Shown one piece after another: positions 1 to 64,000 of a DNA stretch of 64,000 bases (within the stretch, counting starts at the first letter, position 1; each line of letters opens with the position of its first letter). The notes beneath the pieces were generated by a model. The model ran no database searches, was not told the origin of the DNA, and saw only the letters and a program-made list of their open reading frames with translations. A program made the position numbers and the translations under genes. Source of the stretch: Cyclobacteriaceae bacterium. Its GTDB lineage: Bacteria; Bacteroidota; Bacteroidia; Cytophagales; Cyclobacteriaceae. Where the stretch lies: NCBI GenBank assembly GCA_016786585.1, contig JAEUUI010000008.1:186001-250000 (forward strand), read 5' to 3'.

Positions 1-2011
1 GCAGGTTAGCCAGTCCATCAAAAACGGTTCGAAAATCGACACCGTAACTGCGGATGCTGTTGCTGTCGCTGTAAAATCATGGGCGCTTGCAAAAGGTGCC
101 ACCCATTTTACACACTGGTTTCAGCCATTAACCGGAGGAACAGCTGAGAAGCACGATGCTTTCTTTGACGGACTTGCGGGGATTGAAAAATTCAAAGGCG
201 GAGAGCTCGTTCAGCAGGAGCCGGATGCATCTTCGTTTCCGAACGGAGGTATCCGCAGCACATTTGAAGCGCGTGGTTACACTGCGTGGGATCCATCGTC
301 ACCGATGTTCCTGTATGGTAAAACACTTTGTATTCCAACCATCTTCGTGTCATACACCGGAGAATTGCTGGATACCAAAGCGCCTTTGCTGAAAGCATTG
401 CTGGCAGTTGATAAGGCAGCCGTACAGGTTTGCCAGTTGTTTGATAAAGACATTCAGAAAGTAAACGCTTCGCTCGGTATTGAGCAGGAATATTTTGTAG
501 TAGACGAAGCTTTGTTTATGGCCCGTCCTGACCTGGTCATGGGAGGACGGACCGTATTTGGTCACTCTCCGGCACGTGGTCAGCAACTGGAAGATCACTA
601 TTTCGGAAGCATTCCTGCACGTGTGTACGATTTCATGAAAGATTTTGAGATCGAAGCATGGCGTGCCGGTATTCCATTGCGCACGCGTCACAATGAAGTG
701 GCCCCAAGTCAGTTTGAGGTTGCGCCGTTGTTTGAGGAAGTTAATGTAGCCAACGACCACAACCAGCTGTTGATGGATTTGATGGGTCGCGTAGCAGAAA
801 AGCACCAGTTGCGTGTGTTGTTCCATGAGAAACCTTTTGCAGGTGTTAACGGAAGCGGAAAGCACAATAACTGGTCGTTGATTACTGACACCGGGGTGAA
901 CCTGTTTGCCCCGTCAAGCAGCGCCCGCGATAATTTAATGTTCCTGACCTTCTTTGTTACTACTGTTCGCGCCATTCACGAGCATGCTGATTTGTTGCGT
1001 GCAAGTATTGCAACAGCCGGTAACGACTATCGCCTGGGTGCAAATGAAGCTCCTCCGGCTATCATGTCAACGTTCCTGGGTTCTCAAATGAGCGCGGTTC
1101 TTGATGAACTGGAGAAAAACGGAAACATCAAGATTGAGAAGGGCGATAACATGTACATGAAGCTTGGTATCGACCGCATTCCGGAAATCATCCTCGATAA
1201 TACCGATCGTAACCGTACCTCACCGTTTGCCTTCACCGGTAACAAGTTCGAATTCCGTGCGGTAGGATCAAGCGACAACTGCGCAACACCTATGACTGCG
1301 TTGAACCTGATTGTGGCGGAGCAGTTAACGCAGTTCTACGAAGCGGTTGAAAAAGAGATTGAGAAGGGAACCGAGAAACGCCTCGCGATCGTAAACATCC
1401 TGAGAAAATACATTAAAGAATCGAAGGCTATACGCTTCGAAGGCGATGGCTATTCAGAAGGCTGGGTGAAGGAAGCCGCGAAGCGCGGACTATCCAACAA
1501 GAAGAATGCGGTGGATGCCATCGATGCTTACCTGACTCCTAAATCGATTAAAATCTTTGAAAAGCACAACGTTCTTTCCCACAAGGAACTGGAAGCCCGT
1601 CAGGAGATCAAACTGGAAAGCTATATCAAGCGTGTGCAGATTGAGGCGCGTGTAATGGGTGACCTTGCTATCAATCACATCATTCCTACGGCCATTGCAT
1701 ATCAGAACAAGCTGATCATTAATGCCAATGGTTTGAAAGGGTTGGGCGTGGACAACAAGGCTGTTCTGAAAACCATTAAGGAAATTTCCGGCCATATCGA
1801 AACCATCAAAACCGGTGTGGATAACATGGTGGAGGAACGGAAGCGCCTGAACAAGCTTACCGACACCCACAAAAAGGCCATAGGGTACTGCAAAAACATC
1901 AAAGAAAAGTATTTTGATGAGATCCGCGATTCGGTTGATAAACTGGAATTATTGGTGGATGATGAAGATTGGCCACTTGTAAAATACCGGGAACTTTTGT
2001 TTCTTCGCTAA
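1..2011 (+). CDS. glnN: Glutamine synthetase type III, 5' end cut by window
   Basis: Cytoplasmic ATP-dependent ligation of ammonia to glutamate. The reading frame is open from base 2, so about 669 residues are present. The family is usually about 725 residues, so only some 60 N-terminal residues are missing. The GSIII hallmark HFTHWFQPLTGGTAEKHDAF lies near the start of the fragment, and NGSGKHNNWS and FRAVGSSDNCATPM follow in the catalytic core. The first ATG inside the frame (305) lies downstream of the hallmark and is not the real start. A strong terminator follows directly. A second, unrelated-class synthetase (GSII) is encoded at 39033-40067, so this organism has at least two ammonia-assimilating enzymes. 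The family assignment is firm; its regulation cannot be judged because the promoter is outside the window. Confidence 0.96.
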   Translation, partial: QVSQSIKNGSKIDTVTADAVAVAVKSWALAKGATHFTHWFQPLTGGTAEKHDAFFDGLAGIEKFKGGELVQQEPDASSFPNGGIRSTFEARGYTAWDPSSPMFLYGKTLCIPTIFVSYTGELLDTKAPLLKALLAVDKAAVQVCQLFDKDIQKVNASLGIEQEYFVVDEALFMARPDLVMGGRTVFGHSPARGQQLEDHYFGSIPARVYDFMKDFEIEAWRAGIPLRTRHNEVAPSQFEVAPLFEEVNVANDHNQLLMDLMGRVAEKHQLRVLFHEKPFAGVNGSGKHNNWSLITDTGVNLFAPSSSARDNLMFLTFFVTTVRAIHEHADLLRASIATAGNDYRLGANEAPPAIMSTFLGSQMSAVLDELEKNGNIKIEKGDNMYMKLGIDRIPEIILDNTDRNRTSPFAFTGNKFEFRAVGSSDNCATPMTALNLIVAEQLTQFYEAVEKEIEKGTEKRLAIVNILRKYIKESKAIRFEGDGYSEGWVKEAAKRGLSNKKNAVDAIDAYLTPKSIKIFEKHNVLSHKELEARQEIKLESYIKRVQIEARVMGDLAINHIIPTAIAYQNKLIINANGLKGLGVDNKAVLKTIKEISGHIETIKTGVDNMVEERKRLNKLTDTHKKAIGYCKNIKEKYFDEIRDSVDKLELLVDDEDWPLVKYRELLFLR

Positions 2012-2032
2012 GTAATTTACCTAAACCTAAGG

Positions 2033-2066
2033 AAAAGCGGATTGCTGAAAAGCAGTCCGCTTTTTT
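2033..2066 (+). terminator. Rho-independent terminator after glnN
   Basis: AAAAGCGGATTGCT, loop GAAA, AGCAGTCCGCTTTT: a 14-bp stem with one G-T pair that runs into a T tract at 2061-2066. It begins 21 bases after the glnN stop and ends before the M28 peptidase gene. Confidence 0.92.
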
Positions 2067-2098
2067 ATTGTAGATTGTTCATCAGAAAACTTTATCCT

Positions 2099-3601
2099 AT
2101 GAAGAAATTAACCCTTGCCCTGCTGGCGCTGATCGTATGTGCGGCTGTACATGCACAAAAAAAGTCGCCCAAAAATACCCCCTCATCGGTAGCCGATATC
2201 ACAAACCTTGTAACCAAAAGTGATGCAGAGGCACATCTGACATTCCTCGCGGCCGATGAAATGCGTGGCCGTAACACAGGTTCTCCCGAACTGGAGATTG
2301 CAGCAAACTATATCGCTTCTAACTTCAGGCAGTGGGGCATCAAGCCGGCCCCCGGCACAAACGATACGTATTTTCAGACTGTAGAATTTCAAAAAGTAAC
2401 TCCGCCTTCCTTTCTTGAGTTTGTGGTGGATGGACAAACATTCAAGCTGAAAGAAGATGTTATTCAGGTTGGCGGAAGCGATGTTGATGTCGCAGGCGGA
2501 ATTGTATTTGTGGGATATGGATCACGCGCTGATTTTGAAAAAACGGATGTGAAGGGCAAAATCGTTGTCGCGTTTACGGGCTCAGCGGATGATGCCAATA
2601 TCCAGCGTGCATTTATGACAGAGTCGGTATCCAAGAATGCGCTAACAAAAGAATTTGGTGGTGCAGCGTTGGTTGAGATCAATACCATTCCTGGTATCCC
2701 GTGGCAAAACCTGGCAGGCTTTCTGGGAGGAACCAGAACCTCATTGAAAAGAGAAGCGGCCGCTGTTCCGCATTTCTGGATGAAGAATAGTGATGCAGCT
2801 CCGGTAACCGCATTGAAGGAAACAAAGAGCGCAAAAGGAAGCGTGAAGTCGGTTGGAATGAGAGTAAAATATTTCTCCGGCAAGAATGTCGCGGGTGTAG
2901 TGGAAGGAACTGATCCTGCACTGAAAAATGAATACATCGTTATCTCCGCCCACTACGATCACATAGGTGTGAAGTCAAAACCCAACCAGCAAGACTCGAT
3001 TTATAACGGAGCCCGCGATAACGCGATCGGAACCGTAGGCATGCTGGAAACCGCCCGCTTCTTCGGCAAGTATCCGCAAAAGCGTTCGGTGTTGTTACTT
3101 GCGCTTACTGCGGAAGAAGCCGGATTGCTGGGAAGCTCGTGGTATTCTGATCATCCGCTGATTCCGCTGAAGCAAACGGTATTTAATTTCAACTGCGATG
3201 GGGCAGGATATAACGATACGTCAATCGCCACCATCATTGGTATGGAACGCACGACAGCCGAACCTGAGATTGCGAAGGCATGTGAAGCATTTGGATTGAA
3301 GGCTACGATTGATCCCGTTCCGGAACAAAACCTGTATGAGCGTTCGGATAACTACAACTTTGCGAAGAAGGGTATTCCGGCAATTGATTTTGCTCCGGGC
3401 ACAAAAGCGTTTGACGCTGAGTTGATGAAATACTATCACCAGCCTGCGGATGAGGTTGGATCGCTTGATTTCGATTACCTGATCAAGTATTTCAGGGCAT
3501 ACGTTTACACCAACTACCTGCTGGCGACCATGCCGCAAGCTCCGGTATGGAAAGCTGGCGACAAGTTTGAAGCAGAAGCAAAGAAGCTCTACGGAAAGTG
3601 A
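2099..3601 (+). CDS. Exported M28 family zinc metallopeptidase
   Basis: Predicted exported aminopeptidase-type enzyme of 500 residues. The ATG at 2099 opens a clear signal peptide (MKKLTLALLALIVCAAVHA, cut before Q). The longer frame from TTG 2042 would start inside the glnN terminator and is rejected. A PA-like domain precedes the catalytic core. Metal and catalytic residues of M28 are visible in order: SAHYDHIG (about residue 283), GARDNAIG, TAEEAGLLG (about 338), NFNCDGAG and YYHQPADE (about 447). The protein probably acts in the periplasm or at the surface on peptides; the substrate cannot be told from sequence. A second, shorter M28 enzyme lies at 61534-62682. The next gene starts 29 bases downstream and may be co-transcribed. 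Confidence 0.93.
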   Translation: MKKLTLALLALIVCAAVHAQKKSPKNTPSSVADITNLVTKSDAEAHLTFLAADEMRGRNTGSPELEIAANYIASNFRQWGIKPAPGTNDTYFQTVEFQKVTPPSFLEFVVDGQTFKLKEDVIQVGGSDVDVAGGIVFVGYGSRADFEKTDVKGKIVVAFTGSADDANIQRAFMTESVSKNALTKEFGGAALVEINTIPGIPWQNLAGFLGGTRTSLKREAAAVPHFWMKNSDAAPVTALKETKSAKGSVKSVGMRVKYFSGKNVAGVVEGTDPALKNEYIVISAHYDHIGVKSKPNQQDSIYNGARDNAIGTVGMLETARFFGKYPQKRSVLLLALTAEEAGLLGSSWYSDHPLIPLKQTVFNFNCDGAGYNDTSIATIIGMERTTAEPEIAKACEAFGLKATIDPVPEQNLYERSDNYNFAKKGIPAIDFAPGTKAFDAELMKYYHQPADEVGSLDFDYLIKYFRAYVYTNYLLATMPQAPVWKAGDKFEAEAKKLYGK

Positions 3602-3630
3602 TGTTCGCGTTTGTGAGTAATTCAGGAAAT

Positions 3631-4023
3631 ATGAAGGCAAAATTATTTGGTTTGGTTCTGTGTTCCGTCATGGTTTCAAATTGCTCGGATGACACCAATC
3701 CGTATGCGGACCAGCTCGTAGGCAAGTGGCAATACGTTTACGCAAGTGATAATGTCGGTAATGCCGATTATTCCGATGGTGGAGACAGAGCTTTTTTTGA
3801 GGTAGCTGCGGATAGCAAAGTCCGGTATATCACGATTGGTGGCGTGGAGAACCCGTTTGACAAGGTACGGATAACCAAATCGGAGATTATTAATAAAGGG
3901 AAATCGGTGAATGGACAAACATGGGAAACTATCCTTCACTATTATTTCAAAAAAGATACATTAGTGTTGCGCTCGGACGGTGGTTTCGAGTACATCGATG
4001 ATCATTATGTAAGGAAAGAATAA
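3631..4023 (+). CDS. Small exported lipocalin-like lipoprotein, uncharacterised
   Basis: About 130 residues. The ATG at 3631 starts a hydrophobic signal (MKAKLFGLVLCSVMVSNC) with a Cys at residue 18 followed by SDD, as in Bacteroidetes lipoproteins, although SNC is not a classical lipobox. Starting at 3601 or at the GTG 3598 would put a polar stretch in front of the signal, so 3631 is preferred. The sequence LVGKWQYVYASD after the signal resembles the start of lipocalin-like beta-barrel domains of Bacteroidetes, where a GxW opens the barrel. The rest alternates in a beta-rich way and ends YIDDHYVRKE. No catalytic motif is seen. The lipocalin call is tentative; function unknown. Confidence 0.7.
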   Translation: MKAKLFGLVLCSVMVSNCSDDTNPYADQLVGKWQYVYASDNVGNADYSDGGDRAFFEVAADSKVRYITIGGVENPFDKVRITKSEIINKGKSVNGQTWETILHYYFKKDTLVLRSDGGFEYIDDHYVRKE

Positions 4024-4060
4024 ACGCAAAATGTGTTTGAACGGACAGTAGTATCAGGAG

Positions 4061-4078
4061 GTGCAAAATTTTGCGTCC
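4061..4078. repeat. Decayed copy of GACGCAAAATTTTGCGTC-type palindrome
   Basis: GTGCAAAATTTTGCGTCC is an imperfect palindrome centred on AAAATTTT. It has the same core as the well-formed palindrome at 47883-47914. It lies between the two small exported protein genes, upstream of the chosen start 4099. Confidence 0.6.
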
Positions 4079-4098
4079 CTGCTTTAGTTCACCGATTG

Positions 4099-4464
4099 AT
4101 GAGAGTTATCGTTACGCTGCTTGTTATTGTTGCCCCGCTTACAGTTATAGCTCAACGACCAGGCAAACATCAGCCAATTGACAGTGTTGGCTGGGACCTT
4201 CCGAACCTAACGGAGCTTTCTATTTTTAATTCACCGGGCGATGCAGGAGAGGCTACCTTTTTACTTGTGGTTAATCCATCTGGTAGAATAACGAAGATAA
4301 AAACCCTGTCGAATACTTTTCCGGCTGCGCGAGAATTGGACTTGAAGACTGAGTTAAAAAGTATGAAGCTTATCAGAAAGACTGACTGGAAAGGAAAGAC
4401 TGGGTACAAGGGGTTATTGCAGATATCAGCGGCCAGGTGCGCGGATGAGCGAAACGCAAAGTAA
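4099..4464 (+). CDS. Exported protein resembling a TonB C-terminal domain
   Basis: About 121 residues. The ATG at 4099 gives a good signal peptide (MRVIVTLLVIVAPLTVIAQ). The longer frame from 4033 would run through a palindromic repeat and is unlikely to be coding there. After the signal, GEATFLLVVNPSGRITKIK and the following segment resemble the beta-alpha-beta fold of energy-transducer TonB C-terminal domains (GEV-F-V-xxGxI pattern). There is no transmembrane anchor with a proline-rich linker, so it is not a working TonB. It may be a free periplasmic domain that interacts with receptors or a structural relative. The function is unknown; the fold guess is an inference from pattern only. Confidence 0.6.
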   Translation: MRVIVTLLVIVAPLTVIAQRPGKHQPIDSVGWDLPNLTELSIFNSPGDAGEATFLLVVNPSGRITKIKTLSNTFPAARELDLKTELKSMKLIRKTDWKGKTGYKGLLQISAARCADERNAK

Positions 4465-4496
4465 AGCGTCTCTTTTCTGTATGTTTTACCGGCTGA

Positions 4497-5375
4497 TTAT
4501 TTCTTCGCGAACTCTGGTCGTTCCAATAGATTAAGGATCGCATTCCGGATCAGTTGCGGATCGCTCCAGGGAACAAAATGATTCATGTTGTCTTTGGTAA
4601 CAAGCTCAACGGAAGCGTTCGTCATCATTCGTTTGGCGAATTCCGCGTTGCCGGGATCTACCAGGTTGTCCTTCATGCCCTGGATAAAAATTACCGGACA
4701 GGTTACGTTTTTCCATCGCGGCAGCATGTTTTCCAGTTGAGGCTCCAGTTGATAAATCTCTTCGTTAGATGCGCGGAATGATCGCGGCAGGAGCCAGCTT
4801 AAGAAAGGTGTTGCCAGGGGAGCGCGAAACCACAATTCATCGGGTTCCAGGGAGGGATCGATCGATGCGGCCACAAATACGAGTCCTCCAACCAAATCAG
4901 GATAATCCATCGCCATTTGTGCGATAACAGGTCCGCCCAGCGAATGACCTACCAGGATTACCGGTCTGTTGTTTTTATACTTTTCAAGAATTGGCTTTAA
5001 GGCTGCCGCTTGTTTTTCGAGAGACGTTTCTGCAATCCCAAAGCGTGAGTACCCGAAGCCGGGTCGGTCAGTTGCGATCAACAATGCCTGATCAAGCAAT
5101 GCCGTATCGGCCAGGAAATCGATGAATGCACTTAGTGATCCGGGCGAACCGTGGACAAATAATACGAGCGGTTTGTGTTCATCGCCCGACTGTGCGTAAT
5201 GAATATCATAGCCATCGAATTGGTATTGGTGCTGGCTGCCTGAAACCTGTTTGGATTCGAAGAAGTTGTTAACTTCTTTTGGAGTCATCCGGAACGTCAT
5301 GCACGAATGCATGATTATCAGTACGGTAAAATAAGGCACTGCGAAGAACAGGAAACGCAGGCGTTTTAGCTTCAT
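4497..5375 (-). CDS. Membrane-anchored alpha/beta hydrolase
   Basis: 292 residues. An N-terminal hydrophobic helix ends in HSC (Cys25), so it is either lipid-anchored or membrane-tethered. Alpha/beta-hydrolase marks are clear: oxyanion-hole segment HGSPGS (75-80), nucleophile elbow GHSLGG with Ser145, an acid at Asp236 or Asp240 in GMKDNLVDP, and His266 in NMNHFVPW. The substrate cannot be told; close relatives are annotated generically as esterases or peptidases. Its start lies 2 bases after the stop of the upstream S41 protease gene, so the two form an operon and are probably translationally coupled, suggesting a shared envelope role. Confidence 0.9.
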   Translation of the reverse strand: MKLKRLRFLFFAVPYFTVLIIMHSCMTFRMTPKEVNNFFESKQVSGSQHQYQFDGYDIHYAQSGDEHKPLVLFVHGSPGSLSAFIDFLADTALLDQALLIATDRPGFGYSRFGIAETSLEKQAAALKPILEKYKNNRPVILVGHSLGGPVIAQMAMDYPDLVGGLVFVAASIDPSLEPDELWFRAPLATPFLSWLLPRSFRASNEEIYQLEPQLENMLPRWKNVTCPVIFIQGMKDNLVDPGNAEFAKRMMTNASVELVTKDNMNHFVPWSDPQLIRNAILNLLERPEFAKK

Positions 5376-5377
5376 GG

Positions 5378-7015
5378 TTATGGTTTTAGCAGCCGGGCGT
5401 ACCCGGATTGATTGAGCAGTATATCAGAAGCTTTCTTTAACTCCTGGTCGTACTTGAATCCTACCTGCACGGTTCCTTCTTCCAGGTAATAACGCGACAT
5501 GATGTCTTCCTCGAGCAGTTTCCTGATCTGATCTTTATAAAGCATTAATTCATTTTTTTTGTTCTCCGCAATCTTCGCACGGATCTGATCGATGTTTGGT
5601 TTTAGATCGTTGTAGTAATGCTCGGCTTCTGCTTCTTCGATGAGTTGCTTTAACTGAAGATCGAGGTTGGAAGTGTATGTGTAATTTTTGCCCTTCATCC
5701 AGCTAACAAACTGCTGGTACTCTTCATTCGACAGGGAGAAGTTACGCGGTTCGGCAATGCTCGGATGATTGAACCGATAAAGTGTAGCGTAATCGAAAAT
5801 GAACCCATCCTGAAAAAGCTTTTGCGTCAGCGGATGTGCTTCATCGGGCTGCAGCTTGATGTCCGGATCAATTCCGCCTCCGTCATACACGGTACGTCCT
5901 GCAGTGGTTTTGAACGGGCGCTTCAGCGAATCCGGAACAGACAATACACTTCCATCATCTCTGCGATGTGAATAATCGAGTACCTGGATGCATCTGCCGG
6001 TAGGCGTATAGTATTTTGCGGTTGTAACTTTAAGTTGTGCTTTGTAGGTAAGTTGGCGGCTCACCTGAACCAATCCTTTTCCGAACGATTTTTCACCGAC
6101 AATCACAGCACGGTCATAATCCTGTAGTGTGCCGGCTACAATTTCTGATGCCGATGCGCTGCCGCGATTAATGAGCACAGCAACTGGAATCTCGGTGTCG
6201 ATAGGAGCGAAGTTGGTTGCAAAATCCTGATGTTCGATTTTCCCTTTGGTTGTCACCACGAGTTTTCCTTTCGGGATAAAGACGTTGCACACATTCACCG
6301 CCTCATCCAGCAATCCTCCGGGATTGTTACGCAAGTCAAGCACGATGGATGTTGCGCCTTTTTCTTTCAGCGATACAACAGCATTGCGCACTTCTTTGCC
6401 GGCATCCGGAGTAAACTCAAGTAATTGAACATAACCGATTTTATTCTCCAGTAAACCGTAATACGGAACATTGCTGATTTTAATCTTTTCGCGTTTGAAA
6501 TCGAGTTTAATGGGTTTATCCGATCCCATTCTTTTGATGGTAAGACTAACCGGTGTGCCGATCTGACCTTTCATTAAATGTCCTTCTTCTTCCGGATCCA
6601 GGGTTGACAAGTCTTTGCTATCAATCTTCAGCACTTCGTCACCAATCTTCAAGCCCGAACGCTGCGCTGCATACCCGTTCAGTACCATGGTAACAACCGT
6701 GCGGTTGCCAATCGTGCGGGTATAGGCACCGATCCCGCCATACTGCCCGGTGTTCAGCGTGCGGTAATCTTCCACCATCTCTTCCGGAATGTAGTTGGTG
6801 TACGGGTCAAGCGATTCGAGCATCGCATCAATTCCGGTTTTGATCAGCGTGTTGGGATTAACCTCATCCACATACGAAGCATTTACTTCTTTAAAAAGCG
6901 TGGCGAAAATGTCGAGGTTCCTGGCTATTTCGAAATAGCGATCGGAAGCAGGCGTGAAGGAGAAAATAACCAACGCCACTACCGGTAATCCAAACACAAA
7001 AAACCTTCTTTTCAT
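5378..7015 (-). CDS. S41 family C-terminal processing peptidase
   Basis: 545 residues, a CtpA/Prc-type serine protease that cleaves substrate proteins near their C-termini in the periplasm. An N-terminal signal or anchor helix (residues 5-20) is followed by a PDZ domain (about 85-180), then the S41 core. The catalytic Ser288 lies in GSASASE and Lys313 in EKSFGKG, giving the Ser-Lys dyad; NNPGG at 230-234 is the usual strand motif. A C-terminal region of about 150 residues rich in charged helices is as in Bacteroidetes relatives. It is the first gene of a two-gene operon with the alpha/beta hydrolase. Confidence 0.94.
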   Translation of the reverse strand: MKRRFFVFGLPVVALVIFSFTPASDRYFEIARNLDIFATLFKEVNASYVDEVNPNTLIKTGIDAMLESLDPYTNYIPEEMVEDYRTLNTGQYGGIGAYTRTIGNRTVVTMVLNGYAAQRSGLKIGDEVLKIDSKDLSTLDPEEEGHLMKGQIGTPVSLTIKRMGSDKPIKLDFKREKIKISNVPYYGLLENKIGYVQLLEFTPDAGKEVRNAVVSLKEKGATSIVLDLRNNPGGLLDEAVNVCNVFIPKGKLVVTTKGKIEHQDFATNFAPIDTEIPVAVLINRGSASASEIVAGTLQDYDRAVIVGEKSFGKGLVQVSRQLTYKAQLKVTTAKYYTPTGRCIQVLDYSHRRDDGSVLSVPDSLKRPFKTTAGRTVYDGGGIDPDIKLQPDEAHPLTQKLFQDGFIFDYATLYRFNHPSIAEPRNFSLSNEEYQQFVSWMKGKNYTYTSNLDLQLKQLIEEAEAEHYYNDLKPNIDQIRAKIAENKKNELMLYKDQIRKLLEEDIMSRYYLEEGTVQVGFKYDQELKKASDILLNQSGYARLLKP

Positions 7016-7111
7016 AGTGCGCCTTTCAGGAGAGATACGGTAAGTTCCGGAATTAAGTTCTTAAATAAAATACCGTGCATTGATCGGTTAGTCCGTACAT
7101 CCTTTTTCCGG

Positions 7112-7780
7112 TTAGGATAGCAGGTTCAATACCGCAAAAACGTGAAAACCACTTCCTGCAAGCACAAACAGGTGCCACACGCTGTGAAAATATTTAACCC
7201 GGTCTTTAACAAAGAAAAACGTGCCGGCCGTGTAAAACAATCCTCCGGTAATCAATAAAATGAAGGTGAGCAGGCTTACAGAATTAAACAAAGGTTGAAT
7301 GGCAATAAGCGCAACCCAGCCCATTAAAACATAAAGAATGGTTGACAGAAGTTCTTTCTTGCCGGTATAAAATGCTTTCAATACAATGCCGATAATGGCG
7401 CAACCCCAGACAATTCCAAAGAGTGACCAGCCAATCCAATTGTTCAGTACGGTCAGGCAGAACGGGGTATAGGTTCCGGCAATCAGCAGGTAGATCGACA
7501 TGTGATCGAACTTTCGGAAAAGCACTTTCACTTTTTCGCCGGTAAAGCTATGGTACAGCGTTGAGGCCAGGTACAATGTTACCAGGGTTGCCCCGAAAAT
7601 GGAAAAGCTGACCACATGCCAGACATTTCCTTTGATGGCCGAAAATACGATTAATACGACCAGCGCGGCAATCGCTAATAAAGTTCCTATTCCGTGGGTG
7701 ATCGCGTTAGCGATTTCTTCGCGTTTGTCGGTTTGGCTGCTGAAGTTTGTTTGCCGGCCAGTTTCAGTGATACGTTCCAT
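7112..7780 (-). CDS. Hemolysin III / PAQR-type seven-helix membrane protein
   Basis: 222 residues with seven predicted transmembrane helices. Family marks are AITHGIG at the start of helix 1, STLYHSF (73-79), KFDHMSIYLLIAGTYTPF after it, and the C-terminal HSVWHLFVLAGSGFHVFAV with conserved histidines. These His and Asp residues form the proposed zinc site of the PAQR/hemolysin III superfamily. The name comes from a Bacillus protein; a hydrolase or receptor-like role is suggested for homologues and toxin activity should not be assumed. It stands alone, with short gaps of about 40 and 95 bases on either side. Confidence 0.92.
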   Translation of the reverse strand: MERITETGRQTNFSSQTDKREEIANAITHGIGTLLAIAALVVLIVFSAIKGNVWHVVSFSIFGATLVTLYLASTLYHSFTGEKVKVLFRKFDHMSIYLLIAGTYTPFCLTVLNNWIGWSLFGIVWGCAIIGIVLKAFYTGKKELLSTILYVLMGWVALIAIQPLFNSVSLLTFILLITGGLFYTAGTFFFVKDRVKYFHSVWHLFVLAGSGFHVFAVLNLLS

Positions 7781-7821
7781 TTTTTACTAACGGCAAACCG
7801 TGCTGAAAAATTCTGTTTCAG

Positions 7822-8046
7822 TTAAAATTTGTCGGGGATTTGGATAATGCGGATAACCACTTCGTGCGGATCACCATCTTTGTCGAGCAAACTGAATTTA
7901 ACGGTGGGGTTATCCTTGTTAATGTCGCTTTCTACGTTTACTATTTTGTTGTCGTGAAGGTGTTTTTCAATCTGCTGCTGAACGATGAACAGCGCATTGG
8001 CAAAATCTACTTCAAGCGGACTCGGATTATAAGTCGATGTCTTCAT
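7822..8046 (-). CDS. Small conserved hypothetical protein downstream of fabH
   Basis: 74 residues, starting MKTSTYNPSPLEVDFANAL. The ATG at 8046 is used; the slightly longer frame starts at a TTG six bases earlier. It has no signal and no membrane segment; the pattern is helix then beta strands (PTVKFSLLDKDGDPHEVVIRIIQIP). It begins 10 bases after the fabH stop, so it is probably co-transcribed and translationally linked with fabH. No function is recognised. The length and intact frame, and the tight operon position, argue that it is real. Confidence 0.75.
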   Translation of the reverse strand: MKTSTYNPSPLEVDFANALFIVQQQIEKHLHDNKIVNVESDINKDNPTVKFSLLDKDGDPHEVVIRIIQIPDKF

Positions 8047-8056
8047 GCACAAACGT

Positions 8057-9055
8057 TTACCACCGGATAAGTGCGGAGGCCCAGGTGAACCCGCTACCGA
8101 ATGCGGCTAAGCAAATAACGTCATTTTCCTTGATTTTACCTTCTGCCCACGCTTCGCTCATGGCGATTGGGATGGAAGCAGCAGTAGTGTTACCGTATCG
8201 CATGATGTTGTTATACACCTGGTCGTCCCGAAGTGAAAGTTTCTCCTGGATGTACTGACTGATCCGGAGATTTGCCTGATGCGGAACGAGAAGGTCGATG
8301 TTTTCTTTTGCCATGTTGTTGGCTGCAAGCGCCTCGTTGATCACTTCCATGAACCGAACTACAGCATGCTTGAATACCTGGTTTCCATTCATGTGTACTT
8401 TAAAGCCTGACGTATCCAGGAATTGCTCAGGCTGGCGTTCTTTATTGGGCCTGCTTCCCCCAGGATCTTTAACGTAAAGCTCTTCCGCAAAACGACCGTC
8501 AGCATGAAGGTGTGTCGATAATATTCCGGGTTGGTCTGAGGGGCGGAGGATCACCGCCCCGGCTCCGTCTCCGAAAATTACTGCTGTGTTTCTGCCGCGG
8601 TCGCTTACATCCAGTGCACTGGATTGAATTTCAGCGCCTACCACAAGGATAGTTTTGTACATACCGGTCTTGATGAACTGATCGGCAATGGATAAGGCAT
8701 AGATAAAACCTGAGCACGCATTTTTGATGTCTAATGCGCCAATGCCTTCCAATCCCAGCTCGCGCTGCAACAACACACCCGAACCCGGGAAATAATAGTC
8801 TGAGGTGATCGTGGCAAACACAATGAACTCAACATCTTTTTCCGTCAGCCCTGCGCGCTGCAATGCCATGCGCGATGCTTTCGCAGCCATGTTCGCCACC
8901 GTATCCTTATCGGGATTGATCCAGCGTCTTTCTTTGATACCCGTGCGCTCGGTAATCCACGCATCGTTGGTATCCATAATGGTTGAAAGATAATCGTTGG
9001 TAATAATGGTTTCGGGTACATGGTGGCCAATACCGGCAATCTTTGAATAGCGCAT
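8057..9055 (-). CDS. fabH: 3-oxoacyl-ACP synthase III
   Basis: 332 residues. It condenses acetyl-CoA or a branched short-chain acyl-CoA with malonyl-ACP to start fatty-acid synthesis. The full catalytic triad is visible: Cys114 in NACSGF, His259 in VPHQANLRI and Asn289 in YGNTTAASIP. The length is typical for FabH, and the FGDGAGA segment is present. It is not next to plsX or rpmF, as in many bacteria; instead a 74-residue hypothetical gene follows. Bacteroidetes often carry several KASIII genes, so it may serve a secondary role, but the motif set is canonical. Confidence 0.94.
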   Translation of the reverse strand: MRYSKIAGIGHHVPETIITNDYLSTIMDTNDAWITERTGIKERRWINPDKDTVANMAAKASRMALQRAGLTEKDVEFIVFATITSDYYFPGSGVLLQRELGLEGIGALDIKNACSGFIYALSIADQFIKTGMYKTILVVGAEIQSSALDVSDRGRNTAVIFGDGAGAVILRPSDQPGILSTHLHADGRFAEELYVKDPGGSRPNKERQPEQFLDTSGFKVHMNGNQVFKHAVVRFMEVINEALAANNMAKENIDLLVPHQANLRISQYIQEKLSLRDDQVYNNIMRYGNTTAASIPIAMSEAWAEGKIKENDVICLAAFGSGFTWASALIRW

Positions 9056-9124
9056 CTGCGGGAATTTTAAAATTCAGCCAAGTTAACGAAATGTTGCGTT
9101 TTTACTAATGACTGTTAGCCAGCC

Positions 9125-12067
9125 TTAGAGCACTACGTTCACGATTTTGCCGGGAACGATGATCACCTTTTTTGGCGGCTTGCCTTCGCTCCATTTCTGG
9201 ACGATTTCCGATGTCATAACCACTTTCTCGATATCTTCTTTCGGCATGTCGAGTGCGAAGCTCATCTGTGCCCGGACCTTTCCGTTGATGGAAATCGGGT
9301 ACGTGAACGAGCTTTCCACGAGGTATTGTTCATCGTGCTGCGGGAAGCTTGCGTCGAATATGGTTTTGCTATGGCCAAGTTTTTCCCAAAGTTCTTCTGA
9401 GATGTGCGGTGCGAACGGGGCAAGCGCAATAACGAGCGGCTCAAGAACCGCACGTTTGTTACACTTCATAGAGCTAAGTTCGTTCGAGCAAATCATGAAC
9501 TCACTCACCGAAGTATTGAATGAGAAGTTCTCGATGTCGGCCTGAATCTTCTTTAGTGTTTTGTGCAGAACTTTCAGTTCTTCTTTTACCGGTTCTGCAT
9601 CGGTAACAATAAAGTTGCCGGCTGCATCATGAAACAGGTTCCAGAACCTGCGCAGGAATTTGAACACGCCATCAATTCCTTGTGTGTTCCAGGGTTTGGA
9701 TTGCTCCAACGGACCTAAGAACATCTCGTACATTCTCAATGTGTCGGCACCGTAGTCGTTTATGATGGTATCGGGGTTAACGACATTGTGTTTCGACTTC
9801 GACATTTTCTCAACTTCGGAGCCAACGATGAACTTATTTTCAAGATTGGTAACGATTATCGCATCAATGAAGTTGGGCCTCCAATTTCTAAAGCCATTAA
9901 TATCTAGCTCGTCATTGTTGACTAAATTAATGTCTACATTTAACGACTGAAAAGAGTCAAGTCTAAAAAATGAGGCTGTAAAGTCGGTTCCGTGTACTTC
10001 ATTGTATTTCCTTAACTCGTTATCGAATATGTTGTACACTTTAACACGGTCCTCACTAGACAACTTTTTTTGATTTGAACGATCAACTAAATCCTTTGAG
10101 ACGAATATCTCGGGTAATTTTTTGTTAATAGACTTTTCGCTTAAGCTAAACGTTAATGTAATTCGATATGCAAACTTGGAAATACCCTGAATATGTCCCT
10201 GGTTGATAAGCTTCTTGAACGGCTCTTCCGAATCAACATATCCCAGGTCTTTAAGCGCCTTGCACCAGAAACGGGAGTACAACAAATGGCCAGTCGCATG
10301 TTCCGAACCGCCGATGTATAAGTCAACATCTTTCCAGTAGCTGATTGCTTCCTTGCTGGCGAACTCCTGATCGTTTTTAGGATCCATGTACCGGAACCAG
10401 TACCAGCTTGATCCTGCCCAGCCGGGCATGGTGGTCAGCTCATGCGGATTGCCTTTGTAGTTCCAGTTTATTGCGCGACCCAGCGGAGGTTCGCCGGTTT
10501 CTGTCGGCTTGTATTCGTTGATTTCCGGCAAGGTTACCGGTAAGTCTTTGAGATCAACCAGTTTAGGAATGCCATTCTCGTAATACATCGGAAATGGTTC
10601 ACCCCAGTAACGCTGGCGGCCGAAGATTGCATCGCGCATGCGGTAATTAACTTTACGCTTGCCGATGCCGAGATGTTCAACGCGTTGTAAGGCTTTTTCG
10701 ATCGCATCTTTCCAGTCGAGTCCGTTCAGGAAATCAGAATTGATCGTCTTTCCGGATTTCGGATCGAAGTTGTCTTTTGTGATGTCGGACGTTGGTCCTT
10801 CCAAAACATCAATGATTGGGAGGTTAAAATGTTTCGCGAAGGCGTAATCACGCGTGTCGCTTGAAGGAACCGCCATCACCGCTCCAGTGCCATAGCCTGC
10901 CAAAACATAATCGGCAATCCACACCGGGATCTTTGCTCCGTTAAACGGATTAATCGCGTACGCACCCGTGAATGCACCGGAGATTCTCTTTACTTCCGTC
11001 ATTCGTTCGCGCTCACTGCGATTCTTCGCTACCTCAACGTATTTCTCAACCTCACTTTTTTGTCCGGGTGTAGTGATTTGCGATACCAGCTCATGTTCCG
11101 GCGCGAGCACCATGAATGTTACGCCATAAATGGTATCGATTCGGGTAGTGAAGACATCGATCTTTGATGTTGAGCCCTCCACCGCGAAGGATAGTTCACA
11201 ACCAGTTGATTTGCCAATCCAGTTGCGTTGCATTTCCTTGATCGGTTCCGGCCAATCGATTGTATCCAAACCGTTCAGCAGACGCTCTGCATACGCAGAG
11301 ATGCGCATACTCCACTGCCACATTTCCTTGCGTTCAACCGCGTATCCGCCACGTTCACTTACGCCATCTTTTACTTCATCATTGGAAAGAACGGTTCCCA
11401 ATGCCGGGCACCAGTTTACCATGGTTTCGGAGCGGTAGGCAACGCGATATTTTTGCAGGAAGTTTTCCCTTTCCTGCTCGTTAAAAACCTTCCATTGTTC
11501 TGCGGTAATGAGCGGTGTCTCGTCATCACATACGGCATCTATATTTTTATTGCCATTCTTCTCAAGCTCGGCAATCAGCGTTTGAATCTTCTCGGTTTTG
11601 TCGGACTTCTTATTATAAAAGCTATTAAACAATTCCATGAAAATCCATTGCGTCCACTTGTAATAACTCGGATCGCTGGTTTGTACTTCGCGGCTCCAGT
11701 CGTAGCAGAAACCAATCTGACCTAATTGACGCTTATACGTTTCAATATTTACGCGGGTCGTTTTTTCGGGATGCTGGCCGGTTTGGATAGCATATTGTTC
11801 GGCTGGCAAGCCAAACGAGTCGAAGCCCATCGGATGCAGCACGTTAAAACCTTTTAAACGCTTGTAGCGCGACACGATGTCCGTTGCGATGTAACCGAGC
11901 GGGTGGCCTACGTGAAGTCCGGCACCGGAAGGATAAGGGAACATATCAAGCACATAGTACTTGGGTTTGGACGAATCGTTGGACACCTTATATGTGCCGC
12001 GTTTTGCCCACTCCGTGCGCCATTTTTCTTCAATTTTCCTGATCGCTTCTTTGCTGTATTCGGCCAT
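9125..12067 (-). CDS. leuS: Leucyl-tRNA synthetase, with an atypical AT-rich segment
   Basis: 980 residues; charges tRNA-Leu with leucine. The class I signatures are intact: HVGH at 52-55 and KMSKS near residue 755 (EKMSKSKHN). The editing domain lies between about 240 and 430. The length is somewhat above the roughly 920-940 usual in Bacteroidetes. The extra and divergent residues lie between about 626 and 742, just before KMSKS. That part is encoded by DNA of about 35 percent GC, against about 45-50 percent on either side, and contains Asn/Lys/Ser-rich sequence. The frame is open throughout, and recognisable LeuRS text resumes with DINLVNNDELDINGFRNWRP. The enzyme should be functional. Confidence 0.97.
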   Translation of the reverse strand: MAEYSKEAIRKIEEKWRTEWAKRGTYKVSNDSSKPKYYVLDMFPYPSGAGLHVGHPLGYIATDIVSRYKRLKGFNVLHPMGFDSFGLPAEQYAIQTGQHPEKTTRVNIETYKRQLGQIGFCYDWSREVQTSDPSYYKWTQWIFMELFNSFYNKKSDKTEKIQTLIAELEKNGNKNIDAVCDDETPLITAEQWKVFNEQERENFLQKYRVAYRSETMVNWCPALGTVLSNDEVKDGVSERGGYAVERKEMWQWSMRISAYAERLLNGLDTIDWPEPIKEMQRNWIGKSTGCELSFAVEGSTSKIDVFTTRIDTIYGVTFMVLAPEHELVSQITTPGQKSEVEKYVEVAKNRSERERMTEVKRISGAFTGAYAINPFNGAKIPVWIADYVLAGYGTGAVMAVPSSDTRDYAFAKHFNLPIIDVLEGPTSDITKDNFDPKSGKTINSDFLNGLDWKDAIEKALQRVEHLGIGKRKVNYRMRDAIFGRQRYWGEPFPMYYENGIPKLVDLKDLPVTLPEINEYKPTETGEPPLGRAINWNYKGNPHELTTMPGWAGSSWYWFRYMDPKNDQEFASKEAISYWKDVDLYIGGSEHATGHLLYSRFWCKALKDLGYVDSEEPFKKLINQGHIQGISKFAYRITLTFSLSEKSINKKLPEIFVSKDLVDRSNQKKLSSEDRVKVYNIFDNELRKYNEVHGTDFTASFFRLDSFQSLNVDINLVNNDELDINGFRNWRPNFIDAIIVTNLENKFIVGSEVEKMSKSKHNVVNPDTIINDYGADTLRMYEMFLGPLEQSKPWNTQGIDGVFKFLRRFWNLFHDAAGNFIVTDAEPVKEELKVLHKTLKKIQADIENFSFNTSVSEFMICSNELSSMKCNKRAVLEPLVIALAPFAPHISEELWEKLGHSKTIFDASFPQHDEQYLVESSFTYPISINGKVRAQMSFALDMPKEDIEKVVMTSEIVQKWSEGKPPKKVIIVPGKIVNVVL
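9841..10200. other. AT-rich tract inside leuS
   Basis: Six consecutive 60-base blocks here have 32-38 percent GC by direct count, while the block at 10201-10260 has 48 percent. The tract encodes the leucine-specific/pre-KMSKS region of LeuRS. It could be an acquired or recombined segment, or a fast-evolving insertion. Confidence 0.75.
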
Positions 12068-12116
12068 TGTCTGCTAAAAATTCCGTGATGAACCCCAGGA
12101 AAATCCCGGGAAACCG

Positions 12117-12124
12117 CAAAAATA
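12117..12124 (-). promoter_or_regulatory. Candidate -7 box for leuS
   Basis: On the minus strand the sequence reads TATTTTTG, a match to the Bacteroidetes -7 consensus TAnnTTTG, 50 bases before the leuS ATG. No good TTTG -33 box was found at the usual spacing. Confidence 0.45.
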
Positions 12125-12256
12125 ATCCAATCCTGCGAATTGCCCAGTATCGGGTTTCCTACACTTCATCAACTCCGTTCTACAGTTCAGTAACATACTT
12201 TTTAACTCGCGGGCCGGAACACGAACCTTTACCGTGTAATCGCACAACGCCCCGCT

Positions 12257-14413
12257 ATGAAAACATATTTTATCGTTCTGTTCGCACTACTGGTAGGTTC
12301 TGCATCGGCCCAAATGACTGTTTCCGGTAAAGTAGTCGATGAAAAAGGGGAAGCGGTGGTCGGTGCCAATGTGGTAATCAAAAATTCGTATGATGGTGCC
12401 AGCGTGGCCGCTGAAGGCACATTCACCTTTACTACGGCTGAACGTGGCAAGCAAATCATTACCGTATCTGCGATTGGCTACCAAACCTTTGAACAGGAAG
12501 TTGATCTTGACAAGTCGCTTGAGCTTACTGTTACCCTTCGTGAAGAATTCAATGAACTTGAGGCAGTCGTTATTGCTGCGGGATCTTTTACCGCGGGCGA
12601 AGAAAAACGGAGAACAATTTTAAAAGCTGTTGACATTGCTACCACGGCTGGCGCAACGGCTGATATCGCGGGAGCCTTGAATACATTACCCGGTACAACA
12701 AAAGTGGGTGAGACAGGGAGACTGTTTGTACGGGGCGGTGACGACAGCGAAGCGAGAACATTTATTGACGGTATGGCCGTGCTGAATTCCTACAGTGTTT
12801 CAGCGCCAAACACGCCCACACGCGGCCGCTTTATGCCGTTTATGTTTAAAGGAACAAGTTTCAGCACCGGGGGCTATTCAGCCGAATACGGACAGGCGCT
12901 TTCTTCTGCATTAATCCTGAATTCGAAAGACAAAGCCGAGATGAATCAAACCGACATCGGAATTCTTTCTGTCGGGGGCGAGGTTGCACACACCCAGGTA
13001 TTCGACCGGTCTTCGGTTTCAGGAAAAATAGGATACACTAACATCAGCCCGTACTATGACATTATTCGGCAGCGGGTAGACTGGAAAGATCCGTACACGT
13101 CATTCGAAGGAAATGCAGCGTATCGTCAGCAGATCGGTAACAACGGTGGATACCTGAAGGTGTATGGCAACTACAGTACAGCTGACCTGTCGATGTATCA
13201 GCATGATATTGCCGATCCCCAGAGCAAACAGTTGTATGATATTCACAATGAATACGCATATGGCAACGCTGCGTATGCTCAGCCATTGAATGAACGCTGG
13301 TCAGTGCGCGGAGGTGTGTCGTATTCCTACAATGAGAATGCGATCGAGATCGGCGGTAACCCGATGCGCGAAACCGAAAAGGGATTGCATGCTAAAGGTG
13401 TACTCGAGCATTCACTTTCCGATAAAGCTGAACTGCGTTTTGGTACCGAAGTGATTGCCCGGAAGTACAATGCTTCGCGATTCGATGAAGTGTCAGCAAC
13501 AACGCAGTCTCAGGGTTTTGATGAAGTTATTTCAGCAACGTTTGCGGAATCTGAAATTTACCTGAGCAATTCCGTGGTAACACGGGTGGGGGCACGCACG
13601 GAGTATAATAACCTGCTCGGCAAGCTTTCCCTTGATCCGCGAGTGTCGATCGCTTATAAGCCGTTTGAAAAAGGTCAGTTTTCGTTTGCTTATGGAACGT
13701 TCCGTCAATCCGCTAAAAATCAATATGTTAGAGTGAATCCGGATTTGAAGAACGAGAAAGCGGAACACTTCATTCTCAACTACCAGGTAATTACCGATAG
13801 CCGCACGTTCCGGATAGAAACGTATTACAAAAAGTACTCAGACCTTGTCAAGTTTGGCAATACCTATCAAACAATCATCAACAATAACGGAACGGGTTAT
13901 GCGCGGGGTGCAGAAGTTTTCTGGCGCGATAACAAGTCGTTAAAGAATGTTGATTATTGGGTTTCGTATTCGTTTCTCGACACAAAACGCGACTATCTTA
14001 ACTTTCCGTATGAAGCAATGCCAACCTTTGCTTCGAAGCATAACTTCTCGGTTGTTTACAAGCAATTCGTCAACGCGATAAAATCACAGCTTGGTGTTAC
14101 GTATTCGTACGGCTCACCGCGTCCATACAACAATCCGAACAGTGATGAATTTAATGCAGGCCGTACGCCTTCGTACCACGACCTGAGTGCCAATATTAGT
14201 TATTTACCGAAGAACTGGCTGATCGTACATGTGTCATGTACAAACTTGCTCGGTCGCGATAACATTTTTGGATATCAGTACAGCGCAACACCCGATGGAA
14301 ATGGCGTGTATGCCCGCCAGGCAATCAAACAACCTGCAAAACACTTTCTGCTGGTAGGAGTATTCATCACCCTGTCGAAAAATAAATCAATTAATCAATT
14401 ACCAAATCTGTAA
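12257..14413 (+). CDS. TonB-dependent receptor with CarboxypepD_reg-like domain
   Basis: 718 residues, an outer-membrane transporter that takes up a ligand using TonB energy. Signal peptide MKTYFIVLFALLVGSASA; then a carboxypeptidase-regulatory-like beta-sandwich (about 20-105: TVSGKVVDEKGEAVVGANV), a plug domain (about 110-215, including GRLFVRGGDDSEARTFIDG), and a beta-barrel that ends in LLVGVFITLSKN with a few extra residues (KSINQLPNL). It is compact for the class. It is followed 20 bases later by a small exported protein and lies divergent to leuS. The ligand is unknown; no siderophore or vitamin gene is adjacent. Confidence 0.92.
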   Translation: MKTYFIVLFALLVGSASAQMTVSGKVVDEKGEAVVGANVVIKNSYDGASVAAEGTFTFTTAERGKQIITVSAIGYQTFEQEVDLDKSLELTVTLREEFNELEAVVIAAGSFTAGEEKRRTILKAVDIATTAGATADIAGALNTLPGTTKVGETGRLFVRGGDDSEARTFIDGMAVLNSYSVSAPNTPTRGRFMPFMFKGTSFSTGGYSAEYGQALSSALILNSKDKAEMNQTDIGILSVGGEVAHTQVFDRSSVSGKIGYTNISPYYDIIRQRVDWKDPYTSFEGNAAYRQQIGNNGGYLKVYGNYSTADLSMYQHDIADPQSKQLYDIHNEYAYGNAAYAQPLNERWSVRGGVSYSYNENAIEIGGNPMRETEKGLHAKGVLEHSLSDKAELRFGTEVIARKYNASRFDEVSATTQSQGFDEVISATFAESEIYLSNSVVTRVGARTEYNNLLGKLSLDPRVSIAYKPFEKGQFSFAYGTFRQSAKNQYVRVNPDLKNEKAEHFILNYQVITDSRTFRIETYYKKYSDLVKFGNTYQTIINNNGTGYARGAEVFWRDNKSLKNVDYWVSYSFLDTKRDYLNFPYEAMPTFASKHNFSVVYKQFVNAIKSQLGVTYSYGSPRPYNNPNSDEFNAGRTPSYHDLSANISYLPKNWLIVHVSCTNLLGRDNIFGYQYSATPDGNGVYARQAIKQPAKHFLLVGVFITLSKNKSINQLPNL

Positions 14414-14433
14414 ACAATAAACTACATAAAACT

Positions 14434-15066
14434 ATGAAAGCCGCATTTGCCATTCTTCTTACCCTGATCGTAACAACATTAACCGCTCAGGACAAGTACA
14501 CCGAAAATATGGTGAAGAACATTGACGCGAGTTATAAAGCCCAGACCGTTGATGAACACCAGGTTACTGCCAACGCATTCGAACGCATCGCCGCAGCGGA
14601 GAAGACCCGGTGGGAACCATTCTACTATGCAGCATATAATTACGTGATGATGGCAACCGTTGAGACGGAAGGGGCAAAAAAGGATTCATATCTCGATTTG
14701 GCCGTTCGGAACATCGATCAGGCGAAAGCTATTAAAGCCAACGATTCTGAGATCACGGCACTGGAAGGATTTGTTCATATGATCCGGGTAACGGTTGACC
14801 CAATGACCCGCGGCCAGGAATATTCCGGGAAGGCTTTCCGTTCGTTTAGCACCGCGGTGGCACTCAATGGCGAGAATCCGCGCGCGCTGATGCTGATGGG
14901 CCAGATGCAATATGGCACTGCACAATTTTTCGGTACGCCAACAACCGAGGCATGTTCAACAATCCAGAAGTCGATCGAAAAGTTCGAAACCTTCAAACCC
15001 GAAAGTCCTATCGCGCCACAATGGGGAAAAGCATTTGCTCAAGGCCTTAAAGGCAATTGTAAATAA
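14434..15066 (+). CDS. Exported helical-repeat (TPR-like) protein, partner of the TonB receptor
   Basis: 210 residues. Signal peptide MKAAFAILLTLIVTTLTA, then an all-helical protein with repeat character (IAAAEKTRWEPFYYAAYNY; LDLAVRNIDQAKAIKAND; ENPRALMLMGQMQYGTAQF) that reads like degenerate TPR units. Two Cys residues (EACST and the C-terminal GNCK) could pair in the periplasm. It starts 20 bases after the receptor stop and a hairpin follows its own stop, so it is the last gene of a two-gene operon. It is probably a periplasmic accessory protein; the ligand and role are unknown. Confidence 0.8.
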   Translation: MKAAFAILLTLIVTTLTAQDKYTENMVKNIDASYKAQTVDEHQVTANAFERIAAAEKTRWEPFYYAAYNYVMMATVETEGAKKDSYLDLAVRNIDQAKAIKANDSEITALEGFVHMIRVTVDPMTRGQEYSGKAFRSFSTAVALNGENPRALMLMGQMQYGTAQFFGTPTTEACSTIQKSIEKFETFKPESPIAPQWGKAFAQGLKGNCK

Positions 15067-15086
15067 CGAAACATTGTTAGTGCAAG

Positions 15087-15110
15087 GCATTCCGGTTAGC
15101 CGGAATGCTT
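15087..15110 (+). terminator. Terminator-like hairpin after the receptor operon
   Basis: GCATTCCGG, loop TTAG, CCGGAATGC, then TT-ATCTT. The stem is a perfect 9 bp but the T tract is broken, so the termination efficiency is uncertain. Confidence 0.65.
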
Positions 15111-15130
15111 ATCTTAAAACCGGATAATCA

Positions 15131-15817
15131 ATGGAAACTGTAATCAAATTTTTAATCTTCTCGCATGTAGCAGCCGGAGCAGTATCGCTTATCACAGCAC
15201 CCATTGCCATGGTGGTGGTAAAAGGCGGTTCGGCACATCGTGTTTCGGGAAAAATCTTTCTCTGGAGCATGGTTTACATCTTCGTATCAGCAGTCATTTT
15301 AGGGACATACCATTGGAAACCGTTCTTGCTGATGGTATCGGTACTGAGCTTTTACCTGGTGTACAGCGGAACGCGGACATTGCATCAGAAACAAGTTCAC
15401 CTCGGCAAAGGGGTGATGTGGTATGATTGGGCTGTTGGTGTTGTGTGCGGGTTGTTCATGCTGGCATTCCTGGCGTGGTCGATTGAGCTGATGGTAAACG
15501 GTACAAACGTGATCCTGATTCTGTTCTTCAGCATAGGAGGTTTGTTCAGCATTGTTACCGAATTAAAACGTTACCGGTCGCGAAATGAAAGCCGTTACGG
15601 CTGGCTGTTCAATCATATCGGCAGAATGGTCGGAGGTTTTATAGCAGCCGTTACTGCGTTTTCAACTAACGTGCTGAATTTCCTGCCGGGTGTTGCCCAG
15701 TGGCTTTGGCCAACATTGATTGGAACGCCTCTGATTATCTACTGGATCAGAACCTATCGCAAAAAACTTGACAACGGTGCGCGAATAACCGACCTTGTTC
15801 AATTAAATAAACGCTAA
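15131..15817 (+). CDS. Integral membrane protein, DUF2306-like
   Basis: 228 residues with about six or seven transmembrane helices and little outside them. The early segment KGGSAHRVSGKIFLWSM carries the H-R-x-x-G-K pattern seen in DUF2306-type membrane proteins of Bacteroidetes; a conserved histidine also occurs at residue 13 (FSHVAAG) and in LFNHIGRMVGG. The family has no established biochemical role. The stop lies 4 bases before the histidine kinase start, so it heads an operon with the LytS/LytTR pair. This suggests, but does not show, that it contributes to sensing. Confidence 0.75.
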   Translation: METVIKFLIFSHVAAGAVSLITAPIAMVVVKGGSAHRVSGKIFLWSMVYIFVSAVILGTYHWKPFLLMVSVLSFYLVYSGTRTLHQKQVHLGKGVMWYDWAVGVVCGLFMLAFLAWSIELMVNGTNVILILFFSIGGLFSIVTELKRYRSRNESRYGWLFNHIGRMVGGFIAAVTAFSTNVLNFLPGVAQWLWPTLIGTPLIIYWIRTYRKKLDNGARITDLVQLNKR

Positions 15818-15821
15818 CTGC

Positions 15822-16847
15822 ATGCCCAGAGTCTCAGCCTGGCAAGGATTTAAATTTGAATTGAAGTTCCTGGCAACGGTGTCGCTGGTGAGCGTCATTC
15901 AGACCTGGTTTTTTTGTCGAAGGTGCCACGATCATCTTCGGTCGTACCTGCTGGTCAGTCTGTTCTGCCTGTGCATGTGGGTGTTTTTATGGCGTGGAAA
16001 TGCCCGGTTAACCGACTTGATAAACAAGAATATTTCGTGGCTGGAAGAGCCGGTTAAACGATTTGTCGTGGGTATGGTCGTTACGGTTGTTTACACGGCG
16101 GGCATTATTGTGCTTACCATGTATGCATTTAAATTGATTTTTGATTTCGACTTTGGCAGCAGCCTGCAGCCTACCATTATCATTTCGATTGTTATAACCC
16201 TTCTCATTTCGTTCTTTTTGCATGCGCGGGAGTTTTTGCTGAACTGGCGAAAACTTGAATTCGATGCTGTTCAACTCCGAAACGAAAATCTTACGTCAAA
16301 ATATGAGTCGTTAAAAAGTCAGCTTGATCCGCACTTCCTGTTCAATAGTTTAAATGTTTTGACGAACCTGGTTTATGCTGATCCGGATAAATCCGCAAGA
16401 TTCATCAAGCAGTTGTCGGAAGTTTACCGGTATGTACTTGAAGTGAGAAATAAAGAGGTTGTGCCGCTGGAGGAGGAGTTGAAGTTTGTTGAATCGTATC
16501 TGTATTTGCAGCAGATTCGTTTTGGCGATAAGCTCCGGATTGAAAATAACTTACAGGGCGTAGTTGGTTTTATTCCTCCGTTAGCGTTGCAGATACTCGC
16601 CGAAAATGCAATTAAGCATAACATCATTTCGGAAGATGATCCCCTTACGATCAAATTATATCCCGAAAACAACGAAGTGGTTATTGAAAATAATCTTCAG
16701 AAAAAAGTTCTGCTGACGGAAGGCAGCACAGGTATCGGCCTGGATAACGTTACCAAGCGATACGAGTTTCTGAGCGATAAAAAGATTACCATTCTGGAAA
16801 CAGCAACTTCATTCATTGTTAAACTACCGTTACTTTCCAACAGCTGA
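15822..16847 (+). CDS. LytS/YehU-type sensor histidine kinase
   Basis: 341 residues. The N-terminal half has four predicted transmembrane helices (to about residue 135), followed by a short coiled linker and a His_kinase domain with the phospho-acceptor box QLDPHFLFNSLN (His171). The ATPase part has LAENAIKHN (N box) and GIGLDNV (G box). Its stop overlaps the next gene's ATG by one base (TGATG at 16845-16849), so kinase and regulator are co-translated. It presumably phosphorylates the LytTR regulator next door. The stimulus is unknown. Confidence 0.92.
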   Translation: MPRVSAWQGFKFELKFLATVSLVSVIQTWFFCRRCHDHLRSYLLVSLFCLCMWVFLWRGNARLTDLINKNISWLEEPVKRFVVGMVVTVVYTAGIIVLTMYAFKLIFDFDFGSSLQPTIIISIVITLLISFFLHAREFLLNWRKLEFDAVQLRNENLTSKYESLKSQLDPHFLFNSLNVLTNLVYADPDKSARFIKQLSEVYRYVLEVRNKEVVPLEEELKFVESYLYLQQIRFGDKLRIENNLQGVVGFIPPLALQILAENAIKHNIISEDDPLTIKLYPENNEVVIENNLQKKVLLTEGSTGIGLDNVTKRYEFLSDKKITILETATSFIVKLPLLSNS

Positions 16848-17608
16848 TGAACGTACTGATCATTGAAGACGAACCATTGGCTGCGCAGCGGCTGGAAACG
16901 TTGATTGCTGATATTAAACCCGACTCAAGCATTCTTGCCCGAATCGATTCTGTAAAAAAATCGGTGCAATGGTTTAAAAATAATCCCGCACCCGACCTGG
17001 TGCTGATGGACATCCAGCTTGCGGATGGAATCAGTTTCCAGATTTTTGAACAATGTGAAGTTAACGCCCCGGTAATTTTTACAACTGCGTATGACGAGTA
17101 CGCGCTGAAGGCCTTTAAGGTTAACAGCATCGACTACATTCTAAAACCTGTTGATAAAGCGGATCTCGCCAACGGACTGCGAAAGCTGGAGTCGTTAAAA
17201 GGCCTACAGCCCTCGCAGCAGCAACTTATGCAGAGCATCACGCAGGCCATGCAAATGCTGACGCGTAAATTCAAAGAACGTTTTGTTATCAAGGTGGGGG
17301 AGCATCTTAAAACGCTCGAAACCAGAAACGTGCTATACTTCTTCAGTCAGGAAAAAACAACCTTTTGCCACTCAACGGATAGCCGAAATTACATTCTTGA
17401 CTATACACTTGAGCAGTTAGAGACGCTGGTTGATCCGGCAGAATACTTTCGGGTGAACCGGAAATACCTCGTGCGGGGCGATAGCATTCAGGATATTATC
17501 TCTTATACCAACAGCAGGCTGCGGCTCGTGCTCCGCGATTCGCAGGACAACGACATTATTGTGGCACGTGAGCGCGTGCAGGACTTCAGGCTTTGGTTGG
17601 ATCGTTAG
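16847..17608 (+). CDS. LytTR-family response regulator
   Basis: 253 residues. The receiver domain (1-120) has the acidic pocket IIEDEP, the phospho-acceptor Asp in LVLMDIQLADG (near 56), and the Lys of ILKPVDKA. The C-terminal LytTR DNA-binding domain (about 140-253) includes FRVNRKYLVRGDSI, typical of the family. It is paired with the upstream LytS kinase. Its last 23 bases overlap the 3' end of a convergent single-domain receiver gene. Confidence 0.94.
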   Translation: MNVLIIEDEPLAAQRLETLIADIKPDSSILARIDSVKKSVQWFKNNPAPDLVLMDIQLADGISFQIFEQCEVNAPVIFTTAYDEYALKAFKVNSIDYILKPVDKADLANGLRKLESLKGLQPSQQQLMQSITQAMQMLTRKFKERFVIKVGEHLKTLETRNVLYFFSQEKTTFCHSTDSRNYILDYTLEQLETLVDPAEYFRVNRKYLVRGDSIQDIISYTNSRLRLVLRDSQDNDIIVARERVQDFRLWLDR

Positions 17609-17996
17609 GCTCAATGATCTTGCGGAGATCGTCAATATCGGCCTGCCGGAGCGGCTTGGTTACAAAGTGTACAACGTTCTTGTACTGAAATGCCAGGCTG
17701 CGGTCTTTATGACTATTGGAGCTGGTAAGCACGATAATTTTTGATTTATCGCGCACTTCTTCCGGAAGTTTGTTGAACCCGTCAAGGAATCCGAACCCGT
17801 CAAGGTTGGGCATATTCAGATCCAGGAAAATAACGTCAGGTACGGTATGAGCGCGGGCGGAATTCAGCTGTTCCAGCGCCTCTTCGGCTGATTTGTAACT
17901 CGTCAGGTTCTTCGAAAAGCGGTATACCTCCAAAAACCTCTTCTGAATAAAGAGGTCGATATCGCTGTCGTCAATAAGAACCGTTGAGTTAACCAT
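17586..17996 (-). CDS. Single-domain CheY-like response regulator
   Basis: 136 residues, receiver domain only. The pocket is complete: IDDSDID (acidic pair), VIFLDLNMPNLDG with the phospho-acceptor Asp, the Thr/Ser of VLTSSNS and the Lys of FVTKPL. This is the Rcp1-like form common in Bacteroidetes, where stand-alone receivers are targets of hybrid kinases. It has no output domain. It is convergent with the LytTR gene and shares 23 bases of coding sequence with it, so each transcript is antisense to the other end. Confidence 0.93.
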   Translation of the reverse strand: MVNSTVLIDDSDIDLFIQKRFLEVYRFSKNLTSYKSAEEALEQLNSARAHTVPDVIFLDLNMPNLDGFGFLDGFNKLPEEVRDKSKIIVLTSSNSHKDRSLAFQYKNVVHFVTKPLRQADIDDLRKIIEPNDPTKA

Positions 17997-18164
17997 ACGC
18001 GGAACAAATCACCCTGTATACTTATAAACTTAAAACAAAAGTTTCTAAAAAGCGGAAAAAATCTTGTAAAATTGTGTTTCGGACTATCCGACAAATTGTG
18101 GTTTGGATAGTTTCCAAAGCATTGAAAAAAACACTAAAATTGCCCTTTAAACCCTAAATCAACT

Positions 18165-19055
18165 ATGAACTTCAAGCGGTATGTTTATCTGGTTCTAAGC
18201 GCTTTTCTAATGGTAGCCCTCGCATCGTGCGGGTCATCAAACAGCGATAAAGAGAAGGATTCTGACGAATTTAAAGATGCTGAAAAGAGCCTGGAAAATC
18301 AGATAAAAGATGTGGTGTACAACATCCCGTCTCCAACTGAAATCCCTTACCTGCTGCAGGCAACCGGAGCGGACTTTAACCCGACACTCGTTAACCCTAA
18401 AACAAAGGTTGATCAGTACACTACGCATACTGACAAAGCTGCCCTGAACCTCGGTATTTATTCTGCCGACATCGGGTACCTTACATCATACGAGAAAGCA
18501 CAGGAAGCGATCGACTATCTGAACGCCTGCAAAACACTGGCGGATGGTCTTGGCGTAATCGGAACTTTCGATGTGGGCATTCTCAAGCGCTTTGAAGCCA
18601 ACATTTCAAACAAAGATTCGCTTTCTTATTTGCTTGATGAGACCATCAAACAGACTGATAAATTTTTGAAGGATGAAAGCCGCAACAAGTTGGCTGCGCT
18701 GGTGGTAACCGGAAGCTTTGTGGAAGGTCTTTATGTTTCTACAGCATTGATTAAAACATATCCGAAAGATATTCTCCCGGACGATGCCAGAACAGCAGTT
18801 CTCGGGCCACTCATCCGTGTGGTGCTCCAGCAACGCGAGTCGGTAACCGACCTGTTGAAAATGTTGAGCGTGGTGGAACAGACTGGTCCTGTCGCCGGCA
18901 TCATCACAGACCTGAAAGAACTTGAAAAAGCTTACAGTAATCTGAACATCGAAGAAAATCTTAAAAATAACCGTGCTGACCTCGTGCTGAACGACAAAGC
19001 ACTGACTGAAGTGACTGCAATCGTTGAGCGATTGAGAAAATCAATCGTTGATTAA
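18165..19055 (+). CDS. Uncharacterised Bacteroidetes lipoprotein
   Basis: 296 residues. A lipoprotein signal (MNFKRYVYLVLSAFLMVALASC) gives an acylated Cys22, followed by a low-complexity Ser/Asp/Lys linker to about residue 45. The mature part is mostly helical (SYEKAQEAIDYLNACKTLAD; LLDETIKQTDKFLKDE; ILPDDARTAVLGPLIRVVLQ), without a known catalytic motif. It recurs as a conserved hypothetical lipoprotein in the phylum (recalled, not checked). It is monocistronic with a strong terminator after it. Function unknown. Confidence 0.85.
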   Translation: MNFKRYVYLVLSAFLMVALASCGSSNSDKEKDSDEFKDAEKSLENQIKDVVYNIPSPTEIPYLLQATGADFNPTLVNPKTKVDQYTTHTDKAALNLGIYSADIGYLTSYEKAQEAIDYLNACKTLADGLGVIGTFDVGILKRFEANISNKDSLSYLLDETIKQTDKFLKDESRNKLAALVVTGSFVEGLYVSTALIKTYPKDILPDDARTAVLGPLIRVVLQQRESVTDLLKMLSVVEQTGPVAGIITDLKELEKAYSNLNIEENLKNNRADLVLNDKALTEVTAIVERLRKSIVD

Positions 19056-19082
19056 CGCGTAACATTCAAAAAACATTACATG

Positions 19083-19120
19083 CAGGGACTGACTCACACG
19101 GGTCAGTCCCTGTTTCTTTT
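19083..19120 (+). terminator. Rho-independent terminator after the lipoprotein gene
   Basis: CAGGGACTGAC, loop of 8, GTCAGTCCCTG, then TTTCTTTT. Perfect 11-bp stem with a T-rich tail. Confidence 0.9.
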
Positions 19121-19163
19121 GTGCGGATAGCTGTATATTTATCAGGCCTAATTTCCATAACCC

Positions 19164-22100
19164 ATGAGTGAGCTTATACTGAAAGCCATTATTCGTTTGT
19201 TTGCAGTTGTTGCACGGCAGGATGGTGTAACCGAGCAGGAGCGGGAACAGATAAAAACATTCCTGAAAGAACACCTCGCGCAGGGTATGGTTGGATATTA
19301 CCTGTCGCTGTTTGATGAGTATACAAAACCGGGTTCTGAGCAGGCCGATACAGTAGCACTCCAACGCGAGTGTGACGAAATAAATCGTGGTCTTACACAG
19401 AAGCAAAAAGTTATCATCGTGCTGGAGCTTGAACGAATTGTGCTGGCCGATGAAAAGATCTCCGCGCGTGAGGAGGAGTTGATGCACATCATCTGTGAAT
19501 CGTTCAAGGTAAAAGAAGAAGACCTAGCCTCTATCCGGCAGTTTGTTGTGGGTCAGGAAGCTTCCGAACTGGATCATGAAGCCTTGCTGATTATTGATGC
19601 GCATGAAGATAAAGACTTTGTGCATGCACGGCATATCCGCAGGCCGCACCTTAAAGGCCTGATTGAGATTCTATACATTCAGCAGGCTGAACTGTACTTT
19701 GTTAAGTACATCGGCCGGGAGGATGTCTACCTCAACAGCGTTCCGGTAAAACCCGGCACCATCAACGTGCTTGCAGTCGGCAGCGCGCTACGTTGGGACA
19801 AAGACGATCCGGTTTACTATGGTGATGTGATTGGCAGGTTCAAGAAATTTGAAGATGGTGCCCGGATCACCTTTGAAGCCAGAAATATCGAGTTCAAGTT
19901 CAAGAATGGAAAGCTGGGGTTGCGCAACATCAACCTTTCGGAGGAATCCGGGAACCTGATTGCCCTGATGGGTGCCAGCGGTTCAGGAAAGTCTACCTTG
20001 CTGCATGTGCTTAATGGCACCGAAACACCTTCAAAGGGACAGGTGCTGATCAATGGTATCGACATCCATAAAGAACCCCACCGGATTGAAGGTGTGATCG
20101 GCTTTGTACCGCAGGACGACCTGATCATCGAAGACCTCACGGTTTATCAAAATTTATACTTCGCAGCCAAGCTGTGTTTCAACGACAAAACTGAAGCGGA
20201 AATTGATGCGCTGGTTTTGAAAGTGCTCGAAGATCTCGGTCTTACCGAAACAAAAGACCTGAAAGTAGGCTCGCCATTACGTAAGACGATTAGCGGAGGT
20301 CAGCGTAAGCGTTTGAATATCGGCCTGGAGCTGTTGCGCGAACCATCTGTATTGTTCTGCGATGAGCCTACCAGCGGATTGTCGTCACGCGACTCTGAAA
20401 ACATCATTGATTTGTTGAAAGAGCTTTCGCTGAAAGGTAAGCTCGTATTCACCGTTATCCACCAGCCCTCTTCCGACATCTTCAAGAAGTTTGACAAGCT
20501 GGTAATTCTTGATACGGGCGGGTACCAGATTTATTATGGAAACCCGGTCGATGCGATTGTGTATTTCAAGAAAAATATCAACCTCATCAACAGCGATGAA
20601 GGCGAATGTAAAGAGTGTGGTAACGTGAATCCGGAGCAGATATTCAATATCATCGAAACAAAGGTGATCAATGAATATGGGCACTTTACACTCGAACGCA
20701 AGATTAATGCAGAGCAATGGAACCGCATTTATGAAGGATCAGCGAAAGCCCTGGGATTGGAATCAGAAAAAGCTGAACTTAAGTCAACGCTGCAAATCCC
20801 TGCCCGCCTGAAGCAAATGCGCATCTTTTCGCTGCGCGATATCCAGGCTAAGATTCACAATACCCAGTACATGGTGATCAACCTGCTGGAGGCCCCGTTG
20901 CTGGCGTTCATCCTGGCGTTTATTGTTCGCTACTACAATGTTGATGATAAAATGACCACCGGGTATGTGTACGGCAAGAACCTGAACCTGCCTGCCTATT
21001 TGTTTATGAGTGTCATTGTGGCCCTTTTTATGGGCCTTACAGTAAGCGCAGAAGAAATTATACGCGACCGGAAAATTCTGAAGCGCGAAGCATTTCTTCA
21101 TTTAAGCCGAAGCAGCTATTTGTTGTCAAAAATATCAATCCTCTTCGCACTCTCAGCCGTGCAAACCCTCATGTTTGTGTTGCTCGGTAATTATATTTTA
21201 GATATCCGGGGGATGTTCTTCGAGCATTGGGCGATTTTGTTTACAGCATCATGCTTTGCCAACGTTCTCGGGTTGAATATTTCATCTGCGTTCAATTCCG
21301 CTGTCACCATTTATATTTTGATACCCATCTTATTGATTCCGCAGCTGATCCTGAGCGGGGTAGTAGTGAAGTTCGACAAGCTGAATCCTGCTATTGGAAA
21401 CACGACTACTGTTCCTTTTGTTGGCGACCTGATGGCTTCGCGGTGGGCATTTGAAACCGCAATGGTTACACAATTCAAAGACAATAAATTTGAACAGGAG
21501 TTTTACAACGAGGATAAGACGATGGCGAACTCCGACTATAAGAAGGTTTACTTTATTCCGGAACTGGAAACCCGCCTTCAATACTGCCTGGTAAATCTCT
21601 CATCACAGGATGAAACGATCAGGAGCAAAGTAAAACAAGACCTGGAGTTGATTTACAACGAGGTTCACCGGGAGGCTGCAGAAGTAGGCGCAACCGATCA
21701 GGATATTGCGTTTGCTAATTCACTTTCGCTCTCAAAATTCGATTCCGCTACGTTTCAACAGGCTGGTGACTTCTTTATTCAATTGAAGCGCGTGTACATG
21801 AAACGATACAACGATGCAGACGCCAGAAAAGAAGAAAAGATCGCTTCCATGACTTCAACATCCGAGAAAGAGCTTGAATTTGAGCGCTTTAAGGCGGATT
21901 ATCACAACGAGGTAATTGCTGAACTTGTTAAGAATTTATCCGAAACGCATCGTACCGTTGAGAAAGACGGGAAACTGATTCAGAAAATCTATCCGATTTA
22001 TAAAGATCCGGACCCTGATCATAAGATTGACTTTAATGCTCAGTTCTACATGCCAAGCAAGCACTTCCTGGGATATAATATTGATACATTCATCTTCAAT

Positions 22101-22205
22101 CTGGGCGTGATCTGGTCAATGTCGTTGGTGTTAGGGATTGCTTTATACTTCGACCTGCTCCGGAAAATTATTGATGGGATAGGCAACTTGTCACGACCGG
22201 CATAG
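19164..22205 (+). CDS. TerB-like domain fused to an ABCG-type ABC transporter
   Basis: 1013 residues. Residues 1-135 are helical with internal repetition typical of TerB (FAVVARQDGVTEQEREQI; LADEKISAREEELMHII). Residues about 165-230 form a beta-rich segment that may be FHA-like. The ATPase has Walker A GASGSGKST (about 270), a signature ISGGQRKRLNIG (about 376) and Walker B LFCDEPTSGL. The permease part has helices at about 580-760, then a soluble stretch of about 200 residues rich in charged helices, then the last helix (LGVIWSMSLVLGIALYF). Half-transporters of this layout work as dimers. The substrate is unknown. A YdcF gene follows after one base. Confidence 0.9.
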   Translation: MSELILKAIIRLFAVVARQDGVTEQEREQIKTFLKEHLAQGMVGYYLSLFDEYTKPGSEQADTVALQRECDEINRGLTQKQKVIIVLELERIVLADEKISAREEELMHIICESFKVKEEDLASIRQFVVGQEASELDHEALLIIDAHEDKDFVHARHIRRPHLKGLIEILYIQQAELYFVKYIGREDVYLNSVPVKPGTINVLAVGSALRWDKDDPVYYGDVIGRFKKFEDGARITFEARNIEFKFKNGKLGLRNINLSEESGNLIALMGASGSGKSTLLHVLNGTETPSKGQVLINGIDIHKEPHRIEGVIGFVPQDDLIIEDLTVYQNLYFAAKLCFNDKTEAEIDALVLKVLEDLGLTETKDLKVGSPLRKTISGGQRKRLNIGLELLREPSVLFCDEPTSGLSSRDSENIIDLLKELSLKGKLVFTVIHQPSSDIFKKFDKLVILDTGGYQIYYGNPVDAIVYFKKNINLINSDEGECKECGNVNPEQIFNIIETKVINEYGHFTLERKINAEQWNRIYEGSAKALGLESEKAELKSTLQIPARLKQMRIFSLRDIQAKIHNTQYMVINLLEAPLLAFILAFIVRYYNVDDKMTTGYVYGKNLNLPAYLFMSVIVALFMGLTVSAEEIIRDRKILKREAFLHLSRSSYLLSKISILFALSAVQTLMFVLLGNYILDIRGMFFEHWAILFTASCFANVLGLNISSAFNSAVTIYILIPILLIPQLILSGVVVKFDKLNPAIGNTTTVPFVGDLMASRWAFETAMVTQFKDNKFEQEFYNEDKTMANSDYKKVYFIPELETRLQYCLVNLSSQDETIRSKVKQDLELIYNEVHREAAEVGATDQDIAFANSLSLSKFDSATFQQAGDFFIQLKRVYMKRYNDADARKEEKIASMTSTSEKELEFERFKADYHNEVIAELVKNLSETHRTVEKDGKLIQKIYPIYKDPDPDHKIDFNAQFYMPSKHFLGYNIDTFIFNLGVIWSMSLVLGIALYFDLLRKIIDGIGNLSRPA

Positions 22206-22206
22206 T

Positions 22207-22971
22207 ATGTTCTTCATACTTTCTAAAGTATTGGGTTTTCTCACCAATCCATTGATCTTTATTTTCGGATTTCTGATCGCATCGGCATGGGTTAAGAAAG
22301 CTCATCTGAAAAAGCGTTTCTTTTGGATAGCGTTTTCGTTACTGCTTTTTTTCTCGAATGACTTCATCGCCAATGAGGCAATGCGTGCCTGGGAGACAGA
22401 TGCAACACCGTATGCGTCTATCAACAAAGTTTATGATTGGGGCATCGTATTGACAGGTGTTACGCTGAATGATCGTGAGCCGGCTGACCGGGTTTATTTC
22501 CATCATGGCGCGGATCGGGTAACGCATACCATTCAGCTTTATAAGAAAGGGATAATAAAAAAAATTATCATTTCGGGCGGGGTGGGCCGCGTATTAACAG
22601 CCGGCCGGCCTGAAGCAGACGAACTCGCTTCGGTAATGGTTATGGCAGGCATTCCCGAACGTGATATTGTTATCGAACGTGAATCGGATAATACCCACGA
22701 AAATGCAGCAAACGTTAAAAAGCTGATTCCGGATGAAACCGGAGAACACTGTTTGTTGATCACTTCAGCTTTTCACATGCGCAGGGCAGGGGCTTGTTTC
22801 CGGAAAGTGGGGTTGGATACCGATTGCTTCAGTTCCGACTTTTATACTCATCCGCGTCAGTTTACACCCGATGTGCTTTTGATTCCGCGTGCTGACGCAA
22901 TCAATCTTTGGCAGAAGCTGTTCAAGGAATGGCTGGGGATGGTAGCCTACAAGTTCGCAGGATATATCTGA
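22207..22971 (+). CDS. YdcF/SanA family (DUF218) membrane protein
   Basis: 254 residues. Two N-terminal transmembrane helices (about 5-22 and 33-50) are followed by a DUF218 domain: VLTGVTLND, IKKIIISGG and ITSAFHMRRAGACF carry the conserved positions. Relatives such as SanA and ElyC affect envelope integrity and peptidoglycan precursor handling, but no reaction is established for this branch. The gene starts one base after the stop of the TerB-ABCG transporter, so both are made from one mRNA; a joint envelope role is plausible. Confidence 0.88.
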   Translation: MFFILSKVLGFLTNPLIFIFGFLIASAWVKKAHLKKRFFWIAFSLLLFFSNDFIANEAMRAWETDATPYASINKVYDWGIVLTGVTLNDREPADRVYFHHGADRVTHTIQLYKKGIIKKIIISGGVGRVLTAGRPEADELASVMVMAGIPERDIVIERESDNTHENAANVKKLIPDETGEHCLLITSAFHMRRAGACFRKVGLDTDCFSSDFYTHPRQFTPDVLLIPRADAINLWQKLFKEWLGMVAYKFAGYI

Positions 22972-22981
22972 CAATCTCAAT

Positions 22982-23013
22982 AAAAAAGGCTGCAATTTCT
23001 TGCAGCCTTTAAA
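22982..23013. terminator. Bidirectional terminator between convergent genes
   Basis: AAAGGCTGCAA, loop TTTC, TTGCAGCCTTT, with A residues on the left and a T/A run on the right. Read leftward it ends in a run of T, so it serves the SGNH gene as well as the YdcF gene. Confidence 0.88.
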
Positions 23014-23030
23014 ATTCAAGTCGTTACAAC

Positions 23031-24647
23031 CTAGTATGAATTGGTAGGTGTAATCGGTGTGCGTGTACCGCGATAGTGTGTAATGTTAGCCTTCGGAATC
23101 GTTGATCCGAATTTCGCATTAATCGCATCAATAAAGATGTTTGCCAGAAATGCATACCCTCTTCCGTTCGGATGCACGCCATCTTCTGAAAAGCCTGCAT
23201 AGGGAGGTGTGATGCTTGGTGTCAGCAGGATTCCGTTTACAACCGTTCCTTTTGTTGCTACGAAATTGGTAAATGCCGTGTTCACATCCGCAAGTGCGAG
23301 CTTGGTGTTATTGGCTGCCACAGCTGCGGCAATGACCGCGTTAAATTCAGCCGTGCGGGTGAGGATCTCTGTTGTCTCAGATGGAATAAGAACATACTGA
23401 TCAGCCAGTGGCATAGTAACACCATTAATTGCCTGTGGATTTCCTCCTACGCAAGTCCCCAATACCGATCCCGCAGTCAGTGTGATCAGATCGTTGGCGG
23501 TGGTCTGACGTGCCTTCGCATACGGGGCCAATGCTGCAGCAGCACCGCTCATGTATGGCGAAAGATCAGTAAGCGTCTCGTCAGAAATTAAGATTGGATT
23601 TGTAGCACTTGCTGTATAGGTAAGCGTTCTCTTCGCAGCTTCATCAGCTGTAATGATACCGTTCGTAACCATGGCCTGCAGGAAACCATTATATGGAGTT
23701 GCAAGAGCCGTTGTCACGGTTGCTGCTGTTGTCGCGTCTAATGGAATGGCGTTCCACTTTACTGTGAAGAAGAACGGAATAGAAGTTACGTTAGGAATAT
23801 TAGCCACTACACCTTCTGCGTTTGGCAGGTTTCCAAAAAGGGTGGCAATGACTGCATTATAACGTGTTGTGAAGTTGGCCGTTGACGTTAACAATGCCGG
23901 ATTCGATGCACCACCAGTAGCATATCCGAGGATGTCATTGTTACCGATCTCCAACAGGAAAAACGTTGGATTGGTAGCAATGGCATCACCCAGGATTGTT
24001 GATGTTCCGGGGTTAGAAGCAAATCGCCCTGCATAGTATGTGCTGAAAGCCGGGTTTGGTGATGTAGGAACCAGTAGTTCACCTACGGTGATTCCGGGAA
24101 CACCAAAATTATTCAGTTCAGCTTTGTTACCAGTGTAAGCCCAGCCAGCCACAAGTGGACTTGATGCTGTATTGTAAGGCGCTGGCAAAGCTGGAGTCGC
24201 AAGCGTGTTACACGGTGCGTCTCCGGAAGCATCACGCGCCGGAGTAGCCGCTGCAGCTGGCCCTGCACTTCTTGGCCCGCTTCCATCAGGATCATACAAC
24301 ACCAATCGCCCGAGGGGTATGGTAGTGCTTGGAATAAATCCGGAGAAACCATTTTCTGAATTGATATCAGGTTGGTTAAAGTCTCCTGTAGCACCGGCAT
24401 ACACCATCTGCTGGTGAATAATCTTACCGATCGATTCATTCTGACCATCGGTAAACAATGCATTTGCCTGGTATCCGGCAACCAGTGAGTTACCAATCGT
24501 TACAAAGTTTGAAACGTCAATAGTTGCACCCAGCGACCCGGTCGGATCGCCTTCGGGTTCCGGTTCTTTCAGTTCATCGATCTCCTGCGCGCACCCAAAA
24601 ATTAACGCGGCCGAAAGTAATATGGATAGTCTATTATACTTTTTCAT
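23031..24647 (-). CDS. SGNH/GDSL-type hydrolase lipoprotein
   Basis: 538 residues. The ATG at 24647 begins MKKYNRLSILLSAALIFGC with a lipobox Cys; the six-base longer frame starts with TTG and is rejected. Family blocks: IGNSLVAGYQ (block I, with GNS in place of GDS), LLEIGNNDIL (block III) and DGVHPNGRGYAFLANIF (block V with Asp and His). The protein is rich in Ala/Thr, and much longer than minimal SGNH enzymes owing to inserts between blocks. It follows a TonB-dependent receptor by 18 bases. The pair suggests surface hydrolysis of an ester-containing ligand imported by the receptor (inference). Confidence 0.85.
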   Translation of the reverse strand: MKKYNRLSILLSAALIFGCAQEIDELKEPEPEGDPTGSLGATIDVSNFVTIGNSLVAGYQANALFTDGQNESIGKIIHQQMVYAGATGDFNQPDINSENGFSGFIPSTTIPLGRLVLYDPDGSGPRSAGPAAAATPARDASGDAPCNTLATPALPAPYNTASSPLVAGWAYTGNKAELNNFGVPGITVGELLVPTSPNPAFSTYYAGRFASNPGTSTILGDAIATNPTFFLLEIGNNDILGYATGGASNPALLTSTANFTTRYNAVIATLFGNLPNAEGVVANIPNVTSIPFFFTVKWNAIPLDATTAATVTTALATPYNGFLQAMVTNGIITADEAAKRTLTYTASATNPILISDETLTDLSPYMSGAAAALAPYAKARQTTANDLITLTAGSVLGTCVGGNPQAINGVTMPLADQYVLIPSETTEILTRTAEFNAVIAAAVAANNTKLALADVNTAFTNFVATKGTVVNGILLTPSITPPYAGFSEDGVHPNGRGYAFLANIFIDAINAKFGSTIPKANITHYRGTRTPITPTNSY

Positions 24648-24665
24648 AGTCAATGTTATTGCATG

Positions 24666-27401
24666 TTATTTAAAGAATTCATCAAATGTGATCGACAGGT
24701 AGTACATCTGGCCTACGAACGGTCCTGCGATGTTTGTACGATAGTCGTTTCCGCCCAGGTTCGTTCCGCCAACTTTAAGTATAGACTTGAGTGATGGTAA
24801 GCGATAGCTGATCGCAGCATCCACTACGCCAAATGAAGGCACTGTCCATTCTCCGTAAGACGAGAACCAGTCGAACTCTTGCTGCCAGCGATAGTTAACA
24901 TTGAATCCAAGATTCTTGGTCAGCTTGCGGTTACCAACTCCCACGCTGAACTTGTTGTTCGGAGTGTTAAATCCGGCATTGTACACGCGGCCTTCAACCT
25001 GCTCAAGTGAAAAGTCAGCATAGTTATAATTAAACGTTAACTGATAACCTTTCAGGAAATTGTAGGTAACGCCAAGACCCACACCCCATGATTTAACCTG
25101 TTCGGGTGAGTTTGAATACAAACTGAATACCGTTCCGGGAGCGAGTGTTGTTCCCTGATGAACAGAAGCAGTTTTGCTGGCTACGAAATCAGTTCCAAGG
25201 AAATCGTTATAGATGTTGTAGTATACGTTTGCATCGATCAGGATGTTGGTGCTATACAAACCTTTGTAACCAACTTCGAATGCTTTCAATTGTTCAGGCT
25301 GAACGTACGGCACGTTTGCGTCTTTCAACAGCGAAGGATCTCCGCCCACAGTGTTTCCATTTGCGTCAAGCGAGCCGCCGGATGCCTGGTACGCGCGATA
25401 AGAATCACGGGTGTAGGAACCACCATTGTGAACGCCATAACGCTCAGCGTTAGCTTTTGTACTTCCCAACAGAATCGCATCGGATGCAGGGAAATAAATA
25501 AACTGCGCCTGAGTTTGCGGGTTTCTGAAACCTGTCTGGAACGATGCCCGAATGTTGTGGTTTTCAGAGAATGTATACACGGCTGACAAGCGTGGTGTTA
25601 CCTGGCCATCGAAGTTTTCGTTTTTATCGAAGCGAATCGATCCGGTTAATTTCAATCCACCAAAGGTTTTCGCAATTTGTGTGTAAGCACCAAATTCGTT
25701 GATCTTAATCCGGTTGAAAGTCGCTTCATCGCGGCTGGGAGCTTCAGGATCTTCGTTCAGGATTGTTCCATCGGTGTATAAGTCATACTGGCGTACGTTA
25801 CCGCCAACCATAACTTCAGCGAACTTAATCTGATCTTTGAAGTTGTAGTTGAATTCACCGTGCCAGATGCGGGAATCATCTTTGAATGTTGCTCCCGGAG
25901 GATTGCCCTGGAAGAAAGCTTTACGAACCGATTTTACCAGTGTATTGAATTCATCGCTGCCAACAGCAGGGCGCGTACGATCGGCCCACGCACGTGCCGC
26001 AGCATGATCACCAGCGGCTACGCCCGGAGCATTTCCGCTATAGGCATTCAGATAATCCGGTACCCAGCTTGACGCTGAAGGACTGATCGCTTCGTTCATG
26101 TACGAGCCAAGAGCAAGCATGTTATATGAGTCACCGGCATCGGTTTGTGTCAAATATCCGCGAACAAAGAAGTTGTCGGATTTCAATTCCAGCTTCTGGA
26201 ACGTTTGTGTGAATCCGCGCAGCGCGTACTTGGCATCACCCTGGTATACGGCATCTCCTGAACCGAACCGGTAGTTGTACAGAACTTCCAGTTTATCTGT
26301 GATGCGATAGTGTAAGGCTACATCAGCCTTGATGCTTTTGGCAGAATAATCGTCAATGATATCTTCTTCTCTCCAGCCTGTTCTGCGAAGCGTAGTAGGG
26401 AAGCCCGGAATCGCGATAACGGCTTCATCACCGTATTTGTTCACAGCATCAAAGTCGGGTGAACCAGATAAATCTGTTTTTGAATTGGCTCTTAAACGAT
26501 CCTGTGTATAGTCGTTGGCTTTCCAGTCGGTCGCATCCTGATATGAGAAGTTAACTTTAAAGGCAAACTTGTTTTTGAACGCTTTTGCATAGCGGATTCC
26601 AAATGTATACATCGGGTTGCTTTCGCCTTGCGCATCGGAGTTGGTCATACCATACTTGGCTTGCGCACTCAATCCCTGAAATTCAAACGGGCTCTTGCTG
26701 CGCATGATGAGGATACCATTGAATGCATTGGGTCCATAGAGCGCTGACGCTGCACCGGGAATCAATTCCAGGCTTTCGGCATCCAGTTCACCGATACCGA
26801 CAATGTTACCGGTAGGGAAATTCAAAATCGGAGCTGATCCGTCAATACCGTCAATCCACTGAACGAAACGATCGTTGGCAATCGTAGCAAAACCACGCGT
26901 GTTGATCGCAGGGAAGTTCAAGCTGCTGGATGAAACCTGAACACCTTTCACGTTTGCTAACGCATCGAAATAGTCTGGTGTCGGAGATTGCTGGATGGCT
27001 TTTAAGTCCATCTTTTCAACTGTCACGGGCGAACGAAGAATGTTTTCTTCCACACGTGAGGCAGAAACCACTACTTCCTGGCCCAGCACACTTTGTTCCT
27101 CCATTGAGATAGCCAGTCCGGACGTGTTTGCGTCTGTGATCTCAATTTCCTGCGACTTATAACCTACTGATGAGAAAACAAGTGTCAGCGGGGGAGCTTG
27201 ATTCACTTTCAGTGTAAAATCACCCGAAACAGTAGTGGTAGTACCAATTACTTTTCCTTTTACTAAAATGCTCACACCGGGCAGGGCTTCCCCGGTAACA
27301 CCGTCTTTCACGGTTCCTGAGATTGTTGTTTGGGCGAAAGCAAAGGACGCGGAGAGCAGCATCAATGCTATAAGTCCAAGACGTTTGTAGAACTTCTCCA
27401 T
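24666..27401 (-). CDS. TonB-dependent receptor paired with an SGNH hydrolase
   Basis: 911 residues. Signal peptide ends in ASFAFA. A carboxypeptidase-regulatory-like domain (24-110: TISGTVKDGVTGEALPGVSI) leads to a plug (about 115-230) and a 22-strand-type barrel that ends with the aromatic C-terminus YYLSITFDEFFK. It differs from SusC proteins, which are about 1000 residues and paired with SusD; there is no SusD here. It is the first gene of an operon with the SGNH hydrolase. A -7 box and a 5' hairpin lie upstream. Confidence 0.93.
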   Translation of the reverse strand: MEKFYKRLGLIALMLLSASFAFAQTTISGTVKDGVTGEALPGVSILVKGKVIGTTTTVSGDFTLKVNQAPPLTLVFSSVGYKSQEIEITDANTSGLAISMEEQSVLGQEVVVSASRVEENILRSPVTVEKMDLKAIQQSPTPDYFDALANVKGVQVSSSSLNFPAINTRGFATIANDRFVQWIDGIDGSAPILNFPTGNIVGIGELDAESLELIPGAASALYGPNAFNGILIMRSKSPFEFQGLSAQAKYGMTNSDAQGESNPMYTFGIRYAKAFKNKFAFKVNFSYQDATDWKANDYTQDRLRANSKTDLSGSPDFDAVNKYGDEAVIAIPGFPTTLRRTGWREEDIIDDYSAKSIKADVALHYRITDKLEVLYNYRFGSGDAVYQGDAKYALRGFTQTFQKLELKSDNFFVRGYLTQTDAGDSYNMLALGSYMNEAISPSASSWVPDYLNAYSGNAPGVAAGDHAAARAWADRTRPAVGSDEFNTLVKSVRKAFFQGNPPGATFKDDSRIWHGEFNYNFKDQIKFAEVMVGGNVRQYDLYTDGTILNEDPEAPSRDEATFNRIKINEFGAYTQIAKTFGGLKLTGSIRFDKNENFDGQVTPRLSAVYTFSENHNIRASFQTGFRNPQTQAQFIYFPASDAILLGSTKANAERYGVHNGGSYTRDSYRAYQASGGSLDANGNTVGGDPSLLKDANVPYVQPEQLKAFEVGYKGLYSTNILIDANVYYNIYNDFLGTDFVASKTASVHQGTTLAPGTVFSLYSNSPEQVKSWGVGLGVTYNFLKGYQLTFNYNYADFSLEQVEGRVYNAGFNTPNNKFSVGVGNRKLTKNLGFNVNYRWQQEFDWFSSYGEWTVPSFGVVDAAISYRLPSLKSILKVGGTNLGGNDYRTNIAGPFVGQMYYLSITFDEFFK

Positions 27402-27453
27402 AAGTTGTTTTTAGGTTGGTTTTGTTGTTAGAATAAAGTTGGGTTAATAGACA

Positions 27454-27479
27454 AACAGGGAGAACATAATTCTCCTGTT
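27454..27479 (-). promoter_or_regulatory. Hairpin at the predicted 5' end of the receptor mRNA
   Basis: AACAGG-AGAA pairs with TTCT-CCTGTT around loop CATAA, with one bulged G. It starts a few bases after the presumed transcription start set by the -7 box at 27490-27497, so it would cap the 5' end of the transcript. Possible stability or regulatory element. Confidence 0.5.
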
Positions 27480-27489
27480 CAGAAAAATA

Positions 27490-27497
27490 CAAAATTA
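27490..27497 (-). promoter_or_regulatory. Candidate -7 box for the TonB receptor operon
   Basis: The minus strand reads TAATTTTG, a perfect fit to TAnnTTTG, about 90 bases before the ATG. No TTTG -33 box stands at 19 bases; instead CAATCGTTTTCGT lies just upstream. Confidence 0.5.
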
Positions 27498-27558
27498 AAT
27501 TAGAAATTACGAAAACGATTGCACCTGTAATTTGAGGTTTTTACAGGGTTTTTTGGGC

Positions 27559-27894
27559 CTATTTTTCCGGGTTGTTCACGAGGTGCTGAACCAGTCTTTC
27601 ACAGAGGGCATTGGTTTCCTGCGCCATGTACTCGTCACCGGTAGAAGAAAGGATGCTTTGCGCGAGCCCGCCCAGGCAGTCGATGTAAAACCGTTTCATT
27701 TCTGTTACGGGCATGTCGTTGGTCCACAGGTCGATACGAAGGGTATTCTTCTGTTTTTCGTCCCATAAGGATATGCTGATCGACTTGGTCTCACTCGGAG
27801 CAGCATCGGGTTTGTCAGAGGCGTTCCAGTGGATTTTCTGAGGAACGTTGTTGGTATCTAAATCGATCGTGAAGTTTATCTCTGACTTTTTCAT
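27559..27894 (-). CDS. gldC: Gliding motility protein GldC
   Basis: 111 residues, cytoplasmic, single domain. The sequence opens KKSEINFTIDLDTNNVPQKI and continues IHWNASDKP and WTNDMPVTEMKRFYIDCL, which match the GldC family of Bacteroidetes. GldC is linked to gliding but is not part of the core type IX secretion machine, and also occurs in non-gliding relatives. Its gene follows scoB by 33 bases and so is probably the last gene of the long leftward run. Gliding itself cannot be inferred from this gene alone. Confidence 0.88.
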   Translation of the reverse strand: MKKSEINFTIDLDTNNVPQKIHWNASDKPDAAPSETKSISISLWDEKQKNTLRIDLWTNDMPVTEMKRFYIDCLGGLAQSILSSTGDEYMAQETNALCERLVQHLVNNPEK

Positions 27895-27927
27895 GCGTGC
27901 GTTCTTAAATAAAGGGCACGAAAATAC

Positions 27928-28584
27928 TTAAAATTTTATCTCCGGGATTTCACCGCTCACGATAAGTTTTCCTTCGGTTGCCTTCCGGATTTCATCCACC
28001 GACACTCCGGGAGCGCGTTCTAACAACTTAAAACCACCTTCCGGAATTACATCCAGCACCGCAAGGTCGGTAACAATTTTCTTAACGCACTTCAGACCGG
28101 TAATCGGAAGGGTACATTGCTTCAGTAATTTCGATGCACCGTCTTTACTGCAATGCTGCATCGCTACGATAATATTTTTAGCCGATGCAACCAGGTCCAT
28201 TGCACCGCCCATTCCTTTTACCATTTTACCGGGAACCTTCCAGTTGGCAATGTCGCCCGCCTCCGAAACTTCCATCGCACCAAGAATGGTTAAGTCAACA
28301 TGTCCGCCCCGGATCATTCCAAAGCTCTCTGCGGAACTGAACAGCGATGACCCGGGCATCATGGTAATGGTTTGCTTGCCGGCATTGATTAAATCCGCAT
28401 CGACATTTTCTTCTGTCGGAAAAGGACCAATCCCTAACAATCCGTTTTCAGATTGCAGCACTACGTTTAAGGCTTTAGGAATATAATTGGCAACCAGGGT
28501 GGGGATGCCAATTCCTAAATTGATATACATGCCATCTCTTACTTCCTGTGCGATTCGTTTCGCGATACCAATCTTATCTAGCAT
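27928..28584 (-). CDS. scoB: 3-oxoacid CoA-transferase, subunit B
   Basis: 218 residues. Beta subunit of a succinyl-CoA:3-ketoacid (or related) CoA-transferase. The catalytic Glu lies in QSENGLLGIG, preceded by NLGIGIPTLVANYIP; MPGSSLFSSAESFGMIRGG and the KMVKGMGGAMDL segment are typical. Together with the adjacent A subunit it moves CoA between succinyl-CoA and acetoacetate, for ketone-body or short-chain acid use. The A and B genes are separated by 18 bases. The exact acid partner is not decided by sequence. Confidence 0.93.
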   Translation of the reverse strand: MLDKIGIAKRIAQEVRDGMYINLGIGIPTLVANYIPKALNVVLQSENGLLGIGPFPTEENVDADLINAGKQTITMMPGSSLFSSAESFGMIRGGHVDLTILGAMEVSEAGDIANWKVPGKMVKGMGGAMDLVASAKNIIVAMQHCSKDGASKLLKQCTLPITGLKCVKKIVTDLAVLDVIPEGGFKLLERAPGVSVDEIRKATEGKLIVSGEIPEIKF

Positions 28585-28602
28585 ATGGTTGTTCCGAAAT
28601 TG

Positions 28603-29304
28603 TCAGCTTGCTTTTGTTATGGTTTTTTGTTCGATGCGCTTCTCATAATTCTTTCCCTGAAAAATGCGTTGCACGTAAATGCCGGGAGTATGAATATGGT
28701 TAGGGTCGAGTTCACCGGGTGATACGAGTTCTTCTACCTCTGCAATCGTAATCTTACCCGCGGCAGCCATCATCGGATTAAAATTCCGGGCCGTCCCGCG
28801 ATAAATCAAATTCCCGGAAGTATCTCCTTTCCAGGCTTTTACGATCGAAAAATCGGCCTTCAACCAGTGCTCCATCAGGTACTTTTTTCCATCGAATTCA
28901 CGCACTTCTTTTCCTTCAGCCACTTCAGTTCCGTATCCCGCAGGGGTAAAGAATGCCGGTATTCCTGCACCACCCGCACGGCACCGCTCGGCCAAAGTTC
29001 CTTGCGGAATAAGTTCTACTTCAAGCTCACCGGATAACAACTGACGCTCGAACTCAGCATTCTCTCCAACGTAAGAAGAGATCATTTTTTTTACCTGGCG
29101 GGATTTTAACAATAATCCAATTCCGAAATCATCTACACCGGCATTGTTTGAAATACACGTCAGGCCTTTGATGCCTTTCTTTAAAATTGCGTTGATGCAA
29201 TTCTCCGGGATTCCGCTGAGCCCGAACCCACCCAGCATCAGCACGGCATTGTCCGGAATATCGCGTACGGCCACTTCGGCATTTTCTACAACTTTGTTGA
29301 TCAT
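28603..29304 (-). CDS. scoA: 3-oxoacid CoA-transferase, subunit A
   Basis: 233 residues. Alpha subunit, with the signature [13 protein letters not shown] near residue 24 and [15 protein letters not shown]; the C-terminal part contains [20 protein letters not shown]. It pairs with the B subunit downstream to form a heterotetrameric CoA-transferase. The gene starts 2 bases after the ribF stop, so it is embedded in the conserved ribF-truB-uppP operon, an unusual place for a catabolic enzyme but consistent with a single long transcript. Confidence 0.93.
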
Positions 29305-29306
29305 GG

Positions 29307-30233
29307 CTATTTAAAAGATTGCAATACGTGTTCTTTATCGAGAGCGATTTGATTCTTTAACGCGTCAAGTGAATCTAACTTCTTATCATGACGAATAAAG
29401 GCATGAAATTCCACCGTCAACGTTTCACCGTAAATCTCCCGTGCGAAATTAAAGATATTTACTTCGATTACTTTCCGCGTGCCATTCACTGTTGGCCGGT
29501 TGCCAATATACAACGCACCCTGATAAACTGCATTCGCATGACGAACCTGGACAGCATAAATTCCATCAGCCGGGACCAGTTTGTAGATGGAATCAATTTC
29601 AATATTGGCAGTAGGGTAGCCAAGCTGCCGGCCGAGCTGATCACCTTTTACTACTCGTCCGCTCAGCGTATAGGGCTGACCGAGTAAATGATTGGCTGTC
29701 GCCAGATCGGCGGCTTCGATCGACTTTCGTATTTTGGTTGAACTGACCGCGATGTTATCAATATCCTGTCGGGGAATTTCCTCAACTTCAAAACCGTATT
29801 TTGGACCGTTTAATTTAAGTTGTTCAAAGCTTCCTTCACGGTTCTTACCGAAATGATGATCGTAGCCAATAACCAGTTTCTTCGTACCGATTTTTTCAAC
29901 CAGTATTTTTGTAATAAACTGCTCAGACGACAACTGCGAGAATTCTTTGGTGAACGGAATGCGCAGCAGGTGATTAACACCCTGACCTTTTAGCAGTTCA
30001 GCTTTTTCTTCGAACGTATTGAGAAGTCTTAATTGTGTGTCATCCGGGTATAGCACCAGTCGTGGATGCGGCCAAAACGTGATTACAACCGTTTCTCCAT
30101 TGATCTTCCGTGCGATTTCCGTGAGCCTCGAAAGGATTTTTTTGTGGCCTACATGTACACCGTCAAAGGTGCCGCTGGTAACAACGGCATTTTTTACCGG
30201 GCTAAAATCATCAATGCTGTAGTAAATCCGCAT
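29307..30233 (-). CDS. ribF: Bifunctional riboflavin kinase / FAD synthetase
   Basis: 308 residues. Converts riboflavin to FMN and then to FAD in the cytoplasm. The N-terminal nucleotidyltransferase has [14 protein letters not shown] (about 22-35), and [11 protein letters not shown]-like text ([12 protein letters not shown]) closes the adenylyltransferase part. The C-terminal flavokinase has [14 protein letters not shown] and GxxxNRPTVN ([10 protein letters not shown]). Its first 23 bases overlap the 3' end of truB, implying translational coupling. Confidence 0.96.
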
Positions 30234-30897
30234 GTGGTGGTGTCACATCATCAATCGAAACGGAACTTTCAAGCCGAAAGGTTCCGATTCGTGTCCGGCA
30301 AAGTTGTGAAAGATACGCGCCAACGCCAAGTTTTTCCCCGATGTCACGTGCCAGGCTGCGGATGTACGTTCCCTTCGAGCAAACGATCCGGAAGTTGATC
30401 ATCGGAAGGGCGAACGAAGTGATTTCAAACTCCACGACTTCAACATCACGTGGCTTTAATACAATTTCCTTTCCCTGTCGGGCAAACTTATAGGCACGCT
30501 TGCCATCAACTTTAATGGCGGAATGGGCGGGAGGCAGTTGACTGATTTTGCCCGTCAGGGATTGTGCAGCCTTACGTATAGCATCCTCTGTTACGGATGT
30601 AATGTCCACCGGTACTGAAACCTCTGTTTCAAGGTCGTATGAAGGTGTTGTTTGCCCGATCACAAATGTGCCGGTATATTCTTTTTCAAGGCCCATGAAT
30701 GAATCGATCTGCTTGGTCATTTTCCCCGTGCAGATAATTAAGAGCCCGGTAGCCAGCGGATCAAGCGTCCCTGCATGTCCTATCTTCTTGATTTTCAGCT
30801 TATACCGGAGCTTGTTAACCACATCAAAGGAAGTCCATCCGAATGGTTTATTAACGAGCAACAATTGCCCGGTATCGCCTGAAGATGTTGTTTCCAT
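30211..30897 (-). CDS. truB: tRNA pseudouridine(55) synthase
   Basis: 228 residues. Makes pseudouridine 55 in the T loop of tRNA. The catalytic motif GHAGTLDPLATGLL contains the essential Asp; KPFGWTSFDVVNKL and the KGTYIRSLARDIG segment are also diagnostic. The C-terminal PUA domain is missing or very short, as in several Bacteroidetes proteins. It overlaps ribF by 23 bases and abuts the uppP stop without a gap (30897/30898). Confidence 0.96.
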   Translation of the reverse strand: METTSSGDTGQLLLVNKPFGWTSFDVVNKLRYKLKIKKIGHAGTLDPLATGLLIICTGKMTKQIDSFMGLEKEYTGTFVIGQTTPSYDLETEVSVPVDITSVTEDAIRKAAQSLTGKISQLPPAHSAIKVDGKRAYKFARQGKEIVLKPRDVEVVEFEITSFALPMINFRIVCSKGTYIRSLARDIGEKLGVGAYLSQLCRTRIGTFRLESSVSIDDVTPPHADLLQH

Positions 30898-31689
30898 TTA
30901 AAGGATGGAAAGGCCGTGGCCAAAATAATACAAGCAGAGAATCAGGATACCAACGATGATCCTGTAGTATCCGAAAAGTTTGAAGCCATGTTTGGTGAGG
31001 AAATTAATGAACGATTTGATCGCAAACATGGCAACCACAAATGCAACGATGTTTCCGATGACGAGGATATTAAGCTCTTCCGCGGAAAGCGTATATCCGT
31101 CTTTATAAAATTTGTACACCGATAAAACGGTAGCTGCGAACATGGTTGGTACCGCAAGGAAGAATGAGAACTCTGCGGCATTTTTGCGGGTTAGCTTTTG
31201 CGACAGTCCGCCAATAATGGTAGCGGCTGACCGCGACACACCCGGTACCATGGCAATCACCTGGAACAATCCAATTTTAAAAGCCTTAGGGTAGGTGATC
31301 TCCTGATCCGGTACGTGTTCAGTGTTGAAGAGTTTATCCATAAACAGGAAAAACACTCCGCCCGCCAACAGGGTATATCCGACCACATCAACGCGCTCCA
31401 GCAAGGCATCAACGTAATCTTTAAAGAACAGCCCGGCAATTACAGCCGGAATAAAGGCTGCACCAATTTTCAAATAGAAGTCAAACGACTTAAAAAAACG
31501 CTTCCTGTAAAGTACTACAACGGAGAGTATGGCGCCTAACTGAATAGCAACTGTAAAGAGTTTAACAAACTGGTTTGCTTCAATACCCATTATAGACGAA
31601 GCAATGATCATGTGGCCGGTTGAAGACACCGGCAAAAATTCGGTTAATCCTTCAATAATGGCAAGAATGATGGATTGCAGTAGCGACAA
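30898..31689 (-). CDS. uppP: Undecaprenyl-diphosphate phosphatase, TTG start
   Basis: 263 residues, seven or eight membrane helices. Recycles the undecaprenyl carrier used in cell-wall synthesis by dephosphorylating the diphosphate. Motifs [15 protein letters not shown] (residues 13-27) and [12 protein letters not shown] hold the catalytic Glu, Arg and Ser. The start is TTG at 31689: no ATG lies in frame upstream before the preceding gene's stop, and the first internal ATG follows the essential SSTGH motif. The TTG gives the usual family N-terminus ([18 protein letters not shown]). It lies 8 bases after the DUF3098 stop. Confidence 0.95.
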
Positions 31690-31697
31690 CGGAAGAA

Positions 31698-31919
31698 CTA
31701 CTTTTTGGCGTCAGACTTTGGAACTTCCGGCCGGATGAGAATCGCGTAGATCTCCATAATAAACCCGGCCATCACGATGATCGGGCCGAGGGTTAACCCA
31801 AAGAACCCGAAGCCATAGTCCTGGTTGTCCAGTGACATTACGATAAACCCAATCACAAGTGTTACCAGTCCGATAACCATCCATTGGTAGTTCTTCTTTC
31901 CGAAGGGCATTTTTTCCAT
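31698..31919 (-). CDS. DUF3098 small membrane protein
   Basis: 73 residues with two transmembrane helices ([39 protein letters not shown]) joined by a short GFGFF loop. It is a DUF3098 protein, typically found between ftsX and uppP in Bacteroidetes, as here. The ATG at 31919 is used; a second Met four codons in is also possible. Its constant place beside ftsX suggests a role in division or wall synthesis, but no function has been shown. The gap to ftsX is 9 bases. Confidence 0.88.
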
Positions 31920-31928
31920 GAGGCAAAA

Positions 31929-32816
31929 TTAATACAATTCGTCTAACGACATCTTTAAATATTTCCGGATAGCAAAATAGCTGCTGGCAATGGCTACTAA
32001 TATTCCGAGTAAAACCAACATCCCGCTTAACATGAGCATCCGGTCTTTATTCTGAATCAACGCAAGGTCTTCGATAGTTTGATTCGCATAGTTAACCAGA
32101 AGCCAGATTCCACCCGTGGCAAGAAGTCCGGAAAGGGCTCCGTAGACAAGCGCCCGAAACAAAAACGGCCGCTGGATAAACCACTTTCTTGCACCGACCA
32201 GTTGCATGCTCCGGACCAGGAAACGCTGCGAAAACAGTGCAAGCCGAAGCGTGTTGTTAATAAGCAGTACAACAGTGATTAAAAGCAGGGCGATAATAGT
32301 TGCGAGGATTACGCCAAGCCGGGTAACGTTTTTATTAATCGATTCGATCAATCCTTCCACATAAAATACTTCGAACACTCCGGTCATTTTTTCCAGTTCG
32401 TTACCGATTTTTTCCAGGCTTTCCTTTGAGTGATAAGCAGGATCAATCGTTAATACATAGGCATCGTGGAGCGGGTTTTCACCCAAAAATTTATTGAAGT
32501 CTTCGCCTGTCTCCGCAATGAACTTCCGCGCGGCTTCTTCTTTCGAAATAAATACAACGGGACTTTCGGAAACGGTTTTGTTAATGTAGGGGAGTTGTTC
32601 GAGTTTTTTTTCTACCTGGGTGCGTTGTGTATCGGTCAGACCATTTTTCAAATACACCTGCAGCTTCACATTTTCGCGGACTACGCGTTCCAATTCCTGC
32701 GAGGAAATAATCAGCAAACCGAACAACCCGGTGACGAAAAGTGCCAGGGTAATACTAATCACTACGCCTACCGAAGGGTAGCTTCCGAGTTTCTTGCGGC
32801 TGTTAATCTTTTGCAC
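31929..32816 (-). CDS. ftsX: Cell division protein FtsX, apparent GTG start
   Basis: 295 residues. FtsX is the membrane part of the FtsEX complex, which couples division to peptidoglycan hydrolase activation. The topology is as expected: one helix at about 17-38, an extracytoplasmic loop of about 130 residues with the FtsX ECD (VQVYLKNGLTDTQ-like KLQVYLKNGLTDTQ), then three C-terminal helices. The start read here is GTG (32816). It gives the normal family start with KKLGSYPSVGVVISITLALF and no in-frame ATG lies close upstream. ftsE is not adjacent, which is usual in the phylum. First gene of the uppP operon. Confidence 0.93.
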   Translation of the reverse strand: MQKINSRKKLGSYPSVGVVISITLALFVTGLFGLLIISSQELERVVRENVKLQVYLKNGLTDTQRTQVEKKLEQLPYINKTVSESPVVFISKEEAARKFIAETGEDFNKFLGENPLHDAYVLTIDPAYHSKESLEKIGNELEKMTGVFEVFYVEGLIESINKNVTRLGVILATIIALLLITVVLLINNTLRLALFSQRFLVRSMQLVGARKWFIQRPFLFRALVYGALSGLLATGGIWLLVNYANQTIEDLALIQNKDRMLMLSGMLVLLGILVAIASSYFAIRKYLKMSLDELY

Positions 32817-32851
32817 GGCTTCAAATGTAGGATTTAATCTCTGTAAAATGA

Positions 32852-32880
32852 AAAGGTCTCCCGTGTTGCGGGAGACCTTT
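32852..32880 (-). terminator. Terminator after the anti-sigma gene
   Basis: AAAGGTCTCCCG, loop TGTTG, CGGGAGACCTTT: a 12-bp perfect stem. On the minus strand it is followed by TTTC-ATTTT. It lies 3' of the leftward anti-sigma gene and just upstream of ftsX. Confidence 0.88.
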
Positions 32881-32900
32881 CTGATTTTTAAAACTATTAC

Positions 32901-33770
32901 TTACTTTCTGTGAGCCTTTAACATTTTTAACAGCTTCGGATCGTGTATCGGGCTCAACTTGGTTGGCTGAGTTTTTTCGATGTCGAGCAGATAGTAATTG
33001 GATTTGTAATACAATACTACCGTGCGCTTTTGATCGCCAATGAACTCCAGAATCTCGTACAGATTTTTCTCGAATGCACCGTACAGGATAAGCTTGCTGT
33101 TCTTGAACACATAATGGAAGTTGTACTTCTTACTCATCGTGTCCGTCTCAACTTCAATCGAAGACGTTACGAACGACTTCTTGATGTTCTCCATCTGCTC
33201 ATGCTCATACTGGCGGGTAGCCTCGTCAACTTCCTCTTCTTCAGGCGTGTAAACATCCATTGGTTTTGCCTGGGCCGGTACAGTCTCTTCTTTGGCTTCA
33301 GCTTTCGGTTTTTTAACGGATGGCTTGGCTACAGGGGCTGGTGCATTATCTTTTGGCTCATCAACTGATGTCTTCTCATTCTCTTCCGATTCCGGGAGTG
33401 TGGCAACCTGTGGCTGTGTTTCCGGTTTCTGCTCCGTTGCAACTTTTTCGTCTGCCGGAGTTTGTTCCTGCTCACGTGTCGAATAAAAATAGATGCCCGT
33501 TGCTACAAGGCCTGCAACTACCGTCCAGGTACCCACTTTGGTTAACACGCTGCTGCCACCGCTGATCGGTGCTACCGGGATGTTGTTGAGCATCGACTTA
33601 AGCTCCGCAGTCCGAGCCTGGCGAAGCCCTTCAACAAGGTTTTTCTGAATGGCGAGTTCCTGCGCAAGCTGGGGGTCAGCTTGAACCTGCTTCTCAAACG
33701 CTGCATTTTCTTCGGCGTTGAGGCGGTTGGACAGGTAATCGTCCATCATTTCAAATTCTCTTTCTGTCAT
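32901..33770 (-). CDS. Putative membrane anti-sigma factor
   Basis: 289 residues. The N-terminal cytoplasmic part (1-75) looks like an anti-sigma domain (MMDDYLSNRLNAEENAAFEK; DPQLAQELAIQKNLVEG). One transmembrane helix follows (about 80-97: GTWTVVAGLVATGIYFYS). The next roughly 100 residues are a low-complexity Pro/Lys/Glu/Ala linker. The periplasmic tail (about 190-289) is compact and beta-rich (FHYVFKNSKLILYG; RTVVLYYKSNYYLLDI). It begins 4 bases after the sigma factor stop, so the pair is a classical sigma/anti-sigma operon. The released signal and the ligand of the tail are unknown. Confidence 0.8.
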   Translation of the reverse strand: MTEREFEMMDDYLSNRLNAEENAAFEKQVQADPQLAQELAIQKNLVEGLRQARTAELKSMLNNIPVAPISGGSSVLTKVGTWTVVAGLVATGIYFYSTREQEQTPADEKVATEQKPETQPQVATLPESEENEKTSVDEPKDNAPAPVAKPSVKKPKAEAKEETVPAQAKPMDVYTPEEEEVDEATRQYEHEQMENIKKSFVTSSIEVETDTMSKKYNFHYVFKNSKLILYGAFEKNLYEILEFIGDQKRTVVLYYKSNYYLLDIEKTQPTKLSPIHDPKLLKMLKAHRK

Positions 33771-33774
33771 GTTG

Positions 33775-34338
33775 TTAATCTAAAAAATCACGCTCAGAAT
33801 ACTGAGCTTTCACTAAATCATCTAATTTCTTTTTGCACTTATATTTTTTCGTTTTGGCGGTATCGGTGTTGGCGAAGCCGAGTTTATCGGCTATATCCTG
33901 CATCGACATCTCTTCAAAATAATAATACATCAAAACCTTTTTACAGGTTTCGCCAAGTTGTTCAATACACTTGGCCACGATCTTATTTCGCTCTTCCGTA
34001 TCTGTATCCAATACAACAGCAACGTCTTTCTCTTCGTTCGATAACCGCTTCTTCCGGTCCAGCTCCTTACGCCACAAATTCTGGCAGATGCTGTAAATGT
34101 AGGTGCTGATTTTTGATGTCATCACCAGTTTTCCGGAGGTCGCTTTTTGCCAAAAAACGATCAGCGCATCCTGGTAAATATCGCGCGCCTCTTCTTCCGT
34201 CCCGCTGTTGGTGATAACCATTTTGGTCATCATCCGGTAATACTTCTTGTAGAGGAATTCAAGGGTCTTCTCGTCACCTTTGCAGATGCGTTCAAAAATC
34301 TCTTGTTCCGTCATTGTTGAGCTCGACTTAGATACCAT
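33775..34338 (-). CDS. ECF-type RNA polymerase sigma factor
   Basis: 187 residues. Sigma-70 region 2 is seen at about 15-90 (EFLYKKYYRMMTKMV; DIYQDALIVFWQK; ISTYIYSICQNLWRKEL), and region 4 at about 118-175 (LGETCKKVLMYYYFEEMSMQ; ADKLGFANTDTAKTKKYKC), a helix-turn-helix that reads the -35 element. Group unknown. It is followed by the putative membrane anti-sigma factor, so its activity is probably released by a periplasmic signal. A weaker -7 match TATATTTC lies upstream. Confidence 0.9.
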   Translation of the reverse strand: MVSKSSSTMTEQEIFERICKGDEKTLEFLYKKYYRMMTKMVITNSGTEEEARDIYQDALIVFWQKATSGKLVMTSKISTYIYSICQNLWRKELDRKKRLSNEEKDVAVVLDTDTEERNKIVAKCIEQLGETCKKVLMYYYFEEMSMQDIADKLGFANTDTAKTKKYKCKKKLDDLVKAQYSERDFLD

Positions 34339-34907
34339 TTGGCTTTATCGTGGTAACCGTGCAGGATACCGCAGTTTTTGAATTTTATCTGTGAAATATA
34401 GTAAATGTAAGATCAATGTACTTTTTTAATCGTTCGTGTGACGGTTCTCTGCCCGATTGCCTATCCGGAATCTACCGCTAAAAGCCGGAGCCCGAAAAAT
34501 ACGGCCCCGGAACCTTTTCGCAGGGCTTGTCAAAGGACTTCCTTCGTTGTGTTTTATGCTGCCATTCTCCTCCCAAGACTCAACACCAGTCCGTTCGTGG
34601 AGTTGCATCGATTGCGATGTTAAGGATCGTATGCAACACGGACTTGGCAACGACAGACGAGGACAAGATACAACCAAGAATGCTCCATTTAAATAAAATG
34701 CTAACCCCTGGTGACTACATTTTCTATATTTGTTCTTGCCGCGGAGAATGACGATTGTTTTAACGAAGTCGATGTTGTCCGGGTAGCAAATTACCAGGGT
34801 TGCAGCATCCGTTTTTGCCCATGGCTTGTCGGATGCGGTGTTGAAAAGTTGGTGATTTATAATGATCGTTGTTAGGTGTTTTTCTATTCGTGTAGTATTG
34901 AGGTGAT
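34339..34907. other. Gene-free stretch with strong RNA-type hairpins
   Basis: No credible gene is seen in these 569 bases; the short frames have no family resemblance. Its most prominent element is a hairpin at 34586-34647. Arm AGTCCGT (34588-34594) pairs with ACGGACT (34638-34644), and GTTGCATCGAT (34602-34612) pairs with ATCG-T-ATGCAAC (34626-34637, one bulge). The loop is 13 bases and a 7-base asymmetric bulge lies between the stems. A second inverted repeat GCATCCG...CGGATGC sits at about 34807-34836. A -7 box follows at 34725. It could be a structured RNA, a leader for the DUF4249 gene, or a remnant of a mobile element. Confidence 0.5.
34725..34732 (+). promoter_or_regulatory. Candidate -7 box upstream of the DUF4249 gene
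   Basis: TATATTTG fits TAnnTTTG perfectly. Transcription from here would give a leader of about 170 bases before the DUF4249 ATG, including the second inverted repeat (about 34807-34836). No clear -33 box was seen. Confidence 0.45.
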
Positions 34908-36095
34908 ATGATTTCTTTTCGGTTTAAAGGACGTGCCCCCGGGTTTAGCACAGGCAAGGTAGTGGCACTCACAATTTTCCTTTTCTTGTTTGGGTGTAAA
35001 GACCCCTTTTTGGCAGATGTAAAATTGCTGACCTCGAATTTTCTGGTGGTAGAGGGTTACATAAATGTGGGTGCGAATGCGGTAACTACGATTCGGGTTT
35101 CGCGCACGGTTCCCATCAATTCCACGCAGGAGTACGCAGAGGTTGAGGAGGATGCAGTTATTCAGATACAGGATGATCAGGATGAATTCTACGACCTTTC
35201 AGAAGGCGAGGAGGGTGTTTATTCGTCTGAGCCCTTATCGCTTTCGCTTGATCGTCAATACCGCATTCGAATTGAAACCAGTGACGGAAAGCGCTTTTAT
35301 TCCGATTACACTACCCCGATTCAGTCTCCTGCCATCGATAGCGTCTATTGGACCCGTGACGCAGAGGGCGTTACCATCAAGGTCGATACGCACGACCCTA
35401 TTCAATCCACCTTGTTTTATCAATGGAATTACGAGGAAGACTGGGAGAATAAATCGCCTTATCTTTCCTTCTATCGGTATAGCAACGGAGATTTCTTCCC
35501 CCGGGAGGATGCTGAAATAATAGCTATGCATCTTTGCTGGAGGCATGCCAAACCATTAAAGCTGATTACACAGTCAGTTGCCGGACTTTCGGTTGAAAAC
35601 GTAAGCCAAATACTTGCAAAAATCAAGGCGGGCTCTGACAGACTATCAGAGAAGTATTCTATTCTGGTTCAGCAACATGCGCTCAGTCTTGATCACTACA
35701 ATTATTTCCAGGTGATGAATAAGAATACGAACCAGGTGGGAACATTTTATGACCCGCAGCCTTCGCAGTTATTGGGTAATATTTCGCGCGAGAACTCCAG
35801 CGAACCGGTTGTCGGTTATATCGGAGCGTATACAACCTCCTCTGAGAGATTAAATATTCGAAAGTCTGACGTGAGTCCTTGGGGCTTTGACCTTGACTGT
35901 GAGCAAGTTGCTGTGTTAATGAGTAATCCGGATAGCGTAGCTAAGTACTTTGTTGAGCAAGGTTTTTTGCCGCTTACGGTTGATGAAGGCCGAATCAATA
36001 TGTTTGCGGCAAAACCAATTTGTGGAGATTGTCACGAACGAGGTGGAAACAATGACAAGCCGGATTTCTGGGATGCTATTTTTGAAAATGACTAA
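34908..36095 (+). CDS. DUF4249 outer-membrane-associated lipoprotein
   Basis: 395 residues. The N-terminus has 18 polar residues, then a hydrophobic signal VVALTIFLFLFGC with a lipobox Cys. The next part, FLVVEGYINVG followed by RVSRTVPIN, is the DUF4249 beta domain; IRIETSDGKRFYSDYTTPIQ is also typical. A short Cys motif near the end (CGDCHERGG) may bind metal or form a disulfide. DUF4249 genes normally follow a TonB-dependent receptor gene; here only the non-coding stretch lies upstream, so the partner must be elsewhere or lost. Monocistronic with its own terminator. Ligand unknown. Confidence 0.85.
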   Translation: MISFRFKGRAPGFSTGKVVALTIFLFLFGCKDPFLADVKLLTSNFLVVEGYINVGANAVTTIRVSRTVPINSTQEYAEVEEDAVIQIQDDQDEFYDLSEGEEGVYSSEPLSLSLDRQYRIRIETSDGKRFYSDYTTPIQSPAIDSVYWTRDAEGVTIKVDTHDPIQSTLFYQWNYEEDWENKSPYLSFYRYSNGDFFPREDAEIIAMHLCWRHAKPLKLITQSVAGLSVENVSQILAKIKAGSDRLSEKYSILVQQHALSLDHYNYFQVMNKNTNQVGTFYDPQPSQLLGNISRENSSEPVVGYIGAYTTSSERLNIRKSDVSPWGFDLDCEQVAVLMSNPDSVAKYFVEQGFLPLTVDEGRINMFAAKPICGDCHERGGNNDKPDFWDAIFEND

Positions 36096-36098
36096 ACA

Positions 36099-36125
36099 AA
36101 AAAGGTGCAGACTCTGCACCTTTTT
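36099..36125. terminator. Bidirectional terminator, DUF4249 gene versus hppA
   Basis: AAAAAGGTGCAG, loop ACT, CTGCACCTTTTT: a 12-bp perfect stem with A and T runs on both flanks, between two convergent genes (stops at 36095 and 36144). Confidence 0.9.
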
Positions 36126-36143
36126 GCTGTATTTCAAAAGAGA

Positions 36144-38321
36144 TTATTTCTGAGCAGCATCCTTCGCGATCGCTGATACTACTTCACTTTTTGTATTCTC
36201 GATTTTAACCGTTGCGTGATCTTTGTTGGAAATATGGGGTGCGATAATCAGCGCTACAATCGATGTAAGTTTAATCAGGATATTCATCGAAGGGCCTGAA
36301 GTATCTTTGAATGGATCACCAACCGTGTCGCCTGTTACGGATGCTTTATGAGGCTCTGATTTTTTGTAATAAACCTGGCCGTTAATCTCAACACCTTTCT
36401 CGAACGACTTTTTCGCGTTGTCCCATGCACCTCCTGCGTTCGACTGGAACATGCCCATCAACACGCCTGAAACTGTAATTCCGGCTAACAAGCCACCCAA
36501 CACTTCAGGGCCGAAAAGAAATCCTACAATTACAGGGGTGAGAATCGCGATAGCTCCAGGAGCAATCATTTCACGGATAGATGCATTGGTCGAAATCGCC
36601 ACGCATTTTTCATACTCAGGCTTTGCTTTGTATTCCATAATGCCTGGAATCTCACGGAATTGCCTGCGCACTTCATTCACCATATCCATCGCAGCACGGC
36701 CTACGGCAGCGATTGCTAGTGAAGAGAAAATGAACGGAATCATACCGCCAACAAACAAGCCTGCCAAAACTGGAGCCTTATAAATATCAATTGCCGTGAT
36801 GCCGGATACACCCACAAATGCAGCGAAAAGCGCAAGCGAAGTGAGTGCTGCAGAGGCGATTGCAAAGCCTTTACCGGTTGCTGCGGTAGTGTTACCCACT
36901 GCATCGAGATTGTCTGTACGATGACGTACTTCTTCCGGAAGCTGGCTCATTTCAGCGATACCACCTGCGTTGTCGGCAATCGGCCCGAATGCATCAATTG
37001 CAAGTTGCATCGCAGTAGTTGCCATCATCCCGGCAGCTGCGATCGCCACGCCATAAAGTCCTGCGAAATAATATGAGGTAACTATTCCGGCTGCCAGTAC
37101 AAGAATCGGAAGCACGGTAGATTCCATGCCAACCGACAAACCACCGATAATGTTGGTTGCGTGGCCAGTACCCGATTGTTTAACAATCGACAGCACAGGG
37201 CGTTTGCCCATAGCAGTATAATATTCAGTGATTAAGCTCATCAATGTACCCACGATCAATCCGATTACAATGGCGATGAATACATCTGTAGACGTGAATT
37301 CATACCCGCGGTGAACGAGAGTTTCCGGGAGCAAATATTTCACAGCAAAGAATGATGCAATGGCAGTAAAGATGATCGATGACCAGTTTCCAATGTTAAG
37401 TGCTTTTTGAACACTGTCGGTTTCACTTTTAATGCGAACGAACATGGTTCCGAAAATTGAAAAGATCAATCCCATTCCGGCAATGAACATCGGAAGGAGA
37501 ATAGGAGACAAGCCTCCGAAGTTATCGTTGGCTGAAATCTCCTGACCCAGCACCATGGTCGCGAGAATTGTAGCTACGTAAGAACCGAATAAATCGGCAC
37601 CCATACCGGCAACATCACCCACGTTATCCCCAACGTTATCGGCAATGGTGGCAGGGTTACGAACGTCATCTTCCGGGATACCCGCTTCTACCTTACCAAC
37701 CAAGTCAGCGCCTACATCGGCAGCTTTTGTATAGATACCGCCACCTACACGGGCGAACAGTGCAATTGATTCAGCGCCCAGTGAAAATCCGGCAAGAACC
37801 TCAATGGCACGTTTCATTTCGATGCCGGTGATTGCTGCGCCTTCCGGCACAAATACATTAAAGAATATAATGAACAATCCGCCAAGACCAAGAATAGCAA
37901 GGCCTGCTACTCCGATACCCATCACTGAACCTCCTGTGAAGGAAACTTTCAGCGCCTGCGCAAGACTTGTACGTGCTGCCTGGGTGGTACGAACGTTTGC
38001 TTTTGTTGCGATTTTCATACCGATATATCCCGCGACAGCGGAGAGCACTGCACCAATCAGGAATGCAACTGCGATGATCGGACTTGAATCTTCAACAAGG
38101 GTACCTGACCAGCCTAACAGGATAGCAGTGATCACAGCAAAGTATGCGAGGATTTTCCATTCTGCTTTGAGAAAGGCCATTGCGCCATTAGCAATGTAAC
38201 CGGCAAGTTCTTGCATTTTGGCTTCGCCCGCATCTTGTTTGGTAACCCAGGCAGATTTTACAGCCATCACAATCAAGCCGACAACTCCAAAGGCCGGGAT
38301 CAGATAAATAATACTATTCAT
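36144..38321 (-). CDS. hppA: Membrane-bound ion-pumping pyrophosphatase, K+-dependent type
   Basis: 725 residues with about 16 membrane helices. It uses pyrophosphate hydrolysis to pump H+ or Na+ out of the cytoplasm. The catalytic segment [18 protein letters not shown], with [21 protein letters not shown] after it, is intact; a second Asp-rich site occurs in [28 protein letters not shown] has Ala where K+-independent enzymes have Lys, which places it in the K+-dependent group by established family rules. Whether it pumps H+ or Na+ cannot be settled here. A textbook Bacteroidetes promoter lies upstream. Confidence 0.95.
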
Positions 38322-38385
38322 TTTCCAGTTTAAGATTTATGATAAAACCTTCCGATTTAGGCCGGAGGGACTTTTTTTAGAACCG

Positions 38386-38416
38386 CAAAGATAAAATAAG
38401 CCTTGAAAGGTGCAAA
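38386..38416 (-). promoter_or_regulatory. Promoter of hppA
   Basis: On the minus strand TTTG (38413-38416), 19 bases, then TATCTTTG (38386-38393): exactly the Bacteroidetes consensus TTTG-N19-TAnnTTTG. The leader to the ATG is about 60 bases and contains a hairpin (CCCTCCGGCC...GGAAGG). Confidence 0.82.
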
Positions 38417-38486
38417 AAGTGACAAAACGGAGCTAGAGCGGCCGTTTGACTGACGCTGGAAGGCTGCTTAGGAAAAATGAAAAGCT

Positions 38487-38795
38487 TTAAGGCTTCTTCT
38501 TCTCGTTTCGTTCGAACGACTGGCGCGCAGCTGGTTTTGAAATAGTCCATGCCGGATAGCCAGTTGCTACCACCTTTTTGGATGCCGTTGTTTCTTTGCG
38601 CTGGATGTTTTTAGAAACAATTGACGACACATCGGTAATATTAAATGTAGCCGGATTGTAAGCTACGTTCCGATAGGCATGACGCTGAATCTCTTTCGTG
38701 ATTGTCCAGTAAGGATAGTTTCCGTTTGTTGAATCCTGCGCACGAAGAAGAACAGGCGTAGCAAGGAGTAAGAATATCAGACTAAGTTTTTTCAT
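38487..38795 (-). CDS. Small exported protein with two YPxWTIxK repeats
   Basis: 102 residues. The ATG at 38795 opens the signal peptide MKKLSLIFLLLATPVLLRA; the longer frame (38831) adds 12 residues in front that look non-coding. The mature part carries two copies of a motif, YPYWTITK (about 27-34) and YPAWTISK (about 80-87), each followed by a basic helix-like stretch (EIQRHAYRN; PAARQSFERN). The rest is Lys/Arg-rich with SKNIQRKETTASKK between the copies. No known domain is recognised. The basic, repeated, Trp-containing motif suggests binding to a polymer or surface, which is a guess. Confidence 0.65.
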   Translation of the reverse strand: MKKLSLIFLLLATPVLLRAQDSTNGNYPYWTITKEIQRHAYRNVAYNPATFNITDVSSIVSKNIQRKETTASKKVVATGYPAWTISKPAARQSFERNEKKKP

Positions 38796-38975
38796 ACCGG
38801 GTTCATTAATGCAGTAAAGAACTTTAATCATTCAATAAGGCATTTCGCATTCACACGGCTCAAAGATTATAAAAAATCAGAATATTGGAAATTCTGCAGC
38901 GCAAACCTTTGCAAAGAGCTGAAATTCAGTGTAAAATAGATTAAAAAGTTATCCGCAACAGCAGGCCGGACAAAT

Positions 38976-39005
38976 GAAAAAGGCCGGGCAAACGCCCGAC
39001 CTTCA
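38976..39005 (-). terminator. Terminator after the GSII gene
   Basis: AAGGTCGGGC, loop GTTT, GCCCGGCCTT on the minus strand, followed by TTTTTC. One G-T pair in the 10-bp stem. Confidence 0.88.
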
Positions 39006-39032
39006 ACAACAAAACACTTGGCACTGCTATTA

Positions 39033-40067
39033 TTAATGACCGTTTACCGTAGCGTATTCGGGCACTGTTTTAACTGTTTTAATGATTCGGGCCGCAACCT
39101 TGTAGGGATCGGCTGCCGAGTTCGGACGTCTGTCTTCCAGCCAGCCTTTCCATCCGCTCTCTACCGTTGCAATCGGAATTCGGATCGATGCCCCACGGTC
39201 TGATACACCATATGAAAACCTGTCGATCGATTGGGTTTCATGCTTGCCGGTTAATCGCAAGTGATTGTCGGCTCCGTAAACGGCAATATGTTCTTTCACG
39301 AAAGGTGCAAACGCCTGGCAAACCGTATCGTAAATTTCTTTCGAGCCAGCGGTCCTCAACAGCGAGTTGGAGAAATTGGCGTGCATACCGGAGCCGTTCC
39401 AGTCGGTCGCGCCAAGCGGTTTGCAATGCCAGTTGATGGCCACACCGTATTTTTCAGCCGTGCGCTCCAGCAGGTAACGCGCTACCCAAACCTGGTCGCC
39501 TGCGGCTTTGGCACCCTTTGCAAAGATCTGAAACTCCCACTGCCCGGTGGCTACTTCGGCATTTATTCCTTCCACATTAATGCCTGCTTCGAGGCAATAG
39601 TCGAGGTGTTCCTCCACAATTTCTCTTCCGAAAGCATTCTTGGCGCCTACTGAACAGTAATAAGGACCTTGCGGTGCCGGATATCCTTTTGACGGGAAAC
39701 CAACAGGCTTATCGGTTTCAGGATTCCACAGGAAGTACTCTTGTTCAAATCCGAACCAAAAGTCGTTGTCATCGTCATTGATGGTAGCACGACCATTGGA
39801 CGGATGGGGTGTCCCATCGGGGCTCAATACTTCGGTCATTACCAGGTATGCATTCTTCCGGGCTGGGTCAGGAAAAAGTGCTACAGGTTTCAATAAACAG
39901 TCCGAGGAACCTCCCGGTGCCTGTTCGGTTGAACTGCCGTCAAACGACCATTCAGGACATCCCTCTAACGTTCCATCAAAGTTTCGAACGATTTTCGTTT
40001 TACTGCGGAGGCTTTGGGTTGGTTTATATCCGTCAAGCCAGATGTACTCGAGTTTTGTTTTCGACAT
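39033..40067 (-). CDS. glnA: Glutamine synthetase, type II (eukaryote-like)
   Basis: 344 residues, typical of GSII rather than bacterial GSI (about 470) or GSIII (about 725). The beta-grasp part has WSFDGSSTEQAPG, and the catalytic part FGFEQEYFL, INAEVATGQWEFQI, NGSGMHANFS and RLTGKHETQS. The enzyme makes glutamine from ammonia in the cytoplasm. The region GVSDRGASIRIPI is the substrate-binding Arg stretch. The gene follows amtB and a porin-like gene, in line with ammonia uptake feeding assimilation. A GSIII is also present at the left edge. Confidence 0.95.
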   Translation of the reverse strand: MSKTKLEYIWLDGYKPTQSLRSKTKIVRNFDGTLEGCPEWSFDGSSTEQAPGGSSDCLLKPVALFPDPARKNAYLVMTEVLSPDGTPHPSNGRATINDDDNDFWFGFEQEYFLWNPETDKPVGFPSKGYPAPQGPYYCSVGAKNAFGREIVEEHLDYCLEAGINVEGINAEVATGQWEFQIFAKGAKAAGDQVWVARYLLERTAEKYGVAINWHCKPLGATDWNGSGMHANFSNSLLRTAGSKEIYDTVCQAFAPFVKEHIAVYGADNHLRLTGKHETQSIDRFSYGVSDRGASIRIPIATVESGWKGWLEDRRPNSAADPYKVAARIIKTVKTVPEYATVNGH

Positions 40068-40107
40068 ATGCGTAACTGTGTTAAGTGGTTATTGTTGATT
40101 TGATTTG

Positions 40108-41289
40108 TTAAAACTTGTAGACAGCCGCCAGACTGAACGTAGCCAGCAGGTCAGTTGCTTTATTGTCTTTATCGACGAATGAATCTTCGGATGTTTTATC
40201 GATCCTGAACTCAGGAATCAGCATGAGTCCGCCAGCTTTATAGTTAGCCGACAGTGTAAACTCCACCACGCTTCCGTCTCCCAGGTTCACATCGTTGATG
40301 GCATCGTACTTGTCGAGTGTAAAGATGTTCAGGTGGGCGTTTTTAATTGCGAAGTATTCTCCGCGTAAACCGAGAGAGAAATTTTCAGTCAAGGTAAGTT
40401 TGGGATAGAGCGCCACTCCGAAGAAGGAGGATGCATCGCCATCCGAGTCAACTACATCTCCATCCACATTCAATTCTTCTCCCGCTGCAGTTGTCTGATA
40501 TGATGCATTTATCCCGAGTGAAAATTTTTCACCCAAGTTTACGCTTGCTGTGATGTCGCCCTGAAACAAAGTTCCGGCAGAAGTGCCGTCTTCATCCGGA
40601 TCGGATTCATCCAGTGTTCCATCCTGATCGCCATACAAAAAGTTCAGGTATACGCTTCCGCCATCGCCTGCCTTGCCAACCTGTGCTCCGAGGGTGTATG
40701 TGTTTACAGGATTAAACTCAACGATGTCGGTTGGGTTCATAATGGAAAGCTTTCCGACAAAACCACCACCGAAATCAAAGTCAGCACGAAGACCAGTATG
40801 GTTGAAAGGTCCCCACGAGAACAGGTATGATGTTGAGTAGTGAAAATTGATGGCAGGTGAGATTACTTCATAGCCCAGGAAAGTGTTAAACTGACCCAGG
40901 TTAAGCGTTACATGGTCGCCCAGCTTGTAATACACATATAGCTGATTTACAATAGCCTGGCCACTTGCTGTACCGAATACGGCTGCCTGGCCCCGGGGTC
41001 CGAAAACAAGGTCGCCAACGAAGCCCGACTTCTCGCCCTGATAGGATGCAATCAGGTTAACCATGCCTAACGAGAAACCGCGCAGGTCTGCAAACGAAGT
41101 TGACGGTCCATACGAGCCGCCCATGTACGGGTTTGTTGTTTTGAAAGAGGTGTGAAAGTACGTATCAACAGAACCTGCAAGAGAAAATGTGGGCTTTTCT
41201 TCTTTTTCTTCTGCGGGAGCGTCTTGTGCTATGATGGCCGTATTGAACGACAGGATGAGGAGCAATGCATAGATAAAATTCTTTTTCAT
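40108..41289 (-). CDS. Outer-membrane beta-barrel, OmpL-like putative porin
   Basis: 393 residues. Signal peptide MKKNFIYALLLILSFNTAIIA, then an acidic linker (APAEEKEEKPTF) and a barrel of the putative beta-barrel porin-2/OmpL-like type: SLAGSVDTYFHTSFKT, FADLRGFSLGMVNLIASYQG, YEVISPAINFHYSTSYLFSWG. It ends ATFSLAAVYKF with the aromatic C-terminal Phe. Asp-rich loops (DGTLDESDPDEDGT; DGDVVDSDGDASS) could bind divalent cations. It lies between amtB and glnA, suggesting it admits ammonium or an organic nitrogen source across the outer membrane. The precise substrate is unknown. Confidence 0.85.
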   Translation of the reverse strand: MKKNFIYALLLILSFNTAIIAQDAPAEEKEEKPTFSLAGSVDTYFHTSFKTTNPYMGGSYGPSTSFADLRGFSLGMVNLIASYQGEKSGFVGDLVFGPRGQAAVFGTASGQAIVNQLYVYYKLGDHVTLNLGQFNTFLGYEVISPAINFHYSTSYLFSWGPFNHTGLRADFDFGGGFVGKLSIMNPTDIVEFNPVNTYTLGAQVGKAGDGGSVYLNFLYGDQDGTLDESDPDEDGTSAGTLFQGDITASVNLGEKFSLGINASYQTTAAGEELNVDGDVVDSDGDASSFFGVALYPKLTLTENFSLGLRGEYFAIKNAHLNIFTLDKYDAINDVNLGDGSVVEFTLSANYKAGGLMLIPEFRIDKTSEDSFVDKDNKATDLLATFSLAAVYKF

Positions 41290-41330
41290 GAGCTGGGGTT
41301 TAGAGTAGGTGAGAGACGAGTTTGATTGTA

Positions 41331-41359
41331 ATGAGGCCGGGCGTGAACCCGGACCTCAT
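41331..41359 (-). terminator. Intra-operon hairpin between amtB and the porin gene
   Basis: ATGAGGTCCGGG, loop TTCACG-like, CCCGG-CCTCAT on the minus strand. There is no T tract (followed by TACAAT), so it is more likely an attenuator or mRNA-stabilising element than a strong terminator. Confidence 0.55.
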
Positions 41360-41381
41360 GGTTGGTTGATAGGTATTTTTG

Positions 41382-42707
41382 TTATGGAGCAGGGTACAGC
41401 GTTTCGCCATGCTGACTGAAATCGGCACCCACTTTCTTGTCTTCTGCACTCAACCTGAGCGGAGAAATCAGGTCAGTAACTTTCAGCAGGATGAATGATC
41501 CGATGAAGGTGAAGCTCACAACGATGGCAAGTGCTTTCATGTGAACCAGGAAAAGAGTTGTTTCACCGAAGAAGAGTCCGTTACCTGTTGTATTTGCACC
41601 GTTCACAGCTTGTGTGGCAAGTAATGCGGTCATGATCATTCCAACCAATCCGCCCACACCATGACATGGGAATACATCAAGCGTATCTTCAAGTGATGTT
41701 TTTGCTTTCCAGTGTACCACAATGTTGCTGATCAGCGCTGCAATTGTTCCGATGAACAAGCTTGAAGGTATTGTTACGAATCCGGCAGCGGGAGTAATGG
41801 CTACCAGGCCAACCACAGCTCCGATACAGAAACCGAGTGCCGATAATTTCTTACCGCGAACGGCATCCAGCAGTACCCAGCAAAGTCCGGCAGCAGCCGA
41901 CGCAGTGTTTGTTGTTGCAAACGCAGATGCGGCTAACGGATTAGCACCCAATGCGCTTCCGGCATTAAAGCCGAACCATCCGAACCACAGTAAACCGGTT
42001 CCGAGCAGTACAAACGGAACGTTTGCAGGTGCATGCGCCACTTTTTCTTCGCTTTTGTTGCGCAGGTAGATTGACGCTGCGAGTGCGGCGAACCCGGCCG
42101 ACATGTGTACTACTGTTCCTCCGGCAAAGTCAAGCACGCCCCATTTGAACAGGAACCCGTCCGGATGCCACGTCCAGTGAGCGAGCGGAGCATAAATCAG
42201 CAGTGAGAAAAGTACCAGGAAGATAATGTACGATTTGAAGTTGATCCGTTCGGCAAATGTTCCGGTGATCAGTGCAGGCGTGATGATGGCAAACTTGAGC
42301 TGGAAGAAGGCGAACAATACCAGCGGGATTGTAGGTGCCAGTGCCCAGGGTGCTCCGTCAAGCACGTTCTTGAACATGAAGAAAGTAGTAGGATCACCAA
42401 TCAATCCACCCTGTGATGTTCCAAACGCGAGGCTGAAACCAACCACAATCCAAACAACACTGATGACGCCCATCGCAATGAAGCTCTGGAGCATGGTGGA
42501 AATGATATTCTTCGTGTCGATCATCCCGCCATAGAAGTATGCAAGGCCGGGGGTCATCAAGAGAACCAGTGCGGCAGCAGCCAGCATCCAGGCGGTGTCA
42601 CCTGAACTGATGCCTTCGGTAACAATGCTTCCCGGAACTGCCGGAATAAACAGTGCAAGAATACTGACACCGATCAGAAGGATAAACGGTATGAGAGATT
42701 TTTTCAT
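41382..42707 (-). CDS. amtB: Ammonium transporter AmtB
   Basis: 441 residues with a leading hydrophobic segment and 11 further membrane helices. Family residues are visible: the Asp of VLDFAGGTVVHMSAG, the two pore histidines (HMSAG and FPCHGVGG), and the Phe gate positions in the helix 2 and 6 regions. It carries NH3/NH4+ into the cell, usually under nitrogen limitation. No glnK/PII gene follows, unlike in most bacteria; instead the porin and GSII genes come next. Three phased dyads lie upstream and probably regulate the operon. Confidence 0.95.
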   Translation of the reverse strand: MKKSLIPFILLIGVSILALFIPAVPGSIVTEGISSGDTAWMLAAAALVLLMTPGLAYFYGGMIDTKNIISTMLQSFIAMGVISVVWIVVGFSLAFGTSQGGLIGDPTTFFMFKNVLDGAPWALAPTIPLVLFAFFQLKFAIITPALITGTFAERINFKSYIIFLVLFSLLIYAPLAHWTWHPDGFLFKWGVLDFAGGTVVHMSAGFAALAASIYLRNKSEEKVAHAPANVPFVLLGTGLLWFGWFGFNAGSALGANPLAASAFATTNTASAAAGLCWVLLDAVRGKKLSALGFCIGAVVGLVAITPAAGFVTIPSSLFIGTIAALISNIVVHWKAKTSLEDTLDVFPCHGVGGLVGMIMTALLATQAVNGANTTGNGLFFGETTLFLVHMKALAIVVSFTFIGSFILLKVTDLISPLRLSAEDKKVGADFSQHGETLYPAP

Positions 42708-42783
42708 GGTTAAGTGATGGGGTTTAGTGGTGGGAAATAGACTTCGAACGCGTTTGTTAATTTTTTATGAAATTCTGTGAAAT

Positions 42784-42905
42784 AGGTTAAAAACAGAACC
42801 TTATTTCAAAAAAAATTAACGAAAACGATTGTTATAGGGTAAAAAATGAACCTAGTAAAACAAAATTTTGTATAATTTTATCTTAACAGGGTAAAATTTG
42901 AACCT
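42784..42905. promoter_or_regulatory. Three 18-bp dyad repeats at exact 52-bp spacing, upstream of amtB
   Basis: Copies are AGGTTAAAAACAGAACCT (42784-42801), AGGGTAAAAAATGAACCT (42836-42853) and AGGGTAAAATTTGAACCT (42888-42905). They share AGGkTAAAA and GAACCT. The arms AGGTT/AACCT are a perfect inverted repeat in copy 1 and carry one mismatch in the others. The offset is exactly 52 bases both times, about five helical turns, so all three lie on one face of the DNA. The nearest copy is 77 bases before the amtB ATG, and the gene on the other side points toward the region from its 3' end, so amtB is the likely target. The regulator is not known. Confidence 0.8.
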
Positions 42906-43018
42906 AACTATGTTTGAAACTGGTCATGAGATCATGAAGATTTCAAATAGAAATCATGCGGTATCAAAAGATTTGATACAAACAGATGTGAGAGAGATGC
43001 TGGATAATAAAGCGAGCC

Positions 43019-43399
43019 TTAACGACTCAAGAGTTGCTTAAGTGCAGTCCAAAGATTTTTCTTTCGGGCATCGTCAAGCTGCCCGAGCGGGTCGGACTGG
43101 ATAATTGTTATACCATTATCGGTTTTTGCCTGGTATTGTTCTGAGTCCGGCAGAAGCCCAACTCCAAAGGAGATGATTAAGGATGGATTATAAACTGCGA
43201 GATCAGCCAATGAAGTCTTTTTGGTACTAAGTACCTGTACACCGGCAAGTGAAAGCCGGGCAGCGCCCAGGATTTTATCCAACAAGGTTATTTCGGCTTC
43301 CGGTAGTTCATTCCACGGCAGGGGCAGCAGTACGATGGTCCGCGCAGGCAGACTGTAAAGCTCTTCGGAATAAATAAACTGTCCGGGTGCAACACTCAT
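43019..43399 (-). CDS. Hypothetical protein downstream of a thioesterase
   Basis: 126 residues with no signal and no membrane helix. It reads as an alternating alpha/beta protein: ARTIVLLPLPWNELPEAEI, LDKILGAARLSLAGVQVL, LIISFGVGLL and a C-terminal helix KKNLWTALKQLLSR. Its ATG shares one base with the stop of the upstream thioesterase gene (TTA/CAT at 43397-43401), so the pair is coupled. I do not recognise a family. The clean frame and operon position support it as a gene. Confidence 0.75.
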   Translation of the reverse strand: MSVAPGQFIYSEELYSLPARTIVLLPLPWNELPEAEITLLDKILGAARLSLAGVQVLSTKKTSLADLAVYNPSLIISFGVGLLPDSEQYQAKTDNGITIIQSDPLGQLDDARKKNLWTALKQLLSR

Positions 43400-43932
43400 T
43401 ACTGAACCGCTTCTTTAATATCGAAGATAGACTTTAGCTCCTTGGCATCCGAAGGCTTCATCCGGCCACCGAGAATGAGTCGAAGCTGACGTCTGCGAAG
43501 TGCGCCTTCATAGTACTCTTTGTCCTTGTCAGTTTCAGGTTCAATTTCAGGAACTTCTACTGGCTTGCCTTCCTTGTCGATAGCCACAAACGTGAAATAG
43601 GCAGAGTTGCTTTCAAACTTATGACCCGTAGGAACATCCTCTGCGTCAACGTCAATGCGAACTTCCATGGACGAGTTGAATGCCCGTGTAACGCGTGCTT
43701 TCAGTGTCACCACATTTCCCAATCGGATAGGAGACCTGAACGAGATGTTATCGACCGAAGCTGTCACCACGGTGCTGTTGGAGTGTTTTTGTCCCGCAAT
43801 AGCGGAAACAATGTCCATCCAGTGCATCAGGCGGCCCCCCATGAGGTTATTGAGGGTGTTAGTATCGTTTGGAAGCACGAGCTCAGTCATGCTTACGTAG
43901 GATTCACGCGGAAATTTCTTTCGTTTGGTCAT
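43399..43932 (-). CDS. Hotdog-fold acyl-CoA thioesterase
   Basis: 177 residues. Marks of the YciA/BACH-type hotdog thioesterases are the initial MTELVLPNDTNTLNNLMGG and the GGRLMHWMDIVSAIAGQKH stretch, and the later beta-strand block MEVRIDVDAEDVPTGHKF. These enzymes hydrolyse acyl-CoA to free acid in the cytoplasm; the chain length is not predictable. The N-terminus with Asn and Asp residues in DTNTLNNLMGG fits the active-site Asn/Asp of the family. The C-terminal tail of about 40 residues is charged. It overlaps its downstream neighbour by one base. Confidence 0.9.
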   Translation of the reverse strand: MTKRKKFPRESYVSMTELVLPNDTNTLNNLMGGRLMHWMDIVSAIAGQKHSNSTVVTASVDNISFRSPIRLGNVVTLKARVTRAFNSSMEVRIDVDAEDVPTGHKFESNSAYFTFVAIDKEGKPVEVPEIEPETDKDKEYYEGALRRRQLRLILGGRMKPSDAKELKSIFDIKEAVQ

Positions 43933-43959
43933 ATCGCAAAACTAATCAATAGTCGGCTA

Positions 43960-44610
43960 TTAACTACCCCAGCCTTCTTTACCCAGCAACGGAACAAAGG
44001 CAAAGTTTTCGAACTCTTCGGTGATTAGCTGATCTTTCTTTTTGGTAATGCGAAGCATCACTTGCTTATCGCGATTGCCAACCGGGATGATCAAGATACC
44101 GTTGTCAGCTAACTGATCGGTTAATGATTTGGGTACAACGGGTGCGCCTGCTGTTACGATGATTTTATTGTACGGAGCTTTCGCGGGAAGCCCTTTTGAA
44201 CCATCGCCATGAAAGAAGTATGGACTATATCCAAGCTTTGGCAGCAGCACTTTCGTTCGATCGTAGAGTTTTTTGTTGTATTCGATCGTGTAAACTTTCG
44301 CGCCAAGTTCGAGCAGTATGCAGGCCTGGTACCCTGAGCCTGTTCCGATCTCCAAAACCTTATCTCCGGGTTTGATCTCAAGCTTTTCTGTTTGAAAGGC
44401 TACCGTGTAGGGCTGAGAGATCGTTTGACCTTCGCCAATCGGGAAAGCTTTGTCCTGGTAGGCATGGTCAAGGAGGGCCGTTTCGAAGAAAACATGCCGC
44501 GGCACTTTACCAATGGCTTTCAGCACATTAGGGTCGGAAATGCCCTTTTTTTCGAGGGTTTTAACCAGTTTATTGCGCAGGCCGCGCTGCCTATAATTGT
44601 CTTCGAACAT
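43960..44610 (-). CDS. pcm: Protein-L-isoaspartate O-methyltransferase
   Basis: 216 residues from the ATG at 44610 (MFEDNYRQRGLRNKLV). The longer frame (44634) adds eight basic residues not expected in the family. It uses S-adenosylmethionine to methylate isoaspartyl residues and start their repair. VLEIGTGSGYQACILLELGA is the SAM-binding motif I, FPIGEGQTISQPY the family signature and KIIVTAGAP the later strand. It is 27 bases upstream of the thioesterase gene and may be in one transcript with it. Confidence 0.93.
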   Translation of the reverse strand: MFEDNYRQRGLRNKLVKTLEKKGISDPNVLKAIGKVPRHVFFETALLDHAYQDKAFPIGEGQTISQPYTVAFQTEKLEIKPGDKVLEIGTGSGYQACILLELGAKVYTIEYNKKLYDRTKVLLPKLGYSPYFFHGDGSKGLPAKAPYNKIIVTAGAPVVPKSLTDQLADNGILIIPVGNRDKQVMLRITKKKDQLITEEFENFAFVPLLGKEGWGS

Positions 44611-44715
44611 GCGATTTCGGTGCAAAAAACGCATTTTTTAGGCGGTAACAAAGTTTCAGACAATTCTTAGGAAAATTGAAACCAACCCCGTTACTTTAGG
44701 GTTCTCTCATGCACA

Positions 44716-45126
44716 ATGAATAAGCTTTTTGCCATAGCGTTCATGTGTATTTACCTGTTAATGTCAGTAGGAGTGGCTAAAACCACTCACTACTGCATGG
44801 GCAGGGAAAAATCCACAAAAGTCTTCTCGTTCGAGTCTAAAAAATGCCCTTGCAGTGCCTTTTTGCCGCAAAATAATGGTTGTTGTGAGGATGAGCACGA
44901 GCTCCTGATTGTTGACGATTTTCAGACTCCGGCACCCTCGTTGGCGCCTCCAGTTGCCGACTTTTTCATGATCGAAGAAATTCTTAAGCTGGATACAAAA
45001 GTAGAAATTGCCTACACGAGTACCCGATTTATTCAACAGGATTTTGCTCCACCTCCGAAGGAGCCACTCTTTAAGATCAACTGCAGTTTCGTTTTCTACG
45101 ATGAGGAATTGAGCCAACATTCTTAA
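44716..45126 (+). CDS. HYC_CC_PP family exported protein
   Basis: 136 residues. The signal-like N-terminus (MNKLFAIAFMCIYLLMSVGVA) is followed by the defining marks in order: HYC (THYCMG, about 26-29), CC (NNGCCEDEH, about 54-57) and PP (FAPPPKEPLF, about 113-118). A further CPCSA precedes the CC pair. The family is known only by name; its members sit next to heavy-metal-associated domain proteins and TonB receptors. The Cys and His content suggests metal or copper binding in the periplasm. It is the first of three collinear genes with such partners. Confidence 0.85.
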   Translation: MNKLFAIAFMCIYLLMSVGVAKTTHYCMGREKSTKVFSFESKKCPCSAFLPQNNGCCEDEHELLIVDDFQTPAPSLAPPVADFFMIEEILKLDTKVEIAYTSTRFIQQDFAPPPKEPLFKINCSFVFYDEELSQHS

Positions 45127-45183
45127 CAGATCATCGCGATCTGATTGCTCAATTTTTATTTCATCAACTTTTAATTTTTTATC

Positions 45184-45570
45184 ATGAAAACGAATCTCAT
45201 TATAATTCTCTTTATTTCTTTGTTTGCATCTGTAGCGTATGCACAAACACCTGCAACATCATCTGCTAAAATTGTTACTGCCAACCTGAAAGTCTACGGA
45301 AACTGCGGTATGTGCAAGTCGCGCATTGAAAAAGCACTTGATACAAAAGGCGTGAAGCAGGCAAAGTGGAATCCTACAACAAAGAACCTGGAAGTGGTGT
45401 ACGTTCCGTCAAAAATCACTGAGCGTAAAATACAGGAACTTGTATCGGCAGTCGGTCATGATACCGACAGTACCAAAGCGCCTGATGCCGTTTACGCCAA
45501 GCTTCCATTTTGTTGTCTCTACCGAGATCACGATCACAGCGGTATGGATGATAACAAGAAGCACGACTAA
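45184..45570 (+). CDS. Exported heavy-metal-associated (HMA) domain protein
   Basis: 128 residues. Signal peptide MKTNLIIILFISLFASVAYA. The HMA/ferredoxin-like fold spans about 34-98, with the metal motif GNCGMCKSRIEKAL (C-x-x-C) and KQAKWNPTTKNLEVVY. A C-terminal tail has PFCCLYRDHDHSGMDDNKKHD, rich in Cys, His and Asp, which may bind more metal. This is a periplasmic metallochaperone, most likely for copper, by family analogy. It is 57 bases downstream of the HYC_CC_PP gene and 5 bases before the receptor. Confidence 0.9.
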   Translation: MKTNLIIILFISLFASVAYAQTPATSSAKIVTANLKVYGNCGMCKSRIEKALDTKGVKQAKWNPTTKNLEVVYVPSKITERKIQELVSAVGHDTDSTKAPDAVYAKLPFCCLYRDHDHSGMDDNKKHD

Positions 45571-45575
45571 GCACT

Positions 45576-47861
45576 ATGCTGCGCACTAAGATTCTGGTTG
45601 CTCTGTTAGGAGCAACCGGAGCGCTTCTGTCCGCATACAGCGTACAAGCGCAACAATTGCTCGGCCTTGTGGTGGAATTAAATGATCGCGGAGTTGAAGA
45701 ACCAATTCCGGGAGCAAACGTGATCTGGCTGGGAACGTCCGTTGCCACGACCACCGGAGATAATGGCGTGTTTATGATCAATCGCGTGTCGGGTGCCGAC
45801 AAACTCATCATCAGTTTTGTTGGTTATCGCCCGGACACTGTTACCATTATCGATCAAAAGAATGTGAAGGTGACGCTGGTGTCGAACCAGGTACTTGAGG
45901 AAGTTACGATTCAAGGCTGGCGATCTTCCACCCGGATGGATGTGACAAATCCTATCAACACTTCGGTGATGACGGAGAAGGAGTTATTCAAGGCTGCGTG
46001 CTGCAATCTTTCGGAGAGCTTTGAAACAAATCCTTCCGTAGATGTTGCCTTTACAGATGCCATCACAGGAACACGACAGATACAAATGCTTGGCCTTTCC
46101 GGTCCGAATACATTAATCTCAATCGAGAATATGCCAGGCGTGCGGGGATTATCGGCCAGCCAGGGAATTCAATTTATTCCCGGCACGTGGATCAACTCGA
46201 TTCAGGTAACGAAGGGCACCGGCTCGGTTATTAATGGGTATGAAAGCATAGCCGGACAGATTAACGTAGAAATGAAGAAGCCCCAGGAAAGTGAAAAGCT
46301 TTACCTGAATGGGTATGTGAATCAATCGGCACGCTCTGAGCTCAACTTCAACTACACTGTTCACACCGGTGAAAAATGGGCGACAACCATTTTATTGCAT
46401 GGTAGTACGCGCCCGCTGGAAATGGATGAAAATGACGATTCGTTTCTGGATTTCCCGACTGGATCCCAGGTTAACGTTATCAACCGCTGGGTTTATAACA
46501 GCGGAAACGGGTGGCTGGGGCAGGTTGGCGTGAAGCTCCTGTCGGATGACAAACAAGGCGGTCAATTGAACTTCAATCCCACAGAGGACAAGTTCACAAC
46601 AAATCGTTATGGGTTTGAAATCAATACAAAGCGGTACGAATGGTGGGGAAAACTCGGCTATCAATTTAAAGACAGGCCTTATCAAAGTGTTGGTCTACAA
46701 CTTTCTGCGTTAACGCACGATCACGAAAGCTATTATGGCTTTAATGTTCATAACGCGAACGAAAAATCGGCATATGCGAACCTGATTTATCAGTCGATCA
46801 TCGGCAACACTTCACATAAGTTCAAAACAGGTGTGAGTTTCCTGTATGATGATTACAACCAATCGCTCGCAGTTGAAAACGGGATTAGCCTGGATGGTTT
46901 AGCAGTTGATAAAGTCAACTTCGATCGTACGGAAGTTGTGCCCGGAGCTTTTTTTGAATACTCATACGATGACCTGCAAAAGTTTTCTTTGATTGCCGGA
47001 GTAAGGGTCGATCAGCATAATTTGTTCGGAGCAATTTTTACTCCACGTCTTCATGTAAAGTACGATCTTACTCCAACAACATCCCTGCGGGGATCGGCAG
47101 GGAAGGGTACACGTGTTGCGAATATCATCGCTGAGAATACAGGTGTTCTTGCTTCGTCACGATCTTTTGTGTTTTCGAATCTCACCAGCAATAAAGGCTA
47201 TGGATTTAAGCCAGATGAAGCATGGAATTACGGCCTGAGTCTTTCACAGGATTTTACACTGGATTATCGGGCGGGTTCAGTTCAGGTAGATTACTTCTTC
47301 ACCGACTTCAAAAACCAGGTAGTGCTTGATATGGATAATACCGCACGGGAAGCGCGATTCTTTGGGTTAACCGGAAAATCGTACTCGCACAGTTTGCAGT
47401 TTCAGGTTGACTATGAGTTAATCAGACGATTTGATCTGCGGCTTGCGTATCGGTGGCTGAAGGTAGAAACGGATTATACGGAAGGTCTGCTTGCAAGACC
47501 GTTAATCCCTCAACATCGTGCGTTTATGAATCTGGCGTATGAAACAAAGTCGGCGTGGAAGTTTGATTATACCATTCAATGGATCGGCAGGCAACGTTTA
47601 CCGGATACGTCACAGAACCTTCCGGAGAATCAGCGCAGCAGTTGGTCGGATGATTATGTGCTGATGAATGCGCAGATCACCAAAGACCTGGGTACAAAGT
47701 GGAGTGTTTATCTGGGTGTTGAAAACCTCGGTGACTTTAAGCTGAAGCATCCGATTGTAGCTGCGAATGATCCATTTGGTTCGCAGTTCGATACCTCAAT
47801 GGTTTGGGGTCCGATATTCGGCCGGATGGCGTATGCGGGATTTCGGTTCAGGATCAAATGA
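45576..47861 (+). CDS. TonB-dependent receptor of a putative copper module
   Basis: 761 residues. Signal peptide ends SVQAQQLLG. The N-terminal CarboxypepD_reg-like domain (about 24-110) is followed by a plug domain with AACCNLSESFETNPSVDVAF (a Cys pair) and TRQIQMLGLSGPNTLISIEN, then the barrel, ending PIFGRMAYAGFRFRIK. The Cys pair in the plug and the neighbouring HMA and HYC_CC_PP genes point to transport of copper or a copper complex (inference). The gene starts 5 bases after the HMA gene stop. It is convergent with the CHAT gene. Confidence 0.9.
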   Translation: MLRTKILVALLGATGALLSAYSVQAQQLLGLVVELNDRGVEEPIPGANVIWLGTSVATTTGDNGVFMINRVSGADKLIISFVGYRPDTVTIIDQKNVKVTLVSNQVLEEVTIQGWRSSTRMDVTNPINTSVMTEKELFKAACCNLSESFETNPSVDVAFTDAITGTRQIQMLGLSGPNTLISIENMPGVRGLSASQGIQFIPGTWINSIQVTKGTGSVINGYESIAGQINVEMKKPQESEKLYLNGYVNQSARSELNFNYTVHTGEKWATTILLHGSTRPLEMDENDDSFLDFPTGSQVNVINRWVYNSGNGWLGQVGVKLLSDDKQGGQLNFNPTEDKFTTNRYGFEINTKRYEWWGKLGYQFKDRPYQSVGLQLSALTHDHESYYGFNVHNANEKSAYANLIYQSIIGNTSHKFKTGVSFLYDDYNQSLAVENGISLDGLAVDKVNFDRTEVVPGAFFEYSYDDLQKFSLIAGVRVDQHNLFGAIFTPRLHVKYDLTPTTSLRGSAGKGTRVANIIAENTGVLASSRSFVFSNLTSNKGYGFKPDEAWNYGLSLSQDFTLDYRAGSVQVDYFFTDFKNQVVLDMDNTAREARFFGLTGKSYSHSLQFQVDYELIRRFDLRLAYRWLKVETDYTEGLLARPLIPQHRAFMNLAYETKSAWKFDYTIQWIGRQRLPDTSQNLPENQRSSWSDDYVLMNAQITKDLGTKWSVYLGVENLGDFKLKHPIVAANDPFGSQFDTSMVWGPIFGRMAYAGFRFRIK

Positions 47862-47882
47862 TGGATGTGATATTGTATTAAT

Positions 47883-47914
47883 ACGTAGAGACGCAAGATT
47901 TTGCGTCTCTACGT
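47883..47914. repeat. 32-base palindrome of the GAGACGCAA/TTGCGTCTC type
   Basis: ACGTAGAGACGCAA, loop GATT, TTGCGTCTCTACGT: 14-bp perfect arms. It lies between two convergent genes and may also act as a terminator. The same core occurs in decayed form at 4061-4078. This motif type is a widespread repeated palindrome in Bacteroidetes and cyanobacteria (recalled, not searched). Confidence 0.85.
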
Positions 47915-47936
47915 TAATGAATGGAATATCAAATAA

Positions 47937-50486
47937 TTAAAACCCAATTAAAATAAACGGAGCCCAATAATAGGGAGCCGCGTAATCGCCTGATAGCAAA
48001 TTAAGTTTTGCTTTTCGCAGGTCGCGACTGTAGTTGGCGGAAGGATTTTCCAGCAGCTGTTTATAAAAATCCGTCATCAGTTGCGCGGTCGATTCATCAG
48101 CCACGCTCCAAAATGAAACAATAATGTTTTTCGCGCCAGCATAAACCAATGCGCGCGATAAGCCGATCACACCTTCGCCTTTGGAAATTTTTCCTAATCC
48201 GGTTTGGCATGCTGAAAGCGCAACGAGGTCGGCATTCAGTTCTAGGTTATAAATTTCTCCCGCAAACAGGTTTCCGTCTTCAGCCTCTGTTTCGGTCTGG
48301 AGGAATATTCTTGAAAGTTCAGGAGAGTTTTCATCCACCACGCCATGCGTAGCGAAGTGTACGAGAGAATAGTCTTTCAACGATCCTGACTTGATATTCG
48401 CTTCATTGGCTTTTGTGTTGAGATACACATCGCTGCGAATGTTCTTTTGTTTGAATAACGATGAGATTGTATTCACCTCAAGTTCGGTACCCGGAAGATC
48501 AGCCAATGCATCTTTATCGGGAAACGTTACCGGAGCACAGAACAAGGCCGAAGAAATTGTTTTTTGTGCATGTTGTTTTTGAAGCGCCAGACCAGCGGAA
48601 AACTCATACCGTATACTCAAATCGCGAATCAGATAGGGAAGGTCTTTAAAGTCTGAACTCGTGGTTTCTTTCGTCAATAACGCCTCGAAAGGAATTACGC
48701 CCATCCGGCCAGTGGGCACGATCACAAGATCGTTAATGCTGGCGGGAATGCCGGAAGGTATGAGCAGGTTGTAGAGCGTTCGTGCGGATAACTTGTACGT
48801 ATTGACTTCCTGAAAGAAAAGGCTGTTCCGAAGGCCTGTAATGTACTTGTCGTATTGAGCGGGCACCGCCTTTGACTCGATCGTAAACTTCTTTTTTGTG
48901 ATGACGAAAGTGTACAGCCGTGCGTTGCTTTCATCAATGAAGTAGCTGATCATGCCGGTGTTGTTAGTCAGTATTCCCTGCAACTGTTGGATTGATGGTG
49001 ATGCGGAATTGTACTTGAGATTGAAATACTCAGGATATTGATTCTCAAGGCGTTTTGTGAAATTCTGATAGGCTCGGTTGAGACTGAAAAGCGTTTCGCG
49101 GAGGTACTTTTCTTCTTCCGCTTCGGGTTTCTGGGCCAGCTTTTGGTTGATCATGGCCACGGCAGACTTGAGGTTCTTTTCTTCCTCCAGCAGTTCGTTG
49201 GGGATGTTCGCGAACGACTTGGCGTTTGTGTCGGAAATGGCTTCCTGCAGTACGGCAGACTTGCTCTTTTCAGCAAAATAAAAACTCAATTCGCGGTAAG
49301 CTTTACGGTTGCCAAAGGCGACTTCACTAAGTTCCCAGGCAACGCGCACGCCATCGGCATAGATGTCATTTGCGGCAGCGCCAAGCTCAATCTTATCGGC
49401 CTCCGCTGTGGCGCCCTGACGAAGAATATCGATCAGTGAATCGCACGATTGAAGTGTGGTAAGTGCAAGCAGCAATTCATTGAACTTTAACGTTTTTCCG
49501 AAGTATTTTTTCTCAAGACCCTGTGCTTTATACTTTAATGAATACAAAAGTTGCCGGCCGTTGTAAAAATTACGGATTGCCGGTGTTGCGTGAACGTTCT
49601 GGCTGTTGAAATCGGAGATGTTTGCAATCAGTGCGAGTTGATAATGCTTCAGGCCTTCATCATACTCTCGCTGTGCAATTTTTTCATTTCCCAAAAGCGT
49701 ATGCGCGAATGCAACTTCGGGATGTTTTTTACCCAATGCTGACTCATACATGGTTAGTGATTTCTCGTAATAGCCCAGCGCGGCTTTTTGATCACCCAGT
49801 GAAGAATAAGTCTCGCCAAGGTTCATTAATACCAATGCTTTGTTGGCATGCGGACCGGGATAAACTTTATCCCAGATTTTTAAAGCAGTCTCATAGTAAT
49901 TGATGGCATCTCCAAAGAGTTTTTCCTTTGAATAAACAATGCCAAGGTTTGTGTTCGCGATTGCAATCTTAGGATCATTCTCACCGTGCAACGTGCGATA
50001 GGTTTCAAGAGCTTTTTCGTAATACTCAATTGACTTGTCGCGATCAATATCTATGTACACCAATCCGAGGTCGTTATAAATTGCGGCAATGAGTTCGTGA
50101 TTGGCTGGTAAATTCTCCTGCCGGATCAGCAATGCATGCGTAAGCTGCTCTTCGGCCTGTGCATATTTTCCCGTGCTTCGGTAAACGTTACCCAAATGAA
50201 CGAGTGCTTCTGCCGCTTCCAGGCTGTTGCCTTTGTTCGATTTTTCGAAGGCATCGGTTGATGCAAGCAGGCTTTCAAGCGCGAGATCATACCGTGCCTG
50301 CATCATGTAGAGGAGGCCGTAGTGACTTTTGATCAGGCCTTCATCGGCATGAATTTTCTTTAATGCTGTTTCAGCTTCTGTAAATTTTCCGGAACGAATC
50401 AGTGAATCGACAACGTTGAGCTCACTTTTTTGAGCGTGCGTTATGCCAGTGATCGCGATCAGAACAATAATTGTGATAATTCTCAT
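47937..50486 (-). CDS. Exported TPR-CHAT protein (caspase-like peptidase)
   Basis: 849 residues. A signal peptide (MRIITIIVLIAITGITHA) precedes a tandem array of TPRs (about 20-300: EAAEALVHLGNVYRSTGKYA; LGIVYSKEKLFGDAINYYET; LMNLGETYSSLGDQKAALGY). A helical linker follows, then the C-terminal CHAT domain (about 560-849), with LPGTELEVNTISSLF, the catalytic-type His714 in HFATHG and Cys760 in SACQTG, and GLSRALVYAGAKNIIVSFW. CHAT proteases are clan CD, related to caspases. Export of a TPR-CHAT protein suggests envelope or periplasm action. It follows a putative outer-membrane protein by 2 bases. Confidence 0.9.
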   Translation of the reverse strand: MRIITIIVLIAITGITHAQKSELNVVDSLIRSGKFTEAETALKKIHADEGLIKSHYGLLYMMQARYDLALESLLASTDAFEKSNKGNSLEAAEALVHLGNVYRSTGKYAQAEEQLTHALLIRQENLPANHELIAAIYNDLGLVYIDIDRDKSIEYYEKALETYRTLHGENDPKIAIANTNLGIVYSKEKLFGDAINYYETALKIWDKVYPGPHANKALVLMNLGETYSSLGDQKAALGYYEKSLTMYESALGKKHPEVAFAHTLLGNEKIAQREYDEGLKHYQLALIANISDFNSQNVHATPAIRNFYNGRQLLYSLKYKAQGLEKKYFGKTLKFNELLLALTTLQSCDSLIDILRQGATAEADKIELGAAANDIYADGVRVAWELSEVAFGNRKAYRELSFYFAEKSKSAVLQEAISDTNAKSFANIPNELLEEEKNLKSAVAMINQKLAQKPEAEEEKYLRETLFSLNRAYQNFTKRLENQYPEYFNLKYNSASPSIQQLQGILTNNTGMISYFIDESNARLYTFVITKKKFTIESKAVPAQYDKYITGLRNSLFFQEVNTYKLSARTLYNLLIPSGIPASINDLVIVPTGRMGVIPFEALLTKETTSSDFKDLPYLIRDLSIRYEFSAGLALQKQHAQKTISSALFCAPVTFPDKDALADLPGTELEVNTISSLFKQKNIRSDVYLNTKANEANIKSGSLKDYSLVHFATHGVVDENSPELSRIFLQTETEAEDGNLFAGEIYNLELNADLVALSACQTGLGKISKGEGVIGLSRALVYAGAKNIIVSFWSVADESTAQLMTDFYKQLLENPSANYSRDLRKAKLNLLSGDYAAPYYWAPFILIGF

Positions 50487-50488
50487 CC

Positions 50489-51439
50489 TTAAAAGCGATA
50501 GAAATATGTTACCGATGAAACTAAGTGCCGTGTCAGTCCGTCAGGGTTTTCATCGCGCTGAACGATTTTATGTCCAACCAACAATTTAATTCCTGATTTT
50601 ACATTAAAACTGTATCCGACCGTACCAATCGCGGAAAGCGCAAGACCTTTGGCCCCGTCAGGCTTTGTCCGGCCGCCTTTTGACGGATCATCGATTTCAT
50701 CGTTCGTAATCCGGTAGATCGGCAACAGACCGACTGAAAAATTCAGTCGTGAAAAACGGAAGTTGCGCTCTACGCGAAGCATCACATCAATGCCCCGTTT
50801 CAATTGATTAGCCTTCGCGTATTTTCTGAGATAGGTTGAATCTTTAACGCTGGTAGGCCTGTCTTCCCACCAGTTCTCCCATGTTCCCCAAAGAAATTGA
50901 TTGTTGTTTTGATTTAATGGAATCTGAATACCGGTGGCGAACAACCATTTCTTATTCACGAGTGATATTCCGGCAATTGCATCGTATGTTCCGAGACTGG
51001 TCTGGTAATACATCGGCAGCGGCCGGCCTTCTTCTTTTTTATCGGATCTGTTTGTCGGGATTTTGCTTCCTAACGAAACGTTCAGGTCAAATTTCTCGGT
51101 TGAGTAGAGCGTTCGTGTAAAGCAAAGTGAAATATCGCCCATGCCGGAAGTGTAAGCCAAACGGCCATGCACAACCTGGTACGGAAGCTTCACCTGGAAG
51201 CTGTTCTTTTTGCCCACGCTAAAACTTGCATCAAGCGTGGCAACATAAACGATGGGTGTGAGCGTAGTTGTTCCGCGATAAAAGCTAACCTCCATCGAAC
51301 GGAGCCTGATCGGAATATTTTTATTGTATGGCTGGTCGGGCTTCATGGCGCCCATCGTGCAGAAGCCGGCATCGCTGCATCCCTGGGCAAGGGCTGAATA
51401 GCCTACCACAATAAAGACAACTGTGTAAAGTAGTTTCAA
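50489..51439 (-). CDS. Putative outer-membrane beta-barrel with a CSDAGFC N-terminus, TTG start
   Basis: 316 residues starting at TTG 51439 (MKLLYTVVFIVVGYSALAQ); no in-frame ATG lies nearby upstream and the next Met is after the signal. Mature start GCSDAGFCTMGAMKPDQPYN carries two Cys, followed by alternating amphipathic strands (SMEVSFYRGTTTLTPIVYVA; SFQVKLPYQVVHGRLAYTS; KFDLNVSLGSKIPTN; RLNFSVGLLPIYRITNDE) that end in HLVSSVTYFYRF with a terminal Phe. This fits an outer-membrane barrel of the phenol-transporter-like kind. It is transcribed first, then the CHAT gene after 2 bases. Function unknown. Confidence 0.8.
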   Translation of the reverse strand: MKLLYTVVFIVVGYSALAQGCSDAGFCTMGAMKPDQPYNKNIPIRLRSMEVSFYRGTTTLTPIVYVATLDASFSVGKKNSFQVKLPYQVVHGRLAYTSGMGDISLCFTRTLYSTEKFDLNVSLGSKIPTNRSDKKEEGRPLPMYYQTSLGTYDAIAGISLVNKKWLFATGIQIPLNQNNNQFLWGTWENWWEDRPTSVKDSTYLRKYAKANQLKRGIDVMLRVERNFRFSRLNFSVGLLPIYRITNDEIDDPSKGGRTKPDGAKGLALSAIGTVGYSFNVKSGIKLLVGHKIVQRDENPDGLTRHLVSSVTYFYRF

Positions 51440-51472
51440 AGGGGTGATTTTACGTACAAAGTAAGCAAATAA

Positions 51473-51499
51473 TAAAAAACCCGGTCAATGCCGGGTTCA
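51473..51499 (-). terminator. Terminator after the M23 peptidase gene
   Basis: AACCCGG, loop CATTGA, CCGGGTT on the minus strand, then TTTTTATTATTTG. It separates the M23 gene from the barrel-CHAT operon. Confidence 0.85.
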
Positions 51500-51525
51500 A
51501 ATCTATTATGCTATAAATGAGGAGT

Positions 51526-52506
51526 TTACATACCGAGCGACTGGTTCTCGATGGATGACAGCTCTACGATTTTCTCGTACTCGTCAGGTGAGAGGTCGTT
51601 GAAGAAATAATGGACCGGATTAATTAAAACGCCATTGAGCATTACTTCGTAGTGCAGGTGAGGAGCAGTTGAAACGCCCGTATCGCCTACGTAACCAATC
51701 AGTTCACCACGCTTGATATTCTGACCGGTACGTACAGCAAAGTCGTGCATGTGTGCATAGCGGGTCTTGTATCCGAAGCCATGATCCAGTACAACCATTT
51801 TTCCGTACCCGCTAAACTTTACACTTAGTTCTTCCACTTTGCCATCGGCTGTAGCATAGATTGGTGTTCCGATTGGTGCGGCAAAGTCGATGCCGGTGTG
51901 CATCTTCTTTACTTTATAGATTGGGTGGATACGAACCCCGAATCCTGAAGCGAGCGCCACAAGCTGTTTGTTTGAAATTGGCTGGATCGCGGGAATTGCG
52001 GCAAACAATTTTACTTTCTTTTCTGCAAGGCTTCTTAACTCGTCCTGTGATTTGAGTTCGATGTAAACTTTACGCTTGAGTTTATCTACCTTTTCGCTTA
52101 ACGCGATGATCATATCTTCATCAATCAGGTTCTTGTCACGTATATCGGCATACCGGTCGGCACCACCTACACCTGCGTTGCGAATGTTCTTATCGATGGG
52201 CTCAGCACCGAGCACAATACGGTAGATGTTGTCATCACGATAGGCAACTGCGTCAACAGCTTCATTGATGAGATCAACTTCCTTGCCTTTTACTTCGTAA
52301 TAGTACTCCAGTTCTTTGATCCGGTTTTTGAGCGCAATCTCTTTCGGTGAATCGAAAAAGTTATAATAAAGGATAATCAGGCTAAGGGCCATTACGCCTG
52401 TGAGCGCGATAATACCGAGCATGTTCAGAATGATGTCGGTCTTCTTCGTTTTGACACGTTCGTACTTGCAGGTCTCCGTGTCGTAATAGTACTTGATTCT
52501 AGCCAT
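51526..52506 (-). CDS. M23 family metallopeptidase
   Basis: 326 residues with one N-terminal transmembrane helix (about 28-48) and a periplasmic coiled region. The LytM/M23 domain is at about 190-315, with all metal ligands visible: HTGIDFA (H...D, about 201), YAHMHDF and HLHYEV (about 283). The enzyme may cut peptidoglycan crosslinks or act as a degenerate activator; the intact HxxxD and HxH argue for an active enzyme. It has its own terminator and no tight partner. Confidence 0.92.
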   Translation of the reverse strand: MARIKYYYDTETCKYERVKTKKTDIILNMLGIIALTGVMALSLIILYYNFFDSPKEIALKNRIKELEYYYEVKGKEVDLINEAVDAVAYRDDNIYRIVLGAEPIDKNIRNAGVGGADRYADIRDKNLIDEDMIIALSEKVDKLKRKVYIELKSQDELRSLAEKKVKLFAAIPAIQPISNKQLVALASGFGVRIHPIYKVKKMHTGIDFAAPIGTPIYATADGKVEELSVKFSGYGKMVVLDHGFGYKTRYAHMHDFAVRTGQNIKRGELIGYVGDTGVSTAPHLHYEVMLNGVLINPVHYFFNDLSPDEYEKIVELSSIENQSLGM

Positions 52507-52630
52507 ACAAAACTTACAAGTATACGCAATGTATTTGCACGTAGTTTACCCGTTTCGGTGAACAAACATCAGAAATCGCCAAGACGTAGAAGCTGGAATT
52601 TTAGTCCGTAACACGCTCAAAATTAGTGCT

Positions 52631-53683
52631 TTATGCCGTATTCAAGCTTGCCGTATTCTTTTTAATCGATTCAGAACGCCCTTTTTTAAACACCTGGCGC
52701 CCTTTGTTCAGACCCTTCCGGATTTCCTTTTGCTGGTCGGCCGGCAGGAGTAACGTCTCTTTACATTCGGCAGAACAGCAACCGGCAAATTCGGCAGCAC
52801 ATTCTTTGCATTGGATGAATAGCAAATGACAACCGTCATTCTTGCAGTTGGTGTGATCATCGCACGGCTTCCCACATTGATGACAGTTGCTGATGATATC
52901 GTCTGAGATACGCTCGCCCAAACGCTCGTCAAAGACAAAGTTCTTTCCGAGGAATTTATTTTCAAGATTTTCGGCTTTCACCTGGCGGGCATATTCAATA
53001 ATACCGCCATTGAGCTGAAACACTTTTTTAAATCCCCGGTGCTTCATCCAGGCGCTCGCTTTCTCGCAGCGAATACCCCCGGTGCAGTACATCACCAGGT
53101 TCTTATCTTTTTTGTCAGCAAGCATGTCTTCCACAATCGGCAACGAATCGCGGAACGTATCAACATCCGGGCAGATTGCATTTTTGAAATGACCGACTTC
53201 GCTTTCGTAGTGGTTGCGCATGTCTACAATCACCGTATCCGGATTATCGGCAAGCTTATTGAACTCAGCAGCGCTCAGGTGCACACCGCTATTGGTTACA
53301 TCGAACGATGCATCGTCAAGGCCATCGGCCACTACCTTCCTCCTTACCAGTATTTTAAGTTTGAAGAACGACTTGCCATCGTCTTCCACGGCTATATTCA
53401 GTCGGATGCCATTTAAAAACGAAATACTGTAGAGCATTTCCCTGAAGCGATCAACATTCTCTGTGGGAACACTGATCTGACCGTTAATGCCCTCGTGTGC
53501 CACATAGATGCGGCCCATTACGCCAAGCGAATCCAGCGTGCGGTAAAGCTCATCGCGGAAAGCTTGCGGATCGGTAATGTTGTGATACTTGTAAAAGGAA
53601 ATGGTGGTGCGGTTCAGTTGTTCCGCCATGGCGAGCTTCTCCTTGAGAACCTTGCCCTCAACTCGGTTGTGTAAATGTGTCAT
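52631..53683 (-). CDS. trhO: tRNA uridine(34) hydroxylase, rhodanese-type
   Basis: 350 residues from the ATG at 53683 ([17 protein letters not shown]). The start at 53725 is rejected because E. coli YceA/TrhO begins at the equivalent place and a -7 promoter box covers that region. The family hydroxylates U34 of tRNA. The rhodanese domain holds the catalytic Cys in [16 protein letters not shown]; the C-terminal Cys-rich region ([26 protein letters not shown]) is typical. The C-terminal tail is basic. It stands alone. Confidence 0.93.
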
Positions 53684-53724
53684 GGTTATTCGGATTCTTT
53701 CGCAGGAAAAACCAAATAATGACA

Positions 53725-53732
53725 CAAAGATA
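53725..53732 (-). promoter_or_regulatory. Candidate -7 box for trhO
   Basis: The minus strand reads TATCTTTG, a perfect TAnnTTTG. Transcription would start near 53718, after the longest in-frame start, which supports the later ATG at 53683. Confidence 0.55.
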
Positions 53733-53808
53733 CGAAAAGCGACAGAATGCTGAATGGTAGCGCGCGTTTCGCTTTGAAGCGTTATTTTTAGCCAATTCTA
53801 GCAAACCT

Positions 53809-56094
53809 ATGCGATACCTTGTCTTTTTACTGCTTCTCATTTCCTATTCACTTTTTGCCCAGCAAATCAATTCAAAAATCACTGACCCGGAAGAGTGGGT
53901 AAACCCGCTGATGGGAACCGCTTCGAAGCCATCGATGTCGAATGGCAATACCTATCCGGCTGTTGGTGTTCCGTGGGGCATGAATTTATGGTCGCCACAA
54001 ACCGGAAAAATGGGAAATGGCTGGATGTACACGTACGATGCCGATCAGATTCGCGGGTTCAAGCAAACGCATCAGCCTTCGCCCTGGATGAACGACTATG
54101 GCCAGTTTGCGATTATGCCGGGTTCAGGCAAAGTTAAATTCAACCAGGATGAACGCGCCAGCTGGTTTTCCCATAAATCAGAAACATCCAAGCCATACTA
54201 TTATAGTGTTTACCTGGCCGATGCAGACGTAACCGCAGAACTCACTCCAACCGAGCGTGCGGCTTCATTCCAGTTCACGTATCCGAAAAGCGACAGTTCA
54301 TTTATCGTGATTGATGCATTTGATAAAGGCTCGTATATCAAAGTTATCCCCGGTGAAAATAAGATCGTAGGCTACAGCACCCGCTATGCGCGTGGAAAGC
54401 TCATTGATTTCAAAAACTATTTTGTGATTTATGTAGATAAGCCGATTGCGTTTGCTAAAACATGGAAGGGAAACCGGTTGGTGAAAGACTCACTGGAGAT
54501 TACTGCTAATCATTCGGGAGCCGTGGTCGGATTTAAGACTTCAAAAGGTGAGAAGGTATCACTAAAAGTTGCATCGTCCTTTATCAGTCTGGAGCAAGCC
54601 GAACTCAATTTGAAACGTGAACTGGGTAACGACAACTTCGAAGTAACAAAATCAAAAGCTAAAGCCCTCTGGAATAAAACGCTTAGCCGTATCGCTATAG
54701 AAGGCGCATCAATCGATCAGGTGCGAACATTTTATTCATGTCTCTACCGGACATTATGTTTTCCGAACAAGCTGTATGAAATCGATGCGGCAGGGAAGAT
54801 TGTTCACTACAGTCCGTATACCGGAAAGGTTCTGCCGGGTTATATGTTTGGCGGAACTGGGTTCTGGGATACGTTCCGGGCGCTTTATCCTTTTCTGAAC
54901 CTTGTGTATCCGTCCATCAATAAAGAGATGCAGGAAGGTTTGATTAACGACTACCTCGAAGGTGGCTTTCTTCCTGAATGGTCGAGCCCCGGGTTTGCTG
55001 ACATCATGATTGGAAATAACTCAGCATCTATTGTATCGGATGCATATATCAAGGGCTTGCGCGGATATGACATCAACAAACTTTACGAAGCGCTACTTCA
55101 TGGTGCTAATAATGAAGGACCGATGAGTGCTGTCGGACGCAAAGGAGTGGAGTATTACAACACACTTGGTTATGTTCCATATGATGTTGGCATCAATGAA
55201 AATGCGGCACGTACACTGGAATACGCGTACGATGATTTTGCGATCTGGAAACTTGCCAAGGCGTTGAATCGCCCGAAAGAAGAAATTGACCTATATGCAA
55301 AGCGATCACAGAATTATCGAAATCTGTTCGACACCCAAACCGGCCTGATGCGCGGCAAGAATAAAGATGGCAAGTTTCAGTCGCCTTTTAATCCATACAA
55401 ATGGGGTGATGCGTTTACCGAAGGTAACAGCTGGCACTATACGTGGTCGGTGTTTCATGATGTTCAGGGCCTTGTCGACCTGATGGGAGGAAGCCAACAG
55501 TTTGTGAATAAGCTTGATTCTGTTTTCTTGTTACCACCCAAGTTTGACGACAGCTATTACGGAGGTGTGATCCACGAGATTCGCGAGATGCAGATTGCGA
55601 ACATGGGACAGTATGCGCATGGCAATCAGCCGATTCAGCACATGATCTATTTATACAACTATGGTGGAGCTCCGTGGAAGACGCAGCATTGGGTGCGTGA
55701 AACCATGAACAGGATGTACCGGGCCACTCCGGATGGATATTGTGGTGATGAAGACAACGGCCAGACTTCTGCATGGTATATTTTTTCTTCCATGGGATTT
55801 TACCCGGTGTGCCCCGCGACCGATCAATATGTTTTAGGCGCACCGCTATTCAAAAAAATCACGTTGACGCTCGAAAATGGTAAACAGGTGTTGATTCAAG
55901 CTCCAAAGAATTCAGCTGACAACCGGTATGTGAACAGTCTGAAAGTCAATGGCAAAGTTTACGACAAGAACTGGGTTGGACATTTTGATCTGATGAAAGG
56001 CGCCACACTTGATTTTGATATGACTGAAAAGCCGAATACTTCCCGCGGCACTGCGAAGGAGTCGTTTCCGTATTCATTCTCTAACGAAAAATAA
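53809..56094 (+). CDS. GH92 alpha-mannosidase, first of a pair
   Basis: 761 residues, exported (MRYLVFLLLLISYSLFA). GH92 enzymes are calcium-dependent exo-alpha-mannosidases acting on mannans or N-glycans. The domain starts WVNPLMGTASKPSMSNGNTY and PAVGVPWGMNLWSPQ. The catalytic-type Glu538 lies in FTEGNSWHYTW, and acidic residues (Asp647 and Asp649) lie in GDEDNGQTSAWYIF. The C-terminal FYPVCPATDQYVLG closes the (alpha/alpha)6 domain, and a short beta part follows. It is first in an operon with a thioredoxin-like gene (one base gap) and a second GH92. The substrate linkage is not predictable. Confidence 0.93.
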   Translation: MRYLVFLLLLISYSLFAQQINSKITDPEEWVNPLMGTASKPSMSNGNTYPAVGVPWGMNLWSPQTGKMGNGWMYTYDADQIRGFKQTHQPSPWMNDYGQFAIMPGSGKVKFNQDERASWFSHKSETSKPYYYSVYLADADVTAELTPTERAASFQFTYPKSDSSFIVIDAFDKGSYIKVIPGENKIVGYSTRYARGKLIDFKNYFVIYVDKPIAFAKTWKGNRLVKDSLEITANHSGAVVGFKTSKGEKVSLKVASSFISLEQAELNLKRELGNDNFEVTKSKAKALWNKTLSRIAIEGASIDQVRTFYSCLYRTLCFPNKLYEIDAAGKIVHYSPYTGKVLPGYMFGGTGFWDTFRALYPFLNLVYPSINKEMQEGLINDYLEGGFLPEWSSPGFADIMIGNNSASIVSDAYIKGLRGYDINKLYEALLHGANNEGPMSAVGRKGVEYYNTLGYVPYDVGINENAARTLEYAYDDFAIWKLAKALNRPKEEIDLYAKRSQNYRNLFDTQTGLMRGKNKDGKFQSPFNPYKWGDAFTEGNSWHYTWSVFHDVQGLVDLMGGSQQFVNKLDSVFLLPPKFDDSYYGGVIHEIREMQIANMGQYAHGNQPIQHMIYLYNYGGAPWKTQHWVRETMNRMYRATPDGYCGDEDNGQTSAWYIFSSMGFYPVCPATDQYVLGAPLFKKITLTLENGKQVLIQAPKNSADNRYVNSLKVNGKVYDKNWVGHFDLMKGATLDFDMTEKPNTSRGTAKESFPYSFSNEK

Positions 56095-56095
56095 C

Positions 56096-57370
56096 ATGAA
56101 GCGATTGATTCTAATTGCTGGCGCGCTATTCGTATGCATTCGCTGTGCGCAAGCTTTTGTGCGCTGCAAGCTGCAGGGCGAAGTCAAAGGCATCGAAACG
56201 GAAGCGATTTGGCTTAAGAAGGTATCTGAGAACATGCATGTCGTTGTCGATAATAGACAACGAAGAATTCCGGTTAAACATGGGGTGTTTGAATATGAAT
56301 TCATAGCAGATGAGGTCGAGGCGTATGAGTTTGTGTTCGATGAAGACCTTGGAAGTACCTGGGGATTAGTTTTCTTTCCTGATGACGGGCTCATCAGGAT
56401 GGTAATTCAACGGTCAGGTACGAGGACGAAGCTTATTTGTGAAGGTGGGAAGCAAAACGATGAGTACGAGGACTACGTAGCTTCACTTGCTCAACCATTT
56501 GCCAAACGTGAGGACCAACTTATGAGGTTGCAGGAGTTATTACTTGAACGGGATGAAGTCGAGAGCGAAGCTTTTAAGGCAACTCGTGGTGAATTGAAGC
56601 GTGCCGGGGAGGACGAGGAAAGACGGGCACTGGTGTTCCGGAAGCGGGATGAATTGGAGAAAACCGGCAGGCGATATAGTGACAAGGGTGCCGAATTTAT
56701 GCGCTCGTATGATTCATTGATGGCCGTTAAAACGCAATGGACATATGACTATGTAATGAAAAATAAAACGTTGGTTTGCTATTTCCTGCTGTACAACATG
56801 ACTCGTTTTGCCAAGCCAGGCTCCGCTGAACTTGCTTTGGCGAGTCAGGCGTATCCGTTGTTCGAAACGAAATATCCACAGCACACCTATACTGAAATTT
56901 TGCGGGATTTGTTGGCGGGCTTGAACTTCGTGGCACCTGGATACAAGTATATTGATGTGCAAGCAAGAAAACTGGATGGCAAGACTGTGATGCTATCCAC
57001 CGTTTTAAATGGGAAAGTAAACTTGATTAACCTGTGGGGTTCGTGGTGCGGCCCATGCATCGCAAAATCCCGCAAAATTGTCCCATTGTTTAATAAGTAT
57101 AAAAACAAAGGATTTGTAGTAGTTGGCGTTGCCAGAGAATTTAAAGATTTGAAAGCGCTTAGAAGCAGATTGTCGAAAGAGCAGTTCAGTTGGTTGAATC
57201 TGGTTGAATTGGATGATGAATATGGAGTCTGGAATAAATATGTGATTGCTAATGGGGCGGGATTGCTGGTGCTTACAGATGATGCGGGATTAATTCTCTC
57301 AATAGACCCTTCACCGGAAGAAATAGAAAGAGTTATTAAAGAAAAACTTCAGAATGACACTAAGAATTAG
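56096..57370 (+). CDS. TlpA-like thioredoxin-fold protein between two GH92 genes
   Basis: 424 residues. Signal peptide MKRLILIAGALFVCIRCAQA, a DUF4369-like N-terminal beta domain (about 25-125), then a long charged helical linker (about 130-215: EDQLMRLQELLLERDEVE). The C-terminal thioredoxin-like domain has LINLWGSWCGPCIAKSRK, a C-x-x-C site, near residue 318, and a VVVGVAREFKD strand. It is a periplasmic or lipid-anchored disulfide reductase or isomerase by analogy with TlpA/ResA. The gene starts one base after the first GH92 stop and its last 17 bases overlap the second, so the three genes are tightly coupled. A role in folding the mannosidases is plausible but unproven. Confidence 0.9.
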   Translation: MKRLILIAGALFVCIRCAQAFVRCKLQGEVKGIETEAIWLKKVSENMHVVVDNRQRRIPVKHGVFEYEFIADEVEAYEFVFDEDLGSTWGLVFFPDDGLIRMVIQRSGTRTKLICEGGKQNDEYEDYVASLAQPFAKREDQLMRLQELLLERDEVESEAFKATRGELKRAGEDEERRALVFRKRDELEKTGRRYSDKGAEFMRSYDSLMAVKTQWTYDYVMKNKTLVCYFLLYNMTRFAKPGSAELALASQAYPLFETKYPQHTYTEILRDLLAGLNFVAPGYKYIDVQARKLDGKTVMLSTVLNGKVNLINLWGSWCGPCIAKSRKIVPLFNKYKNKGFVVVGVAREFKDLKALRSRLSKEQFSWLNLVELDDEYGVWNKYVIANGAGLLVLTDDAGLILSIDPSPEEIERVIKEKLQNDTKN

Positions 57371-59654
57371 CGCTGTATTATTAACCTTAACAACCCTGCT
57401 TGTTGATTTAGCTGCCCAATCAAAGCAAAACCTGACTCAATTTGCAAAGCCAATCATCGGCACAGAAAAGATGGGTCACACTTTTCCGGGAGCAACTGTT
57501 CCGTTTGGCTCCGTACAACTGAGTCCCGATACGGATACAATTCCGTATGAAGTGAATAACAAATACACCGGAACGGTTTATAAATACTGCGCAGGCTATC
57601 AGTACGATGATCCGACAATTGTCGGCTTCAGCCATACCCATTTCAGCGGGACCGGTCATTCCGATCTGGGCGACTTTTTGATTATGCCTACAACCGGCAA
57701 GCTGCAATTGAATCCCGGTACAGAAGATAAACCGGAGACGGGCTATCGGTCACGGTTCTCGCATCAGAACGAGACGGCCGAGCCGGGCTATTACAAAGTG
57801 AAACTTGATGATCATAATATTCTTGCCGAAATGACGGCCACAACCCGCACGGGTTTTCATCAATACACATTTCCAAAGTCGGATGAGGCGCACATTATTC
57901 TCGACCTGATGGCAGGCATTTATAATTACGATGATAAGAATGTGTGGACGTTTGTGCGGGTAGAGAATGATACGCTTGTAACGGGGTATCGTCAAACCCA
58001 CGGATGGGCGAGAACCCGAACGGTTTATTTCGCGATGTCGTTTTCAAAACCGATTAAAGAGTATGGAGCGCGTAACTATGCAAAGCCCCAGGCATATCGT
58101 GGATTCTGGCGCAAGTTCGATCAGACTAAAAATTTTCCGGATCTCGCTGGCAAGCAACTTCGCATGTACTTCAATTTTAATACTGAAGCTGATGACAAGA
58201 TTCTGATCAAGTTTGCGCTTTCCCCGGTAAGTACGGCAAATGCGATCGAAAATATGAAAGCAGAGATCCCGCACTGGGATTTTGAGCGTACCAAGCGCGA
58301 GGCTCGGGAATCATGGAATAAAGAACTCAGCAAAATTCAGATCCAGACAACGTCACGTGAAGAGATGGTGAACTTTTATACCGCTATGTACCATGCGGCA
58401 CTGATGCCAACTGTTTACATGGACGTTAACGGTGAGTATAAAGGTCTTGATCAGAACGTTCACCGCGCAACAGGGTTTGTCAACCACACTTCCCTTTCTC
58501 TGTGGGACACGTTCCGTGCTTTTCATCCGTATCTGAACATTGTTAATCCGAAACGTAATGACGATATCGTGAAATCGATGCTGGCGCATTACGATGAGAG
58601 CGCATTGGATATGCTCCCGATCTGGTCGCACTACGCAAACGATAACTGGTGCATGAGCGGGTATCATGCAGTTTCCGTGATCGCGGATGCGGCAATCAAG
58701 GGGAACGCTACATTCGATTTGAACAAAGCACTCGATGCTTGTGTAACGACTGCGAAGCGAAGAAGCTACGAAGGTATTGGCTACTACCTGGACCTGGGCT
58801 ACATCCCGCAGGATAAAAACGGAGTTTCGGTGTCGACTACACTGGAATATGCCTATGATGACTGGTGTATCGCGCAACTGGCAAAAGAAGTTAATCGTGA
58901 CGATGTGTACCAGGAGTTCCTGAAACGCTCGAAGAACTGGATAAATGTGTACGACCGTTCAATTGGCTTTATGCGACCGCGCCTGAGCGATGGAAAGTTC
59001 AAGAAAGAATTTGATGTGTTGAAAACGGATGGCCAAGGTTTTATCGAAGGTAACGCGTGGAACTTCAGTTTGTATGTGCCGCATGATCCGGCCGGCATGA
59101 TCGAGGCTATGGGAGGCAAGAAGAGATTTGCAGCACATCTTGATTCACTATTCACGATGCACTTGCCGGATGAGTTTTTTGCTGAAACGGAAGATATAAC
59201 CCGTGAGGGAATTATCGGCAATTATGTACACGGAAACGAGCCGGCTCATCATGTGGCATATTTATATAACTGGACAGATCAACCCTGGAAAACACAGCAG
59301 CGCGTGCGGATGATTTTGAAACATCAATATCATGATGGTCCGGCCGGGCTGGGAGGGAATGACGATGCCGGGCAAATGAGTGCGTGGTACGTGTTCAGTT
59401 CGCTCGGGTTTTATCCGGTAGCTCCGGGTTCCGATCAATATTCGTTAGGCAGTCCTTCTGTAAAGAATGCGACTATCAATCTTGAGAACGGAAAATCATT
59501 CGTGATTGAGGCGATTGATCAAAGCGACAAGAATGTTTATGTTAAGAAAGTCATGCTCAACAACCAGGTGTTGAACCGGAGGTACATCACGCATGATGAA
59601 ATCATGAAGGGTGGCAAGATCACGTTTGTGATGAGTGCAAAGCCTGCTAAGTAA
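57354..59654 (+). CDS. GH92 alpha-mannosidase, second of a pair
   Basis: 766 residues, exported (MTLRISAVLLTLTTLLVDLAA). It is of the same family as the first but diverged: PIIGTEKMGHTFPGATVPFG and GFSHTHFSGTGHSDLGDF at the N-terminus, catalytic-type Glu565 in FIEGNAWNFSL, and GNDDAGQMSAWYVF, with acidic residues at 670-671. Its text is closer to the common Bacteroidetes GH92 form (the GTG-HSDLG pattern) than the first gene, so the two copies may attack different mannosidic links. It ends shortly before a repeat element. Confidence 0.93.
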   Translation: MTLRISAVLLTLTTLLVDLAAQSKQNLTQFAKPIIGTEKMGHTFPGATVPFGSVQLSPDTDTIPYEVNNKYTGTVYKYCAGYQYDDPTIVGFSHTHFSGTGHSDLGDFLIMPTTGKLQLNPGTEDKPETGYRSRFSHQNETAEPGYYKVKLDDHNILAEMTATTRTGFHQYTFPKSDEAHIILDLMAGIYNYDDKNVWTFVRVENDTLVTGYRQTHGWARTRTVYFAMSFSKPIKEYGARNYAKPQAYRGFWRKFDQTKNFPDLAGKQLRMYFNFNTEADDKILIKFALSPVSTANAIENMKAEIPHWDFERTKREARESWNKELSKIQIQTTSREEMVNFYTAMYHAALMPTVYMDVNGEYKGLDQNVHRATGFVNHTSLSLWDTFRAFHPYLNIVNPKRNDDIVKSMLAHYDESALDMLPIWSHYANDNWCMSGYHAVSVIADAAIKGNATFDLNKALDACVTTAKRRSYEGIGYYLDLGYIPQDKNGVSVSTTLEYAYDDWCIAQLAKEVNRDDVYQEFLKRSKNWINVYDRSIGFMRPRLSDGKFKKEFDVLKTDGQGFIEGNAWNFSLYVPHDPAGMIEAMGGKKRFAAHLDSLFTMHLPDEFFAETEDITREGIIGNYVHGNEPAHHVAYLYNWTDQPWKTQQRVRMILKHQYHDGPAGLGGNDDAGQMSAWYVFSSLGFYPVAPGSDQYSLGSPSVKNATINLENGKSFVIEAIDQSDKNVYVKKVMLNNQVLNRRYITHDEIMKGGKITFVMSAKPAK

Positions 59655-59705
59655 CGGAATGCTTCTGCGTTTCGACCTGGCTCGGGACCTACAATGAAGT
59701 TAGTC

Positions 59706-59805
59706 GTCATTCTGAGCGGAGCGAAGAATCTCCAAGTAATGGAACAGGTGTTATTATTTGGGGATGCTTCGGCCCCTTCGACTTCGCTTAGGGCCTCAGC
59801 ATGAC
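59706..59805. repeat. 100-base element with inverted ends GTCATTCTGAG / CTCAGCATGAC
   Basis: The terminal 11 bases GTCATTCTGAG (59706-59716) and CTCAGCATGAC (59795-59805) are inverted repeats with one mismatch. Inside, GCGGAGCGAAGAATCT and GACTTCGCTTAGGGC carry the GAGCGAAG / CTTCGCTT pairing. It fits a MITE-like or interspersed palindromic repeat of the kind common in Bacteroidetes. It lies between two convergent genes and shows no coding capacity. Confidence 0.75.
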
Positions 59806-59828
59806 GGTTAGAGAAGGCTCTGCAGAGG

Positions 59829-60449
59829 TTACTGATTCTTTGGCTTCAGTTCACCGCGGATTAATGCGTTGTATTCTTCGCACGTGAGGTTGCCGTGCTT
59901 GTCGCAATACTGGCAGGTTTGATACTGATCGTTGATGTAACCCTTCTTAATCACAACGGTGGTGCCTTTACATACCGGGCAGACAACTTTTCCGGATGGA
60001 CCGCAATCAATGTCGTATGCATTGGAAAGAACCTGTTCCGCTTTCGCAGCCTCCTGTGCACGGGCCTTTAACACACCATCTTCCGCTTTGCGGAGAATTC
60101 CAATAGCCTCTTCATAAAATTGACCGCTCGTGCCTTTCAATTGAATATACTTATTCAGCCAGTCGACACTCTGTTTGTATTTTTCGAGATAGAACGAATT
60201 CTTGCCGAAGTAAAAGGTGAGGTCGGAGGGAACGCTTTTAACGTTATTTAAGACGTACACCAATTTGGTGTCTGCTTTTGCATATTCACCATTTTCCATG
60301 AATCGAACCGCTGAATCGAGTACCTGCATAATCGCAGCGCGTTTGCGTTGCTCGGCCTGCAGGCGAAATTGTTCTGCCTGCTCTCTATCCTGCGCGAAGA
60401 CAGATACTATCAAAACGCAAAAGCCAAAAACGAGAAATGATTTCTTCAT
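59829..60449 (-). CDS. Exported protein with a C-terminal zinc-ribbon-like Cys cluster
   Basis: 206 residues. Signal peptide MKKSFLVFGFCVLIVSVFA, a charged helix (DREQAEQFRLQAEQRKRAAI), a TPR-like middle (FMENGEYAKADTKLVYVLNN; YLEKYKQSVDWLNKYI), and a C-terminal cluster CPVCKGTTVVIKK..CQYCDKHGNLTC. The CxxCxG spacing resembles the DnaJ zinc centre. No J domain is present. It could bind zinc or act as an exported chaperone-like scaffold; function unknown. It lies 20 bases downstream of the ACMSD gene and may share its transcript. Confidence 0.8.
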   Translation of the reverse strand: MKKSFLVFGFCVLIVSVFAQDREQAEQFRLQAEQRKRAAIMQVLDSAVRFMENGEYAKADTKLVYVLNNVKSVPSDLTFYFGKNSFYLEKYKQSVDWLNKYIQLKGTSGQFYEEAIGILRKAEDGVLKARAQEAAKAEQVLSNAYDIDCGPSGKVVCPVCKGTTVVIKKGYINDQYQTCQYCDKHGNLTCEEYNALIRGELKPKNQ

Positions 60450-60469
60450 GATAAACCCTGACCTATAGA

Positions 60470-61477
60470 CTAACTAAATCGTTCTTTCGAAACCCCGAGC
60501 CACTCCAGCGGGGCATTGCAAAAGATATCTTCCTTAATACTGCTGTCGATGCTCATATCTTCAATAAACTTGCCAACTTCCAGGTCGCCAAGCGGAAACG
60601 GATAATCGGTTCCAAGCGTAATTTTCTTCGACCCCTGCAGTTTCAAAACGTAATCGAGCATAAGCGGGTCGTGTGTTATACTGTCAACCCAGAATTTTCC
60701 CAAATAGTGTTTCGGGCCGATGTTATTATCGATTGCCACCAAATCAGGCCGGCATTCAAAGCCGTGTTGAATACGTCCGATCGTTGATAAAAAAGATCCG
60801 CCTGCATGCGCAAAGTTCACCCGAAGCTTCGGAAGCTTTTCAAAAATTCCTGCAAAGATCATCGAGCAAACCGCACGCGCAGTTTCGGCCGGCATGCCAA
60901 CCAGCCAAGGGAGCCAGTACCGCTGAATGTTCTTTTCACCCATCATATTCCACGGATGAACGAGAACGGCCATGCTGAGCTTTTCGCATGCTTCGAAAAT
61001 AGGGAAGAACCGCTCTTCATTCAGGTTAAGGTCGTTAATGTTTGAACCGATCTGGATTCCGCTCAGGCCAATGTCTTTACATCGTTCAAGTTCCTGGATG
61101 GCGAGTTCGGTATCCTGCATAGGGATGGTACCCAAACCCAAATAGTTTTTAGGATACTTAACTATTAATTCGGCAATATCATCATTCAGGTATTTCGAAA
61201 CGTCCAGGCAGTCGAGCGGCCGGGCCCAGTATGAGAACATAACCGGTACGGTGCAGACAACCTGTACCTGTGTATTAAACTTGGCGTATTCCTTTATGCG
61301 CACTTCCGGGTTCCAGGAGTTTTCCTGTATCTCACGGAAGAACTGATTGCCGCGCATCATTTTGGCAGCACCCTTTTTGTGATGTTGCAGATAGATAAAA
61401 TCGCCATAGCCAAACTTCTCACTCCAGTTGGGAAGCTTTCGCGGAAGAATATGCGTATGAGTGTCGATTTTGAGCAT
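60470..61477 (-). CDS. 2-amino-3-carboxymuconate-6-semialdehyde decarboxylase (ACMSD)
   Basis: 335 residues from the ATG at 61477 (MLKIDTHTHILPRKLP), five codons into the longest frame. It decarboxylates ACMS, the product of 3-hydroxyanthranilate dioxygenase, diverting tryptophan breakdown from quinolinate and NAD. The family is close in text to animal ACMSD: FGYGDFIYLQHHKKGAAKM, VQVVCTVPVMFSYWARPLD, HPWNMM, YWLPWLVGMPAETARAVCSM and GTDYPFPLGDLEVGKFIE. Metal ligands are the HTH start, a mid His in VHPW, FAHAGGSF and the Asp of GTDYPFP. No other kynurenine-pathway gene lies in the window. Confidence 0.92.
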   Translation of the reverse strand: MLKIDTHTHILPRKLPNWSEKFGYGDFIYLQHHKKGAAKMMRGNQFFREIQENSWNPEVRIKEYAKFNTQVQVVCTVPVMFSYWARPLDCLDVSKYLNDDIAELIVKYPKNYLGLGTIPMQDTELAIQELERCKDIGLSGIQIGSNINDLNLNEERFFPIFEACEKLSMAVLVHPWNMMGEKNIQRYWLPWLVGMPAETARAVCSMIFAGIFEKLPKLRVNFAHAGGSFLSTIGRIQHGFECRPDLVAIDNNIGPKHYLGKFWVDSITHDPLMLDYVLKLQGSKKITLGTDYPFPLGDLEVGKFIEDMSIDSSIKEDIFCNAPLEWLGVSKERFS

Positions 61478-61533
61478 TTCAGAATAAAGCAATTCCGAAA
61501 TATCGGGGTTTTTTGAATGAGATCAAGTGCCGG

Positions 61534-62682
61534 TCAGGGTTTCATTAAGCGGCTGTTGAACGTTGTAATCAGGTTGAACAAATCGGAGTATTCCGTCAGC
61601 GGTAACGTCTCCGCAACGTCAAACACATCGTGGTAGGCTTTAATGCCGCCAAGTGTATAGATAAAAAAAGAAGGAACGCCTTTTTCGGTGAACCAGTAGT
61701 GATCGCTGTTGGCCGCTTTGCCCCGGGACTTCACCTGCGTGAGGTAATGGTTGGCCGTGTTGATTTCTTTCAGGATGGCAAACTCTTTTGGAAAAACTGA
61801 AGCGTTCACGACTGTGATCCCCTCATCGCCGGTTCCGGCCAGATCGATGTTAATCAGGAACCGGATAGATGATAGGTTGATCAGCGGGTGTTCGGAAAAG
61901 TATTTTGAACCGATTAGTCCGGCTTCTTCTCCGGCAAAGCAAATGAAAACAATTGAGTAGGGCGGAGGATTTTCCAAATAATGCTTTGCAAGATTAAGCA
62001 GCAATGTAATACCGCTTGCATTGTCGTTTGCTCCGGGAAAAAATGTCTCTTTACCCATTCCTCCGAGGTGATCATAATGTGCAGTGATCACAATCAGCGA
62101 ATCCGGCTTGCGAGTTCCTTTCACCAGACCGCAAACATTCCCGGCATTAAATGCAGCAACTTCTTTGTTTTCAATGTTTATCTGGAATGAGGATGGTTTC
62201 TCTTTGAATACACTTTTTAATACCTGGATGTTTGTATAGTCCTGTGCCTTGTCAGCTACCGACCATGTCAGTTTGTTTTCAAGGGATACAATCACGCGAC
62301 TTTCTGCATTCATAAAATGCGTTGAATCCTGTTCGGTGAGTTTTCCTTTTGCTTTTGTACCGCGACTATCCGGTGTGATAATAAAATCCCTTCCGGGGAT
62401 CAGTTCAATACCGTTAACCGACACGTCCATTTTACCGGGAAAGGTGTTCACCGGGAATTGGAATTCCTGGCAGTAATTTTTTCCTGTCAAAGGCTTTAGG
62501 CCGTAGTGTTTGAATTCTGCTGCGAGGTATTCGGCAGCTTTCTTAAGGCCGTTGTTGGTATAGCCACGTCCCCAGAAGTATTCGGATGTGAGCGTATCGA
62601 TCGTTTTTCGCGCAGCATCAACATCCTGGGCAAATGACTTGATACAAATGAGTAAGAGTACTACAGCAATGAATCGGTTCAT
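61534..62682 (-). CDS. Exported M28 family metallopeptidase
   Basis: 382 residues; signal peptide MNRFIAVVLLLICIKSFA. The M28 metal site is visible: VITAHYDHLGGMG (His), GANDNASGIT (Asp), CFAGEEAGLIGS (Glu pair), LINIDLAGTGDEG (Asp) and IKAYHDVFD (His). A short insert replaces the PA domain of the M28 enzyme at 2099-3601. It is probably an aminopeptidase acting outside the cytoplasm. Its ATG shares one base with the stop of the upstream gluconate-dehydrogenase-like gene. Confidence 0.93.
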   Translation of the reverse strand: MNRFIAVVLLLICIKSFAQDVDAARKTIDTLTSEYFWGRGYTNNGLKKAAEYLAAEFKHYGLKPLTGKNYCQEFQFPVNTFPGKMDVSVNGIELIPGRDFIITPDSRGTKAKGKLTEQDSTHFMNAESRVIVSLENKLTWSVADKAQDYTNIQVLKSVFKEKPSSFQINIENKEVAAFNAGNVCGLVKGTRKPDSLIVITAHYDHLGGMGKETFFPGANDNASGITLLLNLAKHYLENPPPYSIVFICFAGEEAGLIGSKYFSEHPLINLSSIRFLINIDLAGTGDEGITVVNASVFPKEFAILKEINTANHYLTQVKSRGKAANSDHYWFTEKGVPSFFIYTLGGIKAYHDVFDVAETLPLTEYSDLFNLITTFNSRLMKP

Positions 62683-63341
62683 TACGAGTCGAACTTCACC
62701 GATTCACGCAAGGTCTTTTCATCGTAAGCAAGCCCCATCTGGTCAAGAACTTCTTTGGGAACACCGTCCCACTGGTTAGGCTTGTTACCCATATAACCAA
62801 GATCTTTAATGCCGATTGCACTGGTAAAGAAACCGGTTGTAGTCAGGTCGCGCATAATGTTAAAAAATGCTACGCCTTGCTGCATTTCCGGCTTTGCTTT
62901 TTCAGGATAAGCGATCTGGTCGACCATGGCTATATGCTGCTGTGCTGAGCAATCCACAAACGAATTATTGAACTGCTTGAAGCATTGCATGTCCAGCCAC
63001 TTTAATCCGCCCCGCACGGGAAGTTGATAGTACGGCCGGTCTTTAACGATGAATTCGATGAATGCAGGAACGCCTGCCTCCGAAGCGTTTCCGGAAACGT
63101 CATCCTTCGGAATGATGATGTCACCAAGCACGGTAATCGTCTTCATTTCATGTTCATCGAAGAACTTTTCGGCCAGCAGCTTTTCATCGCGCATCTTTTC
63201 AAATGGATGACGATCATAATTGAGTATTGTTTCCGCGACTGATGTTTCAGTCTTTTTAGTATCGGTATCGCACGATTGCAGGAGGGTGGTTACGCCCAGC
63301 GTTCCCAATGTCAGTGCTTTGAGTGAATCTCTTCTTTTCAT
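62682..63341 (-). CDS. Gluconate 2-dehydrogenase subunit 3-like protein
   Basis: 219 residues. The N-terminus MKRRDSLKALTLGTLGVTTLLQSC looks like a Tat-type signal with RR-D-S-L-K and a lipobox Cys near 24. The mature part (FDEHEMKTITVLGDIIIPKD; AGVPAFIEFIVKDRPYYQLP; RGGLKWLDMQCFKQFNNSF) matches the gluconate-2-dehydrogenase small-subunit family. It is the upstream-to-downstream partner of the GMC oxidoreductase next to it. The substrate of the pair is not decided. Its stop overlaps the M28 gene's ATG by one base. Confidence 0.88.
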   Translation of the reverse strand: MKRRDSLKALTLGTLGVTTLLQSCDTDTKKTETSVAETILNYDRHPFEKMRDEKLLAEKFFDEHEMKTITVLGDIIIPKDDVSGNASEAGVPAFIEFIVKDRPYYQLPVRGGLKWLDMQCFKQFNNSFVDCSAQQHIAMVDQIAYPEKAKPEMQQGVAFFNIMRDLTTTGFFTSAIGIKDLGYMGNKPNQWDGVPKEVLDQMGLAYDEKTLRESVKFDS

Positions 63342-63427
63342 GTTTTATGTTTTGAAGGTGTTCAGGTATTAATGTTTTGGTGTTAATGTGTTTAGGTTCC
63401 AGGGTTAACACATTCGAACATCAGACA

Positions 63428-64000
63428 TCATAAGTTCTGTTGTTTAATTTGATCGACAATGTATTCCGAGGCGCGCCACGAAAGTGCAAGGATCGTCCAC
63501 GTTGGATTTTTATCTGCCTGCGATACAAAAGCTCCGCCATCTACCACGAATAAATTCTTGCAATCGTGGGCCTGGTTAAACTTGTTCAATGCAGAACGTT
63601 TTTTATCATTACCCATTCGTACGGTACCAACTTCGTGAATGATTCGCCCGGGGGTAGCAAGTCCGTAATTGGTTTCAGGACCCGCAACACCGTATGTAAG
63701 CGTGGCGCCCATTTTATGGATGATCTCCTGAAAAGTCTCCTGCATGTGTTTAGCCTGCTTGATCTCGTATTCGCTCCATTTATAATGAAATCGTAGTACC
63801 GGGATTCCGAATTTATCAACCACGTTCGGATCAATTTCGCAATAGTTGTCTTCGCGCGGAATCGCTTCACCGCGGCCATCCATTCCGAAAGCTGAACCGA
63901 AGAAATAACGATGATCATCTTTCAAGGACGCACCGTATCCTCCTGCTGGCTTCATGTTGCCGTTACGATCCGGGAACTTTCCGTTGTAATTCTGTACACC
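63428..64000 (-). CDS. GMC oxidoreductase, C-terminal part, cut by the window edge
   Basis: The frame is open to the right end of the window, so 190 C-terminal residues are seen. The typical C-terminal GMC motifs are present: IIHEVGTVRMGND (active-site His), NLFVVDGGAFVSQADKNPTWTI (the conserved Asn-Pro), and the closing EYIVDQIKQQ. The N-terminal FAD domain lies outside the window. With the small-subunit gene downstream it forms a two-subunit sugar or alcohol dehydrogenase of the periplasm (inference from the pair). The gap to the small-subunit gene is 86 bases. Confidence 0.92.
   Translation of the reverse strand, partial: GVQNYNGKFPDRNGNMKPAGGYGASLKDDHRYFFGSAFGMDGRGEAIPREDNYCEIDPNVVDKFGIPVLRFHYKWSEYEIKQAKHMQETFQEIIHKMGATLTYGVAGPETNYGLATPGRIIHEVGTVRMGNDKKRSALNKFNQAHDCKNLFVVDGGAFVSQADKNPTWTILALSWRASEYIVDQIKQQNL

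Follow-up and report, generated by a model that had tools for sequence, protein, structure and literature searches.

A conserved, probable operator array with a five-turn period upstream of ammonium uptake and assimilation genes in Cyclobacteriaceae

Dyads of the form AGGKT-N8-AMCCT recur every 52–53 bp, or five helical turns, and are conserved upstream of both the ammonium transporter gene amtB and the glutamine synthetase III (GSIII) gene glnN in the family Cyclobacteriaceae. In many family members, a dyad ends 16–18 bp before a −7 promoter box that is exact at glnN and imperfect at amtB. Throughout the class Bacteroidia, glnN upstreams show this period too, but with another half-site. A sequence-only reading of one amtB locus had proposed a nitrogen-control operator. 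The conserved dyads at amtB and glnN support that proposal, neither of the two contrary outcomes that it named was found, and the finding is confirmed with a wider reach than was claimed, as a conserved nitrogen-assimilation operator array with a five-turn period. Little has been described of how Bacteroidota control their nitrogen genes at the level of transcription, and our searches of the open-access literature turned up neither an operator nor a transcription factor for amtB or glnN in the phylum.

The window is a 64,000-nucleotide stretch of the genome of a Cyclobacteriaceae bacterium (contig JAEUUI010000008.1, positions 186,001 to 250,000). Its three 18-bp dyads, AGGTTAAAAACAGAACCT, AGGGTAAAAAATGAACCT and AGGGTAAAATTTGAACCT in order of position, are present exactly as first described, with starts 52 and 52 bp apart (Table 1). 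They are imperfect palindromes and lie in a 311-bp gap (42708–43018) between the amtB start codon and the gene that ends at 43019, both flanking genes being on the minus strand. The porin cluster of the type found behind amtB in the window occurs in 26 of the 119 loci that were clustered by gene neighbourhood. Two further genes of the region may be mentioned in passing. The gene before the array (43019–43399, minus strand) has a sub-threshold match to the psi subunit family of DNA polymerase III (16.6 bits; cut-off 22.2). Downstream of GSII, on the same strand (38487–38831, minus), lies the gene of a small secreted protein that contains YPxWTI(S/T)K repeats and has no Pfam match.

Table 1. Features of the dyad array, the genes behind it and the glnN locus of the same genome (window coordinates unless a contig is given; positions relative to the transcription start are predicted)
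Feature	Coordinates	Strand	Remarks
Dyad 1 (distal), AGGTTCAAATTTTACCCT on the amtB strand	42888..42905	-	centre probably near −90.5 from the predicted start
Dyad 2, AGGTTCATTTTTTACCCT	42836..42853	-	17 bp between its end and the putative −7 box; centre probably near −38.5
Putative imperfect −7 box, TAATTTTT (consensus TAnnTTTG)	42811..42818	-	predicted transcription start near 42806
Dyad 3, AGGTTCTGTTTTTAACCT	42784..42801	-	centre probably near +14 from the predicted start
amtB, encoding an ammonium transporter, first gene behind the array	41382..42707	-	PF00909, 1.9e-110
BBP2-type porin, second gene	40108..41289	-	PF07642, 1.6e-62
Short glutamine synthetase, 344 aa, third gene	39033..40067	-	PF00120/PF03951; GSII by size and neighbours
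glnN (GSIII) of the same genome	1..2011	+	start and own operator just before the window
Operator of the same glnN	G000:C7:185721-185788		gene from C7:185849

The exact motif is confined to this place. In the whole genome (4,186,351 bases, 30 contigs), the degenerate pattern AGGKTAAAANNNGAACCT of the sequence-only reading has three perfect matches, all of them at the amtB array. A motif scattered without relation to genes would have spoken against an operator; outside the array, the 4.19-Mb genome holds no exact copy. With up to three mismatches allowed, there are 114 forward and 126 reverse matches genome-wide, against 106 and 101 for a reversed control pattern, and such weak single matches are chance. 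The looser AGGKT-N8-AMCCT is found at 19 places, against 9 for its reversed control.

Conservation at amtB was assessed from a family search, by which 180 of 196 genomes have an amtB-like gene. The loci that we read were the best matches from this search together with a search of the genome contigs, so close relatives are over-represented among them. Several relatives carry exact dyads upstream of amtB, and a looser score gives chains at about 52 bp. For the lag counts, exact duplicates (6 loci) were dropped beforehand and all lags in a range were scored. At close amtB loci, the motif product at lag 52 was 450 against a shuffle mean of 1.2, with 19 of 22 non-redundant loci positive (the window's own locus included). 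At the other family amtB loci it was 151 against 0.3, with 12 of 17 positive. At 55 further loci from the genome contigs the family motif left no more than a trace, with a product of 3.4 at lag 52 (one locus) and of 14.2 at lag 53 (two loci; shuffle mean 1.2). An alignment of 18 close amtB upstreams shows the sites conserved and, in the closest ones, also the stretch between two of them. The motif and its 52-bp spacing, whose absence from relatives was the other outcome that the sequence-only reading had set against itself, are thus present there. No good dyad chain was seen at the second amtB copies of four genomes (L154–L157, from G074, G156, G177 and G127) or at three paralogous amtB loci (L144, L147 and L148), and the second amtB of the window's own genome has a weak chain. 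The matrix trained on amtB used a 51–53-bp chain rule in training. Spacing obtained from that matrix is therefore not evidence, and the spacing evidence used here comes from the analyses that scored every lag in a range.

The dyads also mark a second nitrogen gene. Scanning 22 glutamine synthetase and 6 PII loci from 13 genomes with the amtB-trained matrix gave a dyad scoring above 9 in 11 of 13 family glnN upstreams and a pair at 52–53 bp in 8 of the 13. The glnN genes of G177 and G163 (L223 and L228) have no good dyad, and at the glnN of the window's own genome a single dyad is strong, the distal one being degenerate. This matrix gave no 52–53-bp pair at GSI, GSII or PII loci. The link to nitrogen, which had been drawn from gene neighbours, is now backed by a second gene with the same dyads. 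The check proposed with the sequence-only reading, whether the motif marks nitrogen genes in this and related genomes, came out in its favour at amtB and glnN; an extension to gdhA is weak. In the own genome, a single good dyad, GGGGTAAAATTTAAACCT, abuts the gdhA start codon (G000:C5:16500–16517; L176:1500–1517) and adjoins a good TAACTTGG box. That dyad is kept in only 2 of 13 orthologues, and gdhA was left as a weak lead.

Whole-genome searches used a tandem model of 70 columns, trained on 25 amtB stretches and run on 26 family genomes. Each such model search scored 150 candidates per genome (of 1771 in the own genome) and may therefore have passed over weaker places, and the E-values are rough. 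Among the candidates scored, glnN was matched at E<0.01 in G017 (1.9e-8), G173 (1.6e-5), G084, G118, G094 and the own genome (0.0047). The match in G173, a member of the same genus, came though that genome had no amtB match in the family search. Among the candidates scored in the own genome, E<0.01 was reached by amtB (part of the training set), glnN and the second amtB (0.007), so that the targets recovered are these three here and glnN in further family genomes. Copies of amtB outside the training set matched too, namely the second copy of G065 (7.1e-10) and a copy in G152 (5.4e-9). At the same threshold, G030 gave one match inside a glycosyltransferase ORF, which is not a nitrogen gene, and one more that was left unread; G140 and G132 gave one match each, without a nitrogen link or unread. 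The strongest match outside amtB (1.7e-10, among candidates scored) lies in G122, where three dyads spaced 52 and 52 bp precede the gene of a DUF6733 outer-membrane-like protein (G122:C1, L274:1448–1569). Tandem dyads in G152 (4.9e-8; G152:C14, L297:1501–1570) stand beside unknown secreted proteins, and a gene near them is related (34% across 74 aa) to the one for the small secreted protein that follows GSII in the window. A single-site model, R1, gave further non-amtB matches at E<=5 (L167, L168, L170, L174, L177, L178 and L180). They lie in or beside genes and were set aside, having no evident nitrogen link.

The dyads were also placed relative to promoter elements. The −7 box of flavobacterial housekeeping promoters is TAnnTTTG, at −12 to −5 (PMC9723704). 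Among 17 family glnN upstreams, 14 of which have a dyad scoring above 9, the distance from the end of the dyad to an exact TAnnTTTG is 16 bp in one, 17 in five and 18 in two; in two others it is 28, longer by roughly a helical turn. For the own glnN the gap is 17 (TAGATTTG). At amtB, the 40 bp that follow a good dyad never contain an exact TAnnTTTG. If TTTG may carry one mismatch, the 39 amtB upstreams give gaps of 17 in nine, 18 in four and 16 in two, all other gaps occurring at most three times, and dyad 2 of the window shares the 17-bp gap. The centre at −38.5 and the other positions in Table 1 rest on such predicted −7 boxes. By this measure the right half of the proximal dyad appears to stand in the place of the −33 element, which would tip the balance somewhat from a repressor towards an activator. 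An overlap of dyad 3 with the −7 box, considered at first, was dropped after the comparison with glnN.

Most glnN upstreams that we read outside the family lack good AGGKT-N8-AMCCT dyads. Several of them have GGGGT or ACCCC elements repeated at 52–53 bp, and self-similarity was therefore scored in a motif-free manner, with 8-base windows that agreed at 7 or more bases, of which 3 or more had to be G or C. The set comprised 108 distinct class glnN upstreams from outside the family, a part of the glnN places listed, and retained 10 homology-set gene starts that did not begin with M. Counts were 19 at lag 53, 17 at lag 52, 8 at lag 51 and 5 at lag 54, compared with a mean of 1.4 (s.d. 1.2, maximum 5) at other lags. 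The controls have no peak at lags 51–54: windows of matched AT content, 96 in all and taken from 48 of these loci, gave 3, 1, 1 and 1, with a maximum of 7 at lag 21; shuffled glnN upstreams gave 1, 1, 0 and 0, and 30 glutamate dehydrogenase upstreams of the family gave 1, 1, 0 and 1. Pairs of ACCC[CT] at class glnN told the same story (14 at lag 53, 10 at 52, 8 at 51 and 4 at 54; other lags mean 0.29, maximum 2), and GGGGT is found 37–38 bp ahead of ACCCC and 15 bp after it. At amtB of other Bacteroidota the period signal is weaker than at glnN. The motif-free score was positive at lag 53 in 5 of 53 and at lag 52 in 4 of 53 (other lags mean 0.58; control maximum 4), and ACCC pairs occurred at lag 52 in 4 of 55 and at lag 53 in 3 of 55.

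A class model was trained on 21 glnN stretches and run on 22 genomes. Among the candidates scored, 14 matches reach E<0.001, and each stands immediately ahead of a glnN gene, four of them outside the training set (the second copy of G402, and G356, G345 and G399). Between E 0.001 and 0.01, matches also fall beside unrelated genes (G427, G363, G404 and G454), and the best match in G387, marginal at E=0.02, stands before amtB. The model had no match among the candidates scored in the window's own genome, so the two site types are distinct. Given this and the different half-site, a single class-wide regulator is a hypothesis.

We consider it very likely that the array is a nitrogen operator, and we hold with good confidence that a single dimeric regulator is shared by amtB and glnN. 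That such a regulator acts through the −38.5 site, with its sign left open, is likely. The dyads would then be sites for a single dimeric transcription factor in control of ammonium uptake and assimilation, and its dimers would bind on one face of the DNA. The dimer at −38.5 could aid RNA polymerase binding, the dimer at −90.5 could add to that effect, and the amtB dyad near +14 might tune expression. For the regulator itself, its signal and its sign, we infer activity under scarce ammonium as moderately likely and lean slightly towards an activator. The leading guess for the factor, a CRP/FNR-like protein working like NtcA, is a tentative one that we consider rather doubtful.

Two known systems come close to this layout. 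NtcA, a CRP-family protein of cyanobacteria, has its site near −41.5 in canonical activated promoters (PMC3898017). The dyads resemble NtcA sites in their nitrogen genes, in a half-site geometry of GKT-N8-AMC beside GTA-N8-TAC, and perhaps in position, their centre being near −38.5 as placed by predicted −7 boxes. They differ in half-site sequence, in the two or three copies at a fixed 52–53-bp period, and in that no NtcA orthologue was identified. Class III tandem CRP promoters have sites near −41.5 and −93.5 (PMC5957442). Likewise, two in-phase dyads lie about 52 bp apart here, the proximal one probably over the −35 region. The targets in this case are nitrogen assimilation genes, however, the CRP consensus is absent, and amtB has a third site downstream of the predicted start. 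The N8 between half-sites is that of the NtcA/CRP family; the family's consensus sequences (GTA-N8-TAC, TGTGA-N6-TCACA and TTGAT-N4-ATCAA) do not describe the sites.

Searches for the regulator itself did not find it. Among consensus patterns of known regulators, the strict sigma-54, NtrC, GlnR/TnrA, NrpR, CRP and FNR patterns had 0 matches in 39 amtB and 13 glnN upstreams of the family. The NtcA pattern was found in 1 of 39 family amtB, 1 of 13 glnN and 0 of 1 own amtB upstreams, and a loose GG-N10-GC in 10 of 39 and 1 of 13. PII was detected in 6 of 13 family genomes, including the own genome (one copy) and one genome below the cut-off. It was not detected in the other seven, in which it can hardly be required; PII is therefore not a common property of the array genomes, as PII-dependent control would have it. 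HTH_Crp_2 proteins occur in all 8 genomes searched, and among 28 CRP/FNR candidates that we compared, no group both fits the sites and occurs in all genomes. A receiver-CRP fusion regulator of 353 aa (L242 and relatives; G000:C16:199909) was seen in 6 of the 8 family genomes searched. Neighbourhood clustering of 775 ORFs from 119 loci revealed no recurrent regulator beside amtB or glnN among the 45 largest clusters, the sole regulator-type exception being an ArsR-like protein at 2 loci.

NtrC/sigma-54 control acts on the same kind of genes, and genes for ammonium transport and glutamine synthetase have dyad operators for GlnR/TnrA in Firmicutes and for NrpR in Archaea. NtrC-type enhancer sites serving a sigma-54 promoter, as in enteric bacteria, would account for in-phase tandem sites upstream of nitrogen genes, and the class half-sites ACC...GGT resemble NtrC sites. 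Yet the strict sigma-54 and NtrC patterns are missing from every family upstream searched, the glnN dyads are followed by an exact −7 box of the housekeeping type, and more than half of the 13 genomes have no detected PII, which together make this explanation very unlikely. The GlnR/TnrA and NrpR consensus is equally absent, from the own amtB as from the rest. Least probable of all is that the repeats act in RNA, or are mobile or selfish without a regulatory role. The palindromes could form hairpins and dyad 3 falls in the predicted leader, but that leader folds no better than shuffles (z 0.04) and no Rfam match came near the gathering score; a structured RNA element was rejected as neither a known family nor a stable fold. 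A mobile or selfish repeat fits poorly with an exact motif that is not scattered and has no match in a plasmid collection.

A cooperative repressor held on the dyads in ammonium excess, with dyad 2 blocking the −33 region and dyad 3 the start, is a less probable but substantial competitor, similar in function to AmtR or NrpR. The overlap with the place of the −33 element, the position of amtB dyad 3 just downstream of the predicted start (near +14) and the phasing of the sites all suit it. The family glnN sites stand at about −38.5 and −90.5, and in the good cases the start itself is free of sites; repression, too, gives no need for the right half-site to replace the −33 element, although neither point is decisive. 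The direction of control in a relative does not help to choose. In the results given for Prevotella ruminicola, of the same phylum, amtB (69-fold) and the GSIII gene (35-fold) are among the strongest ammonium-responsive genes (PMC5552732), so joint control of these genes exists. One results passage of that paper states induction in limiting ammonium, its figure legend, enzyme data and discussion state higher levels in non-limiting ammonium, and its abstract calls GS-GOGAT expression similar; its account of these genes names no transcription factor. With the direction stated both ways, the sign of control is not settled and the odds for activation in nitrogen shortage are lowered. Another possibility, which we think somewhat unlikely, concerns the class signal: the AGGKT-N8-AMCCT dyads of the family and the GGGGT/ACCCC operators elsewhere could belong to two unrelated systems whose 52–53-bp spacing arose by convergence. 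Their half-sites differ and have opposite orientation, and the class model finds nothing in the own genome. Against this, both site types stand at the same genes with the same unusual period and are phased to the same kind of −7 box. We continue to favour a nitrogen operator array with one shared regulator in the family.

Extended to the class, this reading becomes a proposal that we rate slightly below an even chance. Nitrogen control in Bacteroidia would depend neither on PII, NtrC and sigma-54 nor on GlnR, and an ancient regulator family, reading half-site arrays at glnN and amtB, would have kept its period and promoter phase as half-sites switched between lineages, from AGGKT/AMCCT in this family to GGGGT/ACCCC elsewhere. 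If true, operator spacing would be more conserved than operator sequence, and a period that outlives its own half-site would be an unusual case of operator evolution. The arrays supply defined DNA for use as bait, along with target genes and a spacing rule, all of which can be put to the test at once, and they extend across a class abundant in guts, soils and waters. A side observation concerns five class members (G310, G281, G322, G326 and G296; L319, L321, L323, L326 and L328), in which a second short glutamine-synthetase-like gene lies about 0.4–1.1 kb from glnN on the opposite strand, so that one intergenic array may serve two synthetases.
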